From contig JAKPOP010000003.1 of NCBI GenBank assembly GCA_029547805.1, positions 62,001 to 126,000 of the forward strand: a stretch of DNA of 64,000 nucleotides. The letters are read 5' to 3'. Positions 1-64,000 of this stretch are shown here, piece by piece. The notes under the pieces were generated by a model. The model ran no database searches and was not told where the DNA came from. It saw only the letters and a program-made list of their open reading frames with translations. Source of the stretch: Deltaproteobacteria bacterium (GTDB lineage: Bacteria > Myxococcota_A > UBA9042 > DTJE01). How positions within the stretch are numbered: position 1 is the first letter of the stretch; each line of letters opens with the position of its first letter. A program made the position numbers and the translations under genes.

Positions 1-2755
1 GCGACTCCAGGGGACCGGGGGCCGCCACGACCCGGGCAATGGAACGTTTGGCAGCGCGGACCCAGGCCAGGCGATGGACGGACTCCTCGGGCCAACGGTC
101 CCGGACCCGGGGAAGGATCCAGTCCAGTTGGGCCAGGGTCAACAAGGTCGCGACGTCGAGCAGTCGTTGCCGATCCTCCGGAGAGGAGGCGGGATCCCGG
201 GCGATCCGATAGAGGGTTCCGGCGTCTGGGACGTCCTCCAGGCTCGCGGCCCACCGGTCATCCTGGTCGATGGGCGGCAACTGCCGGGCGTCCGGGGGCG
301 GCTGGGGAGGACCGGGTCTGGTGATGAGGTCCAGCCACCGGAGCACCCCGTCCACTTCGTAATCGGCCTCCAGGTCCGGGAGGGCGTCCCGGATCCAGGC
401 CTTGGCCGCACGGAGATCGAGTCCCCGACCCTCGGTGACGTCCCGGACCAGGGGCTCCAGGGAGGCGCCCCACCGGGGCGTGCCGGTCAGCAGCCGAGAC
501 AGCATCCGGCAGAGGACCGGTCGGGGAATCAGGTCCCCCGGGGAACGAATCCCCTCTTCTTCGAGGTGGGTCCTCAGCGAGGACGTGGCGCGGCGCAGGG
601 AGGCAATCCGTGCCCCGAGACCCGGTTCGAAGTGGGCCAGGACCTCTTCCAGGGTCCGAAGGATCTCGCCGAACCGGAAGGGATCCTCCGGCAGGGAGCC
701 GGATCGAAGGACCTCTTGCCAGTGGGAGAAGGGACCGAAGCCCTCCGGGAACCGGAGGTCCAGGCGTCCCCCGGGTCCGAACCGGATCAGCAGGGACCCC
801 TGTTCCAGGCCCGGGAGGGTGAAGCGGGAGGGGCCATGACGGGAAGAGGTCAGGGTGAAGGGATCCGGAGGCAGTTCCCATCGGAGGTCCATCGCGAGGC
901 CCTCGATGCCCCGGGAGGAGACGTCGCCCTCGCGCCAGCCCAGGTCGATCCGGGCGCCCGGTTCCAGCGTGAACCGTCGACCCGAGAGGTCTGCCCGGGC
1001 CTCCTGGATCGTCAGGGCGAGGCCGCCCGACGGTTCGTAGTGCGCGGGGCCGCCCGAGACTCCCGGAAGACCGAACCGAACTCGGGAGTCCAGGTCCACC
1101 CGGGAGTCCACCTGGACCCGCAGCAGGGGGACCGACAGGTCCATTTCGGGAATGGCTGGGACCTGGGCCTGGATCGCCTGCCGCAACCGGCCCTCCAGGC
1201 GAATCCGACCCTGGATTCCCTGGCGAGGGCGTCCCGTCTTCAGGGAGGCCTCGATCACGCCCTCGTCCAGTTCCAGGAACCAGCCCTGGTCCTCCCCCTC
1301 CCGCAGGTCCCGGAGGGGCATGGAGACCCGTCCCGACAGGGAGAACCCGCCCCCGGGAAAGCGGATTTCGCTGCCCTCGGGACCGTGGGAAAAGAGCATG
1401 CCCCCCTGTGCCCGGAGGTGTTCCAGCCGGACCTGCAGGGTGGTCTGCCCCTTCAGGGATGGGTGCCAGGACCGTGCCTCGATGTCCAGGAAGGGGATCC
1501 GGAATCCCGGCCGGGCCACCAGCAGGACCTCGGCCCGAAGAATCCGGGGCCGTGAGACGGCGTCCGGTGCGCCGAAATCCAGCGCGAAGGACCCCTCGGT
1601 CCGCAGCCGGACGGCACCCTCCGGAAAGGACAGCACCAGGGTCGGCACCCGGAACGACAGGAGATCCCGGGACCGGGAGAGGCTGCCCTGGACCTGAATC
1701 CGAAAGGACTCGGGGGTGGTCGCCTGCCCCACGAGACGAGTCCCGTCCACCATTGTCGTGGCCACGGAGCACCGGGGCAGGTCCCCCTCCCCTTCCAGGG
1801 ACCCCTCGCCCCGGTCCAGGAGATTCCAGAGGAAGCGTAGGATGCCCATGGTCTGGACCCGCTCGGCGTGGAGGTGTCCCGAGGCCAGGGGGGTTCCGCC
1901 GAGGATTGCCGGGAGGGAGGCATGGGGCACCGGCAGGATGGCTGCCGGGAGGGTGACATTGCGAAAGGGCCAGGTCGCCCGGTCCATGATCCGGACCTGC
2001 CCCGAGAAGGAGAGCTCCAGTTCCCAGCGACCGGCCGGTGCGTTCCACCGGGGAAGGCCACGGACCGAGGACAGGTGGACCTCGCCGGGTTCCAGTTGGC
2101 CCTCGATCAGGGACTCCCTCAGATGTTGGAAGGTGTCCCGGGTCTCCTTCCACAACCGTCCGACCAGGGATTCCTTGCCAGGAATGATCCACTGCGTCAG
2201 CGGGGATCGCTCGACCTCTCGAATCCACTCCTCGCCCCGCCTCCGGATCTCCCGGGACAGGGGGTCCTGCAACAGGGATCGGAGGGAGTCCAGGGACTGG
2301 TCGTCGAAGAGGTGCCGGAGGTCCCAGAGGGCCTGGAGGACATTCGGGAGCACCACTGCGGGTTGAAAGGAGACCTCCAGTTCCTCGACGATGGGGCCCG
2401 AGTCGGGGGATCCCACGGGGGCGGGACCGACCCTGGCCTGGACCGTTGCCGTGCAGGGTCGGGCGACCTGGCATTGGAGCCCGGGAGTCCGGTCGAGGGG
2501 CAGCAGGTGGGTGCCGGGAACCAGGGTGGCTGTGAGGAGGCATCGACCCTTCTTGAGGAGGGTGGTCTCCAGGTCCCCCAGGAGGAGATGTGCGTCGTCG
2601 GGGGTCAGGAAGCCGCCCAGGACATCGGGAACCTTCCGGGAGGTCCCGGTCCGACGCAGTTCGACCGCGATCCGGGACCGTTCGCCGGTCCGGACCCGTT
2701 CCCAGGAGGTTCGAAATCGGAAGGCGTTCCGGGGGGGAGTGCCGCGTTCACCCAT
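1..2755 (-). CDS. Unknown large beta-rich protein, C-terminus beyond window edge
   Basis: Open frame of 918 complete codons with no stop before the left edge, so the C-terminus is missing. I chose the ATG at 2755 (MGERGTPPRNAFRF), which lies about 24 bases below a good extended -10. There is no obvious signal peptide or membrane segment at the N-terminus. Most of the chain alternates short charged and hydrophobic stretches such as GQVRIMD, SFRIQVQGSL and LTLQVRLEHL, as expected for stacked beta strands; the last 200 visible residues become helical. This pattern resembles beta-solenoid envelope proteins such as AsmA/TamB only in a general way, and I do not recognise a family. It is transcribed away from the lipoprotein gene at 2888. 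The reading frame is preferred because all alternatives on either strand give proline/glycine/arginine-rich nonsense. Confidence 0.7.
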   Translation of the reverse strand, partial: MGERGTPPRNAFRFRTSWERVRTGERSRIAVELRRTGTSRKVPDVLGGFLTPDDAHLLLGDLETTLLKKGRCLLTATLVPGTHLLPLDRTPGLQCQVARPCTATVQARVGPAPVGSPDSGPIVEELEVSFQPAVVLPNVLQALWDLRHLFDDQSLDSLRSLLQDPLSREIRRRGEEWIREVERSPLTQWIIPGKESLVGRLWKETRDTFQHLRESLIEGQLEPGEVHLSSVRGLPRWNAPAGRWELELSFSGQVRIMDRATWPFRNVTLPAAILPVPHASLPAILGGTPLASGHLHAERVQTMGILRFLWNLLDRGEGSLEGEGDLPRCSVATTMVDGTRLVGQATTPESFRIQVQGSLSRSRDLLSFRVPTLVLSFPEGAVRLRTEGSFALDFGAPDAVSRPRILRAEVLLVARPGFRIPFLDIEARSWHPSLKGQTTLQVRLEHLRAQGGMLFSHGPEGSEIRFPGGGFSLSGRVSMPLRDLREGEDQGWFLELDEGVIEASLKTGRPRQGIQGRIRLEGRLRQAIQAQVPAIPEMDLSVPLLRVQVDSRVDLDSRVRFGLPGVSGGPAHYEPSGGLALTIQEARADLSGRRFTLEPGARIDLGWREGDVSSRGIEGLAMDLRWELPPDPFTLTSSRHGPSRFTLPGLEQGSLLIRFGPGGRLDLRFPEGFGPFSHWQEVLRSGSLPEDPFRFGEILRTLEEVLAHFEPGLGARIASLRRATSSLRTHLEEEGIRSPGDLIPRPVLCRMLSRLLTGTPRWGASLEPLVRDVTEGRGLDLRAAKAWIRDALPDLEADYEVDGVLRWLDLITRPGPPQPPPDARQLPPIDQDDRWAASLEDVPDAGTLYRIARDPASSPEDRQRLLDVATLLTLAQLDWILPRVRDRWPEESVHRLAWVRAAKRSIARVVAAPGPLES

Positions 2756-2785
2756 CGTCCGATCTCCGGTACCGGTGGCTGCAAG

Positions 2786-2794
2786 AGTGTAGCA
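2786..2794 (-). promoter_or_regulatory. Extended -10 promoter for the left-edge gene
   Basis: On the minus strand the sequence reads TGC-TACACT, an extended -10 with no strong -35 at 17 bases. Predicted transcription starts near 2779, giving a leader of about 24 bases before the ATG at 2755. The same TGC-TAnnnT form occurs at three other gene starts in this window. Confidence 0.45.
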
Positions 2795-2836
2795 CCGGCC
2801 AAGGTCGGCAATCGGCGTTCCGATGCCATGGAGTTC

Positions 2837-2865
2837 TTGACGACAGGCCGGGAAACCGGAACCAT
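2837..2865 (+). promoter_or_regulatory. Weak promoter candidate for the metallopeptidase lipoprotein gene
   Basis: TTGACG is followed after 17 bases by AACCAT, which is a good -35 with a poor -10. It sits 23-51 bases ahead of the ATG at 2888. Support is position and the -35 only. Confidence 0.3.
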
Positions 2866-2887
2866 TCCAGGCCGACTGGAGGGCGCG

Positions 2888-4345
2888 ATGAACCGGGCCT
2901 GGGTCGCGACATGGTGTCTGGTGGTGGCCCTGGCACCCGGGGCCTGCTCCACCGACGGGTCGCACCGCAGGCCCCCTCCCCTCTCGTGCACGCCCTTCTG
3001 CCAGGACCGCGCCTGCGGGGAGGACGGGTGCGGAGCGACCTGCGGTTCCTGCCCGGATGGGACCTTCTGCGAGCCCTTCCAGGGGCAGTGCCTCTCGGGG
3101 TCCGGGGGGGTTCTGACCGGGTCCCTGGGGCTGCTGCACCGACCTGGCCGGCTGCTCCCCGACGGAGGAGTCGAACTGGACGATCCCCGATGGATCGGGG
3201 CCCTGGGAGCAACACTGGTGGTCACGACGGCCGATGGCGAGGTGATCGGCGGCGGAGAGGTGTCGTCTCGGGACGGGGACTTCCGGGTGACGACCGCCCG
3301 TCGGGTCCGGGCGGGGGATCGGCTCGTGATCACCACGTGGTGGGCCCCCCGAGGCACGGTGGTGCTGGCGGTGTTGCGGCCGCCACCGGGGGAATTCCAC
3401 GAGTCCACGCCCCTGGCACCCTGGTCCTGGGTGGTGGAGACGGAGGGTCGGGAGAACCTGGGAGACCTGACCATCTCGGAGTCCGAGGGATCCGGCGCGC
3501 TCTACCTCTTCCTGCTGGCCCGACAGGTCCAGCAGTCGGTGCTGGACTCGGTGCTGTCGGGGGATGCCCTTCCCCTGGTGCGCCTTGGGGTGGTCTGGGG
3601 ACCCGGAACCGTGTTCCACTGTGGGGCCTGCTTCGCATCGACCCTGGGCTTTCCCATGGAGGGCGGTCCCGAGATGCTCCAGAGCGTCCTGATCGGTGAC
3701 GACCCGGCCATGGGCGGTCCCTGGGCCTGGCCGGTGCTGCTGCACGAGATGGGGCACTATGTCGCCCAGAACTACAGCCGCGACGACTCCCCCGGGGGGA
3801 GCCACTTCCTGGGACAGAAACTGCCGCCGGCCTTTGCCTGGTCCGAGGGGTGGGCCTCCTTCTTCGGGGCGTTGATCGCGTCGGAATGGGCCGGAGAGCC
3901 GCGGCCATACTATTGGGACATCCAGGGCAGCGACTCCTTCTGGATCGATTACGAGAATGGCCTGGTGAACGGCACCTCGACTGTCCGGCCGCCGGTCCCC
4001 GCCCAGGGCCAGAACCAGGAACTGGACGAGACCTGGGTGACCCATTTCCTCTGGCATCTCCGGGCCGAACAGGGCCATGCGGGAACGTCCGGCGGACTCT
4101 ATGACGACGCGACCCTGCTATGGACCTTCGGGTCGAAGCGGATGAAGAACATGGACCGGGCCGGCGCCGGCACCGATCTGGTGGATTTCCTGGATGCCCT
4201 GGCCTGTCGGGATCGCGAGGGCACCGGCCTGCTCACGTCCTTTGCCCAGGAGGAGATGGGCTTCCCCTGGGACGGCGATCCCTCCTGCCCCACGGCGGTC
4301 GCCAGCACGCCGGCCCCCGGGACTTCCCAGGAGCCAACCCCGTGA
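2888..4345 (+). CDS. Lipoprotein with HExxH zinc metallopeptidase-like domain
   Basis: 485 residues. The N-terminus has a lipoprotein signal ending APGAC, with Cys20 as the lipidation site, followed by a short Cys-rich segment (CGEDGCGATCGSC) typical of secreted deltaproteobacterial proteins. A beta-rich middle region leads to HEMGH at residues 286-290 and a downstream EGWASFF with Glu320, the spacing expected of a gluzincin-type zinc site (two His plus a Glu about 30 residues later). I infer a surface or periplasmic zinc peptidase; the substrate is unknown. The ATG at 2888 follows GGAGG at good distance. The stop overlaps the GTG of the next gene (GTGA), so the two are likely co-translated. 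The peptidase assignment rests on the zinc motif, not on an overall family match. Confidence 0.75.
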   Translation: MNRAWVATWCLVVALAPGACSTDGSHRRPPPLSCTPFCQDRACGEDGCGATCGSCPDGTFCEPFQGQCLSGSGGVLTGSLGLLHRPGRLLPDGGVELDDPRWIGALGATLVVTTADGEVIGGGEVSSRDGDFRVTTARRVRAGDRLVITTWWAPRGTVVLAVLRPPPGEFHESTPLAPWSWVVETEGRENLGDLTISESEGSGALYLFLLARQVQQSVLDSVLSGDALPLVRLGVVWGPGTVFHCGACFASTLGFPMEGGPEMLQSVLIGDDPAMGGPWAWPVLLHEMGHYVAQNYSRDDSPGGSHFLGQKLPPAFAWSEGWASFFGALIASEWAGEPRPYYWDIQGSDSFWIDYENGLVNGTSTVRPPVPAQGQNQELDETWVTHFLWHLRAEQGHAGTSGGLYDDATLLWTFGSKRMKNMDRAGAGTDLVDFLDALACRDREGTGLLTSFAQEEMGFPWDGDPSCPTAVASTPAPGTSQEPTP

Positions 4346-5637
4346 GGATGCCCCGCAGTGCGATGCTGCTCCTGGCCCTGGGTCTGGTGGCGGCCAGCCA
4401 GTCCGGCAACCTGGTCCGGATTGCCGACGCCCACCCGCTGGTGATCGCCGGCTGGCGCCTGCTGCTGGCGGCCCTCGTGATGATTCCCATCACCGGGTCC
4501 CGGGTCGGGGACCTCCGGCGGATCCCGACGCCCCGGGTGGCGGAGGCCCTCCTGGCGGGGATCGCCCTGGGGGCCCACCTGGTGGCCTGGATCGCGGCCG
4601 TCCAGCGGACAACCGTGGCCAACGCGGCGACCTTCTTCTGCATCAATCCCCTGCTGACCGCCCTGGCGGCCCGGTTCTTCCTGGGGGAGCGGGTCAATTC
4701 CCGTCTGGGGGTCTCGATTGCCCTGGGTCTGGCGGGTGTCCTCACGATGGGGATCCATGACATGCGTCTCTCCCCGGAACACCTGGAAGGCGACGCGCTG
4801 GCGATCCTCTGTTCCGCCCTCTTCACGGTCTATCTGCTGGCCGGAAGGCGGGTCCGAGCCGTCGTGGACAACCGGGTCTATGTCCTGGTGCTCTATGGGG
4901 TTGCGGGGATCGGGACCCTCGCCGTCGCTGCGGCGGGAGGCCTTCCGTGGCTCGACGGGACGCCCCGGAACTGGCTCGCCTACGGGCTGCTGGCACTGGT
5001 GCCCACCTTGCTCGGGCATACCTTCCTGAACCACTCCCTGCGGTGGCTCTCGGCGGCCCGTCTGTCGGTGCTGACCCTCACGGAGCCGGCCTTCGCGGGG
5101 GTCGTGGCGTGGCTGGCCTGGGGGGAGGCGGTGCCCCTGAGCACCCTCGGGGGATACGGGCTGATCGCCCTCTCGGTCGTGGTGCTGTTGTGGGACGTCC
5201 TGCGGCCGGATCGGAGGCCTCCGGTACGCCTCCGTGGACATCACCTGGGATGCACCGCGGGCTTCACGGGGCATGGCTACGACTCCCCGTTCACGGCGAC
5301 CCTGGCCCGGATCGCCGGAGTCCTGGAACGGGATCCGGACCATCCCATCGTGGTGGTTCCGGGCGCCGATGACGTCTGCGAACCGTGTCCGCACCTCCAG
5401 GCGGGCGCCTGCGCCCGGGACCCCCAGGCGGAGGTCCGGGTGCAGGTCCACGACCGGGAGTTCCTCGAGGCCCTGGGGCTGCAGGTCGGCGACCGGACCA
5501 CTCCCCGGGAGGTCTCCCGTCGACTGGAACGGGATCCACAGGCCCGGGAACGCATTCTGCGGGCGTGCGCAACGTGCCCATGGACCACGGTCTGCGCCTT
5601 TCACCACCGATGGGAACGCTCGGAAACCGCCTCGTGA
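4342..5637 (+). CDS. EamA-family transporter fused to a DUF1284 domain
   Basis: 431 residues from the GTG at 4342, which overlaps the previous stop by 4 bases; an ATG at 4348 is an alternative. Residues 1 to about 290 form a ten-helix drug/metabolite transporter of the EamA type, with hydrophobic segments and paired repeats (for example AALVMIPITG, FLNHSLRWLSAARLSVLTLT and a final LIALSVVVLLWDVL). Directly after, residues 295-431 carry a soluble domain starting VRLRGHHLGC and containing CEPCPHLQAGAC and CATCPWTTVC, which matches the DUF1284 family (RGHHL start, paired Cys motifs, possible metal site). No stop or start signal separates the two parts. EamA proteins export amino acids, metabolites or drugs; DUF1284 has no established role. 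The fusion places the Cys-rich domain at the cytoplasmic or periplasmic C-terminus of the transporter. Confidence 0.85.
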   Translation: MRMPRSAMLLLALGLVAASQSGNLVRIADAHPLVIAGWRLLLAALVMIPITGSRVGDLRRIPTPRVAEALLAGIALGAHLVAWIAAVQRTTVANAATFFCINPLLTALAARFFLGERVNSRLGVSIALGLAGVLTMGIHDMRLSPEHLEGDALAILCSALFTVYLLAGRRVRAVVDNRVYVLVLYGVAGIGTLAVAAAGGLPWLDGTPRNWLAYGLLALVPTLLGHTFLNHSLRWLSAARLSVLTLTEPAFAGVVAWLAWGEAVPLSTLGGYGLIALSVVVLLWDVLRPDRRPPVRLRGHHLGCTAGFTGHGYDSPFTATLARIAGVLERDPDHPIVVVPGADDVCEPCPHLQAGACARDPQAEVRVQVHDREFLEALGLQVGDRTTPREVSRRLERDPQARERILRACATCPWTTVCAFHHRWERSETAS

Positions 5638-5653
5638 AATGGCGGCTTTTCCA

Positions 5654-5682
5654 TTGACTTCCAGCGTCGCTTCGGATAGACA
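5654..5682 (+). promoter_or_regulatory. Sigma70-type promoter for the EF-G-like gene
   Basis: TTGACT, a 17-base spacer and TAGACA. It lies in the 126-base gap after the transporter gene, about 80 bases before the ATG at 5764. The -10 is one base from the TAGACT form found at several other starts in this window. Confidence 0.6.
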
Positions 5683-5763
5683 ACCCCGGCCCCGGTGTCG
5701 ACGGACCATCGCCCCCGGCACCGACCAGAGGCGCGGAGGCATTCGCAAGGAGGAAGCACGGGC

Positions 5764-7839
5764 ATGAAGGTCTATGAATCCGGTCAGATCCGCAACGTCG
5801 GACTGTATGGGCACCAGGGAACGGGCAAGACCACCGTCGCCGAGGCGATGGTCTTCCTGGGGAAGGCCGTGACCCGGCTCTGCAGCGTCGTGGACGGCAA
5901 CTCCAACTTCGACTACGACCCGGACGAGGTCCGACGGAAGTCGTCGATGTCCACCGCCGTGGGCTACGGCGAGTGGAATCGGTGCCTGGTCAACGTCGTG
6001 GACACTCCCGGGGACTCCAACTTCGCCGCCGAGACCGTCATGAGCCTCGCGGCCACGGACATCGGCGTCCTGGTCGTCAGCGCGGTGGACGGGGTGCAGG
6101 TGGGGACCGAGAAGGCCTTCGAACTGCTCGAACAGTCGGGGCAGCCGGCCATCCTGATGGTCACCAAGATCGACAAGGAACGGGCCGATTTCCAGAAGAT
6201 CCTGGCCCAACTGCAGGAGACCTTCGGCAACTCGGTGGTCCCCATCGCCTTGCCCATCGGCAGCGAGTCCTCCTTCGGCGGGGTCGTGGACCTGTTGTCG
6301 ATGGAGGCCCGGACCTACTCCGGGGGTCTCCAGGGCCAGAAGGGCGAGATTCCTCCGGCCATGAAGGACGCCGTGGCCTCCGCCCGGGAGGTCCTGGTGG
6401 AGAAACTGGCCGAGCAGGACGACGACCTGATGATGAAGTACCTGGACGGCGGCCAGCTGAGCCAGGACGATCTCAAGACCTGCCTCCAGAAGGGACTGCG
6501 ATCCCGGGGGATCTTCCCGGTGCTGGTCTGCAATGCCTCGACCGGTGTCGGCGTGGACCTCCTGATGGACCTGGTGACCCTCCATGGTCCGAGTCCCCTG
6601 GAGCGGACCAACTACCGGGTCGTGAAGGACGGGACCGAGACGCCGGTGGAGGTCGCCACCTCGGCATCCTTCCTCGGCTACGTCTTCAAGACGGCCGTGG
6701 ACGTCCAGACGGGGCGAATCACGATCCTGCGGGTGATCACGGGCACGGTGCCCGCCGAAGGCTTCCAGAACCTGGACACGGGGACCCGGGAGCGGTTCGG
6801 TGGATTCGTGAAGCTCCTGGGGAAGAAGACCGAGCCCATCGACCAGGCGGTCTGCGGGGACATCGTGGCCGTCGTGAAGCTCAAGGACACCCGGACCGGC
6901 AACACGCTGGCGGCCGACGCCGGTGCCGGCCGACTGGTGACGGTCCCCCTGCCCGAGCCCTGCATCTCCTACGCGGTGAAGCCCCGGTCCCAGGGAGACG
7001 AGGACAAGGTGTCCGCGGCCATCCAGCGTCTGGTGGAGGAGGACGTCGGGCTGCGCCTGGCCCGGGACGAGGAGAGCAAGGAGTTCCTGCTCCACGGCCT
7101 GGGCCAGAGCCACATCCAGAACGCCGTGGAGAAGCTGAAGCGCAAGTTCGGCGTGGACGTCGAGATGAAACTGCCCCGGATTCCCTATCGGGAGACCATC
7201 CGCGGGTCGGCCAAGATGGTCGAGGGCAAGCACAAGAAACAGACCGGAGGTCGCGGCCAGTTCGGTGTCTGCTACATCGACATGGAGCCCCTGCCCCGAG
7301 GCGAGGGATTCGTCTTCGAGGACGCCATCTTCGGAGGCGCCATTCCCCGGCAGTTCATCCCCGCCGTGGAGAAGGGAATCCGAGAGGCGGCGGCCCGGGG
7401 CGTCCTGGCGGGCTACCCGGTCATCGACTTCAAGGTCCGTCTGGTGGACGGAAAGTACCACGACGTGGACTCCGACTCCCGGTCGTTCGAGATGGCGGGA
7501 TCCCGGGGCTTCAAGGCTGCCTTCAAGTTGTGCCGCCCGACGATCCTCGAGCCCATCATGAACGTGACCATCGTCATCCCCGAGGAGTGCCTCGGGGACA
7601 TCATGGGCGACATCTCGGCCCGGCGGGGTCGCATCCAGGGGACCGAGGCGCGGAACAAGTTCCAGGTCGTGAAGGCGAACATCCCGATGTCCGAGATGCA
7701 GACCTACGCGTCGGACCTCCGTTCGATGACGTCGGACCGGGGCACCTTCACGATGGAGGTCTCCCACTACGAGGAGATGCCCCAGAACCTCGTGGACAAG
7801 TTGATCCAGGAGGCCCAGATCGAGGAAGAGGAGGAATAG
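5764..7839 (+). CDS. fusA: EF-G-like translational GTPase (atypical paralogue)
   Basis: 691 residues, full length for elongation factor G. The GTPase domain has a P-loop GHQGTGKT (residues 16-23), DTPG (80-83) and TKID (134-137), followed by EF-G domains II to V; domain IV contains the run around KKQTGGRGQFG. Two departures from canonical EF-G are visible. The His after DTPG that promotes GTP hydrolysis is Asp here (DTPGDSNF), and the NKxD base-recognition motif is TKID. Both features are known in the FusA2-like group, whose members are not the main translocase. I therefore infer a paralogue with a regulatory or stress role rather than the housekeeping factor. The ATG at 5764 follows AAGGAGG about 10 bases upstream; in-frame codons further upstream encode no EF-G sequence. 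Confidence 0.9.
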   Translation: MKVYESGQIRNVGLYGHQGTGKTTVAEAMVFLGKAVTRLCSVVDGNSNFDYDPDEVRRKSSMSTAVGYGEWNRCLVNVVDTPGDSNFAAETVMSLAATDIGVLVVSAVDGVQVGTEKAFELLEQSGQPAILMVTKIDKERADFQKILAQLQETFGNSVVPIALPIGSESSFGGVVDLLSMEARTYSGGLQGQKGEIPPAMKDAVASAREVLVEKLAEQDDDLMMKYLDGGQLSQDDLKTCLQKGLRSRGIFPVLVCNASTGVGVDLLMDLVTLHGPSPLERTNYRVVKDGTETPVEVATSASFLGYVFKTAVDVQTGRITILRVITGTVPAEGFQNLDTGTRERFGGFVKLLGKKTEPIDQAVCGDIVAVVKLKDTRTGNTLAADAGAGRLVTVPLPEPCISYAVKPRSQGDEDKVSAAIQRLVEEDVGLRLARDEESKEFLLHGLGQSHIQNAVEKLKRKFGVDVEMKLPRIPYRETIRGSAKMVEGKHKKQTGGRGQFGVCYIDMEPLPRGEGFVFEDAIFGGAIPRQFIPAVEKGIREAAARGVLAGYPVIDFKVRLVDGKYHDVDSDSRSFEMAGSRGFKAAFKLCRPTILEPIMNVTIVIPEECLGDIMGDISARRGRIQGTEARNKFQVVKANIPMSEMQTYASDLRSMTSDRGTFTMEVSHYEEMPQNLVDKLIQEAQIEEEEE

Positions 7840-7892
7840 GGACCGCTCCCCACGGGAGGGATCCCGGATCCCACACTCTCCGGGAGTCCGCC

Positions 7893-9218
7893 ATGGCCCT
7901 GACCCTGGAACTGGTACCAATCCCCATCGAGAGAATCCCCGAGGCCGTCCGCCCGATGGTCCTGCCGGAGGTCCCGGCGGAACGGCGGCTCATGCTGGCC
8001 CGGGCCGCCCTCCCCCTGCCCCCCGAGGACCTCCTGACGGTCCTGGCCTGGCTGGCTCGCAACGACCCGGTGCCGGAGGTGACCCGAACGGCCCGGGACT
8101 CGGTGGATGCCCTGCCCTGGCCCGTCCTCTCGGCGGCCATCGCCTCCCATCCCGATGCCGGGGTCCTGGACTACCTGGCCCGGGACCACGGGGCCAACCA
8201 CGAGGGAGTCTGGAGCCTCGTGGCCGGAAACCGCCATGCCGCCGACGTCACCCTGGCCTACATCGCCCGCCATGGCCGGGGGCCCGTGCTGGAGCAGATC
8301 GCCGCGAACCAGATGCGCTATCAGCGCTTTCCGGCCATTGTCGAAGCGCTCTACTACAATCCCGAGACCCGGATGGGAACGGTCAGCACGGTGCTGGAGA
8401 ACGCCGTGCGACTGGGCGTGGACCTCTCCCACATCCCGGGCTATCAGGAGATCGTCGCCTCCATCTTTGGCGAGGAGGCGGCCCAGAAGATCCTGGAACG
8501 GGGAGGTGGGGCGCCGGCGGAGGGGACTCCCGAAGAGACGCCTGCGGAGCCCCCCGTGGAGCGCCCTCTTCCTTCCGAGGCGGTGGTGGTCCCTGTGGAG
8601 GACCTGGCCCGGCAGGCCGAGGCGGGGGAGACGGGGCTGGATCGTCTGCTCGCCGAGGCCCTGGGCACCACGCTGCCCGGGGGGGAGGGGGAGGCGGCTC
8701 CCGGAGACATCGGTGACGAGGACTTCTACGCCCTGCTGGCCGCGGCTGCGGGAACCGGGTCCGAGGAGCAGGAAGAGACGGAAGACCGGAGGACCGAGGC
8801 CCTCTGGAACCTGGTGGCGAAACTCACCGTCGCCCAGAAGGTGCGGATGGCCCTCATCGGGGACGAGGCCGCCCGTTCCCTGCTGATCCGGGATAGCCGA
8901 CGCATGGTCTTCCTGTCGGTCCTGAAGAGCCCCCGATTGACGGACCGGGAGATTGCCAACTACGCCAAGAACCGGGCCCTCCCGGAGGAGGTGATCCGGG
9001 CCATCGCGACGAACCGGGACTGGACCCGCCTCTACCCGGTGAAACTGGGCCTCGTCACGAACCCGAAATGTCCGCCGGTGATGGCGGCCACCTTCCTGAA
9101 GAGCCTGTCGAACCGGGATCTCAAGCACATCGTCCAGTCCCGGGACGTGCCCGGCTACATCCTCCGACAGGCGAAGCAGTTGCTGGACGCCCGAGAGGTG
9201 GGCGGCAAGGTGAACTGA
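7893..9218 (+). CDS. Helical-repeat (HEAT/LRV-like) protein, function unknown
   Basis: 441 residues, no signal peptide or membrane segment, so probably cytoplasmic. Two halves of short alpha-helical repeats flank a Glu/Pro-rich linker at about residues 205-290. The C-terminal half (KVRMALIGDEAARSLL..., then LVTNPKCPPVMAATFLKSL and LKHIVQSRDVP) has the look of leucine-rich-variant or HEAT-like repeats that I associate with conserved hypothetical proteins of Deltaproteobacteria. These usually act as protein-binding scaffolds; no catalytic motif is seen. The gene follows the EF-G-like gene by 53 bases on the same strand and may be its operon partner. It ends 8 bases from the convergent nadB stop. 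Confidence 0.75.
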   Translation: MALTLELVPIPIERIPEAVRPMVLPEVPAERRLMLARAALPLPPEDLLTVLAWLARNDPVPEVTRTARDSVDALPWPVLSAAIASHPDAGVLDYLARDHGANHEGVWSLVAGNRHAADVTLAYIARHGRGPVLEQIAANQMRYQRFPAIVEALYYNPETRMGTVSTVLENAVRLGVDLSHIPGYQEIVASIFGEEAAQKILERGGGAPAEGTPEETPAEPPVERPLPSEAVVVPVEDLARQAEAGETGLDRLLAEALGTTLPGGEGEAAPGDIGDEDFYALLAAAAGTGSEEQEETEDRRTEALWNLVAKLTVAQKVRMALIGDEAARSLLIRDSRRMVFLSVLKSPRLTDREIANYAKNRALPEEVIRAIATNRDWTRLYPVKLGLVTNPKCPPVMAATFLKSLSNRDLKHIVQSRDVPGYILRQAKQLLDAREVGGKVN

Positions 9219-9226
9219 CCTCCAGG

Positions 9227-10855
9227 TCAGGCGACCAGATCGCTGCGAATCCCCGCCCAGAGGACCGTGTCTCGAAGGAACCGCTGGTCGTCCCGGTCGG
9301 GATAGTCGAGGTTCACATGGAGTCCACGGGACTCCTGGCGTTGCAGCGCGCTTTCGACGATCAGGCGCGCGACGCGGCACAGGTTCCGCAATTCCACCAG
9401 GTCCCGGGTGAGACGCGTCGAGAGCAGGTACTCGTGGACCTCCTCGTGAAGGAGGTCGAGGCGGCGCCGGGCGGCCTGGAGGCGCCGGTTCGATCGGATG
9501 ATGCCCACGTAGTTCCACATCAGGCGACGGATCTCCTCCCAGTCCTGGCTGACCATCACGCTCTCGTCTCGGGGGTTCGTGATGGAGCGGGTCATCCAGG
9601 GCGGCAGGGAGGGCTCCGGGAGGACCGACGCATCCCCCACGAGGATTCCGTCTGCCCCCGAGATGAGGTCCTCGGCGGCCCGATGGGCCATCACCACCGC
9701 CTCCAGGAGGCTGTTGGAGGCCAGACGGTTGGCACCGTGAAGCCCCGTGCAGGCCACCTCTCCGATGGCGTATAGTCCCGGGACCGAGGTGCGCCCCCGA
9801 GAGTCGGTCTGGACCCCGCCGCAGAGGTAGTGGGCCGCGGGGACCACCGGAACCGGTTCCTGTCGCATGTCCACGCCGTACCGGAGGCTCGCCTGGAGCA
9901 GGTTCGGGAAGCGTTCCTCCAGGAAGGAGGCCGGGAGATGAGTCATGTCCAGGAGCACATGGTCGTCGCCCGTGGCCTTCATCTGGGCATCGATGGCCTG
10001 GGCGACGACATCCCGCGGGGCCAGTTCCTTCAGGGGATGGATTCCCTCCATGAACCGCGTGCCGTCGATTCGCCGCAGGATTCCTCCCTCGCCCCGCAGG
10101 GCCTCCGACAGCAGGAAGGACTTGGCCTTCGGGTGGTAGAGACACGTGGGATGGAACTGGAAGAACTCCATGTTCGCGATCCGGGCCCCCAGGCGCCAGG
10201 CCATCGCGACGCCGTCTCCGGTCGCCGTGTCGGGATTCGAGGTGTAGAGATAGACCTTCCCGGCACCGCCGGTGGCCAGCACGACGGCCCGGGCGGCAAT
10301 GGCGTGGACCTCCCCGGTCGTCTCGTCCAGCACGTAGGCGCCCCCGACGCGGGCCCGGCCGTCGGGTCCCTCGGCCAGGAAGAGATCGACCGCGAGGACG
10401 TGCTCGAGGATGCGAATCTGTTCCTGTTCCCGGCAACGGGCCAGCAGCACCCGCTCGATCTCGTTGCCCGTCAGGTCCTGGTAATGGAGCACCCTCCTCC
10501 GGGAGTGTCCCCCTTCCCGGCCGAAGTCGAAGTCCACGGACTCCTCCCCGGCCGTCCGGTTGAAGGAGACCCCCTGGTCCACGAGCCATCGGATCCGGTC
10601 CGGGGCCATCTGCACGCACATCTCCACGATGTCCCGGTGGCAGAGGCCCGCTCCCGCCTGGAGGGTGTCCTGGACGTGGAGGTCGAAGGAGTCGTCCTTG
10701 CCCATCGCCGAGGCAATGCCGCCCTGGGCATACCGGGTGTTGGATTCTTCGGCCTCCCGCTTGGTGACCAGGATCACCCGGGCCCGCCGGGAGGCCTCCA
10801 GGGCAAGGGACAGCCCCGCCAGTCCGCTCCCCATCACCAGGATGTCCGTGGTCAT
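9227..10855 (-). CDS. nadB: L-aspartate oxidase
   Basis: 542 residues, normal length. NadB is an FAD enzyme that oxidises L-aspartate to iminoaspartate, the first step of de novo NAD synthesis in the cytoplasm. The N-terminal dinucleotide-binding motif GSGLAG starts at residue 9; family signatures include NTRYAQGGIA, FHPTCLY, the AHYLCGGV active-site region and HGANRLASNSLLE. The C-terminal helical domain typical of succinate dehydrogenase/fumarate reductase-type flavoproteins is present. The ATG at 10855 overlaps the stop of the upstream proline dehydrogenase gene by 4 bases (ATGA), so the two are translationally coupled. nadA and nadC are not in this window. Confidence 0.96.
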   Translation of the reverse strand: MTTDILVMGSGLAGLSLALEASRRARVILVTKREAEESNTRYAQGGIASAMGKDDSFDLHVQDTLQAGAGLCHRDIVEMCVQMAPDRIRWLVDQGVSFNRTAGEESVDFDFGREGGHSRRRVLHYQDLTGNEIERVLLARCREQEQIRILEHVLAVDLFLAEGPDGRARVGGAYVLDETTGEVHAIAARAVVLATGGAGKVYLYTSNPDTATGDGVAMAWRLGARIANMEFFQFHPTCLYHPKAKSFLLSEALRGEGGILRRIDGTRFMEGIHPLKELAPRDVVAQAIDAQMKATGDDHVLLDMTHLPASFLEERFPNLLQASLRYGVDMRQEPVPVVPAAHYLCGGVQTDSRGRTSVPGLYAIGEVACTGLHGANRLASNSLLEAVVMAHRAAEDLISGADGILVGDASVLPEPSLPPWMTRSITNPRDESVMVSQDWEEIRRLMWNYVGIIRSNRRLQAARRRLDLLHEEVHEYLLSTRLTRDLVELRNLCRVARLIVESALQRQESRGLHVNLDYPDRDDQRFLRDTVLWAGIRSDLVA

Positions 10856-11748
10856 CGGGCAAACCAGTGGCGGACGATGTAGGTGGCCATCTTGGGATTC
10901 TCCTTGAGGCGACGAACGCTGTAAGGATACCACTCCACTCCGAAGGGCACGTACCAGCGGACCTTGAAGCCCCGTTCCACCAGGGGTTTCAACACGTCCT
11001 CCACGGGGACCCCCAGCAGGGCCTGGAACTCGAACCGATCTGGTGGAACACTCATCTCCGCAGCGATGTTCGGGACCTGCTCCAGCAGCACCCGGTCATG
11101 AGTCGCGAAGGCCACGTAGGTCCCGGGGGCCGACAACAGGATGCGGGCCGTCTCGAGGTAGGACTTCCGGATGTCGTCCCGTTTCTGCCAGGCGATGGAG
11201 GGGGACTCCCGATAGATGCCCTTGCAGAGGCGCAGATTGGCCCCCTCGGCGGCCAGGGCCCTGGCATCCTCGACGGTCCTTCGCAGGTAGGCCTGGATCA
11301 CCGTGCCGACCTGGGGGCTGCGTTCCCGGGCCCGTCGGTACAGGCGCAAGGTCGCGTCGGTCAGGGACGAGTCCTCCATGTCGATTCGCAGGAAGTTGCC
11401 CCGTGCCGAGACGTCGTCCACGAGGTCCCACAGCCGCCTCTCGGCGCGTTCCTCATGGAGGCGGATGCCCAGGTGGGAGGGCTTCACGCTGATGTTGCTG
11501 GGCAGGTGCTCCCGGTCGATCATCTCCAGCACCTGCCGATAGCCCTGCACCGTCTCGTCGGCATGGGCATCGTCGGCGGCGTTCTCCCCCAGGATGTCGA
11601 TGGTGGCGTGGTAGCCCTCGGCGGCCAGCCGCCGGACGACCTCCCGGGCCGAGTCCAGGTCCTCTCCGGCCACGTACCGGGACGCGACGGCCCGGACGAT
11701 CCCCATCGGAACGATCGGCAGCATGCGCGTGACCAGCCAGCCGAACAT
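10852..11748 (-). CDS. Proline dehydrogenase (monofunctional)
   Basis: 298 residues, the size of a single-domain ProDH without the P5C dehydrogenase half of PutA. It oxidises L-proline to pyrroline-5-carboxylate with FAD and passes electrons to the membrane quinone pool. Family motifs include FLRIDMEDS, a beta/alpha-barrel run with LRLCKGIYRE, and the C-terminal RWYVPFGVEWYPYSVRRLKENP, cited here as spaced residues of the proline-binding helix (YxxRRxxE). The chosen ATG at 11748 follows GGAGGGAA. It is the first gene of a two-gene unit with nadB. No P5C dehydrogenase gene is nearby, so the second step must be encoded elsewhere. Confidence 0.92.
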   Translation of the reverse strand: MFGWLVTRMLPIVPMGIVRAVASRYVAGEDLDSAREVVRRLAAEGYHATIDILGENAADDAHADETVQGYRQVLEMIDREHLPSNISVKPSHLGIRLHEERAERRLWDLVDDVSARGNFLRIDMEDSSLTDATLRLYRRARERSPQVGTVIQAYLRRTVEDARALAAEGANLRLCKGIYRESPSIAWQKRDDIRKSYLETARILLSAPGTYVAFATHDRVLLEQVPNIAAEMSVPPDRFEFQALLGVPVEDVLKPLVERGFKVRWYVPFGVEWYPYSVRRLKENPKMATYIVRHWFAR

Positions 11749-11783
11749 GGTTCCCTCCTCCGGGAGGCATGACCGACGCCGTT

Positions 11784-11812
11784 CCGGTATCACGCATCGC
11801 GGGTCGAATCAA
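11784..11812 (-). promoter_or_regulatory. Promoter for the proline dehydrogenase-nadB operon
   Basis: Minus strand: TTGATT, 17 bases, TACCGG with TG just upstream of the -10. Predicted start near 11777, about 28 bases before the ATG at 11748. The -10 is weak, but the position between two same-strand genes fits a new transcription unit. Confidence 0.4.
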
Positions 11813-11861
11813 GCCGCAACGAGGGATCGAAATCCAGGTGACCGGAGCACCGCCGGGACGG

Positions 11862-14800
11862 CTAGAGGGCCCGGAGGAGGGCCTTGGCCTCGGCGTTCTC
11901 CGGCTCCTCGGCCAGAACCCGGAGGACGAACTGGCGGGCCTTCCGGGGGTCCCCTCCTGCGATGTGGATCCGGGCCAGGGACAGCAGTACGTCCACCCGG
12001 ATGCCACGCTCCAGGGAATCCAGTCGAAGCAGCAGAGGCTGGTAGACCCGCAACGCCCCGGCATGGTCCTTTCTGGCCAGCAGCAGGCGCCCCAGTGCAA
12101 GGGCGTTTGGAAGGTGGCCCGAGTCGTGTTCCCAGGCCAGGCGGTGGGACTGGATCGCCCGCTCCGTCTCCCCCATCGCCTCCAGGATGCGCCCCAGTTC
12201 GTAGGCATACGGCGGGATCTCCCGGTAGCGCTTCTTGCCCTCGAGCCAGTTCACCAGCCACTCCAGGTAGGGAACGGCCCGGTGAGGCTCCCGGGACTGA
12301 AGGTGGTATCGGACGATGCCCCCGACCACCCGAGAATTGTCCCGCTGGAATCGGTGGGCCTCCTCGGCCCATTGGAGGAAGCGGGCGCCGTTGTTGAGTT
12401 CCTGGAGGTAGATCTCGGCGATGTCCATGCAGAGCGAGGCGCGCTGCTCGTCGGTCTGGGCCGCCTTCAATTCCCGGGTCAGCAATTCGATGAGGGGCTG
12501 CCACTGCCCTGCCTCCTGGTAGAGGCGTTTGAGCAGTTGAAGCGCCTCCTGGTCCGCCGGCCGGGCATGGACCACCTCCTGCAGGGCCGAGATGACCTCG
12601 GGGCCTCGCTGACCCCGGGCGCTTCGAATGCGCACGCTCCCCAGCAGGGCCTGAATCCGGTCGTCCCCTTTCGGGACCAGGCTCATCAGCCGCTCGTAGA
12701 GGGTCAGGGCCTCGTCGTGCTGCCCCTGGCTTTCCTGCCACCGGGCCATCACCAGGAGCGCCCCCGGGTGGTTCGGGTCCACCTGGAGCACCTGTTGGGC
12801 GAGGGCCCCGGCCAGGGAATGGTCCCCCAGGCGTTGCAACGTGATCTCGGCCGCCTGCAACAGCATCGGGACCTGTTCCGCAGGGTTGGGCAACAACGAG
12901 GCCTTCCGGCGAAGGGCCTGGATCAGGGCCGTCCACTCCTCGGCGCGATAGTGAAGGCGGATGGCCTCGTCCAGCAGGGAGACGTCGTCCGGGTCGACGG
13001 TCATCGCCCTTCGGATCGAGGCGATGGCTGCCGGGAGGTTTTCCAGGTGGGTCTCCTGGATGGCCGCCGTCCGGGTCAGCAACTCGACCTTCCGGTCAGG
13101 ATTCTCCTCGCTCTCGACCTGTTCCTGGAGCATTCGGACCAGGGACTCCCAGTCGCCGATGTCTTCGTAGAGCCGTTCCAACCGCAGGAATGCCGCCCCG
13201 TTGTCCGGCTCGATCGTGAGGACCTTCTCCAGCAATGCAACGGCGGCCATCCGGTCCCCGAGGTCGTTCTCTTGGATGCTCGCCGCCTCCAGCAGGCAGG
13301 AGACGGCCTGGTCCCCGGTCCCCAGGGCGTCCGCGAGACTCTCCAGGGACCGGACCAGCACCGCCGGGTCCCCGACCACGCGGGCCAGGCGGACCGTTTC
13401 CGCAAGGACCTCTGGAGACGCCTCGTGGGTCGCCCGCTCCTCCTGGAGTTCGAAGGCTCGCCGGGTCTCTCCCTGTTCCTCGGCGAGTCGGGCGAGCCTC
13501 CCCAGGGTCTGGGCCCGTTCCTCGGGGGTCAGGTTCAGGCGGAGGCGCTTCTCCAGGACCTCGACCAGTTGCCGCGTCAGGCCCTGTCGCTCATAGAGCG
13601 CCTCCAGCCCGTCCAGTGCCTCCCGACAGACGGGGTCCAGTTCCAGAATCCGGGTGAGGGCCAGTTCCAGGTCGTCGGCGGGGACGTCGCCCTGGGGGGC
13701 GATGCCGGCGGCCTGCAGCAGCAGGGACTTTTCGAGTTCCGGCCACGAGGCATTTCGGGCCGCCCGAACGAGGTAGCCGAAGGCGTTCCGGTAGTGGCCG
13801 CCACGTCGTGTGGCCTTCAACAGCGAGAGGAGAACCTGCTCATCGGCCGGTGCAAGGGCGAGGGCCTTGCCCAGGTGCTCCACCTCCACCGCGGAGGACC
13901 CCAGGCGATGGGCCGCCGCTGCCGCCTCCTCGTGCAACGACACCACGTCGTCCGATTCCCCGGCCCGGCCCATGATGGTCTCGAGCACCCAGAGCAGCCC
14001 CTTCGAGTCTTCCGAGGCCCGGAATGCCTCCCGGAGGATCTCGAGGGCCCGATCCCCGGCCAGGGGGTCCGAGGTCATCGTCGAGAGGAGCCGAATCGCC
14101 TCTTCCTGCCGAGGATCCCGGGCCAGGACCCGAGCCAGTTCCTCGACGATCTCCTCCGAGTCGCCTCCAATCTGGGACAGGAGGGAGGCCAGGCGAAGGC
14201 GCAGATCGACGGGGGCGTCGCTCCCGGCGGCCTGGATGCGTCGTCGGAGCACCCGGAGCATTCCTTCCTGGTGCCCGAGGGTCCCGTAGATTCGTTCCAG
14301 TCGCCCGAGGACCTCCTCGTCCGAGGTCCCGTCCCCAATGATCCCCTCCAACACCTCTGCGGCTCGCGCCGGGAGGGCCATCGCCCCTTCGAGGGCATCG
14401 GCCGCCACCAGCAGGATCCCCCGGCACTCGGCCGGGGAGGAGTGGGCCGCAGCCACCTCCGTCAGCATCTCCACGAGGACGTCGGGGATCCGGGCCTCGT
14501 CGGCAATCCGGACGGCCTGTTGCAAGGCCTCCGAATGACCCGGAACCTCCGTCAGCAGACGCCCCAGTGCCAGGAGGCCCTTCCGGGGGTCCCCCAGGGC
14601 CGAGTTCCAGAGGTCCGCCAGACGAAGCAGGAGGCCCTCCCGCTCGGGTCCGGCCGCGAGCATCTCCACCTGCCGCTCCAGCACCCGTGCGAGGCCCTCG
14701 TGGTCTCCGACGTGGGCCAGGGCCTCTTCCAACACCAACGCAGCCTCGAGGCCCACCGCCGGAGAGTCGACCAGGTGCCACAGCACGTCCGGGGCCTCGG

Positions 14801-17800
14801 GCAGGAAGGGATCGAGTTCCAACGCGGCCTTCAGGTGCTCCAGGGCCTCGACCTCCCGGCCCAGGAAACGCGCCTGGATCGTCCCGATCCGGAGGTTCAG
14901 CGCGGCCCGATCCTTGGCGCCGTCCACGTGGGGAAGGCGCTGGTGGAACAGGGCCACCATGCCTTCGAAGTCCTGTTCCGCCTCCAGCAGCTCGGACATT
15001 CGCTCGAAGGCGAAGTCGTTCCCCGGGTCCTGGTCCAGGATCCGCCGGAGCAGACGCCGGGCCCCCTCGCCATCCCCCATCCGGCCCTGCCGCAGTCCGA
15101 CGGCCTTCTTGAGCAGCAGGATGGAGGCATCGCCCGCCTCCACGGCGGCCTGCTTCTCGTAGACCTCCGCCAGGTCCTCCCACTGCTCGCCGGAGAGCAT
15201 CCACTGCTCCAGGAGGGACCATGCCTCCAGGCACCGGGGGTCCTCTTCCAGGAGTCGTCGAAGCGTCGCCTGGGCCCCCTGGGAGTCCCCCAGAGGGGCC
15301 TGCTGGAGTCGGGCCAGTTCCAAAGCCAGGGAACGCTTCTCGGCCTGGGACTCTGCCACGTCCCACTTGCGGGACAGCCAGGTCGCAAGGGCCTGGTGAT
15401 CCCCCCCCTCCCGGGCCATGGATTCCAGGCCGTCCAAAGCCGCCCGGTTCCCCGGGTCCAGGTCCAGGATCCGTTGAAGGACCCGCTCGGTTCCCCGGGC
15501 ATCCCGAAGCCGGAGCCGGAGGATGTCCTGGACCTTGAACAGGATCGCCAGTCGCTGTTCCGGTGATTCCAGGCGCTCCGCCACGTCCTCCCACAGGATC
15601 GCCAGTTCCCCGAAACGGCCCAGCCGCTGGAGCAGGTCGGCCAGGCGTTCCCGCACCGCGAGGTCGTCGGGACGGACCTGGTTCGCGACCTTCAGGGAAT
15701 CCGCCGCGGCCTCCAGGTCCTGCCGGTCCTCCTCGTGGAGTCGAGCCAGCTCCAGGGCCACCTGGAACGCCTCGTCCTGGCCTTCCAGGCGCAACAGGCA
15801 GTCCTCCAGCGCGGACCGGTAGCCCTCCAGGGCCCCGGAACGCCGCGCCGCCATCTCCAGTCGGCCTCTCAACGCCGCGTCCCCTGGGCGGATCTTCAGG
15901 AGTTCCGACAGGTCTTCGACCAGGAGGTCGTCCCTCCCCTGCCCTTCCTCGATCTCCACCGCCCAGGAAAGCGCCTCTTCCCGAGATGGGAAGGGGCGAT
16001 CGAGGGCCGCGGTGAACCGGTAGAGGTCGAGAAGCATCTCCGATGCGCCGATGCGCTGGGCCGCTGCCACCAGTGCGGTGAAGACCTCCGGTGGGCCGTC
16101 GAAGGCGCCGTAGATGCTCCTGGCGACGTCCAGGTCCGCGGGATCGGGACCGGGGCGTTCCAGCAGGGCCAGGGCCGCCTCCGTGGCCTCGTCGCCCAGG
16201 CCCAGCGCCTCGGTGGTCGCCGCGATCCTCCGCCGGATCTCCCAGACCTCGGGGTCTTCGGCCGAGCCTCCCTGTCTCAGCAGCAGGCCAAGACGATGGC
16301 GGTCCAGCCGGAGACGATCGCCCGGATCCCCCAGGGCCAGGGCCAGGCCCTCCAGGTGGTCCAGTGCCTCGGGATGGTCCGGCTGGATGGCCAGGACCTC
16401 CCACCAGCAGTCCCAGGCCCGTCTGGCGTCTCCCGCTCCCTCCTCGGCGAGCCGCGCCGCCCGCTGCCACAAGTGCAACCGCTCCCCGGGATCCGGGGTC
16501 TCCCGGGCCAGGACCTCCAGCAGCGGAAGGCACTCTCCACTCCGTCCTTCCTGTTCGAGGACCTCCAACCAGACGCGCAGCGTCTCCGTATCCCCGGGCC
16601 AATCCTGCACGTTCCGTTCGAAGAGTCCGATGGCCGGTTCCAGGAAGCCCATTCGGGCCAGTTCCCGCGCCCCGATCCGCCTCACCCGGGAGCGGGCCGA
16701 AAGGTCGCTCTGCGAGATCGCGATCTCCTCGGTCCAGGCCTCCAGGGACAGTGGTTCGCCTCCTTCTCGCAGCAATGCCGCCAGGGACGCGACCACCTGC
16801 TCGTTCTCGGGCCAGCGAAGCCACGTCTGCCGGAGGACCTGGACGGCGGCCTCCCCTTCTCCGCTCCGCTTCAGGGCGTCGGCCAGTTCCAGGTTCAGTT
16901 CCGGGACCTCCGAGGGGTTCTCGCAGCGCTCGACCAGCACCCGGAGGGCCCGGACCAGCCGGCGATGGTCCCCGGTCTTCCGGGATGCCCAACGCAGCTG
17001 GCGAGCCGCTTCCATTCCCCCCGGAAGGGATTCCGTGAGGACCTCCAATCGGTCCAGGGCCGGTTCGAAGGACGGCAACATGTCCATCACCGCCTTGAGG
17101 TCCCTCAAGGCGTCCACGAACCCGATCTCCCCGGCCCCCAGGAAGAAGTCGGCGCGCTCGACCAGTGCCGCCGCCTTTCCTTCCGGGTCCCTGGCCAGGT
17201 CGATCTGCTGCTGGAGCATGCGCAGGAGGCGATCCCGGTCCCGCCGTTCGACGGCAATGGACTTGGCCTCCTGCCAGGCCTCATGGTCCTCCGGGAACGA
17301 CTCGAGAATCCGGTCGAAGACCCGGGCCGCCTCCTCGGGTTCCCGGAGGACGTCCCGGAAGGTCCTGGCCGCCTCCAGGAGGTGGTCCCTCCGCTCCTCG
17401 GGCAGCGCCGACGTCCCACCGATCAGCAGATGGACCTCCAGGGCCTCCCGGGTCTTTCCGAGGCTCCCCAGGAGGCTGATCAGCCGATGGGCCGCCTCCA
17501 GTGCCAGCGGGTCCAGGGAGTCTTCCTCGGGGCGACGATCGAGGACGTAGCGGAAGGAACGGGTCGCCTGTTCAAAATCCCCCTTGGCCTGGCACAGGAC
17601 CCCCAGGGTCTCCTGGATCCGCCTCCGCTCGTCGGTCTGTGAGGCCAGAGCAGCCATTTCGGTCAGCAGGGGAATCCGGTCGGCGTCCTTTCCCTGTTCC
17701 CGAAGGAGGTCGTCCACCTCCCGGAGGACCTCCAGGGATCCGGGCTGCAGTTCCAGCAGGCGGCGGTAGATCGTCTCGGCGCGGCCGATGTCCCCCTGGC

Positions 17801-20800
17801 GGGTTCGCCAGAGACGGGCCGCCTTGAGGAGCAGGTGCGTCCGACCCTCCAACCGAGCGGTCCCGGCAATCTCCTCCAGCAGGCGCAGCACTTCCTGGGG
17901 GCGATCGAGGGCCTCGCCGATCCGGATCAGGCGATCGGCGATCTCCGGGTCCTCGGGAACGGCCCGAAGGGCCTCAGAGACGTGGTGGAGGGCCGCTTCC
18001 AGGTCCCCCTGGGCCTCGGTCACGTCGGCCATGGCCACGCAGGCCCGCACCCGTTCCCAGGGACTGGCGGCCAGTTCGGCCTCGGCCTGCAGCACCTGGA
18101 GCAGCAGTGCATCGGCCCCGGACCGGTCCCGGAGGGCCTCCTCGAGGAATCCCAGCAGGGACGGCGCCCACTCCCGCCACCCGGGGAGCCCCCGAGAGGT
18201 TGCGACCCCGACGACCTCCGCCACGAGGGACTCCTGGGCCGGGTCCTCGGTGATGGCCTTCCGGTAGACCTCGGCCGCCTCGGCCCACTGCCCCAGGGAG
18301 CCTCCCAGAATGCGGGCCGCCCGGACCTGGACCGCGCTCCGGGCCTCCGGCGCCTGGACCCACTCCTCCCTGCGCCGCAGCAGGTCCAGCAGTTCCCGGT
18401 GCCTCCCCTGACCCCCGAGGATCTCCTCGACCTGGTCCGCCGCCTCCTCGTCGGGACCCAGGTCCAGGACCCGCATCCAGGCCTCCAGAGCGCCCTGCAG
18501 GTTTCCCTGCATCCGGGTCCAGCGGGCCCGGTCCGACAGGACCTTCCGGCGTCGGACCGGATCCTCGGTGATCTCGGCCAGGCGGTCGAAGGTCCTCAGA
18601 ACCGCTCCCTCATCGCCCATCTGCTGGTAGAGGTCCAGGAGGCGCAGCAGGAGCCCCTCCTCCTCTTCGGCGAAGGGAAGGGCCTTTTCCAGGGCCTTGA
18701 TGGCCAGGTCCCGTTGTCCCAGTTTCTCCCCGTACAGCTCTCCCAGCAGGAGGGCGTACTTCGACTCCAGGGCCGGGTCCGGGATGGTCCCTTCCCCCAG
18801 GGGGATCCCCGGCGGGAGGACACCCACCCACCGCCCCAGCGTGACCGCCACGTCCCGGTGACGACCCGTGCGGTCGGCCAGTTCCCGGAACCGCTGGACC
18901 CACGGCTCCGCCGGATGACGCATCACAGCGGCCATCACCAGTTTGAAGGCCCCCTCCGGGTCCTCCTTCCCGTGCTCCCGGAGGTCGGCCATCTCCATCA
19001 GCAGCGCCGCCGCGGCCTCCGGGCGAATCATGTCCTCCAGACGCGCCTGGAGCAGGTCCAGCAGGTCATCGGTCCGACCCTGGCTCCGGAGGAATGGCGC
19101 CATCAGGTTGGCGGCGGCATCCCGTGCCAGCCGGCGGTCGAAGAGGATGCGCAGTTGTCGCAGGGCCTCCGCCGAGTGCCCCTCCGAGTGCAGCGCCTCC
19201 TCCAGGAGACGGAGGGCGTCGTCCACCGCGTCCAGGCGTTCCCAGCAGATCTGCGCCAGTTCACAGGAGAGACGTCCCTTCTGCCAGGGCGTATCGGCGA
19301 TGGCGAGTTCCATCCGGATGATGTCCGACAGGTCCAGGAACCGCTCGAGGCGCTCATAGGTCCGGTGCAGGCCTGCCAGGGCCTCCGCGTCCTTCGGGTT
19401 CCCCTGGAGGATGTCCCGGTAGCAGTCCGCCGCGGCGGCGTCGTCCATCAGGAGGTCCTCGTAGAGGCGTCCCAGGCGCATCCGGATGTCCCGGGCATCC
19501 CGGTCGTCCCGGCAGACGTCCAGGCGGCGGCGCAGCACGAACTCCAGGGCCTTCCAGTCCTCTTGCTGGGAGGCGATCTCCTCCAGCAGGTTCAGGGCCT
19601 CCGGGTCTCCCGGCTCCAGGTCCAGGACCCGTTCGAGCACGGCCCTGGCCTCGTCGTGGAACAGGAGCCGCTCCTTGAGCAGCCGGCCCAGTTCCAGCAG
19701 GACACCCTGACGCACCTCGTGATCCATCGTCGCGTCGGCCAGTTCCCGCAGGAGGGAACCGTACTCCTGCCACAGCCCTCCCCGTTGGACCAGCAGGCGT
19801 ACCTGTTCCAGCGTCTCCGGGACCCGATCCAGCGCCAGGGCGTTCCGGACGGCCTCCTCCCCGGCCCGGAAGGCCCCCGGGAGGTCCCCGGACTGCCCCA
19901 GGGTCTCCATGAGCCGGGACCAGAGGGTCCACCGCTCCTCGGCGTCGGGAAGATTGGGTGCCAGCGCCGGGATGATCGTCGCGATGCGCTCCCGGTCGCC
20001 CTGGGCCTCGTAGAGGTGGAGGAGTTTGCGCCCCACGTCCGTCAGCGTGGGATCCCCCAGAAAGGCCTTTTCCAGGAACCGGACGGCCCGATCCTCCTCC
20101 CCGAGGTCCTCCTCGCAGACCTGTGCCAGGGTCAGGTTCAGGGCCACCCGCCGCAGGGGATCGGTCTCCCGGGACTCGGCCTGGATCAGGAGGCCCAGGA
20201 GGCTTCGGGGGTCCTGTCGGGCGAGGTACATCCGCCGGAGCGCCGGAAAATCATCGGCGTTCAGATAGATCTGCTCCAGGCGACGGACGGCCACCTCGTC
20301 CTCCGGATCCACCGCCAGGGCCTGCTCGAACAGCAGGCGGGCTCCCGGGACATCCCCGAGTCGTTCCAGGCAGATCTCTCCACACTTGTGAAGCAGTTCC
20401 AGCCGGCGCCGGACAGGCATTGGACGGTCCACTTCCTCCCGGAGGAAGCGGACGTAGTCCTCCCAGCGTTCCTGCCGGATGTAGAGCTGATGCAGGCTCT
20501 CCCGGGCCTCCCGGAGCCGGGGGTTCTGGCGATAGAGTTCCTCGAACAGGCGCAGGGACTCGTCGAACCGCAACAGACGATCCCGGGCCATCGTCGCCGC
20601 GGCCAGGAGGACCGGCTCCCGATCGGCGCCCTGGAGGAGGTTCGCCTCCCTCAGCAGCACCTGGAAGAGTTTCTCGGGACTGTGCTTCCGCTGGTAGATC
20701 GCCTTCAGGCGCTGGATCACCTCGAGTTGCTGCGGATCGATCTCGAGGATCCGTTCCAGGAACGGAACCGCCTGGGCCTCGTTGGACATCCGGGTGAGGG

Positions 20801-22430
20801 CGATGTCCGCGATCTGCCGCAGCAGATCCAGGAGCACCTCTCGGTCGGAGGTCACCTGGGCCTTCTTTTGAAGCACCTTCAGGAGGTCGTGCCACCGTTC
20901 CTTCTCCCGGTACCCCCGCACCAGGGTCTCCAGGGCCTCGGGATGATCCGGCTGCACTTCCAGGATGCGGGCCCAGGTCGCCAGGACATTGTCGGGGCTG
21001 GGGAGCCGATCGGGGTCCTCAAAGATCCGGATGACCTGTCGCAGACAGGCGACCTTCTCCTCGACGGCCTCGGTGGGAAGCTGACGGACCCGCTCGTTGT
21101 AGAACTCCAGCAAGGCGTGCCACTTCCGGGTCCGCTCGTAGAGGGACACGAGGGCCGCCTCGGCCTCCCGGTCCATGGGGTTTCCGGCCAGGATGCGCTT
21201 CCAGGCCTCGATGGCCCGCTCCGGGGACTGGAGGTGCTCCTCGGCGATCTCGGCCATCGTCCGATTCACCCGGTAGCGTTCCTGGGGGTCCTCCAGCACC
21301 GACAGCAGGAACTGAAGCGTCGTGAACAGTGTCTGGTAGTCCCCCCGGTTCCGGTGGAACTCCTCATAGAACCGCAGGGCTTCGATGTTTCGCGGGTCGA
21401 CGGCCCGAAGACGTCGCCAGGTCCGCTCGGCGTCCACGTCCCGCCCCGCAGCGGTCTGGGCCCGGGCCAGGATCGGGAGGAGTCGTGCCTCGTCGCTGGA
21501 ACCGGCCAGGGATGCCCGACGCTGTTCCAGTTCCTTCAGGGCCTCCTGTTCGCGCCCCAGTTGCTTCAGGGCCTCCAGGCGTTGCTGGAGGGCTGCCGGG
21601 TGGGCCCGGTCGTGGGTCAGGGCCTCCAGTGCCGTCTCGGCGGCCCGTTCCGGGAGCCCGAGGACCTCCCGCTGGACCCGGGCCAGCTCGGACAGCACCG
21701 CGGCCCGGAGCGGCGCATCGAGGCGTTCCAGGTCCGTGCGGAAACGCCCCTCGATCTCGGATGTGCGTCCCAGGGCCTCGCAGGCCTGGACCACGAGGTG
21801 CAGGGCCAGGAGGTCCCCAGGGGCCTCCTGGAGGTGCTGGTCCAGGAACCCCAGTGCCGTCTCGGCCCCGCTGGGGTCTTCCAGCATCCGTCGCGCCTCG
21901 GACAGCCGATCGCGTTGCCGGGCCTGCTCCCGGAGTCGGGCGTCCCGTTCCCGATGGGCCTCGGCAATCCTGGCTTCGTAGCGGTGACGCATCTCGCCGT
22001 CGGCCAGGGCGGCCAGCACCCGCCAGAGGTGCAGCCGCGTCTCCTCGTCCTGGCCCGACTCCAGGGGCTCCGCCAGGGCGGCCAGGGCGACGGGATTGAG
22101 GGACCGGACCGCCGCCACGACCCGCGCCTGCTCGGCGGTCTCGGGGTCCTGGAGGTCGCTCCGATAGATGTCCGCGGCCACCGAGGCCAGATGGCCGGCA
22201 ATGGGATCCTGGGAGGCCGAGGCCCATCGGACCAGGAGGTCGGCCATCAGGCGTGTCCAGGCCGCCAGTTCCCCCCGTTCCTCGGCCACCTGGGCCCGCT
22301 CGGCGATGGACTGGAGGGCACGGGTCAGGTCCGCGCGCCCCAGTTCCCCGAGGACCCGTTCCAGGGCCTCCAGGGTTCGTCTTCCGGAAGTGACGTCCTC
22401 CAGCAGCCGGCCCAGTTCGTCGATGTCCAT
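11862..22430 (-). CDS. Giant tetratricopeptide-repeat protein, 3,522 residues
   Basis: One uninterrupted frame of 3,523 codons from the ATG at 22430, which follows GAGGAG. Almost the entire chain is made of 34-40 residue helical repeats with the TPR pattern: aromatic or Leu at position 4, Gly/Ala at 8, Ala at 20 and Pro near 32 (for example AIEAWKRILAGNPMDREAEA, and AVRFLEKAFLGDPTLTDVG). Leu, Glu and Arg dominate. There is no signal peptide, membrane segment or enzymatic domain, so I infer a very long cytoplasmic superhelix acting as a scaffold. Giant TPR proteins of this size occur in Myxococcota, but I cannot name an orthologue. It is transcribed divergently from dnaE and is the upstream neighbour of the proline dehydrogenase gene. 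The last residues (NAEAKALLRAL) complete a repeat, so the end looks natural. Confidence 0.93.
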   Translation of the reverse strand: MDIDELGRLLEDVTSGRRTLEALERVLGELGRADLTRALQSIAERAQVAEERGELAAWTRLMADLLVRWASASQDPIAGHLASVAADIYRSDLQDPETAEQARVVAAVRSLNPVALAALAEPLESGQDEETRLHLWRVLAALADGEMRHRYEARIAEAHRERDARLREQARQRDRLSEARRMLEDPSGAETALGFLDQHLQEAPGDLLALHLVVQACEALGRTSEIEGRFRTDLERLDAPLRAAVLSELARVQREVLGLPERAAETALEALTHDRAHPAALQQRLEALKQLGREQEALKELEQRRASLAGSSDEARLLPILARAQTAAGRDVDAERTWRRLRAVDPRNIEALRFYEEFHRNRGDYQTLFTTLQFLLSVLEDPQERYRVNRTMAEIAEEHLQSPERAIEAWKRILAGNPMDREAEAALVSLYERTRKWHALLEFYNERVRQLPTEAVEEKVACLRQVIRIFEDPDRLPSPDNVLATWARILEVQPDHPEALETLVRGYREKERWHDLLKVLQKKAQVTSDREVLLDLLRQIADIALTRMSNEAQAVPFLERILEIDPQQLEVIQRLKAIYQRKHSPEKLFQVLLREANLLQGADREPVLLAAATMARDRLLRFDESLRLFEELYRQNPRLREARESLHQLYIRQERWEDYVRFLREEVDRPMPVRRRLELLHKCGEICLERLGDVPGARLLFEQALAVDPEDEVAVRRLEQIYLNADDFPALRRMYLARQDPRSLLGLLIQAESRETDPLRRVALNLTLAQVCEEDLGEEDRAVRFLEKAFLGDPTLTDVGRKLLHLYEAQGDRERIATIIPALAPNLPDAEERWTLWSRLMETLGQSGDLPGAFRAGEEAVRNALALDRVPETLEQVRLLVQRGGLWQEYGSLLRELADATMDHEVRQGVLLELGRLLKERLLFHDEARAVLERVLDLEPGDPEALNLLEEIASQQEDWKALEFVLRRRLDVCRDDRDARDIRMRLGRLYEDLLMDDAAAADCYRDILQGNPKDAEALAGLHRTYERLERFLDLSDIIRMELAIADTPWQKGRLSCELAQICWERLDAVDDALRLLEEALHSEGHSAEALRQLRILFDRRLARDAAANLMAPFLRSQGRTDDLLDLLQARLEDMIRPEAAAALLMEMADLREHGKEDPEGAFKLVMAAVMRHPAEPWVQRFRELADRTGRHRDVAVTLGRWVGVLPPGIPLGEGTIPDPALESKYALLLGELYGEKLGQRDLAIKALEKALPFAEEEEGLLLRLLDLYQQMGDEGAVLRTFDRLAEITEDPVRRRKVLSDRARWTRMQGNLQGALEAWMRVLDLGPDEEAADQVEEILGGQGRHRELLDLLRRREEWVQAPEARSAVQVRAARILGGSLGQWAEAAEVYRKAITEDPAQESLVAEVVGVATSRGLPGWREWAPSLLGFLEEALRDRSGADALLLQVLQAEAELAASPWERVRACVAMADVTEAQGDLEAALHHVSEALRAVPEDPEIADRLIRIGEALDRPQEVLRLLEEIAGTARLEGRTHLLLKAARLWRTRQGDIGRAETIYRRLLELQPGSLEVLREVDDLLREQGKDADRIPLLTEMAALASQTDERRRIQETLGVLCQAKGDFEQATRSFRYVLDRRPEEDSLDPLALEAAHRLISLLGSLGKTREALEVHLLIGGTSALPEERRDHLLEAARTFRDVLREPEEAARVFDRILESFPEDHEAWQEAKSIAVERRDRDRLLRMLQQQIDLARDPEGKAAALVERADFFLGAGEIGFVDALRDLKAVMDMLPSFEPALDRLEVLTESLPGGMEAARQLRWASRKTGDHRRLVRALRVLVERCENPSEVPELNLELADALKRSGEGEAAVQVLRQTWLRWPENEQVVASLAALLREGGEPLSLEAWTEEIAISQSDLSARSRVRRIGARELARMGFLEPAIGLFERNVQDWPGDTETLRVWLEVLEQEGRSGECLPLLEVLARETPDPGERLHLWQRAARLAEEGAGDARRAWDCWWEVLAIQPDHPEALDHLEGLALALGDPGDRLRLDRHRLGLLLRQGGSAEDPEVWEIRRRIAATTEALGLGDEATEAALALLERPGPDPADLDVARSIYGAFDGPPEVFTALVAAAQRIGASEMLLDLYRFTAALDRPFPSREEALSWAVEIEEGQGRDDLLVEDLSELLKIRPGDAALRGRLEMAARRSGALEGYRSALEDCLLRLEGQDEAFQVALELARLHEEDRQDLEAAADSLKVANQVRPDDLAVRERLADLLQRLGRFGELAILWEDVAERLESPEQRLAILFKVQDILRLRLRDARGTERVLQRILDLDPGNRAALDGLESMAREGGDHQALATWLSRKWDVAESQAEKRSLALELARLQQAPLGDSQGAQATLRRLLEEDPRCLEAWSLLEQWMLSGEQWEDLAEVYEKQAAVEAGDASILLLKKAVGLRQGRMGDGEGARRLLRRILDQDPGNDFAFERMSELLEAEQDFEGMVALFHQRLPHVDGAKDRAALNLRIGTIQARFLGREVEALEHLKAALELDPFLPEAPDVLWHLVDSPAVGLEAALVLEEALAHVGDHEGLARVLERQVEMLAAGPEREGLLLRLADLWNSALGDPRKGLLALGRLLTEVPGHSEALQQAVRIADEARIPDVLVEMLTEVAAAHSSPAECRGILLVAADALEGAMALPARAAEVLEGIIGDGTSDEEVLGRLERIYGTLGHQEGMLRVLRRRIQAAGSDAPVDLRLRLASLLSQIGGDSEEIVEELARVLARDPRQEEAIRLLSTMTSDPLAGDRALEILREAFRASEDSKGLLWVLETIMGRAGESDDVVSLHEEAAAAAHRLGSSAVEVEHLGKALALAPADEQVLLSLLKATRRGGHYRNAFGYLVRAARNASWPELEKSLLLQAAGIAPQGDVPADDLELALTRILELDPVCREALDGLEALYERQGLTRQLVEVLEKRLRLNLTPEERAQTLGRLARLAEEQGETRRAFELQEERATHEASPEVLAETVRLARVVGDPAVLVRSLESLADALGTGDQAVSCLLEAASIQENDLGDRMAAVALLEKVLTIEPDNGAAFLRLERLYEDIGDWESLVRMLQEQVESEENPDRKVELLTRTAAIQETHLENLPAAIASIRRAMTVDPDDVSLLDEAIRLHYRAEEWTALIQALRRKASLLPNPAEQVPMLLQAAEITLQRLGDHSLAGALAQQVLQVDPNHPGALLVMARWQESQGQHDEALTLYERLMSLVPKGDDRIQALLGSVRIRSARGQRGPEVISALQEVVHARPADQEALQLLKRLYQEAGQWQPLIELLTRELKAAQTDEQRASLCMDIAEIYLQELNNGARFLQWAEEAHRFQRDNSRVVGGIVRYHLQSREPHRAVPYLEWLVNWLEGKKRYREIPPYAYELGRILEAMGETERAIQSHRLAWEHDSGHLPNALALGRLLLARKDHAGALRVYQPLLLRLDSLERGIRVDVLLSLARIHIAGGDPRKARQFVLRVLAEEPENAEAKALLRAL

Positions 22431-22477
22431 GCTCTCCTCGCGAGGGTCGCCACGGGACAACGGTTCCAGTCGCCTCC

Positions 22478-22506
22478 CTTTTACATCAGGGCCGGGAAGG
22501 TCGCAA
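22478..22506 (-). promoter_or_regulatory. Promoter candidate for the giant TPR gene
   Basis: Minus strand: TTGCGA, 17 bases, TAAAAG. Predicted start near 22471, about 40 bases before the ATG at 22430. It is the most AT-rich spot in this 259-base intergenic region. Confidence 0.4.
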
Positions 22507-22573
22507 GGAAGCCCCGACCTCCCCCGAACGAAGGGAAAGGCTCGGCCGCACCGGGAAGTGCGCGCCCCTTCTC

Positions 22574-22594
22574 CCTGTCGGAGGATTCGACAGG
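22574..22594. repeat. Inverted repeat between the giant TPR gene and dnaE
   Basis: CCTGTCG and CGACAGG form a perfect 7-base inverted repeat around a 7-base centre. It lies 17 bases upstream of the dnaE -35 and between the two divergent promoters. It could be an operator or a short hairpin; it has AAAA just downstream on the plus strand. No regulator can be assigned. Confidence 0.4.
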
Positions 22595-22611
22595 AAAATG
22601 CGCCACGCCAC

Positions 22612-22639
22612 TTGCCATGTCCTCGGCCCTTGGTAGGCT
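22612..22639 (+). promoter_or_regulatory. Promoter for dnaE
   Basis: TTGCCA, 16 bases, TAGGCT. Predicted start near 22646 gives a leader of about 45 bases before the ATG at 22690. The -10 differs by one base from the recurrent TAGACT. Confidence 0.55.
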
Positions 22640-22689
22640 CGGGCTCGGCCCGGTGCATGCCGGGCCAAATCGCCCCGGGAGGGAAGACC

Positions 22690-25600
22690 ATGGATTTCGT
22701 CCACCTGCACGTCCACTCGCAGTTCAGCCTCCTCGACAGCACGATCCGGATCCCCGACCTCGCTCGTCGGGTGGCCTCCCTGGGGATGCAGGCGGTGGCC
22801 CTGACGGACCACATGAACCTCTTCGGAGCGGTCCAGTTTCACAAGGCCTGTACCAAGAACCAGCTGCCCGTGATCGGGCCCGACGGGAAGCCGGTCCTGA
22901 TCGATGGGGACAAGGAGCAGACGGTCCCGGCCCCCGTGAACGACATCATCGGGGCGGAGGTCCTCGTGGAAGGTGCCCAGGGAAGCGCTCCGGGACACCT
23001 GGTGCTTCTCTGCCGGAACCAGGAGGGCTACCGGAATCTTCGATCACTGATCTCGGAGGCCTGGCTTCGCCGGGAGCGTGTTCCCGACGCGGAGGTCTTC
23101 CTGGGACGACAGGCGCTGGCGGAGCATGCCCGCGGACTCATTGCCCTTTCGGGTTGTCTGGGAGGGGAGATCCCCCAGTGCATCCTCCGGGGCGAGGACC
23201 GAAGCGCCCTCGCGGCGGCCGGGTGGTACCGGGACGTCTTCGGCGCCGACTCCTTCTATCTGGAGGTCCAGTCCAACGACCTGGCCGAGCAGCACGCGGT
23301 GAATCGGGCCCTGGTCGCCCTCTCGGAGGAGACGGGCATTCCCCTGGTGGCGACCAGCAATGCCCACTATCTGGACCGGAAGGATGCGGTGGCCCAGGCG
23401 GTGCTGACGGCCATCGAGATGCGGCGCACCCTCTCCCCGGATCGGCTCCGGGAACTCCCGGTGGACACGTTTCACCTGGCCTCTCCCCAGGAGATGGCCC
23501 GGCGTTTCGAGGACCTGCCCGAGGCCCTGGCCAATACCGTCCGGATCGCCAGCATGGTCGAGCCGAACGTCATGGGCCTCCGGGGCGAAAAGGACATGGT
23601 GTATCACTTCCCCATCTTCGTGCCTCCCGAGGGCCGCACCGTCCCGGACCATTTCCGGGAGGTCGCACGGGAAGGGCTCGAGAGGCGCCTGCAGGAGATC
23701 CGGCGAGAAGGACGCCGCATCGACGAGGAAACCTATCGGCAACGCCTCGAATACGAGATGGAGATGATCATCCAGATGGGGTTCGACGCCTACTATCTGG
23801 TGGTCCAGGACTTCATCCGATGGGCCCGGGACCATGGCGTCCCGGTGGGTCCGGGGCGGGGGTCCGGGGCGGGGTCCCTGGCGGCCTGGACGATGGGCAT
23901 CACCCAGCTGGACCCGCTGCGCTACGACCTGCTCTTCGAGCGATTCCTCAATCCGGAGCGGGTGAATCCCCCGGACTTCGACGTGGACTTCTGTGAAGTC
24001 GGGCGGGAGCGGGTGATCGAGTACGTCACCGAGAAGTACGGTCGCGAGCAGGTGGGGCAGATCATCACCTTCAACGCGATGAAGGCCCGGGCCGCAGTCC
24101 GGGACGTCTGCCGTGTGCTGGGGTTGTCGTTCCAGCAGGGGGACGTCCTCGCGAAACTGATCCCCGAACAACTCGACATGACGCTGAAAAAGGCCTGGGA
24201 GGCCGAGTCGCGGATCCGCGAACTGGTGGAGGGAGATCCGGTCTATCGTGCAGTCTGGGACGTTGCGTTGCGCCTGGAGGGACTGGCCCGTCAGCCCGGG
24301 AAGCACGCGGCAGGGGTCGTCATCGCCGACCGGCCCATCGGGGACCACGTGCCCCTCTACGTGACCGATGACCACAGTCGCGTGACCCAGTTCAACATGA
24401 AGGACATCGAGGCCGTTGGCCTGATCAAGTTCGACTTCCTGGGACTGACCGCCCTCACGGTGATGGATCACGCCGTCCGCATGATCCGGGAACGGGGGCA
24501 CCCGGACTTCGACCTGGAGACCATCCCGCTGGACGACCCGACGACCTTCCAGGTCATCTCCTCCGGGGCCACTGCCGGGATCTTCCAGTTGGAGACCGCC
24601 GGGATCACCCGGCTCGTCCGTCGCCTCCGACCCGACCGCCTGGAGGACATCATCGCCACCATCGCCCTCTATCGACCCGGACCCCTGGGTGCAGGGATGG
24701 TGGACCAGTTCATCGCCGTGAAGCACGGCGAGCGAGAGCCGGAATACCTGGTCCCGGAACTGGAGCCCATCCTTCGGGACACCTACGGCACGATGCTCTA
24801 CCAGGAACAGATCATGTTGATCGCGCGGAACCTGGGGGGATTCACGATGGGAGGGGCCGACCTCCTGCGCCGCGCGATGGGAAAGAAGGACTCTTCCCTG
24901 GCGCGACAGCAGGAAGAACCGTTCCTGCAGGGAGCCGCCCAGCGCGGGATCGACCCGGAGAAAGCCCGGACGCTGTTCGAAAAGATGATGAAGTTCGCGG
25001 AGTATGGCTTCAACAAGAGCCATAGCACGGCCTATGCCTACGTGTCCTACCGGATGGCCTACCTGAAGGCCCACTACCCGACGGAGTTCCTCTGTGCGGT
25101 GCTGACCTCGGAGCAGGGCGACCAGGACAAGACCATGCGCTTCGTCCACGAGGCCCACCGCATGGGGGTGCAGGTGCTCCCGCCGGACGTGCGGCACTCC
25201 GCGGCGCACTTCACCGTCGAGGACATTCCGACGCCTTCCGGCATCGTGTCGGCCATCCGGTTCGGCCTGGCCGGCATCAAGGGCATCGGCAACGCCGCGG
25301 TGGAGGCCATCCTCGAGGCACGTGCGAGGGAGCCGTTCCGTTCCCTGGGGGACTTCCTGTCCCGGGTCGACGGGCGCAAGGTCAACAAGCGGGTCCTGGA
25401 GGCCCTCATCCGTGCCGGGGCCCTGGACGGGTTCGGCCATACCCGCCGGTCCCTGGAGGAAGGGCTCGATGCCCTGCTCTCCCGGGTCACCCGGCTCCGC
25501 GCGGACCAGAGCCAGGGGCAGGCGGGCCTCTTCGACCTCCCGTCCACCTCCTCGGTGCCCGACGTCGCACCGCCCCCAGTGCCCGAGTGGCCCGACCACG

Positions 25601-26235
25601 AGCGGCTCTCCCGGGAGAAGGAGACCATCGGCATCTACGTGAGCGGCCATCCCCTGGACCGCTATCACCACCTGCTCCAGAACAAGGACCTGACCCTGAT
25701 TGGCGACCTGGACGACACCCTGAACAGGGAGACGCTGCAACTGGCCTGTCTGCTGGTGGAGCGGAAGGAACGGATCTCGAAGAAGACCGGGAGCCGATAC
25801 GCGATCGGAATGCTGGAGGACCCCTCCGGCCAGATCGAGTGCCTCATCGCAGGCCGGGCCGTGGGCGATCTGGACCAGATCCCGAACCTGCGGGAGCCTC
25901 TGCTGGTCACCGGCACCTATTCCGGGGACCCGGACGAGGGGCGTGGGAAGATCATGGTGTCCCGCATGGTGCCCCTGGAGCAGGCCCAGCGGAGCGCCGC
26001 CAACTCCATCCGCATCCGCATCGACCTCCAGACGCTGGCCCCGGAGTGGATCGAACGGCTCCAGGAACTGGTGCGTCGGCACCCGGGACAGGTTCCGCTG
26101 GCCTTCGACGTCCACCTGGATGGACTCGGACGGGTCCTCTGGGAGGCCGGTTCCGCCTGGGCGGTGTCCTTCACCACGGAGTTCGTGCAGGGTCTGGAGG
26201 CCCTGGTGGGGAAGACGTCCTACGAAGTTCGGTAG
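22690..26235 (+). CDS. dnaE: DNA polymerase III subunit alpha
   Basis: 1,181 residues, normal for DnaE, the replicative polymerase that extends both strands within the Pol III holoenzyme. The N-terminal PHP domain begins HLHVHSQFSLLDS and includes LTDHMNLFGA. The Pol beta-NT-like palm has the metal-binding PDFDVDF at residues 428-434 and GPGRGSGAGSL just before it. Further on are the fingers region, helix-hairpin-helix residues (GLAGIKGIGNAAVE), and the OB-fold region (SGRYAIGMLED-like, seen as GSRYAIGMLED). The QxGLFD-type segment QAGLFDLPS near residue 945 resembles the beta-clamp binding motif. The ATG at 22690 gives the conserved MDFVHLHVHS start. It converges on the zinc-ribbon TPR gene with 15 bases between stops. 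Confidence 0.97.
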   Translation: MDFVHLHVHSQFSLLDSTIRIPDLARRVASLGMQAVALTDHMNLFGAVQFHKACTKNQLPVIGPDGKPVLIDGDKEQTVPAPVNDIIGAEVLVEGAQGSAPGHLVLLCRNQEGYRNLRSLISEAWLRRERVPDAEVFLGRQALAEHARGLIALSGCLGGEIPQCILRGEDRSALAAAGWYRDVFGADSFYLEVQSNDLAEQHAVNRALVALSEETGIPLVATSNAHYLDRKDAVAQAVLTAIEMRRTLSPDRLRELPVDTFHLASPQEMARRFEDLPEALANTVRIASMVEPNVMGLRGEKDMVYHFPIFVPPEGRTVPDHFREVAREGLERRLQEIRREGRRIDEETYRQRLEYEMEMIIQMGFDAYYLVVQDFIRWARDHGVPVGPGRGSGAGSLAAWTMGITQLDPLRYDLLFERFLNPERVNPPDFDVDFCEVGRERVIEYVTEKYGREQVGQIITFNAMKARAAVRDVCRVLGLSFQQGDVLAKLIPEQLDMTLKKAWEAESRIRELVEGDPVYRAVWDVALRLEGLARQPGKHAAGVVIADRPIGDHVPLYVTDDHSRVTQFNMKDIEAVGLIKFDFLGLTALTVMDHAVRMIRERGHPDFDLETIPLDDPTTFQVISSGATAGIFQLETAGITRLVRRLRPDRLEDIIATIALYRPGPLGAGMVDQFIAVKHGEREPEYLVPELEPILRDTYGTMLYQEQIMLIARNLGGFTMGGADLLRRAMGKKDSSLARQQEEPFLQGAAQRGIDPEKARTLFEKMMKFAEYGFNKSHSTAYAYVSYRMAYLKAHYPTEFLCAVLTSEQGDQDKTMRFVHEAHRMGVQVLPPDVRHSAAHFTVEDIPTPSGIVSAIRFGLAGIKGIGNAAVEAILEARAREPFRSLGDFLSRVDGRKVNKRVLEALIRAGALDGFGHTRRSLEEGLDALLSRVTRLRADQSQGQAGLFDLPSTSSVPDVAPPPVPEWPDHERLSREKETIGIYVSGHPLDRYHHLLQNKDLTLIGDLDDTLNRETLQLACLLVERKERISKKTGSRYAIGMLEDPSGQIECLIAGRAVGDLDQIPNLREPLLVTGTYSGDPDEGRGKIMVSRMVPLEQAQRSAANSIRIRIDLQTLAPEWIERLQELVRRHPGQVPLAFDVHLDGLGRVLWEAGSAWAVSFTTEFVQGLEALVGKTSYEVR

Positions 26236-26250
26236 GAGAATCGGCTCCGG

Positions 26251-29200
26251 TCAACGCATCCTGCCCAGCAACTGCTGGACCTCTTCCGCTTCGGCACTCC
26301 GGGGGTCGTCCACCACGCGCAGGTACTGCTGGAAGGCGTTTCGCGCCAGGCCGGACTGGTTCTCGTCGCGATAGATCATTCCCAGCATGCGCCAGGCCTC
26401 GGGGAAGGACCTGGGGTCCCGCTGCACCAGGCGTTCGAGGGCCTCCCGGGCCTGCCGGACGGCCCCTTCCCGCAGCAGGATCCGCGCCATCAGGAAATTG
26501 GCCTCGGGATGGTTGGGCGAGGAGGAGAGGACCTTCCGCAGGAAGTCCTTCGCCTGGGCATGGCGGGACATCTCGAAGAGGGTGCGGGCGTGGTCCACGA
26601 GCAGGTCGGTCCGCACCGGGGCCAGGGCCAGCGCCGCCTCGAAATCCCGAAGCGCCGCCTGGTACTTCTGGTCCGCGAAGAGGATCCTCCCGTGCATCAT
26701 GAAGGCCTCGGGGTCCTGCTGGTCCGTCGGGACCTCCTTCCGTCCATACATCCCCAGGACATGGTCCAGGTGGAGTTTCGCCGCGGCCCGCCCCTCCTCG
26801 CCACGGTAGGCCAGCAGCAGTCGCGCGACGGCGATGCGGGGACGGGGGTCCCGCGTGTTGGACCGGACCGCCAGTTCGAGGGTCTGGATGGCCTCGTCCA
26901 CGGCATTGCGCCGGGCGAGGACCTGGCCCAGGTAGTAGAGGGTCAAGGGGTGGTTCGGCGTCTGGGCCAGATTCCGCCGGAGGATGGTCTCGGAGGCCGG
27001 GAGGTTCCCGGACTCCATCAAGGCGTAGGCGTGCTCCGCCGCCATGTCCAGGTCCCGGGGGCTTTCCTCGCTGGCCTTCTTGAGCAAGGTCTCGGCCTGG
27101 CCGACCCGGTGGGCCGCCAGCAGGGCCCGCGCATAGCCCAGAATCCCGGCCCGGTCCAGTTGCCGCTTCTGGTCCATTTCCTCGAACAGGGGAATGGCGT
27201 CCTCGTAGCGTTTCTGGTTCATCAGGAGCAAGGCCAGACGCTGCTTCACCGCGACGTTTCCCGGATCCCGGGACAGGGCCATCCGAAGGGAGTTCTCGGC
27301 CTCGGTCGCCTCCCCCTGGTCCTCCTGGAACTGAGCCAGTGTCAGCAGCACGACCGGATGACCGCGCGTGGCCTCCATGGCCTCCTTCAGGCGCGCAACG
27401 GCCTCCTGGACCTTGCCCTGGGAGAAGAGCGTCTGGGCCAGCCCGACCCAGGCATCGACGTTGCCCGAGTCGATCTTCAGGGCCGCCTCGAAGGCCGCCT
27501 GGGCGCTCTGGAACTTCCGCGCCTCCAGGGACGTGGTCCCCCGAAGGACCCAGAAGGCAGGATTCCGGGGATGTTTCTCGGTGCCCTCCAGAAGCGCGGC
27601 CTGGGCCAGCTCCCCCTTGTCGTCAGCGAAGGCCACCCGGGCGTAGGTCAACAGGAAGGTCTCGCCGTCCTTGCCGGCCTCCCGGGCGGGCCTCAGGACA
27701 TCCAGGGCCTCGGAGGCCTTTCCGGCCTGAAGCAGGCGCAGCGCCAGGTCCTCGGCCACCTCCGGGTCCGTCGGACGCAGGGAAAGGGCCCCGCGCAACT
27801 GATCGTTGGCTGCCGCGACGTCCCCCTGTTTCGACAGTGCCCGCGCCAGGAGCCGATGGGCCTGGAAGATGGCCTCGTCATCGACCCCCGGTCGCCCCTT
27901 CTCCAGGACCTCCTGGCCGCCACGAATCGCTCCCTCGACGTCTCCCATCGCGAGGGTGGCCTCGGCGAGCCCCAGACGGGCCTCCATGTGGTCCGGTTCC
28001 GCTGCGAGGATCGTCTCGAAGACCGTCCGGGCCGCATCGGCCTTGCCCGAGCCCAACAGGGCAACGGCCTTTCCATGCAGGGCCGCATGAAATCCGGGAA
28101 CACGGGCCAGGGCCTGGTCAAACAAGCGGACCGCCTCCTCGAAGCGGCCCCTGCGGGTTGCCACGCGCCCCGAGAGGCACAGAAGGGCCGCATCCTCCGG
28201 GAACTCCTTGCGGGCCTCCTCCAGCAGAGAAGCCGCGTCGTCCCACTGGTCCGCGGCGATCCGCTCGATGACCCGCAGACGCATCCCGAGTGCCCCCTGG
28301 GGATTCAACTGCACCGCCAGATCCTTCCATTTCGCGGCGAATCGAGGCTCCTTCAGGAACGCGGAAGGATAGCGTTCCCGCAGGGTCGCCAGGGCCTCGA
28401 GCAGGGACGTCCGAAGGCCACCGTCGTTGGGGGACTCCAGGACCCTTCGTTCCAGTCGAACGATGCCATCCAGATAGGCCGAGACCCGATCGTACCGAGG
28501 ACCGGAACCGTCGTCGGGCCCCTGGGGCGCCTGTCCGGAACGATGACCGTCCTGGGTCCCGGGACCGCCTCCGGTGGGTCCGCGGAGGATCTTGATCCCG
28601 AAGTACCCGTAGTCGGTCTGGCCCAGGATCACGCCCACGAGGACCAGCAGGAGGCCCACCACGGCCCCACCGCGAACCAGCCGGGGAAGCGTCCTCCCGG
28701 GCGCCATTCTCCGGGGCGCCGCCTTCCGGGGCGTCTCGGCCTGTCCTTTCGGTTGGGCGCCGCCCTGGGTTGCCTGGGCTCCTGGAGAGTCGGGCACGAC
28801 CGAGGGAGGCGGGGCGGCGGGAATCTCCACCTGAAGGGTCGGTCCCGCCCCCGGTTCGTCGAACAGGGACCCTCCGAAATCGCCTTCTCCCCAGGCAAGG
28901 GTCTCCGATGGGGCCGGGGCGGGACCCGGAGAGACCGGGGCCGAGGATGCGGGGAACGGGCCAGACACGACGTCGGTCCTCCAGGGGGCCTCCCGCTCCT
29001 TCGTGGCCTGGACCTCGGGCCCAGGTTCCCAGGGCGGAAGCGGGTCCGTGAAGGATTCCTCGCGCATCACCGCGTCGATGTCGAGGGTCGTCCCCGGGTC
29101 CCCGGCAACGGCGCTCCTGGCCCCCTCCGAGGGGGACCCAAGGGCCTCCAGGTCGCCGAAGGCCAGTTCCAGGTCATCGAAGGAGAGTTCCGGAGGGGCA

Positions 29201-29826
29201 GCATTGTGCCCTGCGGGCTCCGTCCCGAGGGGAGGTCGAGACGGCTCCGTTTCCAGGAAGCCCGAGAGGCGATCCAGGGTGGTGTTGGAATTCCCGGCGT
29301 CGTCCCCGGCGAGGGGGCCGAGGTCCAGCGCGAACTCCGATTCCAGGGAGGCCGGCCGGGGAGGAGCCGATGAGGGGCCTCCGGGAGGCAGCGATGACGC
29401 CCTGGGTCGTCCCGGAGAAACGACCTCCGGCGCCGGCTTCGGGGCCTTGGGCGGGACGGGAGCGACTGGCGGCGCGGCCGGACGGGGAGCGGCGGCCGGT
29501 GCCGCCTTGCCGCCCTCGGGGGGCAGTTGGCCAGCGTCCGGCGGTGTCTTGCCACTTCCCGGGTTGAAGACCGTCTCCCGGGCGTGACGCAGGTCCCTGT
29601 CCTTCAAGGAATAGGCCCCGGCGACCTCCAAGGCCTCCCCACCAGCCCGGGGCCTGGCCGCGGGGGGCCGGTCCTTTCGGGTGGGGTCCGGGGGCGAGTC
29701 TGGCGTGAAGGGCGCCGCCAACCGGATGTCCACCATCGCATGGCAGGTAGGACACGGGACCTGTTCCCCGGTCCCTGGTCCTCCGGTCTCGACCTTGTCG
29801 CCACAGAAGGGACACCGCACCGCCAT
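26251..29826 (-). CDS. Zinc-ribbon, membrane-anchored TPR protein
   Basis: 1,191 residues. An N-terminal zinc ribbon of MJ0042 style has Cys5, Cys8, Cys25 and Cys28. It is followed by a long Pro/Ala/Gly-rich, low-complexity linker (residues about 40-375), one membrane helix at about 385-402 (AVVGLLLVLVGVILG), and then roughly twenty TPR-like repeats to the end. The expected topology is a cytoplasmic zinc ribbon and linker with the TPR domain in the periplasm. This arrangement is common in Myxococcota adaptor proteins; the partner is unknown. The final TPRs are textbook (AKDFLRKVLSSSPNHPEANF). The ATG at 29826 follows GAGGAGG. It is divergent from the bactofilin operon, which makes an envelope or cell-shape role plausible. 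Confidence 0.88.
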   Translation of the reverse strand: MAVRCPFCGDKVETGGPGTGEQVPCPTCHAMVDIRLAAPFTPDSPPDPTRKDRPPAARPRAGGEALEVAGAYSLKDRDLRHARETVFNPGSGKTPPDAGQLPPEGGKAAPAAAPRPAAPPVAPVPPKAPKPAPEVVSPGRPRASSLPPGGPSSAPPRPASLESEFALDLGPLAGDDAGNSNTTLDRLSGFLETEPSRPPLGTEPAGHNAAPPELSFDDLELAFGDLEALGSPSEGARSAVAGDPGTTLDIDAVMREESFTDPLPPWEPGPEVQATKEREAPWRTDVVSGPFPASSAPVSPGPAPAPSETLAWGEGDFGGSLFDEPGAGPTLQVEIPAAPPPSVVPDSPGAQATQGGAQPKGQAETPRKAAPRRMAPGRTLPRLVRGGAVVGLLLVLVGVILGQTDYGYFGIKILRGPTGGGPGTQDGHRSGQAPQGPDDGSGPRYDRVSAYLDGIVRLERRVLESPNDGGLRTSLLEALATLRERYPSAFLKEPRFAAKWKDLAVQLNPQGALGMRLRVIERIAADQWDDAASLLEEARKEFPEDAALLCLSGRVATRRGRFEEAVRLFDQALARVPGFHAALHGKAVALLGSGKADAARTVFETILAAEPDHMEARLGLAEATLAMGDVEGAIRGGQEVLEKGRPGVDDEAIFQAHRLLARALSKQGDVAAANDQLRGALSLRPTDPEVAEDLALRLLQAGKASEALDVLRPAREAGKDGETFLLTYARVAFADDKGELAQAALLEGTEKHPRNPAFWVLRGTTSLEARKFQSAQAAFEAALKIDSGNVDAWVGLAQTLFSQGKVQEAVARLKEAMEATRGHPVVLLTLAQFQEDQGEATEAENSLRMALSRDPGNVAVKQRLALLLMNQKRYEDAIPLFEEMDQKRQLDRAGILGYARALLAAHRVGQAETLLKKASEESPRDLDMAAEHAYALMESGNLPASETILRRNLAQTPNHPLTLYYLGQVLARRNAVDEAIQTLELAVRSNTRDPRPRIAVARLLLAYRGEEGRAAAKLHLDHVLGMYGRKEVPTDQQDPEAFMMHGRILFADQKYQAALRDFEAALALAPVRTDLLVDHARTLFEMSRHAQAKDFLRKVLSSSPNHPEANFLMARILLREGAVRQAREALERLVQRDPRSFPEAWRMLGMIYRDENQSGLARNAFQQYLRVVDDPRSAEAEEVQQLLGRMR

Positions 29827-29849
29827 GAAAGCCTCCTCGCTCGGTCCCG

Positions 29850-29855
29850 ATTCTA
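29850..29855 (-). promoter_or_regulatory. -10 element for the zinc-ribbon TPR gene
   Basis: Minus-strand TAGAAT, the same hexamer as in two other promoters here, 23 bases upstream of the ATG at 29826. No convincing -35 is found at 16-18 bases. Confidence 0.35.
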
Positions 29856-29913
29856 GATCATCCGCCCGCCAAGGGATCAGGAAACATCACCATGGCTCGA
29901 CCGCCGGGAGGGA

Positions 29914-29942
29914 TTGACAGGACCGGCGGCTTCTGTTGAACT
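29914..29942 (+). promoter_or_regulatory. Promoter for the bactofilin operon
   Basis: A perfect TTGACA -35, 17 bases, then TGAACT. Predicted start near 29949, about 24 bases before the ATG at 29973. Confidence 0.55.
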
Positions 29943-29972
29943 TTTCGCGTCCGATTTGGGGAGCCTCTTTCG

Positions 29973-30410
29973 ATGGCCACACCTCCTCTTACCGAGGTCA
30001 AGGGAATGAGCACCGGCCCGCAGGGTTCCGCCCGTCCTGGCGAAGTCAACGCCCTCCTGGGGAGGGGCAGCGAGTTCGAGGGCAAGCTCACGTTCGAGGG
30101 CATCGTCCGCATCGACGGCAAGTTCTCCGGGGAGATCTTCTCCGACGGGACCTTGATCATTGGCGAAGGCGCCCGCGTGAAGGCCGAGATCGCCGTGGAC
30201 ACCCTGGTCCTCCAGGGAGAGATGGTCGGGAACGTTCGGGCAAAGTCCACCGTGGAACTCCACGCCCCTGGCCGACTGCGGGGCAACATCCAGACCGTGG
30301 CCCTGGTGGTCCAGAAAGGGGCCTCCTTCGACGGCAACTGCGTGATGGAAGGACCCGAGGGATCCCCCCGGCGGCCCGGCGGTGGAACGCCCCCCGGCCC
30401 CCAGAACTGA
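29973..30410 (+). CDS. Bactofilin
   Basis: 145 residues. Bactofilins polymerise into nucleotide-independent filaments that position cell-wall, chemotaxis or chromosome-segregation proteins. The central 90 residues form the right-handed beta-helix, with regular short strands: EFEGKLTFEGIVRIDGKFSGEI, then GEGARVKAEIAVDTLVLQGE and LRGNIQTVALVVQKGASFDG, each turn ending in Gly. Disordered Gly/Pro-rich tails flank it, as usual for the family. GGGGAG sits 8 bases before the ATG; an internal ATG at 30006 is less likely. First gene of a run of five on this strand, divergent from the zinc-ribbon TPR gene. Confidence 0.94.
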   Translation: MATPPLTEVKGMSTGPQGSARPGEVNALLGRGSEFEGKLTFEGIVRIDGKFSGEIFSDGTLIIGEGARVKAEIAVDTLVLQGEMVGNVRAKSTVELHAPGRLRGNIQTVALVVQKGASFDGNCVMEGPEGSPRRPGGGTPPGPQN

Positions 30411-30460
30411 GGTCGCCACCTCGGGGCGCCTCCGGAATCCTCTTGCCCGGGGATCGCGCC

Positions 30461-31495
30461 ATGGGAAGAATCACTGCCCTGCTGGCCCTGGCGGCCTTTC
30501 TTGGAGTCCCGGGCTGTCACCGCGGGCCCCCCCCATCTCCGTCGCAGGACGCCGTGGAGTCACGAACCGTAGCGGTCGCTGCGGCCCCGCCCCAGGAGGG
30601 ATCGGGCGAACGGGCGATTCCGGAACTGGTCGCGTCTCTGCAGCGGTTGTCGCGGGTCAAGGAGACGGCACCCTTCATCCCCTTCGTCACGCCAAGGTCG
30701 AAACCCTGGCTGACGGATCAGCGGATCGAGACCCTGCAGTCCTTGCTGGCCGGGGATGTCCTCCGGGTGGATTGCGGGGAAGGGCGCTGCATCGCCTGGT
30801 TGCGGACCCGGGAGGACCCACCGAGGCCCCTGGTCTTCCTGGAACGTCCGGTGGGATGGCAGTGGGACTCCGGAGCCTCCCTGGGCTACCAGGATCCGGA
30901 CCCGGGACCTCCGGACCCGGAGAACCGGGACCCGCCCGTCGAGGAGGTCTTCCGTTCGATCCCGGGCTCCGGGGCCCTGGTGGCCCTGCTGGAAACCGAT
31001 GCGGGGACCTTGCGGTGCATTCTGGAGGAACGGGACCATCCCGGACCCGTCGCCACCTTCGTCGGTCTGGCCACGGGACTTCGCGCGCACCGGGATCCAT
31101 CCACGGGGGAATGGGTCCATCGACCGTGCTTTGGGGAGCAGCCCCTCCGTGGGGACCGAGACGCCCGGGGGCTCTTCTTCCACTGCCCCGCCGAATCCGA
31201 GGAGATCGGACCGGGATTCTGGAAGGCCGACGAACTGCGACGGGGCGCAGGCATGGACCGTCCCGGGAGGCTGGCCTTCGATCCGCCGACACCGAACCGG
31301 GTCGGAGGCCGGGTGCTCCTGGCCTTGTCCCCGGACCCGGAGCGGGACGGCCTGGTGACCGTCCTGGGCCAGTGCGGGCCAGAAGAGGTCCTTCAGCGAG
31401 TGGCGTCTCTCTTCGCGTCGCGACGGGGCGCCGGGTCTCCCGCTGTTCGCTTGAAGGCCGTCACCGTGACACGGGAGGAGAAGGCCTCGCGATGA
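30461..31495 (+). CDS. Lipoprotein with a degenerate cyclophilin-like domain
   Basis: 344 residues. A lipoprotein signal ends LGVPGC (Cys20 lipidation). Residues about 175-335 resemble a cyclophilin fold: TDAGTLRCILEERDHPGPVATFVGLATG parallels the family pattern of a short strand, an Ala-Pro turn and FVxLAxG, and DGLVTVLGQCGPEEVLQRV parallels the last strand and helix (VFGxVxxGxxVV). The usual FHRVxxxFxxQGG and FFI catalytic segments are not recognisable, so isomerase activity is doubtful. I infer a periplasmic or surface lipoprotein that kept the fold for binding. The ATG gives a clean signal peptide. Its stop overlaps the next gene's ATG (ATGA). The cyclophilin assignment is moderate and based on local pattern. 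Confidence 0.65.
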   Translation: MGRITALLALAAFLGVPGCHRGPPPSPSQDAVESRTVAVAAAPPQEGSGERAIPELVASLQRLSRVKETAPFIPFVTPRSKPWLTDQRIETLQSLLAGDVLRVDCGEGRCIAWLRTREDPPRPLVFLERPVGWQWDSGASLGYQDPDPGPPDPENRDPPVEEVFRSIPGSGALVALLETDAGTLRCILEERDHPGPVATFVGLATGLRAHRDPSTGEWVHRPCFGEQPLRGDRDARGLFFHCPAESEEIGPGFWKADELRRGAGMDRPGRLAFDPPTPNRVGGRVLLALSPDPERDGLVTVLGQCGPEEVLQRVASLFASRRGAGSPAVRLKAVTVTREEKASR

Positions 31496-32281
31496 AGGGT
31501 CGTCCCTCGGGCGTCGTGGCCTTCCTGTCGGACTTCGGACTCCAGGACGGGTATGTGGGCGAGGTCCACGGGGGTGTTGCTGGGAACCCCCGGTGTCCGC
31601 GTGGTGGACCTCTGCCACCTGGTGCCGGCAGGCGGGATCCAGACCGGAGCCTTCCTGTTGAGGCGGGCCCGGGACGCCTTCCCCGTCGGGACGGTACTGC
31701 TCGGAGTCGTCGATCCGGGCGTTGGAACCAACCGGCGGCCCGTGGCGATTCGCGATTCGGTCGGGTTCCTGGTGGGACCGGACAACGGTCTGTTGGCCTG
31801 GGCGGCCCGGGACGATGCCCAATGGAGGGCCCTCTCCTCCGCGTTGCGTTCGCCCTGTTCCCTCGGCAGGACCTTCGACGGGCGGGACCTCTTCGCCCCT
31901 GTCGCCGCAGGCCTGGCCTCGGGACGCCTGGCCTTCGAGGACCTCGGCCCCACGATTTCCGACCCCTTGCGGCCGCCCTTCCCTTCCTGGTCCAGGCAGG
32001 ATCGGACGCTGCGGGGCGAGGTGATCCACGTGGACCGCTTCGGCAACGTACTGACGTCGATTCCCGGCGATGCCTGGACGGAGAAAACGGGGGAGGGATC
32101 CCCGCTGGTCGTCCGTTGTCGGGGGACCTCGCACCCGGCGGTCCGTGGCGTCTACCAGCAGTCCCGTGGGCTCACGGTGCATGAGGACTCCTCGGGCTTC
32201 CTGGAGATCGCCTGGAACGGGAACTCGGCGGCCGCGATGCTGCAACTGGGGCCCGGCGACCTCGTGGAGGTGGGGGAATGA
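31492..32281 (+). CDS. SAM hydroxide adenosyltransferase (DUF62), frameshifted as assembled
   Basis: The family hydrolyses S-adenosylmethionine to adenosine and methionine. The conserved N-terminus FLSDFGLQDGYVGEVHG is read from the ATG at 31492, but the rest (GVLLGTPGVRVVD, VVDPGVGT, GPDNGLL, TFDGRDLFAP, HVDRFGNVLTS) is in the next frame. The switch falls in a run of five G at 31570-31574: removing one G restores a single 262-residue protein of normal length. As written, the gene is broken by a one-base insertion. A homopolymer sequencing error is the likeliest cause; a recent mutation or programmed slippage is possible. It overlaps the gene before and the gene after by ATGA, so the whole unit was clearly built as a coupled operon. 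Confidence 0.85.
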
Positions 32282-32844
32282 GGACCCTGCCGGGCCTCCT
32301 GGCTTGGATGACGACGCTGCTGGCCTGCGAGGCCGGACACGCGGTGATGACCGGGGATTCCCTCACCGTGGACCCGTGTGCCGACGGATTGCCCAGGACC
32401 TGGCAGCCCGTCCGACTGGAGATGGACCGTCTGGTCTGGGATCGGCCCGTGGCCGACGTCGGGATCCTGACCCTCCAGGCTGGTTTCCGGGACCCGAACG
32501 GGACGGACCTGGCCGTACTGGAGTTTCACGATGTCGAGGCCCTGGAGGCGCGAGCCAGGGAGGAACCGGGCTTCGAGATGCCCCTCCTCGATGCCGGACG
32601 GCTGAGCCTTTCGATGAACGGGTCCTGTCCCGATGCCAGGACCTCCCTGGTGACGCGGCAGGGGCGGATCCGCCTGGACCGGTTCGACCTCTCCTTCGGA
32701 GGCCGGATTGCGGGAACGGCCTGGTTCGACCTGTGGGACCCACGGAACTCAGAGGGATCTCCCCCGGCGGGAGTCGGAATGACGCTGGACTTCTCGGTGG
32801 ATTTGACGGAAAAAGACCCGCGGACCGGCGGCGGGCGGAGGTGA
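32278..32844 (+). CDS. Small lipoprotein of unknown function
   Basis: 188 residues. The N-terminus MRTLPGLLAWMTTLLACEAGH looks like a lipoprotein signal with lipobox LLAC (Cys17). The rest is predicted beta-rich (RLVWDRPVADVGILTLQAGF, IRLDRFDLSFGGRIAGTAWF) and ends with a strand-like VGMTLDFSVDLTE, suggesting a small beta-sandwich in the periplasm or outer membrane. No family recognised. The ATG overlaps the upstream stop (ATGA), and deoC begins 3 bases after its stop. Confidence 0.75.
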   Translation: MRTLPGLLAWMTTLLACEAGHAVMTGDSLTVDPCADGLPRTWQPVRLEMDRLVWDRPVADVGILTLQAGFRDPNGTDLAVLEFHDVEALEARAREEPGFEMPLLDAGRLSLSMNGSCPDARTSLVTRQGRIRLDRFDLSFGGRIAGTAWFDLWDPRNSEGSPPAGVGMTLDFSVDLTEKDPRTGGGRR

Positions 32845-32847
32845 CCC

Positions 32848-33765
32848 GTGAGCGTGGACCAGGATGGCGAGATCCGGGCAATCGTGGACGCGGTGGTGCA
32901 GCGGCTCCAGCGGGAGGGAATCGGGATCGCCCTTCCGGCTACCGATGCCGGATGCGGCGACTCCTGCAATCGGGGAGCGGCGGAGTGCACCGGATGCGGC
33001 CACAGCGTCCGGAAGCGACCCGATGACGCCAGGAAGATCGTGGATCTGGGCGCGGTTCGCCTGGGGGCCGCCTCGGGAGTCGGAGCGGTCCGGGGGGACC
33101 TGGCGCGCTACATCGACCATACCCTTCTGAAGGCCGACGCCACGCGCGAGGAACTCAAGCGCCTCTGCGAGGAGGCCAAGACGTATGGGTTCGCCTCGGT
33201 CTGCGTCAACAGCGCCAATGTCCGCTTCTGCAAGTCCCTGCTCCAGGGCACGCCGGTGATGACCGTGGCGGTCGTGGGCTTCCCTCTTGGAGCGATGCTT
33301 CCCGAGGCCAAGGCGTTCGAGACCCGGGAGGCGATCCGGAACGGGGCCGACGAGATCGACATGGTGATCAACCTGGGGGCCCTGAAGTCCAAGGACTACG
33401 ACCTCGTGCTGGAGGACATCCGCAAGGTGGTCCAGGCGGCGGCCCCCCGGAAGGTGAAGGTCATCCTCGAGACCGGGGCCCTGACCCGGAACGAGAAGAT
33501 CATCGCCTGCACGCTGTCGAAGATGGCCGGCGCCCACTTCGTGAAGACCTCCACGGGCTTCGGCCCCGGCGGCGCCACGGCCGAGGATGTCGCTCTGATG
33601 AAGGAGGTCGTCGGCGAGGCCCTGGAGGTGAAGGCCAGCGGCGGGATCCGAACCCAGGAGGACGCCCTGGCCATGATCGCCGCCGGTGCGACCCGCATCG
33701 GCGCCAGCGCCTCGGTGGCCATCGTGACGGGAAAGGGGAAGGAAAAGGCCGCGAAGGGCTACTGA
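32848..33765 (+). CDS. deoC: Deoxyribose-phosphate aldolase with N-terminal extension
   Basis: 305 residues from a GTG. DeoC cleaves 2-deoxyribose 5-phosphate to glyceraldehyde 3-phosphate and acetaldehyde in deoxynucleoside breakdown. The TIM barrel starts near residue 82 with YIDHTLLK (Asp90) and contains VNSANV, the Schiff-base Lys233 in VKTSTGFGPGG, and EVKASGGIRT. The first 80 residues are extra: an amphipathic helix (about residues 8-23, EIRAIVDAVVQRLQRE) followed by a segment with Cys36, Cys40, Cys47 and Cys50 (CxxxC, CxxC). The helix resembles encapsulation peptides of microcompartment enzymes, and the Cys group could bind zinc or an iron-sulfur cluster; both are inferences. Last gene of the bactofilin run. 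Its stop overlaps the convergent lipA end by 7 bases. Confidence 0.95.
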   Translation: MSVDQDGEIRAIVDAVVQRLQREGIGIALPATDAGCGDSCNRGAAECTGCGHSVRKRPDDARKIVDLGAVRLGAASGVGAVRGDLARYIDHTLLKADATREELKRLCEEAKTYGFASVCVNSANVRFCKSLLQGTPVMTVAVVGFPLGAMLPEAKAFETREAIRNGADEIDMVINLGALKSKDYDLVLEDIRKVVQAAAPRKVKVILETGALTRNEKIIACTLSKMAGAHFVKTSTGFGPGGATAEDVALMKEVVGEALEVKASGGIRTQEDALAMIAAGATRIGASASVAIVTGKGKEKAAKGY

Positions 33766-34676
33766 GGCGGCGACCTGTCGGCAACAGAGGTCCTGGCGGC
33801 CGGCCCCCCCGACAGGCGTCCCTCCAGGAAGAGTTCGGCGGCCCGGTAGGAGGAACGGACCAGGGGTCCCGAGGCCACGAAGTCGAATCCCATCCCCCGG
33901 GCCAGGCGCTCCAGTTCCGCGAACTCGTCCGGAGTCCACCAGCGGGCCACGGGGAGGTGCCTGGCCGTCGGGCGCAGGTACTGGCCCAGGGTCAGGATCC
34001 GAACCCCAGCCCCCCGCAGGTCGGTCATCGCCTCCAGAACCTCGTCCATCGTCTCTCCCAGGCCAAGCATGATCGAGGACTTGGTCCAGAGGGACGGATC
34101 GTGTTCCCGAGCCTCCCGGAGGACTTCGAGGGAATGGTCGTAGGACGACCGCCGATCCCGCACCACCGGGGTCAGGCGTCGGATGGTCTCCAGGTTGTGG
34201 GCCAGCACGTCGGGACCCCCGTCCAGCACCACCCGGAGCCGGTCCCCCCGGTAGTCGGGGATCAGCAGTTCCACCCGAGGCGGCGGGTCCAGGGCCTTCA
34301 GGGCGTCCAGGACCTTCCGGAAGTGCCCGGCCCCCAGGTCCGGCAGGTCGTCCCGATCGACGGAGGTGACGACCACGTACCGCAGGCCGGCCTCCCCAAC
34401 CAGCCGGGCGATTCGTTCGGGCTCCGTGGGGTCCAGGGGCCTCCCCTCCCGAGCGCTGGCCACGGCACAGAATCGGCAGGAGCGCGTGCAGCGGTCCCCC
34501 AGGATCATCAGGGTGGCGGTCCCTGCGGCCCAGCACTCCCCCTGGTTCGGGCATCGGGCCTCCTCGCAGACCGTGTGGAGTCGTTCCCGGTCCAGCGTCC
34601 GGTGGGTGGCCATCGCGACGATGCCGCCCGGGAGACGGACCCGAACCCAGGAAGGCAGTCCCCCGACACCCCTCAT
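33759..34676 (-). CDS. lipA: Lipoyl synthase
   Basis: 305 residues, normal length. LipA is a radical-SAM enzyme that inserts two sulfur atoms into octanoyl groups on lipoyl domains of 2-oxoacid dehydrogenases and the glycine cleavage H protein. Both clusters are visible: the auxiliary site Cys37, Cys42, Cys48 (CEEARCPNQGEC) and the radical-SAM site Cys63, Cys67, Cys70 (CTRSCRFC). The C-terminal RSSYRA supplies the conserved Ser ligand. The start at 34676 keeps the family's PSWVRVRLPGG lead-in and follows GGGAGG. lipB is not adjacent. Confidence 0.97.
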   Translation of the reverse strand: MRGVGGLPSWVRVRLPGGIVAMATHRTLDRERLHTVCEEARCPNQGECWAAGTATLMILGDRCTRSCRFCAVASAREGRPLDPTEPERIARLVGEAGLRYVVVTSVDRDDLPDLGAGHFRKVLDALKALDPPPRVELLIPDYRGDRLRVVLDGGPDVLAHNLETIRRLTPVVRDRRSSYDHSLEVLREAREHDPSLWTKSSIMLGLGETMDEVLEAMTDLRGAGVRILTLGQYLRPTARHLPVARWWTPDEFAELERLARGMGFDFVASGPLVRSSYRAAELFLEGRLSGGPAARTSVADRSPPQ

Positions 34677-34703
34677 GAAGGACCTCCCACGCCAGGGGAG
34701 CGT

Positions 34704-34732
34704 AGCATAGCGATCAAGATTCCCATTGACAA
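34704..34732 (-). promoter_or_regulatory. Promoter for lipA, overlapping the divergent promoter
   Basis: Minus strand: TTGTCA, 17 bases, TATGCT, with predicted start near 34697 and a 20-base leader. Its -35 shares five base pairs with the -35 of the plus-strand promoter at 34726, so polymerase can occupy only one at a time. Confidence 0.7.
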
Positions 34733-34754
34733 TGACCGAGCGGGCGCATAGACT
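34726..34754 (+). promoter_or_regulatory. Promoter for the bS22-like gene
   Basis: A perfect TTGACA -35, a 17-base spacer and TAGACT. Predicted start near 34761, about 36 bases before the ATG at 34797. It is the best sigma70-type match in the window, in keeping with a ribosomal protein gene. Confidence 0.8.
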
Positions 34755-34796
34755 GCTGGCGCTTTTCGAATCTTTCCATCAGGAGGATCGGGCCGA

Positions 34797-34898
34797 ATGA
34801 GCAGCGTGATCAAGAAGCGTCGCAAGAAGATGCGGAAGCACAAGTACGAGAAGATGCGCAAGAAGATGCGCCACGAGCGACGCAAGCGCGGCAAGTAG
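34797..34898 (+). CDS. bS22-like small ribosomal protein (AURKAIP1/COX24 domain)
   Basis: 33 residues, extremely basic: MSSVIKKRRKKMRKHKYEKM, then RKKMRHERRKRGK. The SVIKKRRKKMxKHK core is the signature of the AURKAIP1/COX24 family, whose bacterial members (bS22 in mycobacteria, the same 33-residue length) sit on the small ribosomal subunit and whose mitochondrial relative is mS38. AGGAGG lies 8-10 bases before the ATG, and a near-consensus promoter precedes it, so high expression is expected. It stands alone between lipA and the MopE-repeat gene. The assignment is by sequence pattern and length. Confidence 0.92.
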   Translation: MSSVIKKRRKKMRKHKYEKMRKKMRHERRKRGK

Positions 34899-34976
34899 TC
34901 CCGTTCCCCGCGTCGGCCTTTCCCCGCAATTCTCCCATTGGTCTTTCAGGGCCTTCGTGTTCTCGTCTGTCTGCCT

Positions 34977-35000
34977 GGAACGAGGCTCCGCTCGGGTTCC
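34977..35000 (-). terminator. Imperfect hairpin after the MopE-repeat gene
   Basis: GGAAC-GAG and CTC-GTTCC pair with a two-base bulge around a six-base loop, 4 bases past the stop of the large minus-strand gene and between two convergent genes. There is no U-tract on either strand, so terminator function is only suggested by position. Confidence 0.25.
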
Positions 35001-35003
35001 CCC

Positions 35004-38000
35004 CTACTGGCAGGTGTAGTCTCCGGCGACTCCGGAGGGAAGGCATCGGGCCGGCTCGGTGCAGGCGGGTCCCGATCCGCACAGGCAGGTTCCCGTCTCG
35101 GCATCGGTGTCACAGGAATTGGAGCGTAGCGAGTCGCAGACCGTCGACCCGGTCCACCCCTGGCAGACGCATCCCGATGGGCCGCACACGGGATTCGGCT
35201 GTTCGCAGATGCTGCTTCCCTTGCAGGTCCCCGAGAGACACTGGTCGTTGACGGTGCAATCGCGGCCGTCATTGCAGGTTTCCCCGGTGAGGGGCCTCCA
35301 GGAGGACTGGGACAGGGTCGGCTGGCAGGACTGGCACTCGTTGGTCGGATTCCTGTCTCCCGCGTGGTAGCAGGAGGAACCGATGTAACAGGTGCCATCC
35401 GCGATGGTCCAGGAGTTCTGGTTCCGGAAGACATCGCAGACCTGGCAGAACTTCGTCCCGTTGGACTGCCCGTTGACCAGGCACTGGTTCGAGATGAAGC
35501 AGAAATCCGCCTTCAGGACCTGGGAGCAGTTGTTCGGGGGCGGGAGGCCCTGGCACTGGGAGTCGTAACAGGAGGCGATGGGGGTGCAGGTGAACGTCGT
35601 CCCCCGGCAGAGGCCGCCGGTCTGGCAGACATCCGTGTAGGAACACAGGTCCCGGTCGTTGCAGGACGTGCCCAGGGCATCCTCGTGGATGCAGGGGTCG
35701 CCGGTCCTGATGCTCGGGTCGCAGCGATCGTTGGTGCAGGCGTTCCCGTCCGAACAGTCCCTCGCGATGCCCGGAAGGCACGCCCCTGAGAGGCACTCGT
35801 CCCCCAGGGTGCAGGGATTGCCGTCCTCGCATGGGACGTGGTCGGGCCCCGGACTCCAGGTGGACGGGGTCGCCGGGTTGCAGACCTGGCAGGCGTTGGT
35901 CGGGTTGGACTCGTTGGCATTGCGGCAGAGACCGTCGATCAGGCAGGTTCCCTCGAGGAGCAGGTAGTTGCATCCCCCGTTGCCATCGCACTGGTCCAGC
36001 GTGCAGTAGCGGCCGTCGGCGCAGGAATAGGAGGTGCCCTGACAGGTGCCGTTCGCGAGGCAGCGGTCCGTGTAGGAACAGAGATTGCCGTCGTCGCAGG
36101 ACTGGCCCACGTTGGCCGGCTGTTCCTGGCAGACATAGGACTGGCTGCTCAGGGAGACGCAGACCCCTCTCTTGCACGGGAGATTCGGGGAGGGGCAGTC
36201 GGCCGCGGGCCCCGGAACACAGGTACCGTCCTGGCACGAATCCCCGACCGTGCAGCCGTTTCCATCCGCATCGCAGCCATGCCCTGTGGGACGTGGCGAC
36301 CATCCCTGGGCATCCCGGGAGGCCTCGCACCAGAGACACGGGTTGGTCGGGTGGGGCGCACCGTCGGACACGCAGGAGGTCCCCCCGATCAGGCAGAAGC
36401 CCGTCCGGACCGAGTGCCGGCAGCCACCGCCAATGCAGAGGTCCTCGGTGCAGTCGAGGCCATCGTTGCAGTCGGAGTCGGCCCCGTCGTCGGTCATGCC
36501 GTCGCAGTCGTCGTCCTGGCCGTTGCAGGTCTCGTTTCGAGCGAGGCCCGCCGTGGAACACTCGAGGCCCGAACCGTCCAGGCGGCAGAGGACCATCCCA
36601 TCGCGGCAGCGTCCCGTCCCGCAGGTCTGCCCGACCCCCAGGGAGTTCCCATTCCAGTCCCGGAAGGTGAAGTCCTCGTCGGTGAGTCCGTCGCAGTCGT
36701 TGTCCCGGCCGTCACAACTCCGCTCCGAGGGGGTCTCGTAGAATGGCACGTTGCGATAGTCGCAGAACCAGTCCCCCGCGACGCACCGGGCGATGACCTG
36801 GTCGGGAGCACAGACGCCGACCCGAAGGCATGGGCAGTCGCCGCTGAGGACCCCGAGCCCATCGTCCGTGGACCCGTTGCAGTCGTCGTCCCGGTTGTTG
36901 CAGGTCTCTGGAGCAGCCAGCGAGGCGCTGCCGTCGGGATTGGTACTGCAGACGGGGCGCAGGTCAACGGGATGGCACTCCACGACCCCCGGGGATCGCC
37001 CACATTCTCCGATCCCGGAACACGAACTGCCCGGGAGTCCGCCCTGGTAGCGCTGGTCCTCGTCCGTCCCCCCGTCACAGTCGTCGTCCTGGCCGTTGCA
37101 GACCTCCGCGGTCGCCAGTCCCGCGGTCGAGCAGGCGAGCCCCGTGCCGTTGCAGACGACGGTCCCGTTTCGGCACCTTCCCGTGCCGCAGGGCTCTCCC
37201 AGGACCTTCTGGGCGCCATCCCAGTCCGTGAGCCGGAAGTCCTCGTCGGTCTGCCCGTCACAGTCGTTGTCCCGGCCGTCACACTGGACCTCTCGGTCGC
37301 GATCCCAGAAGGGGACCCGGGAGTAGTCGCACAGCCAGATTCCGGCCTCGCAGCGGGCCTGGATGAGCCGCTTGCCGTCCCCGCCGCAGACCCCCGTCTG
37401 TCGGCAGGTGCTGGCCTCCACGTCCGTCAGGTCCTCGTCGGTCTGCCCGTCGCAGTCGTCGTCGCGGTCGTTGCAGGTCTCCGGCACCGCCAGGGACTCG
37501 CTTCCTCCGGGATCGGTGCTGCAGACCACGCGGGTGCCATCCAGGCACTCCCGGCGACCTTCCCGCCGGGCGCACTCGCCGGTCCCGGTGCAGGCGACTC
37601 TCCCGGCCTCGGGACGGGCGGGGTCCAGAAAGATCTGGAAGTCCTCGTCGGTCTGCCCGTCGCAGTCGTTGTCCTTGCCGTCGCAGGACTCCTGGATCCG
37701 GGCAGCGGCATAGGTGGAACAGGTGAGGGACGCCCCGTCGGTCGTGCAGGTCACCTGGCCGCCGGAGCAGACCCCCTTGCCGCAGGGGTCGCCCTTCGCC
37801 AACGGATTTGGATGCTGGTCGTCCTGGAACCGGAAGTCCTCGTCGGTCTGTCCGTCGCAGTCGTTGTCCTTGCCGTCGCAGTGGGCCTCCTGCTCCCCGT
37901 CCCATCCCGGGACCAGCGAGTAGTCGCAGCGCCAGGAGCCGCGGTCGCACCGAGCGACGATGAACGAGGCCCCGGCCAGGCAGACGCCGGTCTTCCGACA

Positions 38001-40019
38001 GTCGCTGGCCGCGACCCCGACCAGGTCCTCGTCGGTCTGTCCGTCGCAGTCGTCGTCCTGGTTGTTGCAGACCTCCGCCTTGGCCCGGGAATCGGGGCCC
38101 TCAGGGTTGGTGGAGCAGGTGGCATGGGAGCCGTCCAGGCAGACGACGGTGCCGTATCGGTCCGGGATTGCGTCCCCATCGGCATCTCCACAGGCCCCCC
38201 GACCGTAACAGGTCTGGCCGACCCGAGGCATCGCCGGACAGTCGCCGCTCTCCTGGGGATCGGCGCAGGGGACTCCGTTGCCCTGATCGTAGGCGAAGTC
38301 CTCGTCGGTCTTGCCGTCGCAGTCATCGTCCTTGCCGTTGCAGGTCTCCGGGACAGGGTCCACCGATTCCAGGCAGCGCACCGAGGCCCCCTCTCCCCTG
38401 GCATGGAAACAGACCTGTCGCCCCAGGCGGCACTCCCCGACGTCGCTGCCACAGGCGGCGAATCGGGCCTCGGGGTTCCCCTCGTCGGTGTCCCCGTCGC
38501 AGTCGTCGTCCTTGCCATTGCAACGCTCCGAGGCGCCGGGATGGACCTCCGGGTCCGTGTCGTCGCAGTCCCCGTTGGCCGCGGTGTATCCGTCCCGGTC
38601 GGCGTCCGGGAGCCCCGCGCAGGGAAGGTCCCCTCCCCTGCAGTCCTGGTCGATGCCGTCGCCGCACCGTTCCGGAGCGCCCGCGTGAACCCAGGGGTCC
38701 TCGTCATTGCAGTCGGTGTCGGGGCCGGCCGGGTAGCCATCCCCATCCTGATCTTCGGCGTCGCAGAAGGTCACCTTCCCATCGCAGTTCCGGTCACAGG
38801 AGACCGGAGCCGTGCCGCCGCTCGGGACCAGGCAGCAGGGTTCGGGCCCCGAGTGCCGTGGGGCCCCGTCGTAGGAGAGTTCCGGGAAGACCCCGGCGTC
38901 GTAGGGTGCGTCGGGGTTTCCGGGACAGTGCTGGCGCTCCAGTTCGTCAGGCACGCCGTCCCCGTCGATGTCCCCTTCGAAGCAGCCGTCCTGGATGGGG
39001 TCATTGGCAACGCCGTTGCAGTTGTCGTCCTCCGGAGAGGTGCAGTCCTCCATGGCCATCCGGAGCCCGGCGGTGGAGCAGATCGGGAGGCCCGTCTCTT
39101 CGTCGCAGACGACCTTGCCTCCAGCACAACGCCCCGCGCCGCAGGGGTCTCCCACCACTCTCAGGGAGCCGTCCCAGTCTCGGACCACCAGATCCTCGTC
39201 GGTGAGCCCATCGCAGTCGTTGTCCTTGCCGTCGCATCGCTCCTCGGCACCGGGATGGACCGTCGGGTCCGCGACATCGCAGTCCAGCCGGCCGACCATC
39301 TCCAGGCAGGCCGGGGACCCCAGTGATTCCTCCCGACACCAGGTCGGCAGGCAGTCGGGGCTCTGGTCCCCGTCCTGGTCCCGGCAGATCGCGGGCGTCC
39401 CGTCGCAATCGTCGTCGACGGCCCCCTCGGGGGCCTGTCCACTGACGGAAAAGTCGCACCGGGAGCAGTCGTCCTCAAACCCTACGGGAGTGGCGGCCGC
39501 CTGGCCGTCGTTGCAGTCCCCGAGGAGCTCCTCCCCGGGGGCGCAACATCCCAGCACCTCACAGTCGGAAAAACCGTCGCGATCCCGGTCGCAGGCGGAA
39601 TCGATGGGCTGGAGGTCCAGGGGCACCGCGCCTCGAAACCCCAGGTCCCCCTTCCCGATGGCCCGCCCGACGACCTCGCCGCGGGACAGGGCCAGCACCA
39701 CGATCGTCACGGACCCCTGGAAGCGTTCCCCGGGGGTCATCCGGACCAGGAAGGGGCTCGTCAGGAGGTCCTTCTGGGCCACGTCGAAGCGGAAGCGCGC
39801 GTCGGAGGCCTCGTCCCTGGGGACGACCCGTCGTTCCGGTCCCTCGCCCTGAAGGAGATGGAAGAAGAGTTCCGTGGGTTTCAGGGATTCCGGGTCCCGG
39901 ACCTCGACGAAGAGGCTGTCATAGGTCCAGGTCGTCCGGGAGCATCCCGAAAGGAACAGCAGCGCACAGAACGGCACAGCCAGGATTCCCTGCGACGCGC
40001 ATCGCCAGGACCGATTCAT
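35004..40019 (-). CDS. Large lipoprotein with MopE-type Cys/Asp metal-binding repeats
   Basis: 1,671 residues. A lipoprotein signal ends LFLSGC (Cys26). Residues about 30-145 form a beta-rich domain. After that come twelve copies of the motif C-[DN]-x-x-D-[DN]-D-C-[DN]-G-x-T-D (for example CDGKDNDCDGQTDE), plus several degenerate ones, between about residues 230 and 1250. This is the putative metal-binding motif of MopE-like secreted proteins. The remaining part has Cys-rich units of the form DGxxCTxxDxCxxGxC. Asp, Cys and Gly dominate; most Cys should be disulfide-bonded, so the protein is very likely exposed on the outer membrane, where the Asp-rich loops could bind calcium or copper. Proteins of this kind are abundant in Myxococcota. 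The ATG at 40019 gives the only convincing signal peptide and lies just below a strong promoter. Confidence 0.92.
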   Translation of the reverse strand: MNRSWRCASQGILAVPFCALLFLSGCSRTTWTYDSLFVEVRDPESLKPTELFFHLLQGEGPERRVVPRDEASDARFRFDVAQKDLLTSPFLVRMTPGERFQGSVTIVVLALSRGEVVGRAIGKGDLGFRGAVPLDLQPIDSACDRDRDGFSDCEVLGCCAPGEELLGDCNDGQAAATPVGFEDDCSRCDFSVSGQAPEGAVDDDCDGTPAICRDQDGDQSPDCLPTWCREESLGSPACLEMVGRLDCDVADPTVHPGAEERCDGKDNDCDGLTDEDLVVRDWDGSLRVVGDPCGAGRCAGGKVVCDEETGLPICSTAGLRMAMEDCTSPEDDNCNGVANDPIQDGCFEGDIDGDGVPDELERQHCPGNPDAPYDAGVFPELSYDGAPRHSGPEPCCLVPSGGTAPVSCDRNCDGKVTFCDAEDQDGDGYPAGPDTDCNDEDPWVHAGAPERCGDGIDQDCRGGDLPCAGLPDADRDGYTAANGDCDDTDPEVHPGASERCNGKDDDCDGDTDEGNPEARFAACGSDVGECRLGRQVCFHARGEGASVRCLESVDPVPETCNGKDDDCDGKTDEDFAYDQGNGVPCADPQESGDCPAMPRVGQTCYGRGACGDADGDAIPDRYGTVVCLDGSHATCSTNPEGPDSRAKAEVCNNQDDDCDGQTDEDLVGVAASDCRKTGVCLAGASFIVARCDRGSWRCDYSLVPGWDGEQEAHCDGKDNDCDGQTDEDFRFQDDQHPNPLAKGDPCGKGVCSGGQVTCTTDGASLTCSTYAAARIQESCDGKDNDCDGQTDEDFQIFLDPARPEAGRVACTGTGECARREGRRECLDGTRVVCSTDPGGSESLAVPETCNDRDDDCDGQTDEDLTDVEASTCRQTGVCGGDGKRLIQARCEAGIWLCDYSRVPFWDRDREVQCDGRDNDCDGQTDEDFRLTDWDGAQKVLGEPCGTGRCRNGTVVCNGTGLACSTAGLATAEVCNGQDDDCDGGTDEDQRYQGGLPGSSCSGIGECGRSPGVVECHPVDLRPVCSTNPDGSASLAAPETCNNRDDDCNGSTDDGLGVLSGDCPCLRVGVCAPDQVIARCVAGDWFCDYRNVPFYETPSERSCDGRDNDCDGLTDEDFTFRDWNGNSLGVGQTCGTGRCRDGMVLCRLDGSGLECSTAGLARNETCNGQDDDCDGMTDDGADSDCNDGLDCTEDLCIGGGCRHSVRTGFCLIGGTSCVSDGAPHPTNPCLWCEASRDAQGWSPRPTGHGCDADGNGCTVGDSCQDGTCVPGPAADCPSPNLPCKRGVCVSLSSQSYVCQEQPANVGQSCDDGNLCSYTDRCLANGTCQGTSYSCADGRYCTLDQCDGNGGCNYLLLEGTCLIDGLCRNANESNPTNACQVCNPATPSTWSPGPDHVPCEDGNPCTLGDECLSGACLPGIARDCSDGNACTNDRCDPSIRTGDPCIHEDALGTSCNDRDLCSYTDVCQTGGLCRGTTFTCTPIASCYDSQCQGLPPPNNCSQVLKADFCFISNQCLVNGQSNGTKFCQVCDVFRNQNSWTIADGTCYIGSSCYHAGDRNPTNECQSCQPTLSQSSWRPLTGETCNDGRDCTVNDQCLSGTCKGSSICEQPNPVCGPSGCVCQGWTGSTVCDSLRSNSCDTDAETGTCLCGSGPACTEPARCLPSGVAGDYTCQ

Positions 40020-40047
40020 GAAGTCGCCTTCTCCAGGGCCGGATTCT

Positions 40048-40075
40048 ATTCTAGGAAAGCCCCGGTTCCGGTCAA
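40048..40075 (-). promoter_or_regulatory. Promoter for the MopE-repeat lipoprotein gene
   Basis: Minus strand: TTGACC, 16 bases, TAGAAT. Predicted start near 40041, about 22 bases before the ATG at 40019. The same hexamers and spacing recur at 63957-63984. Confidence 0.7.
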
Positions 40076-40110
40076 TCGCGGCAATCGTGGCCCCCGCGAC
40101 GGCAGGGCCT

Positions 40111-40138
40111 TTCGGCGCGCCTCGAAGAGCGATAGACT
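40111..40138 (+). promoter_or_regulatory. Promoter for the phoH-ybeY operon, near-leaderless start
   Basis: TTCGGC, 16 bases, TAGACT. The -10 ends only 8 bases before the ATG at 40147, so transcription would begin within a base or two of the start codon. The -35 is poor; the TAGACT match to other promoters is the main support. Confidence 0.5.
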
Positions 40139-40146
40139 TCCGCCCC

Positions 40147-42162
40147 ATGAGGAGGCTGCTCGTCTTCGGTGCAGTCATTCTGGCGTGTCCGGCAGTCCTC
40201 GGGGCCGAGCCGGTCCCCGCCGGTACCAGCGAGGTCCGCTGTGCCCTCCCCCAGGCCCTGGAACGGCCCGTCACGAATCTCCTCCAGGCCCTGGACGGCG
40301 GGGACTTCGCGGCGGCTCGCGTCTCTCTTGGAATCGTCCGGGACCGATCCCGTTCCCTGGGAATCCAGAACCTCTTTCCCCTCTCCGCCGCAGTGCGCCT
40401 CTGGCTCTCCGGGAAGGGAACGACCGCCCCCTCGTCGGACGTCCTGGAGGTCCTCGACGGGGTGATCGACCTGGCCCCCGACGACCCCTGGCTGCGACTC
40501 CATCGATCCCGCGTCGTCCTGGGACAGGGATTCGGTGGCATCAGCGAGGCCTTCCTGTCCCTGGAACAAGCCCTTCAGGCCTTCCGCCGGAATCCGGCCG
40601 CGTCCCTTCAGACGATGGGCCATGTCGCCTTCCTGTCGCTGCTCTCCCTGGTCGGTTGCCTCTTGCTCGTGTCCCTGGGGATCCTCCTTCGTCATTTCAC
40701 GCGTCTGGCCCACGACGCCGGGGACCTCTTTCCCCGGGCTCCCACCAGCGCCTTCTCGCTGCTGGAAATGGCCCGGTCCCGGGGGCTCCGGTTCCTGGTG
40801 GGAAGCGGGGCGAATCGCGTCCTGTCGGGGTCCCTGCTGGCGGTGGTCCTGTTCCTTCCCATCGTCGCCGGCCTCGGGCTGATTCCGACCGCCTGTCTCT
40901 GGACGGTGCTGCTGGTGCCCTATCTTCGTCCCGCAGAACGGGTCGGCGCGGCCTTCTCCCTGGTGTCCGTGGCCGGGATTCCCTGGATCGCGGCATGGGC
41001 CCTTCTGCCGGGCAGGGTCCTGGACGGCGACGGCGCCGCTCTCTGGACCGCGCTCCAGGGAACTCCACGACCGGGAGCCGAGGAGCAGGTCCTGCGGCGG
41101 GGCCTCGAACGGCCCGAGGACCCCTGGGCGGCCCTGGTCCGGTCCCGGATCGATGCCCGTCGGTCGCCCCTCTCCGTGGCGGTTCTCCAGGGGAACCGGA
41201 CCCGGCTGGCCGCCGCGACGCCCGATCCCCAGGGAGTCGTCGCCACCGAGATGGGCCACACGGAACTGCGTCTCTCGCTGGCAGACTGTGGTTCGGGAAG
41301 ACCGGACCGGGAGGCGGCCGCCCGGGCCCTGTCGGCCTATCGGGAGGCCCTGGCCCGGGCGCCGGGCCGCCCGGAGATCCTGGAGGCGATGGCCCTGGCT
41401 TCGGCACTGCAGGAGGACGTCGCTGGAACCCGGGATGCCCTGAAGAACTGGACTGCTGCCTCTCCCGAGGAGGAACTGGAACGAGTCGCCGCCTGGAAGC
41501 CCCTCCTGAACCCGGCGGATGCGTGCCGGGAGGCCCTCCGCCTGGACCGGGAACTTCGCCTCCCTCCGTTTTCCGCGTGGAATCTCTACCTCCTGGAGCA
41601 GGCTCCCTGGCTCCCGGCGGATACCCTCCCCTTCCAGTCGGCCCTGACGGGACGCATTCCCGTATCGTGGCTTCCGGTCCTGGGAGTCGCCGGACTGCTC
41701 ATCCTGGTCGTCCTCTCGGGCCTCGGGAATCGACTGCACTTCGCGTCCCGTTGTCCCCGATGCGGCCAGGTGTCCTGCCCCTCGTGCAACCGGGCAGCCA
41801 CGGGGTTCGACTACTGCCCCACCTGCCTCTTTGAACAGGTGCGGCCCGCGTTCCTGGACCCCGGCGAACGAATGGCCCGAGGAGAGCAGTCGTTCAAGGG
41901 CTTCCAACGCAGGGCCCGCCTGATCCTGGGTCTCCTCGTTCCCGGCCTTGGCCAGGTCCTCGACGGGAGACCGATCCGGGGAACGGTGTTCCTGCTCCTG
42001 TTGGCCGGGGCCCTGGTCTCGGTGACGGTCCCGGCCTCCCCGATCGTGGACCCGCTGTTCTTTTCGGGGGTCGGCCCAGGGCTTCCGGTCCTCCCGCCGG
42101 TGGTCCTGGCGACGGTCTTCCTGGTGTCGGCCATCGACCTGTGGAGGTTTGGACGGTCATGA
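40147..42162 (+). CDS. Multi-pass membrane protein with C-terminal zinc ribbon, unknown function
   Basis: 671 residues. A cleavable-looking signal peptide (MRRLLVFGAVILACPAVLG) is followed by a helical, TPR-like soluble region, hydrophobic segments near residues 160-185, 225-260 and 275-300, and a second helical soluble region. Next come another membrane helix (WLPVLGVAGLLILVVLSG), a six-Cys zinc ribbon (CPRCGQVSCPSCN and YCPTC), and two or three more helices beginning LILGLLVPGLGQVLDGRPIRG, a motif frequent in small membrane modules of the TM2/DUF5683 type. I do not recognise the whole. First of four overlapping genes ending in phoH and ybeY; overlaps the next by ATGA. Confidence 0.82.
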   Translation: MRRLLVFGAVILACPAVLGAEPVPAGTSEVRCALPQALERPVTNLLQALDGGDFAAARVSLGIVRDRSRSLGIQNLFPLSAAVRLWLSGKGTTAPSSDVLEVLDGVIDLAPDDPWLRLHRSRVVLGQGFGGISEAFLSLEQALQAFRRNPAASLQTMGHVAFLSLLSLVGCLLLVSLGILLRHFTRLAHDAGDLFPRAPTSAFSLLEMARSRGLRFLVGSGANRVLSGSLLAVVLFLPIVAGLGLIPTACLWTVLLVPYLRPAERVGAAFSLVSVAGIPWIAAWALLPGRVLDGDGAALWTALQGTPRPGAEEQVLRRGLERPEDPWAALVRSRIDARRSPLSVAVLQGNRTRLAAATPDPQGVVATEMGHTELRLSLADCGSGRPDREAAARALSAYREALARAPGRPEILEAMALASALQEDVAGTRDALKNWTAASPEEELERVAAWKPLLNPADACREALRLDRELRLPPFSAWNLYLLEQAPWLPADTLPFQSALTGRIPVSWLPVLGVAGLLILVVLSGLGNRLHFASRCPRCGQVSCPSCNRAATGFDYCPTCLFEQVRPAFLDPGERMARGEQSFKGFQRRARLILGLLVPGLGQVLDGRPIRGTVFLLLLAGALVSVTVPASPIVDPLFFSGVGPGLPVLPPVVLATVFLVSAIDLWRFGRS

Positions 42163-43250
42163 CCTGGGACCATGCCCCCGAGTCTCCCGCATCCCCGACC
42201 CGCCAGGGCGGCACGCCTCCGCTCTTCGCGGCGCTGCAATGGGCCCTGCAGCACCAGTGGCGGGGCCACATCGCCTACGAGACCGGGGACGGGTCCCGTG
42301 GCACGATCCAGGTGGCCGACGGACGGGTCACCGGAGTCGAGTGCGACGATCTGGCTCCGGCACGCCTGCTGGACCTGATGCGCCGGGCCGGGATTCTCGA
42401 CGACCGCCAGGTCGCCCGCCTGGAACGCTACACCCGGAAGACGGGGATGGACCCGGTATCGGCCGCCCTCGAGACGGGGATGATCTCTCGCGCCACGCTG
42501 GCGGCCCTCCGGGAGGCCACGGCCCGGGAGGCGCTGCTCCGCCTGATGCTGGAACGGGACCTCCGGGCGAACCCGGTCCAGCAGGAATCTCCGGGGTTCC
42601 CGGGCCGTGACCTGAGCCTTCCCCTCCCCTTCTTGTTGAAGGAGGCCCACCGCCGCCACCAGGAAGCCCCGGCGATCCGGCAGGTCGTGACGGGCCCGGA
42701 CCAGGTCTTCGTCCGGACTGGTGCCGGGAGGAACCCGGACCTCCGCCGCTGGGAGGACATCCAGGTCTCGCCGGCCGAGCGGCAGATCTTCTTCTTCGTC
42801 GATGGTCGCCGTTCGGTCGAGGACCTGGCGCTGGCCACGTGCCAGAGCATCCACGAGGTCGGTCGGGGGCTTGCGGCGTTGCATGCCGCCGGCCTGGTGC
42901 AGTCCTTGACGCCCCGGGAGGCGGCCAGGCGTCGAACACGCGATCCCGGAACGTCTGCCGGTCGTTCGTCGTTGTTGCGCCTTGCGGCCATGACCCTCGC
43001 CCTGGCCCTGGCGATCGTGGGACTTCGGGGCGCATCCCAGATGACCCCACCCGCCCCTCGGGGAACCGACGACTTCCTTCTTCTGCTGCGCCAGGCCTCG
43101 GACCTCCGGGTACAGGCCGCGGGATGCCTCTTCCGGATGCGGGAAGGGCGCCCCCCGGCCGATTTCGAGGAACTCCTGGACCATCGGCTGGTGGTGCCGG
43201 GAGACCGGAGAGCCGCCACCATGAGGGATGTCCTGCAGGAGGCACGATGA
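42159..43250 (+). CDS. DUF4388 (PatA-like N-terminal) protein with one membrane helix
   Basis: 363 residues. The first 120 residues match the DUF4388 pattern (LFAALQWALQHQWRGHIAYE, then GTIQVADGRVTGVECD and LLDLMRRAGILDD), a domain frequent in Myxococcota and cyanobacterial PatA regulators and thought to mediate protein contacts in signalling. A middle region (FFFVDGRRSVEDLALATCQS) looks like a winged-helix-type repeat of the same family. A membrane helix near residue 275 (LRLAAMTLALALAIVGL) leads to a short C-terminal tail. Start and stop overlap both neighbours by 4 bases (ATGA), so it is tightly coupled to phoH. A link to RNA metabolism is only by position. Confidence 0.83.
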   Translation: MTWDHAPESPASPTRQGGTPPLFAALQWALQHQWRGHIAYETGDGSRGTIQVADGRVTGVECDDLAPARLLDLMRRAGILDDRQVARLERYTRKTGMDPVSAALETGMISRATLAALREATAREALLRLMLERDLRANPVQQESPGFPGRDLSLPLPFLLKEAHRRHQEAPAIRQVVTGPDQVFVRTGAGRNPDLRRWEDIQVSPAERQIFFFVDGRRSVEDLALATCQSIHEVGRGLAALHAAGLVQSLTPREAARRRTRDPGTSAGRSSLLRLAAMTLALALAIVGLRGASQMTPPAPRGTDDFLLLLRQASDLRVQAAGCLFRMREGRPPADFEELLDHRLVVPGDRRAATMRDVLQEAR

Positions 43251-44257
43251 GCCCCCGGCCCCCTTCGATCCAGGAGGTCCGCCTCGAGTTCGAGGACATG
43301 AATGCGTTTCTGTTCCTCTGCGGCCCCCGCGACGAGAACCTCAGGCACCTCCAGAACCGTCTCCAGGTGGAACTGCGGGTCCGGGGCAACCAGGTGATCC
43401 TCCGAGGCGCCGAGAGACAGAAGGTGACCCTGGCCCAACAGGTGCTGACCCAGTTGTACCAGGTGGCACGCGTGAACCAGGCCCTGTCCCTGGGAGACGT
43501 GGACCGGGGAATTTCCCTGATCTCCCGGGATCCGACGGCGTCTCTGGTGGTCCTGCTCACCCAGGCGGCCCCGGTGCCCTCCCTGGCGGGGAAGGTCACG
43601 GCCCGAAGCCCCAACCAGCAGAAGTACCTGGAGGCCATCCGGACCCACGACCTGGTCTTCGGCATCGGACCGGCGGGAACCGGCAAGACCTATCTGGCGA
43701 TGGCCTGCGGGATCGGGGCCCTGATCTCCCATCAGGTCCAGCACATCATCCTGACACGACCCGCGGTGGAGGCCGGCGAACGCCTGGGGTTCCTCCCGGG
43801 GGACCTCGTCGAGAAGGTCAATCCCTACCTCCGCCCTCTCTACGACGCCCTGGGAGACCTCGTGGAACCCGAACGTGGGAGGAGGCTCCTGGAGAAGGGA
43901 CAGATCGAGATCGCGCCATTGGCCTTCATGCGCGGAAGGACCCTGTCGAACTGCTTCATCATCCTGGACGAGGCGCAGAACTGCACCGTGGAGCAGATGA
44001 AGATGTTCCTGACCCGCCTCGGATATCATTCCAAGGCCGTCGTGACCGGGGACGTCACCCAGACGGACCTGCCGCCGGAGCGGCCCTCGGGGCTCGTGCA
44101 CGCCCGCCGGGTGCTGGAGAAGGTCCCGGGGATCGCGATGGTGGAGTTCGACGAGGGGGACGTGATGCGGCATCCGCTCGTGGCCGACATCCTGTCGGCC
44201 TACGAGGAGGACCGGAAGTCCTCGGGGAACGGGTCGCCGGGAAACGAACGGGGGTGA
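43247..44257 (+). CDS. phoH: PhoH family ATPase (YbeZ-like)
   Basis: 336 residues, normal for PhoH/YbeZ, a P-loop ATPase associated with YbeY and RNA processing. An N-terminal KH-like region (ENLRHLQNRLQVELRVRGNQ) precedes Walker A GPAGTGKT at residues 141-148 and Walker B LDEAQN at 240-245. Other signatures are LTRPAVEAGERLGFLPGD, LSNCFIILDE and VTGDVTQTDLP. The ATG overlaps the upstream stop by 4 bases. The phoH-ybeY order is conserved across bacteria and supports both assignments. Confidence 0.96.
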   Translation: MSPRPPSIQEVRLEFEDMNAFLFLCGPRDENLRHLQNRLQVELRVRGNQVILRGAERQKVTLAQQVLTQLYQVARVNQALSLGDVDRGISLISRDPTASLVVLLTQAAPVPSLAGKVTARSPNQQKYLEAIRTHDLVFGIGPAGTGKTYLAMACGIGALISHQVQHIILTRPAVEAGERLGFLPGDLVEKVNPYLRPLYDALGDLVEPERGRRLLEKGQIEIAPLAFMRGRTLSNCFIILDEAQNCTVEQMKMFLTRLGYHSKAVVTGDVTQTDLPPERPSGLVHARRVLEKVPGIAMVEFDEGDVMRHPLVADILSAYEEDRKSSGNGSPGNERG

Positions 44258-44262
44258 AGTCC

Positions 44263-44754
44263 ATGCCGGTGCTCGTGCTGAACCGCCAGCGAAGGGTCTC
44301 CTTCGATCCTCGGGGGATCCTGCCCCGGATGGAACAGGCCCTGGCGGAGGCCGGGGTCCCGGACGGAGAGGTCGCCCTGGTGTTCCTGTCGGACGCCGGG
44401 ATCCGGAAGATGAACCGGATCTATCGGTCCCGGAACGAGGCGACCGATGTCCTCTCGTTCCCCGCCCGGGAGGGTCCCGGAGGCGAGTTCGCCGGACCGG
44501 AACTGGGAGACGTCCTGATCAGTCTGGAGCGTCTTCAGGCCGTCGGGCCCGTTCACGTCCCCGACGTGGCGTCGGACCGGGCGATGGAGGAGGAGGTCCT
44601 GTTCCTGTTCGTTCACGGCCTGCTGCACCTGCTCGGGCACGATCACCAGGACTCGCCCCAGCGCCGCCGCATGGATGCGGCCCACCGCCGGATCTGGAAG
44701 GCCTTGCATCAGGAAGGGACGACCCGGATGCGGACCACCACCTTGCGTCCGTAG
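44263..44754 (+). CDS. ybeY: Endoribonuclease YbeY (rRNA maturation factor)
   Basis: 163 residues. YbeY is a zinc endoribonuclease needed for 16S rRNA 3'-end maturation and ribosome quality control. The zinc motif [11 protein letters not shown] gives ligands His118, His122 and His128; upstream are [17 protein letters not shown] and [10 protein letters not shown], both family hallmarks. I used the ATG at 44263; a GTG at 44254 overlapping the phoH stop (GTGA) is equally possible and would add three residues. Its last 46 bases overlap the end of tyrS on the opposite strand. Confidence 0.95.
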
Positions 44755-45959
44755 CGGACCTCTCGGGTCTCCCCGGGAGTCAGCACGACGTCCTCCAGGA
44801 CCCGTTGCCCATCCACGTGAATGGCCCCCTCGGCCAGGCGGCGTCGGGCCTCGCCCGAGGATGCGGCGACCCCCGCCTGCCGAAGGGCCACCACCAGGGG
44901 GATCCCGGTGGCCGAGGAGGCCAGGGTCACCTCGGGGACCTCCCCGCGGGTCTTCTCCCTGAGCCAGCGATTGCCCTCCTCCCGGGCCCGGCGGGCCTCC
45001 TCCGGGCCGTGGAACCGGGCCACCAGTTCCTCCGCCAGGGCCTCCTTGACCTCCCGGGGATTCCGCCGATGGGACCGGCACTCCTCCTTCCACCGGGCGA
45101 TCTCGTCCACCGGACGACGGCTCAAGAGGTCGTACCAGCGCCACATCAGGTCGTCGGAGATCGCCATCACCTTCAGGAACTGGGTCATGGGCGGCTCGGT
45201 GACCCCGATGAAGTTCCCCTGGGACTTGGACATCTTGTTGCCGGTCAGGACCCCGTCCACCACTCGGGCATCGGTCCCCTCCAGCAACGGCAGCGTGAGG
45301 ACGACCTGTGGCTCCTGGCCCGCGTCTCGCTGCAGGGATCGTCCCACCAGCAGGTTGAACAACTGGTCCGTTCCCCCCAGTTCCACGTCGGCCTCGAGGG
45401 CCACGCTGTCCTGCCCCTGGAGGAGCGGGTAGAGGAACTCGTGGACCCCGATGGGCAGCCCGCCCTGGAAGCGGCGACGGAAGTCGTCCCGTTCCAGCAT
45501 GCGGCTCACGGTGTAGCGTGCCGCCAGGCGGATGATCCCCTCGGCTCCCAGGGGGTGCAGCCATTCCCCGTTGCGGCGGATCTCGGTCCGGGCCGGGTCC
45601 AGGACCCGGAAGACCTGGGAGGCGTAGGTCGCGGCGTTCCGGTCAATCTCCTCCGGAGACAGCGGGGGACGAGCCTCGTTGCGTCCCGTCGGGTCGCCGA
45701 TCCGGGCCGTGAAGTCCCCGACGACGAAGACCACCCGGTGCCCCAGTTCCTGGAAGGTCCGCATCTTGTTGAGAAGCACCGTGTGACCCAGGTGCAGGTC
45801 CGGGGCTGTCGGATCGAAGCCCGCCTTGACCACCAGGGGACGCCCCCCGGATCGGCAACGGCGCAGTTTCTCCTCCAGTTCCCTCGGGGTCTCGCACTGG
45901 ACGGTGCCCCGGAGGATCTCCTGGAGTTCCCCGGAGACATCCGGCTTCGGAGATTCCAT
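44709..45959 (-). CDS. tyrS: Tyrosyl-tRNA synthetase
   Basis: 416 residues. A class I synthetase that charges tRNA-Tyr. HLGH at residues 56-59 and KMSKS at 242-246 are the ATP-binding signatures; KMSKS-type spacing and the [10 protein letters not shown] motif place it in the TyrRS subgroup common in Deltaproteobacteria and other Gram-negatives. The C-terminal S4-like RNA-binding domain is present ([21 protein letters not shown]). It follows rny by 18 bases on the same strand and probably belongs to that transcript. The 3' end runs 46 bases into ybeY, antisense to it. Confidence 0.97.
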
Positions 45960-45977
45960 GAGGGGTCTCCTGTGACG

Positions 45978-47561
45978 CTACTTGGCGAACTCGATGGCCC
46001 GGGTCTCCCGGACCACGCAGACCCGGATCTGCCCCGGATAGGAGAGCTTCTCTTCGATCTTCCGGGCGATGTCCCGAGCCAGCAGGCTGGCCTGATCGTC
46101 CGAGACCTTCTCGTGGGAGACGACGACCCGGACCTCCCTCCCGGCCTGGATCGCAAAGGTCCGTTCGACACCGGGGAAGGAGTGGGCGATCTCCTCCAGG
46201 TCCTCCAGGCGCTTGATGTAGGACTCCAGGCTCTCCCGCCGTGCCCCGGGCCGACCACCCGAGATGGCGTCGGCCGCGATGACCAGCTGGGCCAGCAGGG
46301 TCAGGGGCTTCTCCTCTTCGTGGTGTGCGGCCACCGCGTGGACGACCTCCGCGGACTCGCCGAACTTCCGGCAGATGTTGCCCCCCACGAGGGCATGGGG
46401 TCCCTCCACCTCGTGGTCCACCGCCTTGCCGATGTCGTGGAGCAGCCCCGCCCGGCGGGCCTCCTTCACCGGGAGGCCCAGTTCCGCTGCCATCAGGCCC
46501 GTCAGGAAGCCGCACTCGATGCTGTGGTCCAGGACGTTCTGGCCATAGGACGTGCGGTAGCGCATGCGCCCCAGCAATTTCACCAGTTCCGGGTTCATGG
46601 ATCCCAGACCCAGCTGGAAGAGCGCCGCCTCTCCGGCCTCCTTGATCTTCCCTTCGACGTCCCGGGTGGCCTTTTCCACGACCTCCTCGATGCGGGCCGG
46701 GTGGATCCGACCGTCCTTCAAGAGAGCCTCGAGGGACTGGCGGGCAATCTCGCGCCGGACCGCGTTGAAGGCCGACAGCGTGACGGTGTCCGGGGAGTCG
46801 TCGATGATGACGTCCACCCCCGTGGCGGCCTCGAATGCCCGGATGTTGCGTCCCTCTCGGCCGATGATCCGCCCCTTCATCTCCTCGCTGGGCAAAGTCA
46901 CGACCGAGACGGTCCGCTCGCTGGTGAACTCCCCGGCATACCGCGCGATGGCAATCCCGACGATCCGCTTCGCCCGCTTCTCGGCCTCCTCCCGGGCCTC
47001 CTCCTCGGCCGCCCGGACCTGGCGGGCCGCAGCCATCCGCACCTCCTCCAGGAGCCGGTCCGTGAGATGCTTCCTGGCCTCCTCCGTCGTCATGCCCGCG
47101 ATGCGTTCCAGGGTGGTCCGGGCCTCGGCCATCAGGCGATCGGCCTCCTTCGTCTGGGCCTCGGTGCTCTCCTCCCGCTGCCGGACGGCCTCTTCCCGCA
47201 GGCTGACGGCCTTTTCCCTCCGTGCCACCTCCTGTTCCCGGGCCGAGAGGGTGTCTGCCTTCCGCTCGAGGCTCTCCTCCCGTTTGGAGATCTTCTCGCT
47301 CTGCTTCTGCCACTCTTCCCGCGCGCGCCGGAGTTCCTTGTCCAGGTTGCGCGCCCGTTCCTCGGCCTCCCGGACCTGGGTTCGTGCCTCGGCGATATCC
47401 GACGAGAGGCGCTTTTCCGCCTCCATCGACGCCTCGGCCGCCCTTGCCTCTGCGACGGCGATCTTCGCCCGCGCCTGCGCGCGGACCACCAGCCAGGCAA
47501 CGGCGATCCCGATTCCCAGGCCCAGGAGGACGCCGAGGATCATCGTCATCAACGGTTCCAC
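45978..47561 (-). CDS. rny: Ribonuclease Y
   Basis: 527 residues, normal length. RNase Y is a membrane-anchored endoribonuclease that initiates mRNA decay. Order of parts: N-terminal membrane helix (about residues 5-27, [19 protein letters not shown]), a long charged coiled coil to about residue 200, a KH domain with [15 protein letters not shown], and an HD domain with His375-Asp376 in [12 protein letters not shown]. The C-terminal domain ends in [14 protein letters not shown], as in the family. It lies downstream of zapA and the structured gap on the same strand. Confidence 0.97.
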
Positions 47562-47709
47562 GGTGTCACCTCCCCTGCATGTGCCTCGTCACTCCAAGAA
47601 CCTTGCAAGAGGGGACGGGCCTCGCCCCCCTCCCGCGCTGCGCACGCGCCGCGGCGCAATCCCTTCCCGGGGCTTCGCGTGCGGTTCTCCCAGCCGCCAC
47701 GCGTGAGCG

Positions 47710-47729
47710 GCCCGCCCAACCGGGCGGGC
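47710..47729. repeat. Perfect 8-bp stem, 4-base loop hairpin
   Basis: GCCCGCCC and GGGCGGGC flank AACC. It lies within the structured gap, 3 bases from the neighbouring 20-base palindrome. On the minus strand it would form a very stable RNA hairpin. Confidence 0.7.
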
Positions 47730-47732
47730 GAC

Positions 47733-47752
47733 GATTCCGCCATGGCGGAATC
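47733..47752. repeat. Perfect 20-base palindrome
   Basis: A self-complementary sequence centred on CCATGG with arms GATTCCGC and GCGGAATC. Could be a protein-binding site in DNA or part of the structured transcript between zapA and rny. Confidence 0.75.
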
Positions 47753-47937
47753 ACCCGTCGGGAACCTGGAGGGAGACGACCGGGAGGAACCTCGCCAGAA
47801 ATGCCCTGCGACCCCGCGTTCCTGGCCACAACGCCGGCCCCGACGTATCCCGGGCGCCCGGCACCATGACAACCGGCTCCTTGTCCGAAGCCGGAAGAAG
47901 GACCCCTGGTTTCCCCGACCCTCCCGAACCGAACGGG

Positions 47938-48255
47938 TCATCCCTCCCCAGGGAGGGCTGCACCTTCCTTCACGATCCCGGCACGCCCCACGGCATCCAG
48001 GATCATCCGCGCACGCTGTCGGACCGAGTCCCGGTATTCCCCCAGGGCCCGACGGGCCGCCAGACAGTCCTCGCTGGACTGGAGGAGGGCCAGCAGCGCG
48101 GCCTTGTGGGGCGACAATCCTGGCAACTGGGCCTCCAGGGCCTTCAGGCGATTCTCCGCATCGGCGACGGCCTTCAGGAACTGTTCGGGGTCCGTCTCGG
48201 TCCGGAGGGTGAAGGTCTTCCCTTGAAGGGTGACTTCCAGCAGGTGCCAGGGCAT
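47938..48255 (-). CDS. zapA: Cell division protein ZapA
   Basis: 105 residues. ZapA binds and bundles FtsZ filaments at mid-cell. The N-terminal half has the typical strand-turn-strand (HLLEVTLQGKTFTLRTETDPE) followed by helix LKAVADAENRLKALEAQ. A coiled-coil region of dimerising helices continues with PHKAALLALLQSSEDCLAAR. The ATG at 48255 lies below a clear promoter; starts further upstream would add unrelated Pro-rich sequence. The gene order zapA, structured gap, rny supports the call. Confidence 0.88.
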   Translation of the reverse strand: MPWHLLEVTLQGKTFTLRTETDPEQFLKAVADAENRLKALEAQLPGLSPHKAALLALLQSSEDCLAARRALGEYRDSVRQRARMILDAVGRAGIVKEGAALPGEG

Positions 48256-48279
48256 CGTCGACGCTCCCCAACCGCTGGA

Positions 48280-48308
48280 ATCCTGTTCAAGAAACGGGGA
48301 TTTGTCAA
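48280..48308 (-). promoter_or_regulatory. Promoter for zapA
   Basis: Minus strand: a perfect TTGACA -35, 17 bases, CAGGAT. Predicted start near 48273, 18 bases before the ATG. It separates zapA from malQ, which ends just upstream. Confidence 0.6.
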
Positions 48309-48325
48309 GAGCGTCGGAGGAGGAG

Positions 48326-49930
48326 TCAGAGGGCGTCCGGTCGGGCGTCGTCGGGGGTCCAGGCCTGTCGGATGCGGGCATTGCGGGCGGGGTCCCCCAG
48401 CAGGTCCTCGAGTCCCACGGGACATCGCCAGGTCCAGTTCCAGGGACCGATGGTTCCCGGGAGATTGACACGGTGGTCCGCCGGGTCCCCGGGGAGGAGA
48501 CCCTCGGGCCAGAGGATCTCCTGCATCAGCAGCACCAGGAAGAGGGATCGCCCCCGGGCCAGCCATCCCTGGATGCGACGGTGCAGGTCCGGCGTCAGCC
48601 GACCCGGGGCCTCGCCGTCTCCGACCACCAGCCCATGCAGTTCCTGGCGTTCCGTCGGGTTCTCCTGCCACCACTGGGCCAGGATCTCGCTGTCGTGGGT
48701 CGAGAGGGTCGCCATCGAGAGCAGGGGATAGTCCGCCGGCGGGATGAACCGTCGGTCCCCGTTCCATCGCTTTTCCCAGCGCTGGACCTTGAAACCGCAG
48801 ATCCCCATCCGAAGCAGGGTCTCCCGGCAGACATCGGGGATGGTCCCGAGGTCCTCGGCCAGGGGCAGCATCCCGGTGGCCGACAGCATCATGCGCAGGA
48901 TCCGGGACCCGTGGGAACCCCAGAGGGACTCGTCCTCGGGGACGAAGCGCCCGATCCGTCCGGTCCGCTCCCCCGCCGGGATGGTCCAGATCCGGAAGAA
49001 ACCCACGACGTGATCGATGCGGTAGAGGTCGTAGTAGCGTTCCGCCTGCCGGAGTCGTGCGCGCCACCAGCGATCGTCTTCGGCCTCCATCCGGTCCCAG
49101 CGATAGGTCGGGAACCCCCAGTTCTGACCCTCCTGGGAGTACATGTCCGGGGGGGCTCCGGCCGAGACGTCCAGGTGGAACAGCTCCGGGTGCGCCCAGA
49201 CGTCGGCCGAGTCGCGGCCCACCAGGATCGGGATGTCCCCCTCCAGCAGGACTCCCTGTCCCCGGAGGGCCTCCCGGGCCTCCCGGAACTGGAGGTCCAG
49301 CAGCCACTGGGCGAAGAGGTGGAGAAACCAGCGGTCCGACGCCCGGGCCTCCCGAACCAGGGCCTCCCGGTCCCGGGCCCCCCACTCCTCCCAGGAGGCC
49401 TGGCCATGGAGGTCCTTCTGCACCCGATACGGCAGATACTCCCGGAGCCAGGGATTCTCGACCTGGAACGTTCGAAGAATGCCCTGGAGCAGGGGGCCGT
49501 CGATCCACCTGGCCGCCTCGGCGAGGACGGCCTCCTTGACCTCCCGGACCCGATCCCAGTCCACCCGAGGTCCCTCGGGAAGGGCCTCCCGGGCCGCCTG
49601 GACGCGGGCCTGCCACTCCCGGTCCTCCTCCAGGCCCGGGATCCGGTCCAGGGCGACGTAGACCGGGTCCAGGGCGAAGGCCGACAGGGCGCTGTAGGGA
49701 CAGGACCCCGTTCCGAGGTCGTTCACCGGCAACAACTGGACGACCTCGGCACCGATGGCCCGGCACCAACGGCCCAGGGCCGGGAGGTCGGCCAGATCTC
49801 CGATGCCGCAGTCCCGTTCGCTCCGCAGGGCCGACAGGGGGACGCAGACTCCCCGGCGGGGCCTGGCCCCGATGCGTTCCCAATGCAAGGCGGCATCGGT
49901 TCGTCGCAGTTCCTCTGGCAGTCTTCCCAT
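48326..49930 (-). CDS. malQ: 4-alpha-glucanotransferase (amylomaltase)
   Basis: 534 residues, a GH77 enzyme of normal length. It transfers alpha-1,4-glucan segments between maltodextrins and acts in glycogen or maltodextrin metabolism in the cytoplasm. Signatures: GVCVPLSALRSERDCGIGDL at the start, the nucleophile region YRIDHVVGFFRIW with its Asp, EDLG near residue 385 for the acid/base region, and STHDSE. The ATG at 49930 gives the expected short lead before the first barrel strand. It follows the DUF3467 gene by 44 bases on the same strand. No other glycogen genes are in the window. Confidence 0.95.
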   Translation of the reverse strand: MGRLPEELRRTDAALHWERIGARPRRGVCVPLSALRSERDCGIGDLADLPALGRWCRAIGAEVVQLLPVNDLGTGSCPYSALSAFALDPVYVALDRIPGLEEDREWQARVQAAREALPEGPRVDWDRVREVKEAVLAEAARWIDGPLLQGILRTFQVENPWLREYLPYRVQKDLHGQASWEEWGARDREALVREARASDRWFLHLFAQWLLDLQFREAREALRGQGVLLEGDIPILVGRDSADVWAHPELFHLDVSAGAPPDMYSQEGQNWGFPTYRWDRMEAEDDRWWRARLRQAERYYDLYRIDHVVGFFRIWTIPAGERTGRIGRFVPEDESLWGSHGSRILRMMLSATGMLPLAEDLGTIPDVCRETLLRMGICGFKVQRWEKRWNGDRRFIPPADYPLLSMATLSTHDSEILAQWWQENPTERQELHGLVVGDGEAPGRLTPDLHRRIQGWLARGRSLFLVLLMQEILWPEGLLPGDPADHRVNLPGTIGPWNWTWRCPVGLEDLLGDPARNARIRQAWTPDDARPDAL

Positions 49931-49974
49931 CCGGGTCTTCCTTTCTGCGAGGTCGGAGCCGTTCCAGGACCGTG

Positions 49975-50259
49975 TCAGTTGATGGCCCCATCCTTGGGCG
50001 GTTCGGTGGCCTCCCGGATCTCGCCGTATGTCTCCTCGTATCGACGCAGGTTCTCCGTGAGGGCCCGGACGATGCGCTTCAGGTGGCCGGGGCTCGTGAT
50101 GACCCGGGCGTTGAGGGTCCCCACCTGGGGCGACAGGTAGTAGAAGTCCAGCAGGAACTCCTCCCGGTTGTGTGCCACCACCATGTGGTTGGCATAGACC
50201 CCTCCGGCCACTTCGTCCCGGATCTTCACTGGCACCGGGGGCTTGGCAGGACCCGCCAT
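49975..50259 (-). CDS. DUF3467 protein
   Basis: 94 residues, small and soluble. The core VYANHMVVAHNREEFLLDFYYL, read as two strands, with NARVITSPGHLKRIVRALTENLRRYEE as strand plus helix, matches DUF3467, a family of unknown function widespread in Deltaproteobacteria. GGAGG lies at good distance before the ATG at 50259, and an extended -10 promoter sits 48 bases upstream. Start of a minus-strand run with malQ, divergent from rng. Confidence 0.88.
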   Translation of the reverse strand: MAGPAKPPVPVKIRDEVAGGVYANHMVVAHNREEFLLDFYYLSPQVGTLNARVITSPGHLKRIVRALTENLRRYEETYGEIREATEPPKDGAIN

Positions 50260-50306
50260 CTTCCACCTCCTCCAACATCGGCCCCGGAAGACCCGGGAGC
50301 AGGCCG

Positions 50307-50315
50307 AGTATAGCA
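50307..50315 (-). promoter_or_regulatory. Extended -10 promoter for the DUF3467-malQ unit
   Basis: Minus strand reads TGC-TATACT, a near-perfect extended -10 with no clear -35. Predicted start near 50300, about 41 bases before the ATG at 50259. Confidence 0.6.
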
Positions 50316-50358
50316 TTCGGCTTCGCCCTGGGCGGCCCTCCCCGGATGCCCCGGACCA

Positions 50359-50367
50359 TGCTAGGGT
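50359..50367 (+). promoter_or_regulatory. Extended -10 promoter for rng
   Basis: TGC-TAGGGT, with predicted start near 50374 and a leader of about 25 bases before the ATG at 50399. No -35 is evident. Confidence 0.45.
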
Positions 50368-50398
50368 TTCCTGGTCCCGTTCGGACCCCGGAGGTCCC

Positions 50399-51877
50399 AT
50401 GTACTCCCTGCTGGTCCACACGCTCCCCGAGGAACGCCGCGTGGCGCTGGTGGAAGGGCGCGTCCTCCGGGAACTTCGTTCCGAACGGCGCTTCGAGCGG
50501 GGCATCGTCGGAAACATCTACCTGGGTCGCATCGTCCGGGTGATGCAGGGACTCCATGCGGCCTTTGTCGAGATCGGGACCGGACGCGCGGGCTTTCTCC
50601 AGTGGGAGGAGACGGCGATCGACCGGGGCGACGAGGACCCGGAGGAGTCCCCCGAGACGCTTGCCACGCCCGAAGAGGGTGTCCATCCCGCCCTCGCCCT
50701 GGGAGAGGACGTCCTGGTCCAGGTGACCCGGGAGGCCTTCGGGAGCAAGGGGCCCCGGCTCTCGCGCCAGCTGTCCCTGCCGGGTCGCACGCTGGTCTTC
50801 CTCCCGATGGACCCCCTGATCGGCATCAGCCGCCGAATCCCCGATCCCGACGAACGCCGTCGCCTGCGAGAGGCCATCGCTCCCCTGCTTCCACCGGGGA
50901 CCGGGGCCATCGTCCGGACGGCCTCCCAGGGACGCCCGGCGGAGGAACTGGCGGACGATCTGGCCTTCCTGCAATCGCTCTGGGACCGCATCCAGGCCAA
51001 GGCCCGGGAGTCCCAGGCCCCCGCCCTGCTCCACGAGGACCTGGACCTGCTGCTCCGGTCGGCCCGGGACCACCTGGGTCCCGAGTGCGACGAGATCCTG
51101 GTGGACACTGTCGAGGACCACGACCGGCTGCTCCAGTTCGTGGACACCTTCATGCCGCGCTACGACTCTCGCATCCGGTTGTACGACGGTCCCGTGCCCC
51201 TCTTCGACCACTTCGGCATCGAGGGACAGGTCTCCTCGCTGCTGGACCGGACGGTCTGGCTGAAGTCCGGCGGGTCCATCGTCTTCGATCACACCGAGGC
51301 CCTCACGGCCATCGACGTCAACACCGGGGGCGGATCCGGTCGGCAGAACAGCGACGAGACGATCCTCATGACCAACCTGGAGGCGGCCCGGGAGATCGCC
51401 GCCCAACTGCGCCTGCGAGACATCGGGGGCATCATCGTGATCGACTTCGTGGACATGCGGGACCCCTCCCATCGCCAGCAGGTCCAGGAGGAACTGCTCC
51501 GGAGCCTCGCCACGGACTCCTCCCAGTGGGACGTCCTGCCGATGTCGCGCCTGGGACTCGTCGAGATGACCCGGAAGCGTTCCCGGGAGACCTTCCGGTC
51601 CCGGATGACCGAGACCTGCCCCTGCTGCGGTGGCCGAGGGTTCGTCCGGTCGGTCGAGGCCTCCTGCGGGGAGATCGTTCGGCGCCTGGCCCGGACCCTG
51701 GCCATTCCCTCGGTCCGAGGGGTCCGGGTGGACGCCCATCCACGGGTCATCGAGGGTCTGGTGGATGCCTGGCGCCTCTCCCTGGCGGACCTGGAGACCC
51801 GCTGGCAGAAGCCGGTGCGGCTCGTGCGCCGGGAGGACCTGCCCCTGGAGCAATGGACCCTCCGGACGGAAGGATGA
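50399..51877 (+). CDS. rng: Ribonuclease G (RNase E/G family)
   Basis: 492 residues, the size of RNase G without the long C-terminal scaffold of RNase E. It cuts single-stranded RNA 5' ends, including the 16S rRNA precursor. The S1 domain occupies about residues 35-130 (GNIYLGRIVRVMQGLHAAFVEIG). The catalytic metal site is ALTAIDVNTGGG and VIDFVDM (Asp residues), and CPCCGGRG supplies the zinc-link cysteines for tetramerisation. The ATG at 50399 starts MYSLLVHTLPEERRVALVEG. Together with rny, YbeY and PhoH this window holds much of the RNA-decay machinery. Confidence 0.95.
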   Translation: MYSLLVHTLPEERRVALVEGRVLRELRSERRFERGIVGNIYLGRIVRVMQGLHAAFVEIGTGRAGFLQWEETAIDRGDEDPEESPETLATPEEGVHPALALGEDVLVQVTREAFGSKGPRLSRQLSLPGRTLVFLPMDPLIGISRRIPDPDERRRLREAIAPLLPPGTGAIVRTASQGRPAEELADDLAFLQSLWDRIQAKARESQAPALLHEDLDLLLRSARDHLGPECDEILVDTVEDHDRLLQFVDTFMPRYDSRIRLYDGPVPLFDHFGIEGQVSSLLDRTVWLKSGGSIVFDHTEALTAIDVNTGGGSGRQNSDETILMTNLEAAREIAAQLRLRDIGGIIVIDFVDMRDPSHRQQVQEELLRSLATDSSQWDVLPMSRLGLVEMTRKRSRETFRSRMTETCPCCGGRGFVRSVEASCGEIVRRLARTLAIPSVRGVRVDAHPRVIEGLVDAWRLSLADLETRWQKPVRLVRREDLPLEQWTLRTEG

Positions 51878-51932
51878 CTTCGGTCTTCCGAAGGGGTTGC
51901 CCTGGGGCTCGACCGGCCTCATGCTTTCGGGC

Positions 51933-52934
51933 ATGTCGTCCCCCCCCGGACCCCAGGACGCGACCTCCCCCATCCGACAGCGGCTCGAGGAGTGGCTCGC
52001 GCACCTGGAGAACGGTCGGGGCACGAGTCCCCACACCCGAAAGGCCTACCGGCTTGATTGCGAGGAGTGGCTGCGGTTGCTGGAGGGCCACGAGGCCGAT
52101 CCGTTTCGACCGGGACGGTCGGCCATCCAGGCCTGGTTCGCCACCCTGCACCACCGCGGCGATGCCCCCGCGACCGTCTCCCGGAAGATCTCGGCGGTGA
52201 GGGGCTTCTATCGCTACCTGCGCAAGGTCGGGGCCATCGATCAGAACCCCCTCGAGGGGATCCGAGGCCCCAGGCAGGAGAAGCACCTGCCGGATTTCCT
52301 GCCGGTGGACGAGATGTTCGCCCTGCTGGACGCCCGGAGGCCCGGGACGGCACTGGGGATCCGGGACCGGGCGATCCTGGAACTGCTCTATGCCGGGGGG
52401 TTTCGGGTCTCGGAGCTGACGGGACTCCGGTGGAAGGACCTGGACCTCCGGGACGGCCAGGCCCGGGTCCTGGGCAAGGGGAGCAAGGAACGGATCGTCC
52501 CCATCGGGAGGCCCGCCCTGGCGGCCCTCCAGGCCTGGATCGATGTCCGTCCGTCGCTGCTGAAGGGGGGCAAGGACCCCGGGGCGTTGTTCCTCAATGC
52601 GCGAGGAGGCCCCCTCACCCCCCGGAGCGTGGCCCGGATCCTGGAGTCGGCATCCCGGGAGGTGGGCCTGTTGCGCAGGGTCCACCCCCACGCCTTCCGG
52701 CACTCCTTCGCGACCCACATGCTGGACGGCGGCGCGGACCTCCGGGACATCCAGGAGTTGCTGGGCCACTCCCGGTTGTCCACGACCCAGCGCTACACCC
52801 ACGTCACCCTGCGAAGGCTCCAGGAGGTCTATCATTCGGCCCACCCCCGGGCGGCCGGGGACCGGGACCAGGGGTCCGATCCAGGTCCCGGCGAGGGTCG
52901 GCACACAGACGCGAGAAAGGGAGGACGATCTTGA
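51933..52934 (+). CDS. xerC: Tyrosine recombinase XerC
   Basis: 333 residues. Xer recombinases resolve chromosome dimers at dif. The N-terminal SAM-like core-binding domain has [16 protein letters not shown]. All six catalytic positions are present: Arg158 (FRVSEL), Lys182 (GKGSKER), His253 and Arg256 (HAFRH), His279 (LLGHS) and the nucleophile Tyr288 (QRYTH). I used the ATG at 51933; one at 51921 adds four residues, and neither has a strong ribosome site. Its stop overlaps the TTG of hslV (TTGA). The xerC-hslV-hslU order is the same as codV-clpQ-clpY in Bacillus. Confidence 0.95.
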
Positions 52935-53479
52935 AGGAACAGCCCGCATCGCCCCGGGGAACCACGGTCATCGCGGTACGCCGGAACGGGACCGTCGTGA
53001 TCGCCGGCGACGGACAGGTCTCCTACGGGGACACGATCCTGAAGCACACGGCTGCGAAGGTCCGTCGGGTCCACGGCGGGAAGGTCCTCACAGGCTTCGC
53101 CGGATCGACCGCCGACGCCTTCACCCTCTTCGAGCGGTTCGAGGCCCGCCTGAAGGACTTCAACGGCAACCTGGCCCGGGCCGCCGTCGAACTGGCCAAG
53201 GACTGGCGGACCGACCGGCTGCTCCGACGGCTGGACGCGATGCTGCTGGTGGCCGACCGGGAACGGACGTTTCTGCTCACCGGGACCGGGGACGTGATCG
53301 AACCCGACGAAGGCGTCATCGCCATCGGGTCCGGGGGGCCCTATGCCCTGGCTGCGGCCCGGGCCCTCATGCAGCATACCGGCCTGTCGGCGGCCGAGGT
53401 GGCCCGCACGGCGATGGAGATTGCCGCGGGGATCTGCATCTTCACCAACCAGAACATCACGCTGGAGGAACTTTCGTGA
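52931..53479 (+). CDS. hslV: ATP-dependent protease subunit HslV
   Basis: 182 residues. HslV is the proteasome-like peptidase ring that works with HslU. The start is a TTG overlapping the xerC stop, supported by GGGAGGA 7-8 bases upstream. Ten residues precede TTVIAVRR, so the nucleophile is Thr11, exposed after removal of the leader. Other signatures: [53 protein letters not shown] and [14 protein letters not shown]. Coupled to hslU by a GTGA overlap. Confidence 0.96.
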
Positions 53480-54795
53480 TCACGTCGGAACGAGACCTGA
53501 CGCCTCGTGAGATCCTCGCGGAACTGGATCGCTACATCGTGGGCCAGCAGGCGGCCAAGAAGGCCGTGGCGATCGCCCTGCGCAATCGCTGGCGGCGACG
53601 GCAGGTGGAGGGGCCCCTCCGGGACGAGATCACGCCCAAGAACATCCTCATGATCGGGCCGACGGGGGTCGGGAAGACCGAGATCGCCCGCCGTCTGGCC
53701 CGGCTGGCCCGGGCACCATTCGTGAAGGTCGAGGCATCCCGCTACACCGAGGTGGGATACGTGGGCCGGGACGTCGAGGGAATGATCCGGGACCTGGTCG
53801 AGGTGTCGATGCATCAGGTCAAGGCCGAGGAGGGCGAGCGGGTGGCCCCGAAGGCCAGGCGCCTGGCCGAGGAGCGGGTGCTGGACCTGCTCATCGCCCA
53901 GCGGGAGGACCTCCGGGGCGAGACCCGGGAGGCCCTGGCGGCGAGGCTCCAGGCCGGGGACCTGGGCGACGTTCCCCTGCGCTTCGACGTCCCCGAGCAG
54001 TCCCTGCCCCTGATGTCGATCTTCAGCAACGCCGGGATGGAGGAGGTCGGCATCCAGTTCCAGGACCTGCTGGGAAACGCGATGCCCCGGAAGACCCGGA
54101 CCCGGCAGACGACGGTCCGGGAGGCGCTCCCCTGGTTCGAGTCCCAGGAGCGGGACCGGCTCCTGGACCCCGAGCAGGTGGGCCGGGAGGCCCTGGACCG
54201 TGCCCAGCACCGGGGCATCGTCTTCCTGGACGAACTGGACAAGATCTCCGGGAGGGAGCAGGGCCAGGGGCCGGACGTCTCCCGGGAGGGGGTCCAGCGG
54301 GACCTGCTGCCCATCGTGGAGGGCACCTCGGTCACCACGAAGCATGGCGTGGTCCGAACCGATCACATCCTCTTCATCGGTGCAGGGGCCTTCCACGTCT
54401 CGAAGGTGACGGACCTCATTCCCGAACTCCAGGGCCGCTTCCCGATCCGGGTGGAACTGGACGCCCTGACGCGGGAGGACTTCCTCCGGATCCTCCGGGA
54501 GCCGGACAACAGCCTCGTGGGGCAGTACCGGGCCCTCCTGGGGACCGAGGGGGTCGAGTTGCGCTTCGAGGACGACGGCATCGAGGCCATCGCCGAGGTG
54601 GCCGCGGAACTCAACAGCCGGTTCCAGAACATCGGCGCCAGGCGCCTCCACACCGTGATGGAGAAGGTGCTGGAGGAGGTCTCCTTCCATGCGCCGGACA
54701 TCGTCGGCCAGGTGATCCCCATCACGGCGCCCTACGTCCGTCAGCGGTTGGCGGACATCCTGCGCGACGAGGACCTGAGCCGGTACATCCTGTGA
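53476..54795 (+). CDS. hslU: ATP-dependent protease ATPase subunit HslU
   Basis: 439 residues from a GTG overlapping the hslV stop. HslU is the AAA+ unfoldase that feeds HslV. It begins [18 protein letters not shown], has Walker A GPTGVGKT at residues 61-68, the pore motif [14 protein letters not shown], Walker [11 protein letters not shown], sensor regions [20 protein letters not shown], and the C-terminal DLSRYIL tail that docks into HslV. The I-domain between about residues 110 and 240 is shorter than in E. coli but recognisable. Confidence 0.97.
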
Positions 54796-54801
54796 GGCGG
54801 A

Positions 54802-55788
54802 TCAGCGACGGCCCAGGGGGCTGAGGTGCCGGGCATCCACCCGCAGGGCCACCTTGCCCACCAGCACCCGGGCCTGCCCCCGGCCGTCGATCTCGGTCAC
54901 GACGGCGTCCCGACCCGCAAGGATCCCCGCCTCGATGCGCACCGAGTCCCCCACCCCGAAGTCCACGGAGCCGCCTCCCGAGGAGACCCGCGGGGTATCG
55001 CGCCCCGACGGCCCGGAAGAGGAGGCCCCCGAGGGGACCTGGGATTCGGGAAGGAGCCAGTTCGAGGTGGGCCTCCAGGCCCAGAAGTCCCAGATGGGCA
55101 GGAGCCGGGTCAGGGTCTCGACGGCCCGGGGCCGCAGGTTCGGGGGCATCACGTCCGGGCTGCCCGGGGCGTGAAGGCGTCCGATGAGGATCCGGAAGGA
55201 CTCGTGGAGCACCGCGTGTTCCAGGTGTTCCAGGTGGGACTCCTCGAACTCCGGGACGTCCACCCAGGTCTCGGGCCCAATCCGGACCCGGAATTCCGCC
55301 GGGAGGGTCCGGATCCGGTGCACCAGTTCCAGGGCCTCGGAGGGCTGGCGGCAGCGATTGAGCAGGTTCATCACGTCCAGCCAGGCCCGGGAGTGAGCCA
55401 TGAGGCCCATCTCGACGCCCTCCCGACCGACCCGGATGCCCAGGTGCAGGTGCTGCTGGTGCACCGCCAGTCCGGCGACCTGCTCCGGGAGCGAGAACCG
55501 GGAGTCAATCAGGGGCCCCACGGCCTTGCGCTGCTCCTCGGTCCGGGTGAAGAAGAGGACCATCTCCTCGACCCGGTGCTGGTTGAAGAGGCAAGGAACA
55601 TGGGGGCTGACCTCCCAGGAGAAGGACCGCTCCCGGGTCAGAGGTCCTGCGGCGGCCTCGCCCAGGTCCCGGAGGGCCTCCCGGATCGCCATCCGTTCCC
55701 GGTTGTACTGGTTCGACGACTGTTTCCGGGAATCGAAGACCGAGAGGGTCGCGTCATCGAATCCGGCGAAGGGCCCCCCGAAGACCAA
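54802..55788 (-). CDS. KOW-domain protein of unknown function
   Basis: 328 residues. I chose a TTG at 55788 because GGAGG lies 7 bases upstream and a strong promoter follows above it; no ATG precedes the conserved-looking FAGFDDATLSVFDSRKQSSN segment, while a later ATG (MAIREALRDLG) would remove it. Residues about 1-200 are mixed alpha/beta with HRVEEMVLFFTR and QQHLHLGIRVGREGVEMGLM. A Ser/Gly-rich linker then leads to a C-terminal KOW unit (VGDSVRIEAGILAGRDAVVTEI), the RNA- or ribosome-contact motif of NusG-type proteins. No NusG N-terminal domain is recognised, so I do not assign a NusG role. It converges on hslU with 6 bases between stops. Confidence 0.75.
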   Translation of the reverse strand: MVFGGPFAGFDDATLSVFDSRKQSSNQYNRERMAIREALRDLGEAAAGPLTRERSFSWEVSPHVPCLFNQHRVEEMVLFFTRTEEQRKAVGPLIDSRFSLPEQVAGLAVHQQHLHLGIRVGREGVEMGLMAHSRAWLDVMNLLNRCRQPSEALELVHRIRTLPAEFRVRIGPETWVDVPEFEESHLEHLEHAVLHESFRILIGRLHAPGSPDVMPPNLRPRAVETLTRLLPIWDFWAWRPTSNWLLPESQVPSGASSSGPSGRDTPRVSSGGGSVDFGVGDSVRIEAGILAGRDAVVTEIDGRGQARVLVGKVALRVDARHLSPLGRR

Positions 55789-55829
55789 CTCCCATCCTCC
55801 TGTCGCAGCGCCGCGTTCACGGCCGTCGG

Positions 55830-55858
55830 AGTCTATCCGAAGGGTCCCGCATTGCCAA
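55830..55858 (-). promoter_or_regulatory. Promoter for the KOW-domain gene
   Basis: Minus strand: TTGGCA, 17 bases, TAGACT. Predicted start near 55823, about 35 bases before the TTG at 55788; this supports the TTG start. Confidence 0.7.
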
Positions 55859-55984
55859 GCGCGTCTTCGCGAGACCCTCCAGCGAGGGAGCGATCCGGTC
55901 AGGCCCATCCCCGCACGATGAGCCGCTTCCAGGTCTCACGGCCCAGGGGCGCCGCTCGGTCCGTCATGGGAAGGGCGACCGGAC

Positions 55985-56012
55985 TTGACGACACTCCCAT
56001 TCCGGGGAGACT
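55985..56012 (+). promoter_or_regulatory. Promoter for the sirtuin gene
   Basis: TTGACG, 16 bases, GAGACT. Predicted start near 56019, about 26 bases before the ATG at 56045. One base from the TAGACT form. Confidence 0.5.
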
Positions 56013-56044
56013 CAAGGATCCTGGACCTTGCGGAGACCTGGACC

Positions 56045-56776
56045 ATGTCCCTGGCGCTTCGTCCCGACATGTCCGTGGCCGTGCTGACCGGTGCGGGCAT
56101 CTCTGCCGATTCGGGTCTTGCCACCTTCCGGGACTCCGGCGGACTCTGGGAACAGCACGATGTCACCCAGGTGGCCACCCCCGAGGGCTTCCTCCGGGAC
56201 CCGGATCTGGTCTGGCGCTTCTACAGTCACCGGCGACGGCAGGCGATGGCCGCCGATCCCAATGCCGCCCACCGGGCCCTGGCCTCCCTGGAGCGATTCC
56301 TGGAATCCCGGGGTCGCTTCACGCTGATCACCCAGAACGTGGACGGGCTCCATCAGCGAGGCGGGGCCCGCAACGTCCTGGAGGTTCACGGATCGCTCTT
56401 CCGCACCCGGTGCGCGAACCCCGCGTGTCCCCGCTCCAAGACCGCGTGGCAGGACGAGGAACTCCACCTGGATGGCGCCCCCCGTTGCGGCGAATGCGGA
56501 GGGCTCCTCCGACCGGCGGTGGTCTGGTTCGGCGAGCATCTGGACCCAGAGGTCCTCTTCGCAGCGGAGCAGGCCGTCAAGCGCTGCGACCTGTTCCTGG
56601 TCGTCGGGACCTCGGGCGTGGTCTGGCCCGTCGCGGGCCTGATCCTCGTGGCTCGGGACCAGGGGGCCCGATCGGTCCTCGTGAACCTCGAACCTCCTGA
56701 AAACCACCGCTACTTCGACGAGGTCCACCTGGGCAGGGCCGCCGAGGTCCTCCCATCCCTCCTTGCGCTGCCGTAG
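56045..56776 (+). CDS. cobB: Sirtuin NAD-dependent deacylase
   Basis: 243 residues. Sirtuins remove acyl groups from lysines while splitting NAD. Visible signatures: GAGIS at residues 16-20 (NAD-binding), TQNVDGLH at 96-103, catalytic His115 in EVHGSLF, and zinc ligands Cys123, Cys128, Cys148 and Cys151. The later GTSGVVWPVAGL and VNLEPP segments complete the Rossmann fold. The ATG at 56045 lies 8 bases after GGAG and just below a promoter; a TTG at 55985 would fall inside that promoter. Alone on its strand between the KOW gene and hutH. Confidence 0.95.
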   Translation: MSLALRPDMSVAVLTGAGISADSGLATFRDSGGLWEQHDVTQVATPEGFLRDPDLVWRFYSHRRRQAMAADPNAAHRALASLERFLESRGRFTLITQNVDGLHQRGGARNVLEVHGSLFRTRCANPACPRSKTAWQDEELHLDGAPRCGECGGLLRPAVVWFGEHLDPEVLFAAEQAVKRCDLFLVVGTSGVVWPVAGLILVARDQGARSVLVNLEPPENHRYFDEVHLGRAAEVLPSLLALP

Positions 56777-56785
56777 CCGTTGGCC

Positions 56786-58312
56786 TCAGGCTCCTTCCGA
56801 AAGGGCCTCCCGGACGGACTCCAGCAGACCGCCGCCGGGACGCAGCAATCGCTGGATGCGATCGGCATCGGGACCCACGGGCCGGTCCCCGTCCAGGGGC
56901 GGCACCGCCTCCCGGATCACCCGGTGAGCCGCCTGGACGCCCCTTCCCGGGCGCCTCGGGGCCCGCTGATCGATCCCGACCGCAGCGCACAGGGCCTCGA
57001 GGGCGAGCACCCACCGGACGTTGTCCACCACCTGCCGGGCCTTCAGGGCCGAGGTCATCCCCATGCTCACGTGGTCCTCCCGGTTGGCCGAGGAGGGGAT
57101 GCTGTCCACCGAGGCGGGATGGGCCAGGACCTTGTTCTCGCTGACCAGGGAGGCTGCCGAGACCTGGGCCATCATGTAGCCGCTGCAGAGGCCCGAGTGG
57201 GATGCCAGGAAGGGCGTCAGCCCCTCCGAGAGCGCGGGATTGAGCAGGTGCTCCACGCGTCGTTCCGAAATGGACCCGAGTTCCGCGGCGGCGATGGCCA
57301 GGAAGTCCAGGGCCAGGGCCACCGGCTCCCCGTGGAAATTCCCTCCCGAGAGGATCGCCCCTTCGGGGAAGACCAGGGGATTGTCGGTGGCGGAGTTCAT
57401 CTCCGTCACGACGACGCGGTGGACGAACTCCAGGGCATCCCGGACGGCCCCGTGGACCTGGGGCATGCACCGCAGGGAGTAGGGGTCCTGGACCCGGTGC
57501 GGACTGGATCGGTGGGACTCCCGGATCTCGCTCTCCCGGAGCAGGGCCTGGAGCCAGCGCCCCGAGGCGACCTGTCCGGGATGGGGACGCGCCTGGAGAA
57601 TCCGGGGGTCGAAGGCGTCCGGGGTCCCCAGGGCCGCCTCCAGCGTCATGGCACCGATCACGTCGGCGATCTGGACCAGGTGCAAGGCCTCCCACAGGGC
57701 GACGGCCCCGACCGCCGTGAGGACCTGGGTTCCATTGACCAGGGCCAGGCCTTCCTTGGGCTGGAGTTCCAGCGGGGTCAGGCCCGCCCGGGCCAGGGCA
57801 TCGGCCCCAGACCACTCCTGGCCGTCGACCCAGGCCCTCCCCTCCCCCACCATCACGAGGGCCATGTGGGCCAGGGGAGCCAGATCCCCCGAGGCGCCCA
57901 CCGATCCCCGGGAGGGCACGACGGGGTGCACTCCTCGGTTCAGCATCTCGACCAGCAACAGGACCACCTCGGGCCGGACCCCGGCCAGGCCCGTGGCCAG
58001 CACCTGGGCCCGGAGCAGCATCGTCGCCCGGACCGCGTCCTGGTCCAGAGGCTCCCGGACCCCCGCGGCGTGGCTTCGAACGAGGTTCCATTGCAGTCGG
58101 GCCAGGTCCTCGAAGGGGACCGGAACCTCGGCCAGGGCGCCGAACCCGGTGTTGATGCCGTAGTGCGGAAGTCCATCCCGGAGGCGCCCCTCGACCACCG
58201 CCCGACCGGACCGGATCCGGTCCAGGGCCTCGGGGTCCAGTGTCACCTTCTCCCGACGATGAACCACCGCCTCCATCTCCTCCAGTCCGATCGCCTGACC
58301 GATTCGAATCAT
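56786..58312 (-). CDS. hutH: Histidine ammonia-lyase
   Basis: 508 residues, normal length. HutH converts L-histidine to urocanate and ammonia. The MIO prosthetic group forms from Ala140-Ser141-Gly142 in [14 protein letters not shown]. Other signatures: [11 protein letters not shown] (Tyr of the active site), [17 protein letters not shown] and DNPLVFPEG. The ATG at 58312 gives the standard N-terminus. No other hut genes are in the window. It converges on the sirtuin gene with 9 bases between stops. PAL/TAL activity is unlikely given the typical HAL motifs, but substrate choice cannot be proven from sequence. Confidence 0.95.
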
Positions 58313-58374
58313 CCCTGCCCCCGGGTGTCGACCCCCGCGCATTGTAGTCCCAGTTGCATCCGCCGCATCGCCCG

Positions 58375-58402
58375 TTGACGTCCACACCCGGTCTGCTACC
58401 CT
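58375..58402 (+). promoter_or_regulatory. Promoter for the NifU-like gene
   Basis: TTGACG, 16 bases, TACCCT. Predicted start near 58409, about 24 bases before the ATG at 58433. It lies in the 120-base divergent gap with hutH. Confidence 0.55.
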
Positions 58403-58432
58403 TCCGGAGACCTGTTGCGGGGCGACCCCCTG

Positions 58433-58699
58433 ATGGAAACGAACGACACCCCCCGAGCGACTCCCGAGGAACACCGGGCAGCCATCCAGTCGATCCTGGA
58501 CCAGATCCGCCCATCCCTGGTCAACGACGGCGGCGACTGCGAACTGGTGGACGTCTCCGAGGACGGAAAGACGGTCTACCTGAGGCTCCAGGGCGCCTGC
58601 GCCCACTGCCCCTCCTCGATCTACACCTTGAAGTACGGCATCGAGCAGGTGCTCCGGGAACTGGTCCCCGGCGTCGAGACCGTCGAACCCGTCCCCTGA
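58433..58699 (+). CDS. NifU-like C-terminal domain protein (Fe-S scaffold)
   Basis: 88 residues, a single NifU C-terminal (Nfu) domain that binds and transfers an iron-sulfur cluster. The pattern [20 protein letters not shown] followed by [14 protein letters not shown] is diagnostic, with the CxxC as cluster ligands. ATG at 58433 is preferred; a TTG at 58415 behind GGAG would add six residues. Possible clients nearby are the ferredoxin at 59336 and lipoyl synthase. Confidence 0.92.
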
Positions 58700-58801
58700 C
58701 CTGCGAGGGCACAGGTCCTGCGGGAGGGGCATTGTTCCGCCCGGAGATTCCTGTCCGGGGCGATCCGGAAGCCCAGGTCCCGCAGGCGCCTCCCGCGCTT
58801 C

Positions 58802-59260
58802 TCAGAAGCAGGAGTTGAAGACCTTCCAGGCGTTGTTTCGTGCAGGGTCGCGCCGGAGGCTGCAGGGCGTCGCCATGTCGCTCTGGCTGTTCTGGACGAA
58901 GACCTTCAGGTTGTTTCCCTCGGTCCGCTTCTCCATCACGACGTAGGTCAGCGCCGAGGCGTCCTTGAGCAGGTACCTGGCCTTTCGGCGCAGCGCCGGG
59001 AATCGCATCGTCTCCCACTCGTTCATCGCCGCCGGGGAGGCCAGCTCCTCCGAGTGGAGCAGTTCCGCAAAGGCGATCCAGGCCTCCTGGTCGTCGGGCA
59101 TCGTGGCGGCCTTCAGGACGTCCTGGAGGACCTTCTCGGGGGTCCCGGCGTCGGGATTGGAGACCGTCACGCCGATCCCCAGCCGGTTCTTGAGGGACTG
59201 GCACCCCGTCCCCGAGGCCAACACCAGGACCAGGACCAGCCACCGGGCCATCCTCTTCAT
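58802..59260 (-). CDS. Small lipoprotein, unknown function
   Basis: 152 residues. The lipoprotein signal MKRMARWLVLVLVLASGTGC ends in a lipobox with Cys20. The mature part is mixed helix and strand (AFAELLHSEE, YVVMEKRTEGNNLKVFVQNS) and ends in CSLRRD...VFNSCF, where the two Cys could pair. The fold may resemble NTF2-like proteins that count damaged helices around a beta-sheet, but I do not recognise the family. GGAGG lies before the ATG and a strong promoter above that. Confidence 0.78.
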   Translation of the reverse strand: MKRMARWLVLVLVLASGTGCQSLKNRLGIGVTVSNPDAGTPEKVLQDVLKAATMPDDQEAWIAFAELLHSEELASPAAMNEWETMRFPALRRKARYLLKDASALTYVVMEKRTEGNNLKVFVQNSQSDMATPCSLRRDPARNNAWKVFNSCF

Positions 59261-59288
59261 GGGGACCTCCATCTCCGCTCTGGGGGGC

Positions 59289-59317
59289 AGTCTACCGGGA
59301 ATCGGTGGGAGGAACAA
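59289..59317 (-). promoter_or_regulatory. Promoter for the small lipoprotein gene
   Basis: Minus strand: TTGTTC, 17 bases, TAGACT. Predicted start near 59282, about 22 bases before the ATG at 59260, so this gene need not depend on the upstream ferredoxin gene. Confidence 0.65.
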
Positions 59318-59335
59318 GGTCGGAGGCCGTTCTTC

Positions 59336-59530
59336 TCAGGCCTTCGTGATGGCGTCCACGCCGCAGGTCGGAACGCACTTCGAGGGAACGCCCGCGCTCG
59401 CGCACTCGTCGCACTTCTGGGGGTCGATCACGTAGGCAGGGTCCCCGGGGGAAATGGCGTGGTTGATGTCGCACGCCTCCTCGCAGGCACCGCAGGAAAC
59501 GCAGAGGTCCGGGTCGATCTTCATGGCCAT
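59336..59530 (-). CDS. Two-cluster [4Fe-4S] ferredoxin
   Basis: 64 residues. Cluster I ligands are Cys10, Cys13 and Cys16 with Cys20; cluster II ligands are Cys40 and Cys43, then Cys52 and Cys56. The gap of eight residues between Cys43 and Cys52 is longer than the classic two, as in Alvin- or YfhL-type 2[4Fe-4S] ferredoxins. The residue after Cys20 is Asp instead of the usual Pro. It should act as a small cytoplasmic electron carrier; its partner is unknown. The ATG at 59530 follows GGAGG by 7 bases. Confidence 0.92.
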   Translation of the reverse strand: MAMKIDPDLCVSCGACEEACDINHAISPGDPAYVIDPQKCDECASAGVPSKCVPTCGVDAITKA

Positions 59531-59583
59531 GGGGAAACCTCCCAATGAGAGTCTTGGGGCGGCCCTTGCCGTCCGACGGGCGA

Positions 59584-59612
59584 ATGCTCCGCAAAGACCG
59601 GCCCCCTGTCAA
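59584..59612 (-). promoter_or_regulatory. Promoter candidate for the ferredoxin gene
   Basis: Minus strand: TTGACA, 17 bases, GAGCAT. A second TTGACA lies 13 bases further upstream (59620-59625). Predicted leader of about 47 bases. Confidence 0.4.
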
Positions 59613-59666
59613 GCGGTCGTGTCAAGGACATGGATTTCCCGTGCCATTCTGTTCGACAATGCCCCC

Positions 59667-60143
59667 ATGTGGGAGTCCTTCTCGATGGACCTCGTGGCGT
59701 CCGGGCTCTTCGTGGGCCGGGCCCCGACGTCGCTCAATCACTTCCAGGCCATCCGGGATCGGGGCGTGGACGCCCTGTTGTCGCTCCAGCCGGAGGCGGA
59801 GGCGGCGCAGTACGGGCTGCTTCCCGACGTCGCCGCCCGGGTCGCCTCCTCCCTGGGGATGACGCTGGACCGGGTGCCGATTCCGGACCTGGAACCCGTC
59901 GCTCTGAAACGACTCGTCGGTGCGGCCGCGATGCGGCTGGACGACCTGTTGCAGCGCCACCACCAGGTCTACCTGCACTGCGCCGCCGGACTGAATCGTT
60001 CGCCGACGGTGGCAGCGGCCTGGATGGCCTGGCGCCAGGGCCTGGATGCCTCCTCGGCCTGCGCCCTGGTCCGACAGGCCCATCCCTCGGCGCCGGACAT
60101 GGAGGCCGTACGGGACTTCCTGGCACGAATCCGGAGTCCCTAG
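59667..60143 (+). CDS. Dual-specificity/tyrosine-type protein phosphatase
   Basis: 158 residues. The active-site signature HCAAGLNRS gives nucleophile Cys105 and phosphate-binding Arg111; the general acid is probably Asp74 in PIPDLEP. Preceding strands (GLFVGRAPTSLNHFQAIRDR) are typical of cysteine-based dual-specificity phosphatases. No signal peptide, so it acts in the cytoplasm on phosphoproteins or small phosphates; the substrate is unknown. I used the ATG at 59667; one at 59685 is possible. Its stop shares the palindrome CTAG with the convergent gene's stop. Confidence 0.9.
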   Translation: MWESFSMDLVASGLFVGRAPTSLNHFQAIRDRGVDALLSLQPEAEAAQYGLLPDVAARVASSLGMTLDRVPIPDLEPVALKRLVGAAAMRLDDLLQRHHQVYLHCAAGLNRSPTVAAAWMAWRQGLDASSACALVRQAHPSAPDMEAVRDFLARIRSP

Positions 60144-60565
60144 CCTTTCCGCGACCGGGGGGCGGGGGTCTTCTTTCGAGGTCGGACCGGCGCCTTCGGA
60201 GGGGGGGCCTCCGGGCCGCCATCCACTGCCGGGTCCCGGCGACGGATGCCCACCTGGACCCGGATGTCGAAGACCAGGTCCGTGAGCAGCCGCTGCATTT
60301 CCTTCGCCGGGTCCACGTGGGACAGGAAGCCGTTCAGTTCCCGCACCGAGGCCGACAGGAAATCCCGCCGCAGTTCCGCGAGTTCCGCCCTCACGGCCTG
60401 GCCCACCTCCTTCGGGATCACCGCCGAGAGGACCTGTCGCAGTCCCTCCTCGGAGCTCAGCAGGGACTTCACCGAGGTCCCGACGGCCTTCCGGGCCAGG
60501 TCCAGCACCCCATCCACCGCCCGCCTTCCCGAGGACTCTTCCGCCAGATCGGGTCCTTCGGCCAT
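60140..60565 (-). CDS. Small helical protein with basic tail, unknown function
   Basis: 141 residues. Mostly amphipathic helices (VDGVLDLARKAVGTSVKSLL, QAVRAELAELRRDFLSASVR, AKEMQRLLTDLVFDIRVQV) with a Lys/Arg/Pro-rich C-terminal tail that may bind nucleic acid or membrane. No Cys and no membrane segment. No family recognised, although the helix pattern is loosely phasin-like. AGGAGG precedes the ATG at 60565. It is divergent from secA and tail-to-tail with the phosphatase, sharing its stop palindrome. Confidence 0.75.
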   Translation of the reverse strand: MAEGPDLAEESSGRRAVDGVLDLARKAVGTSVKSLLSSEEGLRQVLSAVIPKEVGQAVRAELAELRRDFLSASVRELNGFLSHVDPAKEMQRLLTDLVFDIRVQVGIRRRDPAVDGGPEAPPPKAPVRPRKKTPAPRSRKG

Positions 60566-60594
60566 CGGTCCCTCCTGATTCGCGCACGAACCGC

Positions 60595-60603
60595 ATCCTA
60601 GCA
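60595..60603 (-). promoter_or_regulatory. Extended -10 promoter for the small helical protein gene
   Basis: Minus strand reads TGC-TAGGAT with no clear -35. Predicted start near 60588, about 23 bases before the ATG at 60565. Confidence 0.5.
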
Positions 60604-60640
60604 CGACGGCCGGGCTTGTTCCTAGCAGAGTCGGTGTCCA

Positions 60641-60649
60641 TGGTAGACT
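60641..60649 (+). promoter_or_regulatory. Extended -10 promoter for secA
   Basis: TGG-TAGACT, with predicted start near 60656 and a leader of about 42 bases before the ATG at 60698. The -35 position is not consensus. Confidence 0.55.
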
Positions 60650-60697
60650 CCAGCGCCCTCGGAACCCACCGGGTCCCGGGCAGAATCGGAGGACTCG

Positions 60698-63571
60698 ATG
60701 GACTGGCTCAAGAAGATCTTCGGGACCAAGAACGAGCGCGAACTCAAGCGGATGCGCCCCATCGTCGCGCGGATCAACGAGCTGGAGCCCCACTTCCAGC
60801 AGATGTCCGACGAGGAGATGCGCGGCCTCAAGCAGGTCTTCCGGCAACGTCTCCGGGACGGGGAGACCCTCGACGACATCCTCCCGGAGGTCTTCGCGGC
60901 GGTCCGGGAGGCCTCCCGGCGCACGACCGGCATGCGGCACTACGACGTGCAGTTGATCGGCGGCATCGCCCTGCACCGGGGAATGATCGCCGAGATGAAG
61001 ACCGGCGAGGGGAAGACGCTGGTTGCCACCACCGCCCTGGTCCTGAACGCCCTGGAACCGGACCCCGAGATGCCGGATCGGGGCATGGGGGCCCACCTCG
61101 TCACGGTCAACGACTACCTGGCCCGCCGGGACGCCGAGTGGATGGGGCCGATCTACCGCGCCCTGGGCCTGTCGGTGGGGGTGATCGTCCACGGCATGAC
61201 CGACGAGGAGCGGCAGCAGGCCTACCTCGCCGACATCACCTACGGCCAGAACAACGAGTTCGGCTTCGACTATCTCCGGGACAACATGAAGTTCAGCCTG
61301 GACTCCATGGTGCACCGGTACTTCCAGTTCGGGACCGTCAACGGCCAGGTGAAGACCTTCCACTATGCCATCGTGGACGAGGTGGACAGCATCCTCATCG
61401 ACGAGGCCCGGACGCCCCTGATCATCAGCGGTCCCGCCGAGGAGTCGTCGGAGATCTACTACACGGTCAACGCCATCGTGCCGTCCCTGCGCCGGGACGA
61501 GGACTACACCGTGGACGAGAAGGCCCACTCGGTGGCCCTGACCGAGTCGGGTGTGGACAAGGTCGAACGCCGCCTGGGGGTCCGAAACCTCTACGACGGC
61601 GACAACGTGGAACTGGTCCACCACGTCTACCAGGCCCTGAAGGCCCATGCCCTGTTCAAGCGGGACGTCCACTACGTGGTCGAGGGCACCGAGGTCATCA
61701 TCGTCGACGAGTTCACCGGACGGAAGATGCCCGGTCGCCGCTGGTCCGACGGGCTGCACCAGGCCGTCGAGGCCAAGGAGGGCCTCCGGATCAAGGAGGA
61801 GAACCAGACCCTCGCGACGATCACCTTCCAGAACTACTTCCGGATGTACCGGAAACTGGCGGGCATGACCGGCACCGCCGACACCGAGGCCGAGGAGTTC
61901 GCCCGGATCTACAATCTGGACGTCCTGGTGGTCCCGACCAATCGCCCGATGATCCGCAACGACCACGAGGACCTGGTCTACAAGAACGACCGGGCCAAGT
62001 TCCTGGCGGTGCTGGCCCAGATCAAGGAATGTCACGCCAAGGGCCAGCCGGTGCTGGTGGGAACGACCTCGGTGGAGAAGTCCGAGCTGGTGAGCCGCCT
62101 GCTGAAGAAGGAGAACATCCCCCACCACGTCCTGAACGCCAAGAACCACGCCCGGGAGGCCGACATCATCGCCCAGGCGGGCCGGAAGTTCGCCGTGACC
62201 ATCTCCACCAACATGGCGGGACGCGGAACCGACATCCTGCTGGGAGGAAACCCCGAGGCCCTGGCCCGGACCCAGGCCGAGAGCACCGAGAGCGAGAAGT
62301 TCCAGGAGGTCCTCCAGCAGTTCCGGCGGGTCTGCGCGGCGGAGCGGGAGGAGGTCCTGCAGGCCGGCGGCCTCATGATCATCGGCACCGAGCGCCACGA
62401 GTCCCGGCGGGTGGACAACCAGTTGCGGGGCCGTGCGGGGCGCCAGGGCGACCCCGGCGAGTCCATCTTCTTCCTGTCCCTGGACGACGACCTGATGCGC
62501 ATCTTCGGAGGCGACCAGATCAAGAAGATCATGGAGAGCCTCAACGTCCCGGACGACGAGCCCATCGTGCACCGCTGGGTCACCAAGGCCATCGAGAGCG
62601 CCCAGAAACGGGTCGAGGGACGCAACTTCGACATCCGCAAGAACCTGCTGGAATACGACGACGTGATGAACCAGCAGCGGCAGAGCATCTACACCCTGCG
62701 GCGCCGGGTGCTGGACCCCAGGGAGGACATCGGTGCCCTGGTCCGGACCACCATCGAGCAGTACGCCTACCGTCTCCTGGACCAGTTCTGTCCCGAGGGG
62801 GTGAACCCCGAGCAGTGGGACTTCGTGGGCCTCGCGGCGGAACTGGCATCGAACCTCCGTCTCAAGGTGCCGCTCGAGGTCCTCTCGGAGGCCCCGGAGA
62901 CCCTGACCTCCCGCCTGGTGAAACTCCTCCTCGATGCCTTCCAGCAGAAGGAGGACGCGACGGTTGAGCGGGCCGTGGAATCGAACCTCCCGCCGCCCGC
63001 CCCCGGGACCGTGGACTTCGATGCCGAGGCCTGGGAAAAGGACCGGAGCACCCTCCGGGACCGCATGCGCGAGGCCTGGTGGCAGTACGAGCGGGAACGA
63101 TACCTTCGGGCCATCGACCAGTTGTGGAAGAACCACCTCTACGCGATGGATCACCTGAAGGAGGGGATCTACCTCGAGGCCTATGCCCAGAAGGACCCGA
63201 AGGTCCTCTACAAGAAGGAAGGCTACGAACTGTTCAAGCAACTGCTGGACCTCATCAACACCCAGGTGGTGGAGACCCTCTTCCGGGTCGAGATCCAGGG
63301 AGAACGGGACGTGGAGCGGCTCCGGCGCCTCCGAAGCCGGGTCTCGATGACCTACGGCCGGGGTGTGATGCCCGAACTGGCCGCTGCCGGAAGTCCCGGC
63401 GAGGCACGAGAGGTGGCCTCCCAGGCCGCTGCCGCCTCGGGAGGAAAGGCCGGACCGGTGACCAGGGCCTTCCCGAAGGTCGGCCGCAACGACCCCTGTC
63501 CCTGCGGATCGGGCAAGAAGTACAAGAAATGTCATGGGGCCCACCTGGGCGATGGAGACCAGCCCGGATGA
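60698..63571 (+). CDS. secA: Preprotein translocase ATPase SecA
   Basis: 957 residues, full length. SecA drives unfolded preproteins through SecYEG. Visible parts: N-terminal [10 protein letters not shown], Walker A TGEGKT (residues 102-107), the [19 protein letters not shown] helicase motif, preprotein cross-linking region, [25 protein letters not shown], and [18 protein letters not shown]. The C-terminus ends in a zinc SEC-C tail, [13 protein letters not shown], with Cys934, Cys936, Cys945 and His946, which binds SecB or ribosomes. The stop overlaps the following ATG (ATGA). Confidence 0.98.
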
Positions 63572-63960
63572 GGAACGCCCGGCACCGGATCGCCTCGGGC
63601 CTGATGGCCGCCTGCCTGCTGTTCGGTCTGTTTCCGGCCCGCTCCCTTCGGGCCGCCCCGGCGGACTCCTGGGCCGGCAGGGACAAGGCCCTCCACTTCA
63701 CCGGGACCTTCGTCCTGTCGGCCTCCGGCTATGCCCTGGGGACCGGCCTGATCCGCTCCCGGGACGCGGGGGCGATCCTGGGGGCCTCGGTGGGACTGGG
63801 TTCCGGGGCCCTGAAGGAACTGGTGGACCTGGCAGGCGCCGGGCAGCCCTCGGCCCGGGACTTCGCCTGGAGCGCCGCCGGAACGGCCGTCGGATTGCTC
63901 TTCGGCTTCCTGATCGACCTCGCGGTCAACGGCTGGTCCCGTCCCGCGGCGCGTCGTTGA
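63568..63960 (+). CDS. YfiM/DUF2279-like membrane-associated protein
   Basis: 130 residues. An N-terminal signal sequence ([19 protein letters not shown]) precedes [22 protein letters not shown], a DKxLHF pattern found in YfiM/DUF2279 and VanZ-like proteins. Two further hydrophobic stretches ([20 protein letters not shown] and [19 protein letters not shown]) suggest insertion in the membrane. Function unknown. The ATG overlaps the secA stop, so it is translated from the secA message. Confidence 0.78.
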
Positions 63961-63984
63961 CCTTCCCGACTCCGCCGGTAGAAT
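63957..63984 (+). promoter_or_regulatory. Promoter for the gene beyond the right edge
   Basis: TTGACC, 16 bases, TAGAAT, with the -35 overlapping the stop codon of the previous gene. The hexamers and spacing are identical to the promoter of the MopE-repeat gene. The gene it serves lies outside the window. Confidence 0.65.
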
Positions 63985-64000
63985 GGGCCACCTTTTCCCC

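Follow-up and report, generated by a model that had tools for sequence, protein, structure and literature searches.

Our findings suggest that DUF1284, a protein family that is widespread in archaea and bacteria without an assigned role, acts in the uptake or salvage of biotin. We hypothesize, with a probability of about 0.55, that it is a soluble cytoplasmic protein of this pathway, most likely a metal protein, and that it has become tethered to an EamA carrier in the species examined here. The recurrent linkage to bioY and birA, together with the BioR boxes, points to a concrete pathway that can be tested, and it should be of relevance for organisms that depend on scavenged biotin, including the rumen methanogens. 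The species that provided the window, i.e., the whole stretch of 64,000 nucleotides that was analyzed, is an uncultured, myxobacterium-like bacterium, and partner genes of DUF1284 for biotin uptake are seen in many distant microbes. Literature searches for DUF1284 or COG3543 by name, and for BioY in combination with iron-sulfur and biotin salvage, gave no paper in the literature collection searched, in which we also could not find a previous link between DUF1284 and the biotin pathway.

One reading frame for an EamA carrier and a DUF1284 domain

The fused gene extends on the plus strand from a GTG at position 4342 to a TGA at position 5637. A sequence-only reading of the window had described it as a complete EamA transporter that runs without a break into a complete DUF1284 domain, and this description holds, since the frame is open over 431 amino acids and both parts pass their Pfam cut-offs. 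The carrier part (residues 1-288; positions 4342-5205) matches PF00892 in two stretches (5.4e-30; 104.9 bits versus a cut-off of 28.2) and has ten hydrophobic peaks, corresponding to ten transmembrane helices. It thereby shares the two EamA repeats and the fold of the DMT superfamily, but differs from other members in bearing a soluble, C-terminal domain with Cys and His residues. A short linker (5206-5223), recognized in the alignment with the sister species (G001), leads to the complete DUF1284 domain, which together with the stop codon covers positions 5224-5637, as supported by Pfam, an alignment of 88 members and AlphaFold2. Residues 312-418 match positions 1-102 of the 102 in the PF06935 profile (7.2e-19; 72.0 bits versus a cut-off of 25).

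This domain is the sole DUF1284 copy of the 4.08-Mb draft genome. Whereas it contains all the invariant residues of the family, it differs from PF06935 proteins in general by being attached to a membrane transporter as its C-terminal part, and by having no start of its own; no ATG, GTG or TTG is left near the beginning of the domain in the fused frame, the nearest being located within the last transmembrane helix. Both parts are well folded in the AlphaFold2 model of the whole chain (mean pLDDT 92.6, pTM 0.82), with a pLDDT of 93.7 for the DUF1284 domain. The model of the carrier part resembles the PDB structure 5i20 (TMt 0.81), which we take to be YddG, as well as the choline importer LicB (7paf; 0.82), and because both of these match, the fold is uninformative about the direction of transport. 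The distribution of lysine and arginine residues, considered along with the ten hydrophobic peaks, suggests that both ends of the carrier, and hence the DUF1284 domain, are located on the cytoplasmic side.

The GTG start of the fused frame shares the nucleotides GTGA (4342-4345) with the stop of the preceding gene (3197-4345, plus strand), which from its sequence encodes a secreted protein with a HEMGH motif. The two genes are probably on the same transcript, and the HEMGH gene also precedes EamA in G001, G008 and G011. A gene for an EF-G-type GTPase, identified by Pfam and by conserved synteny, follows downstream (5764-7839, plus strand); it serves as a synteny anchor and presumably does not belong to the system. 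Elsewhere in the window, the minus strand contains a very long open frame of 3650 amino acids (11862-22814) with an ATG start and TPR-like repeats.

Origin of the fusion

In the sister species, which is the only other searched genome of the genus, EamA and DUF1284 are separate genes with a four-nucleotide overlap (ATGA), such that the EamA protein ends with GDST and the ATG of DUF1284 overlaps the stop that follows. The identity to the fused protein is 86% for EamA and 71% for DUF1284. About 119 nucleotides of the G001 junction, comprising the tail of EamA, its stop, the start of DUF1284 and most of a leader of 30 residues, are absent from the window, and EamA and DUF1284 therefore share one frame; this difference between the two species is unpolarized by an outgroup, and the members of genus g5 also have a separate DUF1284 gene with an ATG start.

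Since a block of about 119 nucleotides distinguishes the two species, a one-base frameshift is ruled out as the cause of the fusion, and a reading error that joined two separate genes, an objection raised in the sequence-only reading itself, is unlikely. We also considered the possibility that the fusion is an artefact of a draft assembly and that EamA and DUF1284 are in truth two genes, like those of the sister species. The genome is indeed a draft and no second genome with the fusion was present among those searched, but what is missing is a whole block instead of one or two bases, the locus is otherwise colinear and the coding frame is undamaged on either side, all of which makes this explanation very improbable. 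The fusion is thus real and apparently species-specific: a search for the same two-domain architecture recovered it from the species of the window only, among the genomes searched, and no fusion of a carrier to DUF1284 was found on plasmids. That the two families might be neither adjacent nor fused in any other genome, another doubt of the initial reading, is contradicted by the overlapping genes in the sister species and by two further species in which EamA and DUF1284 are located in one neighborhood; a DMT-type carrier of another kind also precedes DUF1284 in one Bacillota locus (L056).

In genus g5 (G011, G012), DUF1284 is preceded at a distance of 2.7 kb by an EamA orthologue (54-56% identity) in the same orientation; in G011, an acetyltransferase gene on the opposite strand is located between the two. 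The gene directly before DUF1284 in this genus overlaps it by ATGA; an identification of that gene as DUF2891 was discarded for want of a Pfam match. EamA and the downstream EF-G gene are present in G008, from which DUF1284 is absent. Furthermore, EamA orthologues with 47-51% identity in two other families (G080, G177, G214, G251) are not accompanied by DUF1284, and no biotin genes were found next to them upon inspection by eye. Because the g5 pair shares a neighborhood and the orthologues in other families are without DUF1284, we conclude that EamA and DUF1284 became neighbors in an ancestor within the family of the window and are fused in one species.

Both halves of the gene have been under purifying selection since the separation from the sister species (NG86 dN/dS of 0.094/0.509 for EamA and 0.198/0.683 for DUF1284), and the two are tightly coupled in both species of the genus, which argues against a purely incidental fusion, in which a near-neutral deletion joined unrelated neighbors and the tethered DUF1284 would keep its biotin-related work while the cargo of EamA had nothing to do with it. 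We nevertheless give this alternative only slightly less than an even chance, considering that one species alone carries the fusion, that other genes separate the pair in g5, that EamA orthologues occur with neither DUF1284 nor biotin neighbors, and that BioY has been retained in the genome of the window.

The sequence-only reading had taken the fusion as a strong hint that DUF1284 senses, binds or modifies what the transporter moves. An association with transporters is real, but the recurrent partner is BioY, for biotin, and not EamA. "Strong" was an overstatement, and the fusion on its own provides a weak hint, because it is a single event in one species, the genes were already adjacent in the genus and 2.7 kb apart in g5, and EamA in other families is found without DUF1284. 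By itself, the fusion is a one-species curiosity, though a ready-made construct.

Biotin genes beside stand-alone DUF1284

DUF1284 normally stands alone, as had been assumed from the start, and the context of these stand-alone genes is much more informative than the fusion. A scan of 84,980 genomes (GTDB, one genome per species) with an alignment as the query yielded 554 DUF1284 relatives, whereas a single-sequence query against the same collection gave none. We analyzed the best 80 of the 554, a sample that is biased toward the members most similar to that of the window. In 31 of these 80 loci, representing about eight phyla, the gene for BioY, a component of the biotin ECF transporter, is located no more than 3 kb from DUF1284. 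The distance is less than 300 nucleotides in 26 cases, less than 1 kb in one case and about 2.6 kb in the remaining four, where genes for the ECF ATPase/T components intervene. The linked taxa include Methanobrevibacter, Clostridia, Paenibacillus and kin, Chloroflexota, Omnitrophota, the candidate division TA06, Parcubacteria, Alphaproteobacteria and Myxococcota, while most loci in the Bacilli have no biotin neighbor. A crude estimate of the probability of 31 links in 80 loci by chance is 1e-59, a value inflated by relatedness, of which the spread across phyla is independent.

According to Pfam, the 53 upstream neighbors on the same strand include 20 BioY proteins, three biotin ligases and four ECF ATPase/CbiQ proteins, and BioY was identified downstream in two more cases. 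In two loci (L039, L045) the gene order is birA - DUF1284 - bioY, with the start of DUF1284 overlapping the stop of birA by four nucleotides. Likewise, in the family of the window, G007 has bioY followed by DUF1284, and G006 has birA, bioY and a convergent DUF1284 in a row. We consider it well supported by gene order that the recurrent linkage to bioY, birA and ecf genes in distant lineages ties the DUF1284 family to biotin uptake or salvage.

Several individual loci deserve mention. The order bioY - DUF1284 - ATP-grasp (PF02655) is conserved in seven Methanobrevibacter loci (L055, L061, L068, L070, L077, L097, L098). A contig assigned to a Clostridia bacterium (L040) encodes a BioY protein that shares 98% identity with the BioY of Methanobrevibacter L070, and the contig is probably archaeal and misbinned. 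In a Bacillota MAG (L056), an EmrE/EamA-like DMT carrier (PF13536; 6925-7881), unlike the EamA of the window, is encoded about 120 nucleotides upstream of DUF1284.

The genes are arranged in the order GntR gene - bioY - DUF1284, with a four-nucleotide overlap, on plasmids of Rhodovulum sp. MB263 and Agrobacterium vitis. An exact TTATCTATAA is located just 5' of bioY in Rhodovulum (L149:4402-4411) and likewise in A. vitis; the regulator genes of both loci are classified as GntR-type only. The A. vitis locus (L150) has two such boxes (3651-3660 and 4393-4402), one before bioY and the other before the GntR gene, and no further exact copies were found within each 10-kb stretch. The sequence TTATCTATAA occurs in BioR probes (PMC4554459). 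The BioR-regulated operon in Paracoccus denitrificans similarly has a GntR-type gene adjoining bioY and TTATCTATAA boxes, but there bioY is followed by a bioB gene, bioB2 (PMC4554459), whereas the two plasmids have DUF1284 in this position.

Because DUF1284 replaces bioB behind bioY in operons with GntR genes and BioR boxes, and its hosts are mostly without a biotin synthase, it could be the catalyst of an undescribed step in biotin salvage, with a metal centre that acts on an imported vitamer; the protein in the window would then be a natural fusion of carrier and enzyme, in which EamA passes this vitamer on to the tethered domain. We regard this more specific version as improbable. In one tested set of 50 DUF1284 genomes, BioB exceeded the cut-off in 12, all of which are Bacilli according to their record titles. 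BioY was present in all 50, which is a weak argument because BioY is common in such lineages; the argument is the adjacency. DUF1284 is not always accompanied by BioY, as shown by eight DUF1284 genomes without it in the phylum of the window. At least three BioY-less genomes (G004, G027, G059) contain BioB, and G004 has both BioB and BioD. A gene of the GH57 branching-enzyme type is followed by bioY, and mostly thereafter by asd, in the family of the window (L137, L138, L145-L148), and in the BioY-less G004 (L018) and G010 (L013) it is DUF1284 that overlaps the GH57 gene, at the position of bioY in the relatives.

Possible roles of the DUF1284 domain and the carrier

The 88 aligned DUF1284 proteins have in common the pattern R-x-H-H-x2-C, G-x-G-Y, D, C, a later C, D and C-x2-C-x-W. 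The RGHHL start and the cysteine motifs pointed out in the sequence-only reading are present in the domain of the window, where all of the invariant or nearly invariant residues are kept. An additional cysteine, the second of the first C-x2-C, is also retained, although it has been replaced in many Bacilli. The pattern of Cys and His residues suggests a metal or Fe-S site, in agreement with the earlier proposal of a metal or redox centre at the cysteines, which is plausible. A fold search against the PDB and viral models gave no match to the domain.

The DUF1284 protein would thus be a small, soluble, cytoplasmic partner of biotin uptake, most likely with a metal (probably Fe-S or Zn), which, once biotin or one of its precursors has been imported, handles, modifies or senses that compound; that it acts on or senses such a compound inside the cell is what we consider most likely. 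In most genomes it is encoded by a separate gene, often in apparent translational coupling to bioY or birA. In the lineage of the window, the gene came to stand behind that of an EamA carrier, and with loss of the stop/start junction in this single species the DUF1284 domain would have become tethered to the C-terminus of the carrier, at the inner face of the membrane.

Another possibility is that DUF1284 has a sensing or regulatory function instead of a catalytic one, for instance as a subunit that switches the importer in response to redox state or biotin. The coupling or fusion to transporters, the invariant Cys and His residues, and the occurrence both with and without BioB and BioY would fit such a role. 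We consider it rather unlikely, since the domain does not match a known DNA-binding family or fold, the place of the regulator in the alphaproteobacterial operons is already taken by the GntR gene, and DUF1284 stands alone in many Bacilli.

For the EamA part, the relevant comparison is with BioP/YigM, an EamA-family biotin transporter in E. coli. The two belong to the same superfamily and have TIGR00950 as their best NCBIfam match, but the score is 65.1 bits for the EamA of the window and 309.9 for BioP, relative to a cut-off of 230.2, and BLASTP gave no significant similarity between them (E 0.18 over 47 residues). By these tests, the carrier is not a BioP orthologue. Likewise, it is not a replacement for BioY in the genome of the window, where BioY is retained. 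Since EamA also has no biotin context elsewhere, the step to a biotin carrier is weak, and that it moves biotin or a related compound is a tentative idea with the odds against it.

The genome of the window encodes BirA, and BioY in the order GH57-bioY-asd. No BioD was found, nor any BioB over the cut-off, and with BioY and BirA present the organism looks like a biotin auxotroph. The best match to BioB proved to be HydE, and the paired copy in the sister species HydG. The H-cluster maturases of the HydE and HydG types, located at G000:C8 (L126) and G001:C90 (L127, L136), point to the probable production of an [FeFe] hydrogenase by the organism.

Follow-up and report, generated by a model that had tools for sequence, protein, structure and literature searches.

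The window analysed here, a stretch of 64 kb, contained two divergent genes, lipA on the minus strand and a small gene on the plus strand, separated by a gap of 120 bp. The lipA gene (33759–34676) encoded a lipoyl synthase of 305 aa and started at an ATG preceded by a GGGAGG Shine–Dalgarno motif; this start and its Shine–Dalgarno context recurred in the second sampled genome of the genus (G001). The product matched the TIGR00510 equivalog model with 349.9 bits for a cut-off of 310.25, which places it in the LipA family, and this name, given on the sequence match, is firm. The small gene (34797–34898, Shine–Dalgarno motif AGGAGG) encoded a putative ribosomal protein of 33 aa of the bS22/COX24 type. 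Its product scored above the cut-off of the Pfam family COX24_C (PF08213, 34.0 bits for a cut-off of 23) and below that of the NCBIfam model ribo_bS22 (NF047430, 29.1 bits for a cut-off of 34), and it could be aligned over its full length with bS22 chains from bacterial ribosome structures (8crx_X, E 0.0011), so that the name bS22/COX24 is held with fair confidence. The protein bS22 is described as an authentic component of the small subunit which is easily missed (excerpt of PMC10618245). In NCBIfam and Pfam neither product matched a transcription-regulator family, the only matches being LipA/radical SAM and COX24_C/bS22, respectively.

The surroundings of the two genes were as follows. The 3′ end of lipA lay tail to tail with that of deoC (plus strand, 32848–33765), with an overlap of 7 bp at 33759–33765. 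The bS22 gene was tail to tail with a reading frame of 1845 aa (35004–40541), rich in Cys and Asp, in which ten matches to a MopE-type putative metal-binding motif (PF11617) were found. A lipB gene, the candidate functional partner of lipA, was located on a different contig (C12). No Rfam match at the gathering score was present between 33500 and 36000, and on this basis the gap was judged not to contain a riboswitch or other regulatory RNA.

Two promoters had been predicted back to back in the gap, and the sequence elements of both were confirmed base by base together with the 5 bp overlap of their -35 elements. The promoter facing bS22, TTGACA-17-TAGACT on the plus strand, had its -35 element at 34726–34731 and its -10 element at 34749–34754, and agreed with the consensus at 10 of 12 positions. 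The promoter facing lipA, TTGTCA-17-TATGCT on the minus strand, had its -35 element at 34727–34732, a 17 bp spacer at 34710–34726 and its -10 element at 34704–34709, with agreement at 9 of 12 positions. The base-pairs in common to the two -35 hexamers were 34727–34731. Counted 7 bp past each -10 element, the transcription starts would be located at 34761 (plus strand) and 34697 (minus strand), 64 bp apart. With overlapping core elements, opposite directions and a gene behind each, the pair qualifies by its sequence as overlapping divergent sigma-70-type promoters. The sequence TTGACAA, composed of the bS22 -35 element and the next A, is almost its own reverse complement; a near-consensus -35 element (TTGTCA) is thus obtained for free on the other strand, which would make the overlap easy to evolve. 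The bS22 leader (34755–34796) began with a GC-rich segment and continued with a CTTTTCG-like sequence which recurred in several relatives, possibly a discriminator of the growth-rate type.

The arrangement stood out from the background. A scan of 4 kb gave two promoter-like sites for a mean of 0.2 in shuffled sequence. When the 64 kb window was ranked with a sigma-70 weight matrix made of approximate E. coli frequencies, the bS22 site came first and the lipA site second. At a score of at least 14 the window contained four promoters and one overlapping divergent pair, with no pair in 40 first-order shuffles; at a score of at least 12 there was again one such pair in the window, and a total of one over the 40 shuffles. 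With no shuffled pair at the higher threshold and a single one at the lower, it is unlikely that the pair arose by chance. The composite pattern consisting of the lipA -10 element, the shared TTGACAA and the bS22 -10 element occurred once in the 4.08 Mb of this genome.

The same composite pattern was found in 14 of the 52 genomes of the class, once in each, 12 of them outside the genus, compared with 3 of 52 for the reversed control. The divergent neighbouring frames were submitted to Pfam scans at 10 of these 12 other sites (all except those in G013 and G039), both neighbours at six sites and one neighbour at four. Among the six, both neighbours were named above the cut-off at three (amidohydrolase and zinc ribbon; ExbB and TonB-dependent receptor; N-terminal glutamine amidase and AAA ATPase), one of the two at two others (GAPDH; a beta-helix protein) and neither at the last (G006). 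The single neighbour was named at three of the four sites (bS16, DnaK, DNA polymerase III delta) and unnamed at the fourth (G020). Judged from these family assignments, the shared -35 layout is thus used again beside genes that have nothing to do with one another, and shows no particular link with lipA or with ribosomes. The composite was located upstream of the gene in the cases of GAPDH (G003, L128:1501–1552), bS16 (G015, L133:1501–1553) and DnaK (G014, L135:1501–1551).

The family sample comprised 13 genomes, with lipA in 10 and bS22 in the same 10; the lipA match of G009 reached the contig end, G004 gave only a 27-bit hit, and G007 and G010 gave none. The adjacency of lipA and the small gene in close relatives, which the original prediction had put forward as a check, was kept: the two genes were divergent neighbours in 8 of the 10 genomes possessing both (G000, the present genome, G001, G003, G005, G008, G009, G011 and G012). 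In G002 they were 2.1 kb apart on the same strand, and in G006 on different contigs, the partner being absent from the 926 bp upstream of lipA and the 624 bp upstream of bS22. In G002 (L009), where bS22 no longer adjoined lipA, a deoC-like frame recognised by eye was still tail to tail with lipA. In the four further class genomes that possess bS22 (G013, G020, G030 and G033), lipA was on a different contig. The divergent neighbourhood was thus limited to a single family, with 8 genomes out of the 14 in the class that possess bS22. A translated scan of the available flanks, some of them truncated, of 80 of the 563 confirmed lipA loci found no strongly basic peptide that began at an ATG and read M(G/S/A)S(V/I/L).

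The bS22 promoter was the widely conserved one of the two. In a survey limited to TTGACA, TGGACA or TTTACA followed by a -10 element beginning with TA, TTGACA was present in all 11 genomes of the order with bS22 and formed TTGACA-17-TANNNT in 10 of them, the -10 element of the eleventh (G013) being TATAAA. The three f9 genomes had a bS22 promoter with TTTACA or TGGACA as -35 element. The composite with a shared -35 element was found once each in G000 and G001, the two genomes of the genus sample, at the orthologous lipA/bS22 locus in both, and was absent from this locus in the six other divergent pairs. Conservation of the arrangement is thus borne out for the divergent adjacency, and the shared -35 element was clear in two of the eight pairs, both of this genus. 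In the other pairs, lipA promoters were searched within 260 bp upstream of bS22 with the same approximate matrix. A weak candidate for sharing was present in G009 (TTGTCA-17-CACTAT, equalled by 6 of 40 shuffles). The three genomes of genus g5 showed moderately supported candidates with a -35 element of their own, 40 to 69 bp from that of bS22: TGGAAA-16-TACACT at 40 bp in G012, TGGAAT-16-TAGACT at 69 bp in G011 and TGGAAA-16-TAAAAT at 63 bp in G005, each equalled by 1 of 40 shuffles. The candidate of G003 also had a separate -35 element and was weak (5 of 40 shuffles), and no good lipA promoter was visible within the 260 bp in G008.

In G000 and G001 the lipA promoter had 26 of its 29 bp in common, to be compared with 95 of 168 positions for the fourfold-degenerate sites of the lipA gene (binomial P 0.00013). 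The spacer was identical at 15 of 17 positions (P 0.006) and TTGACAA at 7 of 7 (P 0.018), and the -10 elements, taken singly, at 5 of 6 each (P 0.18, not significant), all of these values treating sites as independent within segments picked post hoc from the alignment of a single pair of genomes. The lipA -10 element TATGCT became TATGAT in G001. The bS22 spacer was unconserved (8 of 17 in an ungapped comparison), and 35 of the 37 bases preceding the bS22 ATG, counted by eye, were identical, so that conservation extended beyond the lipA promoter. The lipA spacer thus appears more conserved than a plain spacer requires, and the explanation that we favour leaves this excess unaccounted for. A 7 bp inverted pair was noticed by eye between AAGATTC (34716–34722) in the lipA spacer and GAATCTT (34768–34774) in the bS22 leader; it was reduced to 6 bp in G001, was below the 8 bp limit of the repeat finder and is possibly due to chance.

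We propose as the probable explanation that two ordinary housekeeping promoters share one -35 element, with a graded and one-sided competition and no on/off choice. In this model, two promoters of the sigma-70 type would be placed back to back within the 120 bp gap, and the TTGACAA of the conserved bS22 promoter would supply TTGTCA to the opposite strand. In this genus a lipA -10 element would have come to lie exactly 17 bp from this TTGTCA, one -35 site then being used by both promoters. The separate lipA -35 elements of genus g5 fit such a later compaction, and the overlap would be the derived state. The standard footprint of the polymerase extends from about -55 to +20, and two polymerases could therefore not be accommodated side by side when the starts are separated by 64 bp. 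During the whole time that a polymerase is bound at one promoter, the other would be blocked. A strongly firing bS22 promoter would then somewhat lower initiation at lipA, the interference being mild and one-sided, if there is any.

Overlapping divergent promoters are of a kind already known, and the lipA/bS22 case is lineage-specific; among the papers listed in a literature search, with most subscription journals outside it, none dealt with this gene pair as judged by title and abstract start. The following comparisons draw on excerpts of the cited articles. As in the bidirectional promoters of Warman et al., a single DNA segment would accept the polymerase in either orientation, but never in both together, owing to the near-symmetry of an element (PMC12825309, PMC10268837). 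In those promoters, however, the -10 element is shared and the starts are 7–25 bp apart, typically 18 (PMC10268837), whereas at lipA/bS22 it is the -35 element which is shared and the starts are predicted to be about 64 bp apart; with this distance and its separate -10 elements, the pair falls outside their definition. The “promoter island” of E. coli appY also contains divergent promoters called partly overlapping, with starts 64 bp apart (PMC4469952). These starts were measured and belong to many potential ones, often blocked by H-NS, whereas lipA/bS22 shows two clean promoters, two genes and predicted starts. In E. coli aroP, the opposite-strand promoters P1 and P3 overlap, and a polymerase on one prevents the use of the other: TyrR recruits the polymerase to P3 and shuts off P1, a repression by exclusive binding (PMC4374768). 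The lipA/bS22 pair differs in that no TyrR-like regulator is known there and that both promoters face genes. The Acinetobacter ddrR-umuDAb genes are likewise divergent, with a pairing kept within the genus (PMC7273328). A single inverted repeat underlies both of their -35 elements, and a joint silencing of the two genes by the repressor UmuDAb has been proposed; by comparison, no regulator is known at lipA/bS22.

By analogy with this last system, a regulator could bind the conserved lipA spacer or the shared -35 element and act on both genes, an alternative which we consider unlikely. That system, in which the starts were obtained by 5′ RACE, offers a precedent for a repression, as proposed there, of two divergent genes through their overlapping -35 elements (PMC7273328), and the lipA spacer, which covers -51 to -35 relative to the predicted bS22 start, was much better kept between the two species than the bS22 spacer. 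This conservation rests, however, on two genomes, no inverted repeat of at least 8 bp was present in the lipA spacer and Rfam gave no match in the region given above. A palindromic operator was sought with the repeat finder (at least 8 bp, 34660–34810) and rejected, the only result being a palindrome of 9 bp located where lipA translation starts (34670–34681). The 15-mer of the spacer, with up to two mismatches, gave 36 to 52 matches per genome in five genomes, for 0 to 1 with the reversed control, among the matches listed. A regulon marked by the spacer was rejected, as genomes devoid of the shared -35 element had equal match counts, and the matches presumably reflect codon and dinucleotide composition. 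Among the matches listed for G001, the exact one was found only at this promoter, which also argues against a regulator acting through this sequence.

It is also conceivable, although quite unlikely, that the coupling itself was selected. Strong, growth-driven firing of the bS22 promoter would then throttle lipA proportionally in this genus, a factor on the spacer would set the direction, and the level of LipA would vary inversely with growth rate; such a lineage would adjust its lipoyl synthase inversely to growth without a dedicated lipA regulator. We see a slim chance that the minus-strand site is no lipA promoter at all, lipA using another, unrecognised promoter and TTGTCA simply mirroring the bS22 -35 element. 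That TTGTCA comes for free with TTGACAA, and that six of the divergent pairs had no lipA -10 element at this place save the weak one of G009, is in keeping with this idea. It is at odds with TATGCT, which at exactly 17 bp produced the second-best score of the window and was replaced by TATGAT in G001, with the conservation of the 29 bp beyond that of fourfold sites, and with the lack of a further good minus-strand site within 260 bp upstream of bS22.

The original prediction went further and described a compact switch, in which exclusive binding of the polymerase would make the expression of bS22 and lipA mutually exclusive on each chromosome copy and link translation capacity to lipoate supply; this we consider highly improbable, as exclusive binding does not equal exclusive expression. 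The 5 bp overlap, the high scores of both sites and the composite retained in the second species speak in favour of the switch, and steric exclusion of occupancy, deduced from footprints, is plausible. Interference is on record for aroP P1/P3 (PMC4374768) and for activated bidirectional promoters (PMC12825309), and a strong promoter is mentioned that represses its divergent neighbour over a distance of 100 bp (PMC4469952). However, occupancy would last only through initiation, and mRNAs and proteins persist, so that both genes could be expressed from one chromosome; exclusive expression finds no support here. In five E. coli bidirectional promoters with a shared -10 element, the basal activity did not suffice for the two sides to compete; competition set in only upon strong activation of one side, whose rise could then repress the other (excerpt of PMC12825309). 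A bistable or exclusive switch calls for at least one product of a known regulator family, and neither product matched one. Nor is there any indication that translation capacity and lipoate supply are linked in general, the composite being missing from the locus in six of the eight genomes with a divergent pair, where G009 offers a weak candidate.

On the reading of two ordinary promoters sharing a -35 element, the lipA/bS22 gap is, as the evidence stands, compact but otherwise a gene start region like others. It illustrates cleanly, in a natural sequence, the near-symmetry of TTGACAA letting one -35 element serve two genes. Such sharing is visible in a single genus, and in a neighbouring one the two promoters are kept apart. 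If the competition between the two promoters were strong, the gap would provide a passive regulation without a regulator.
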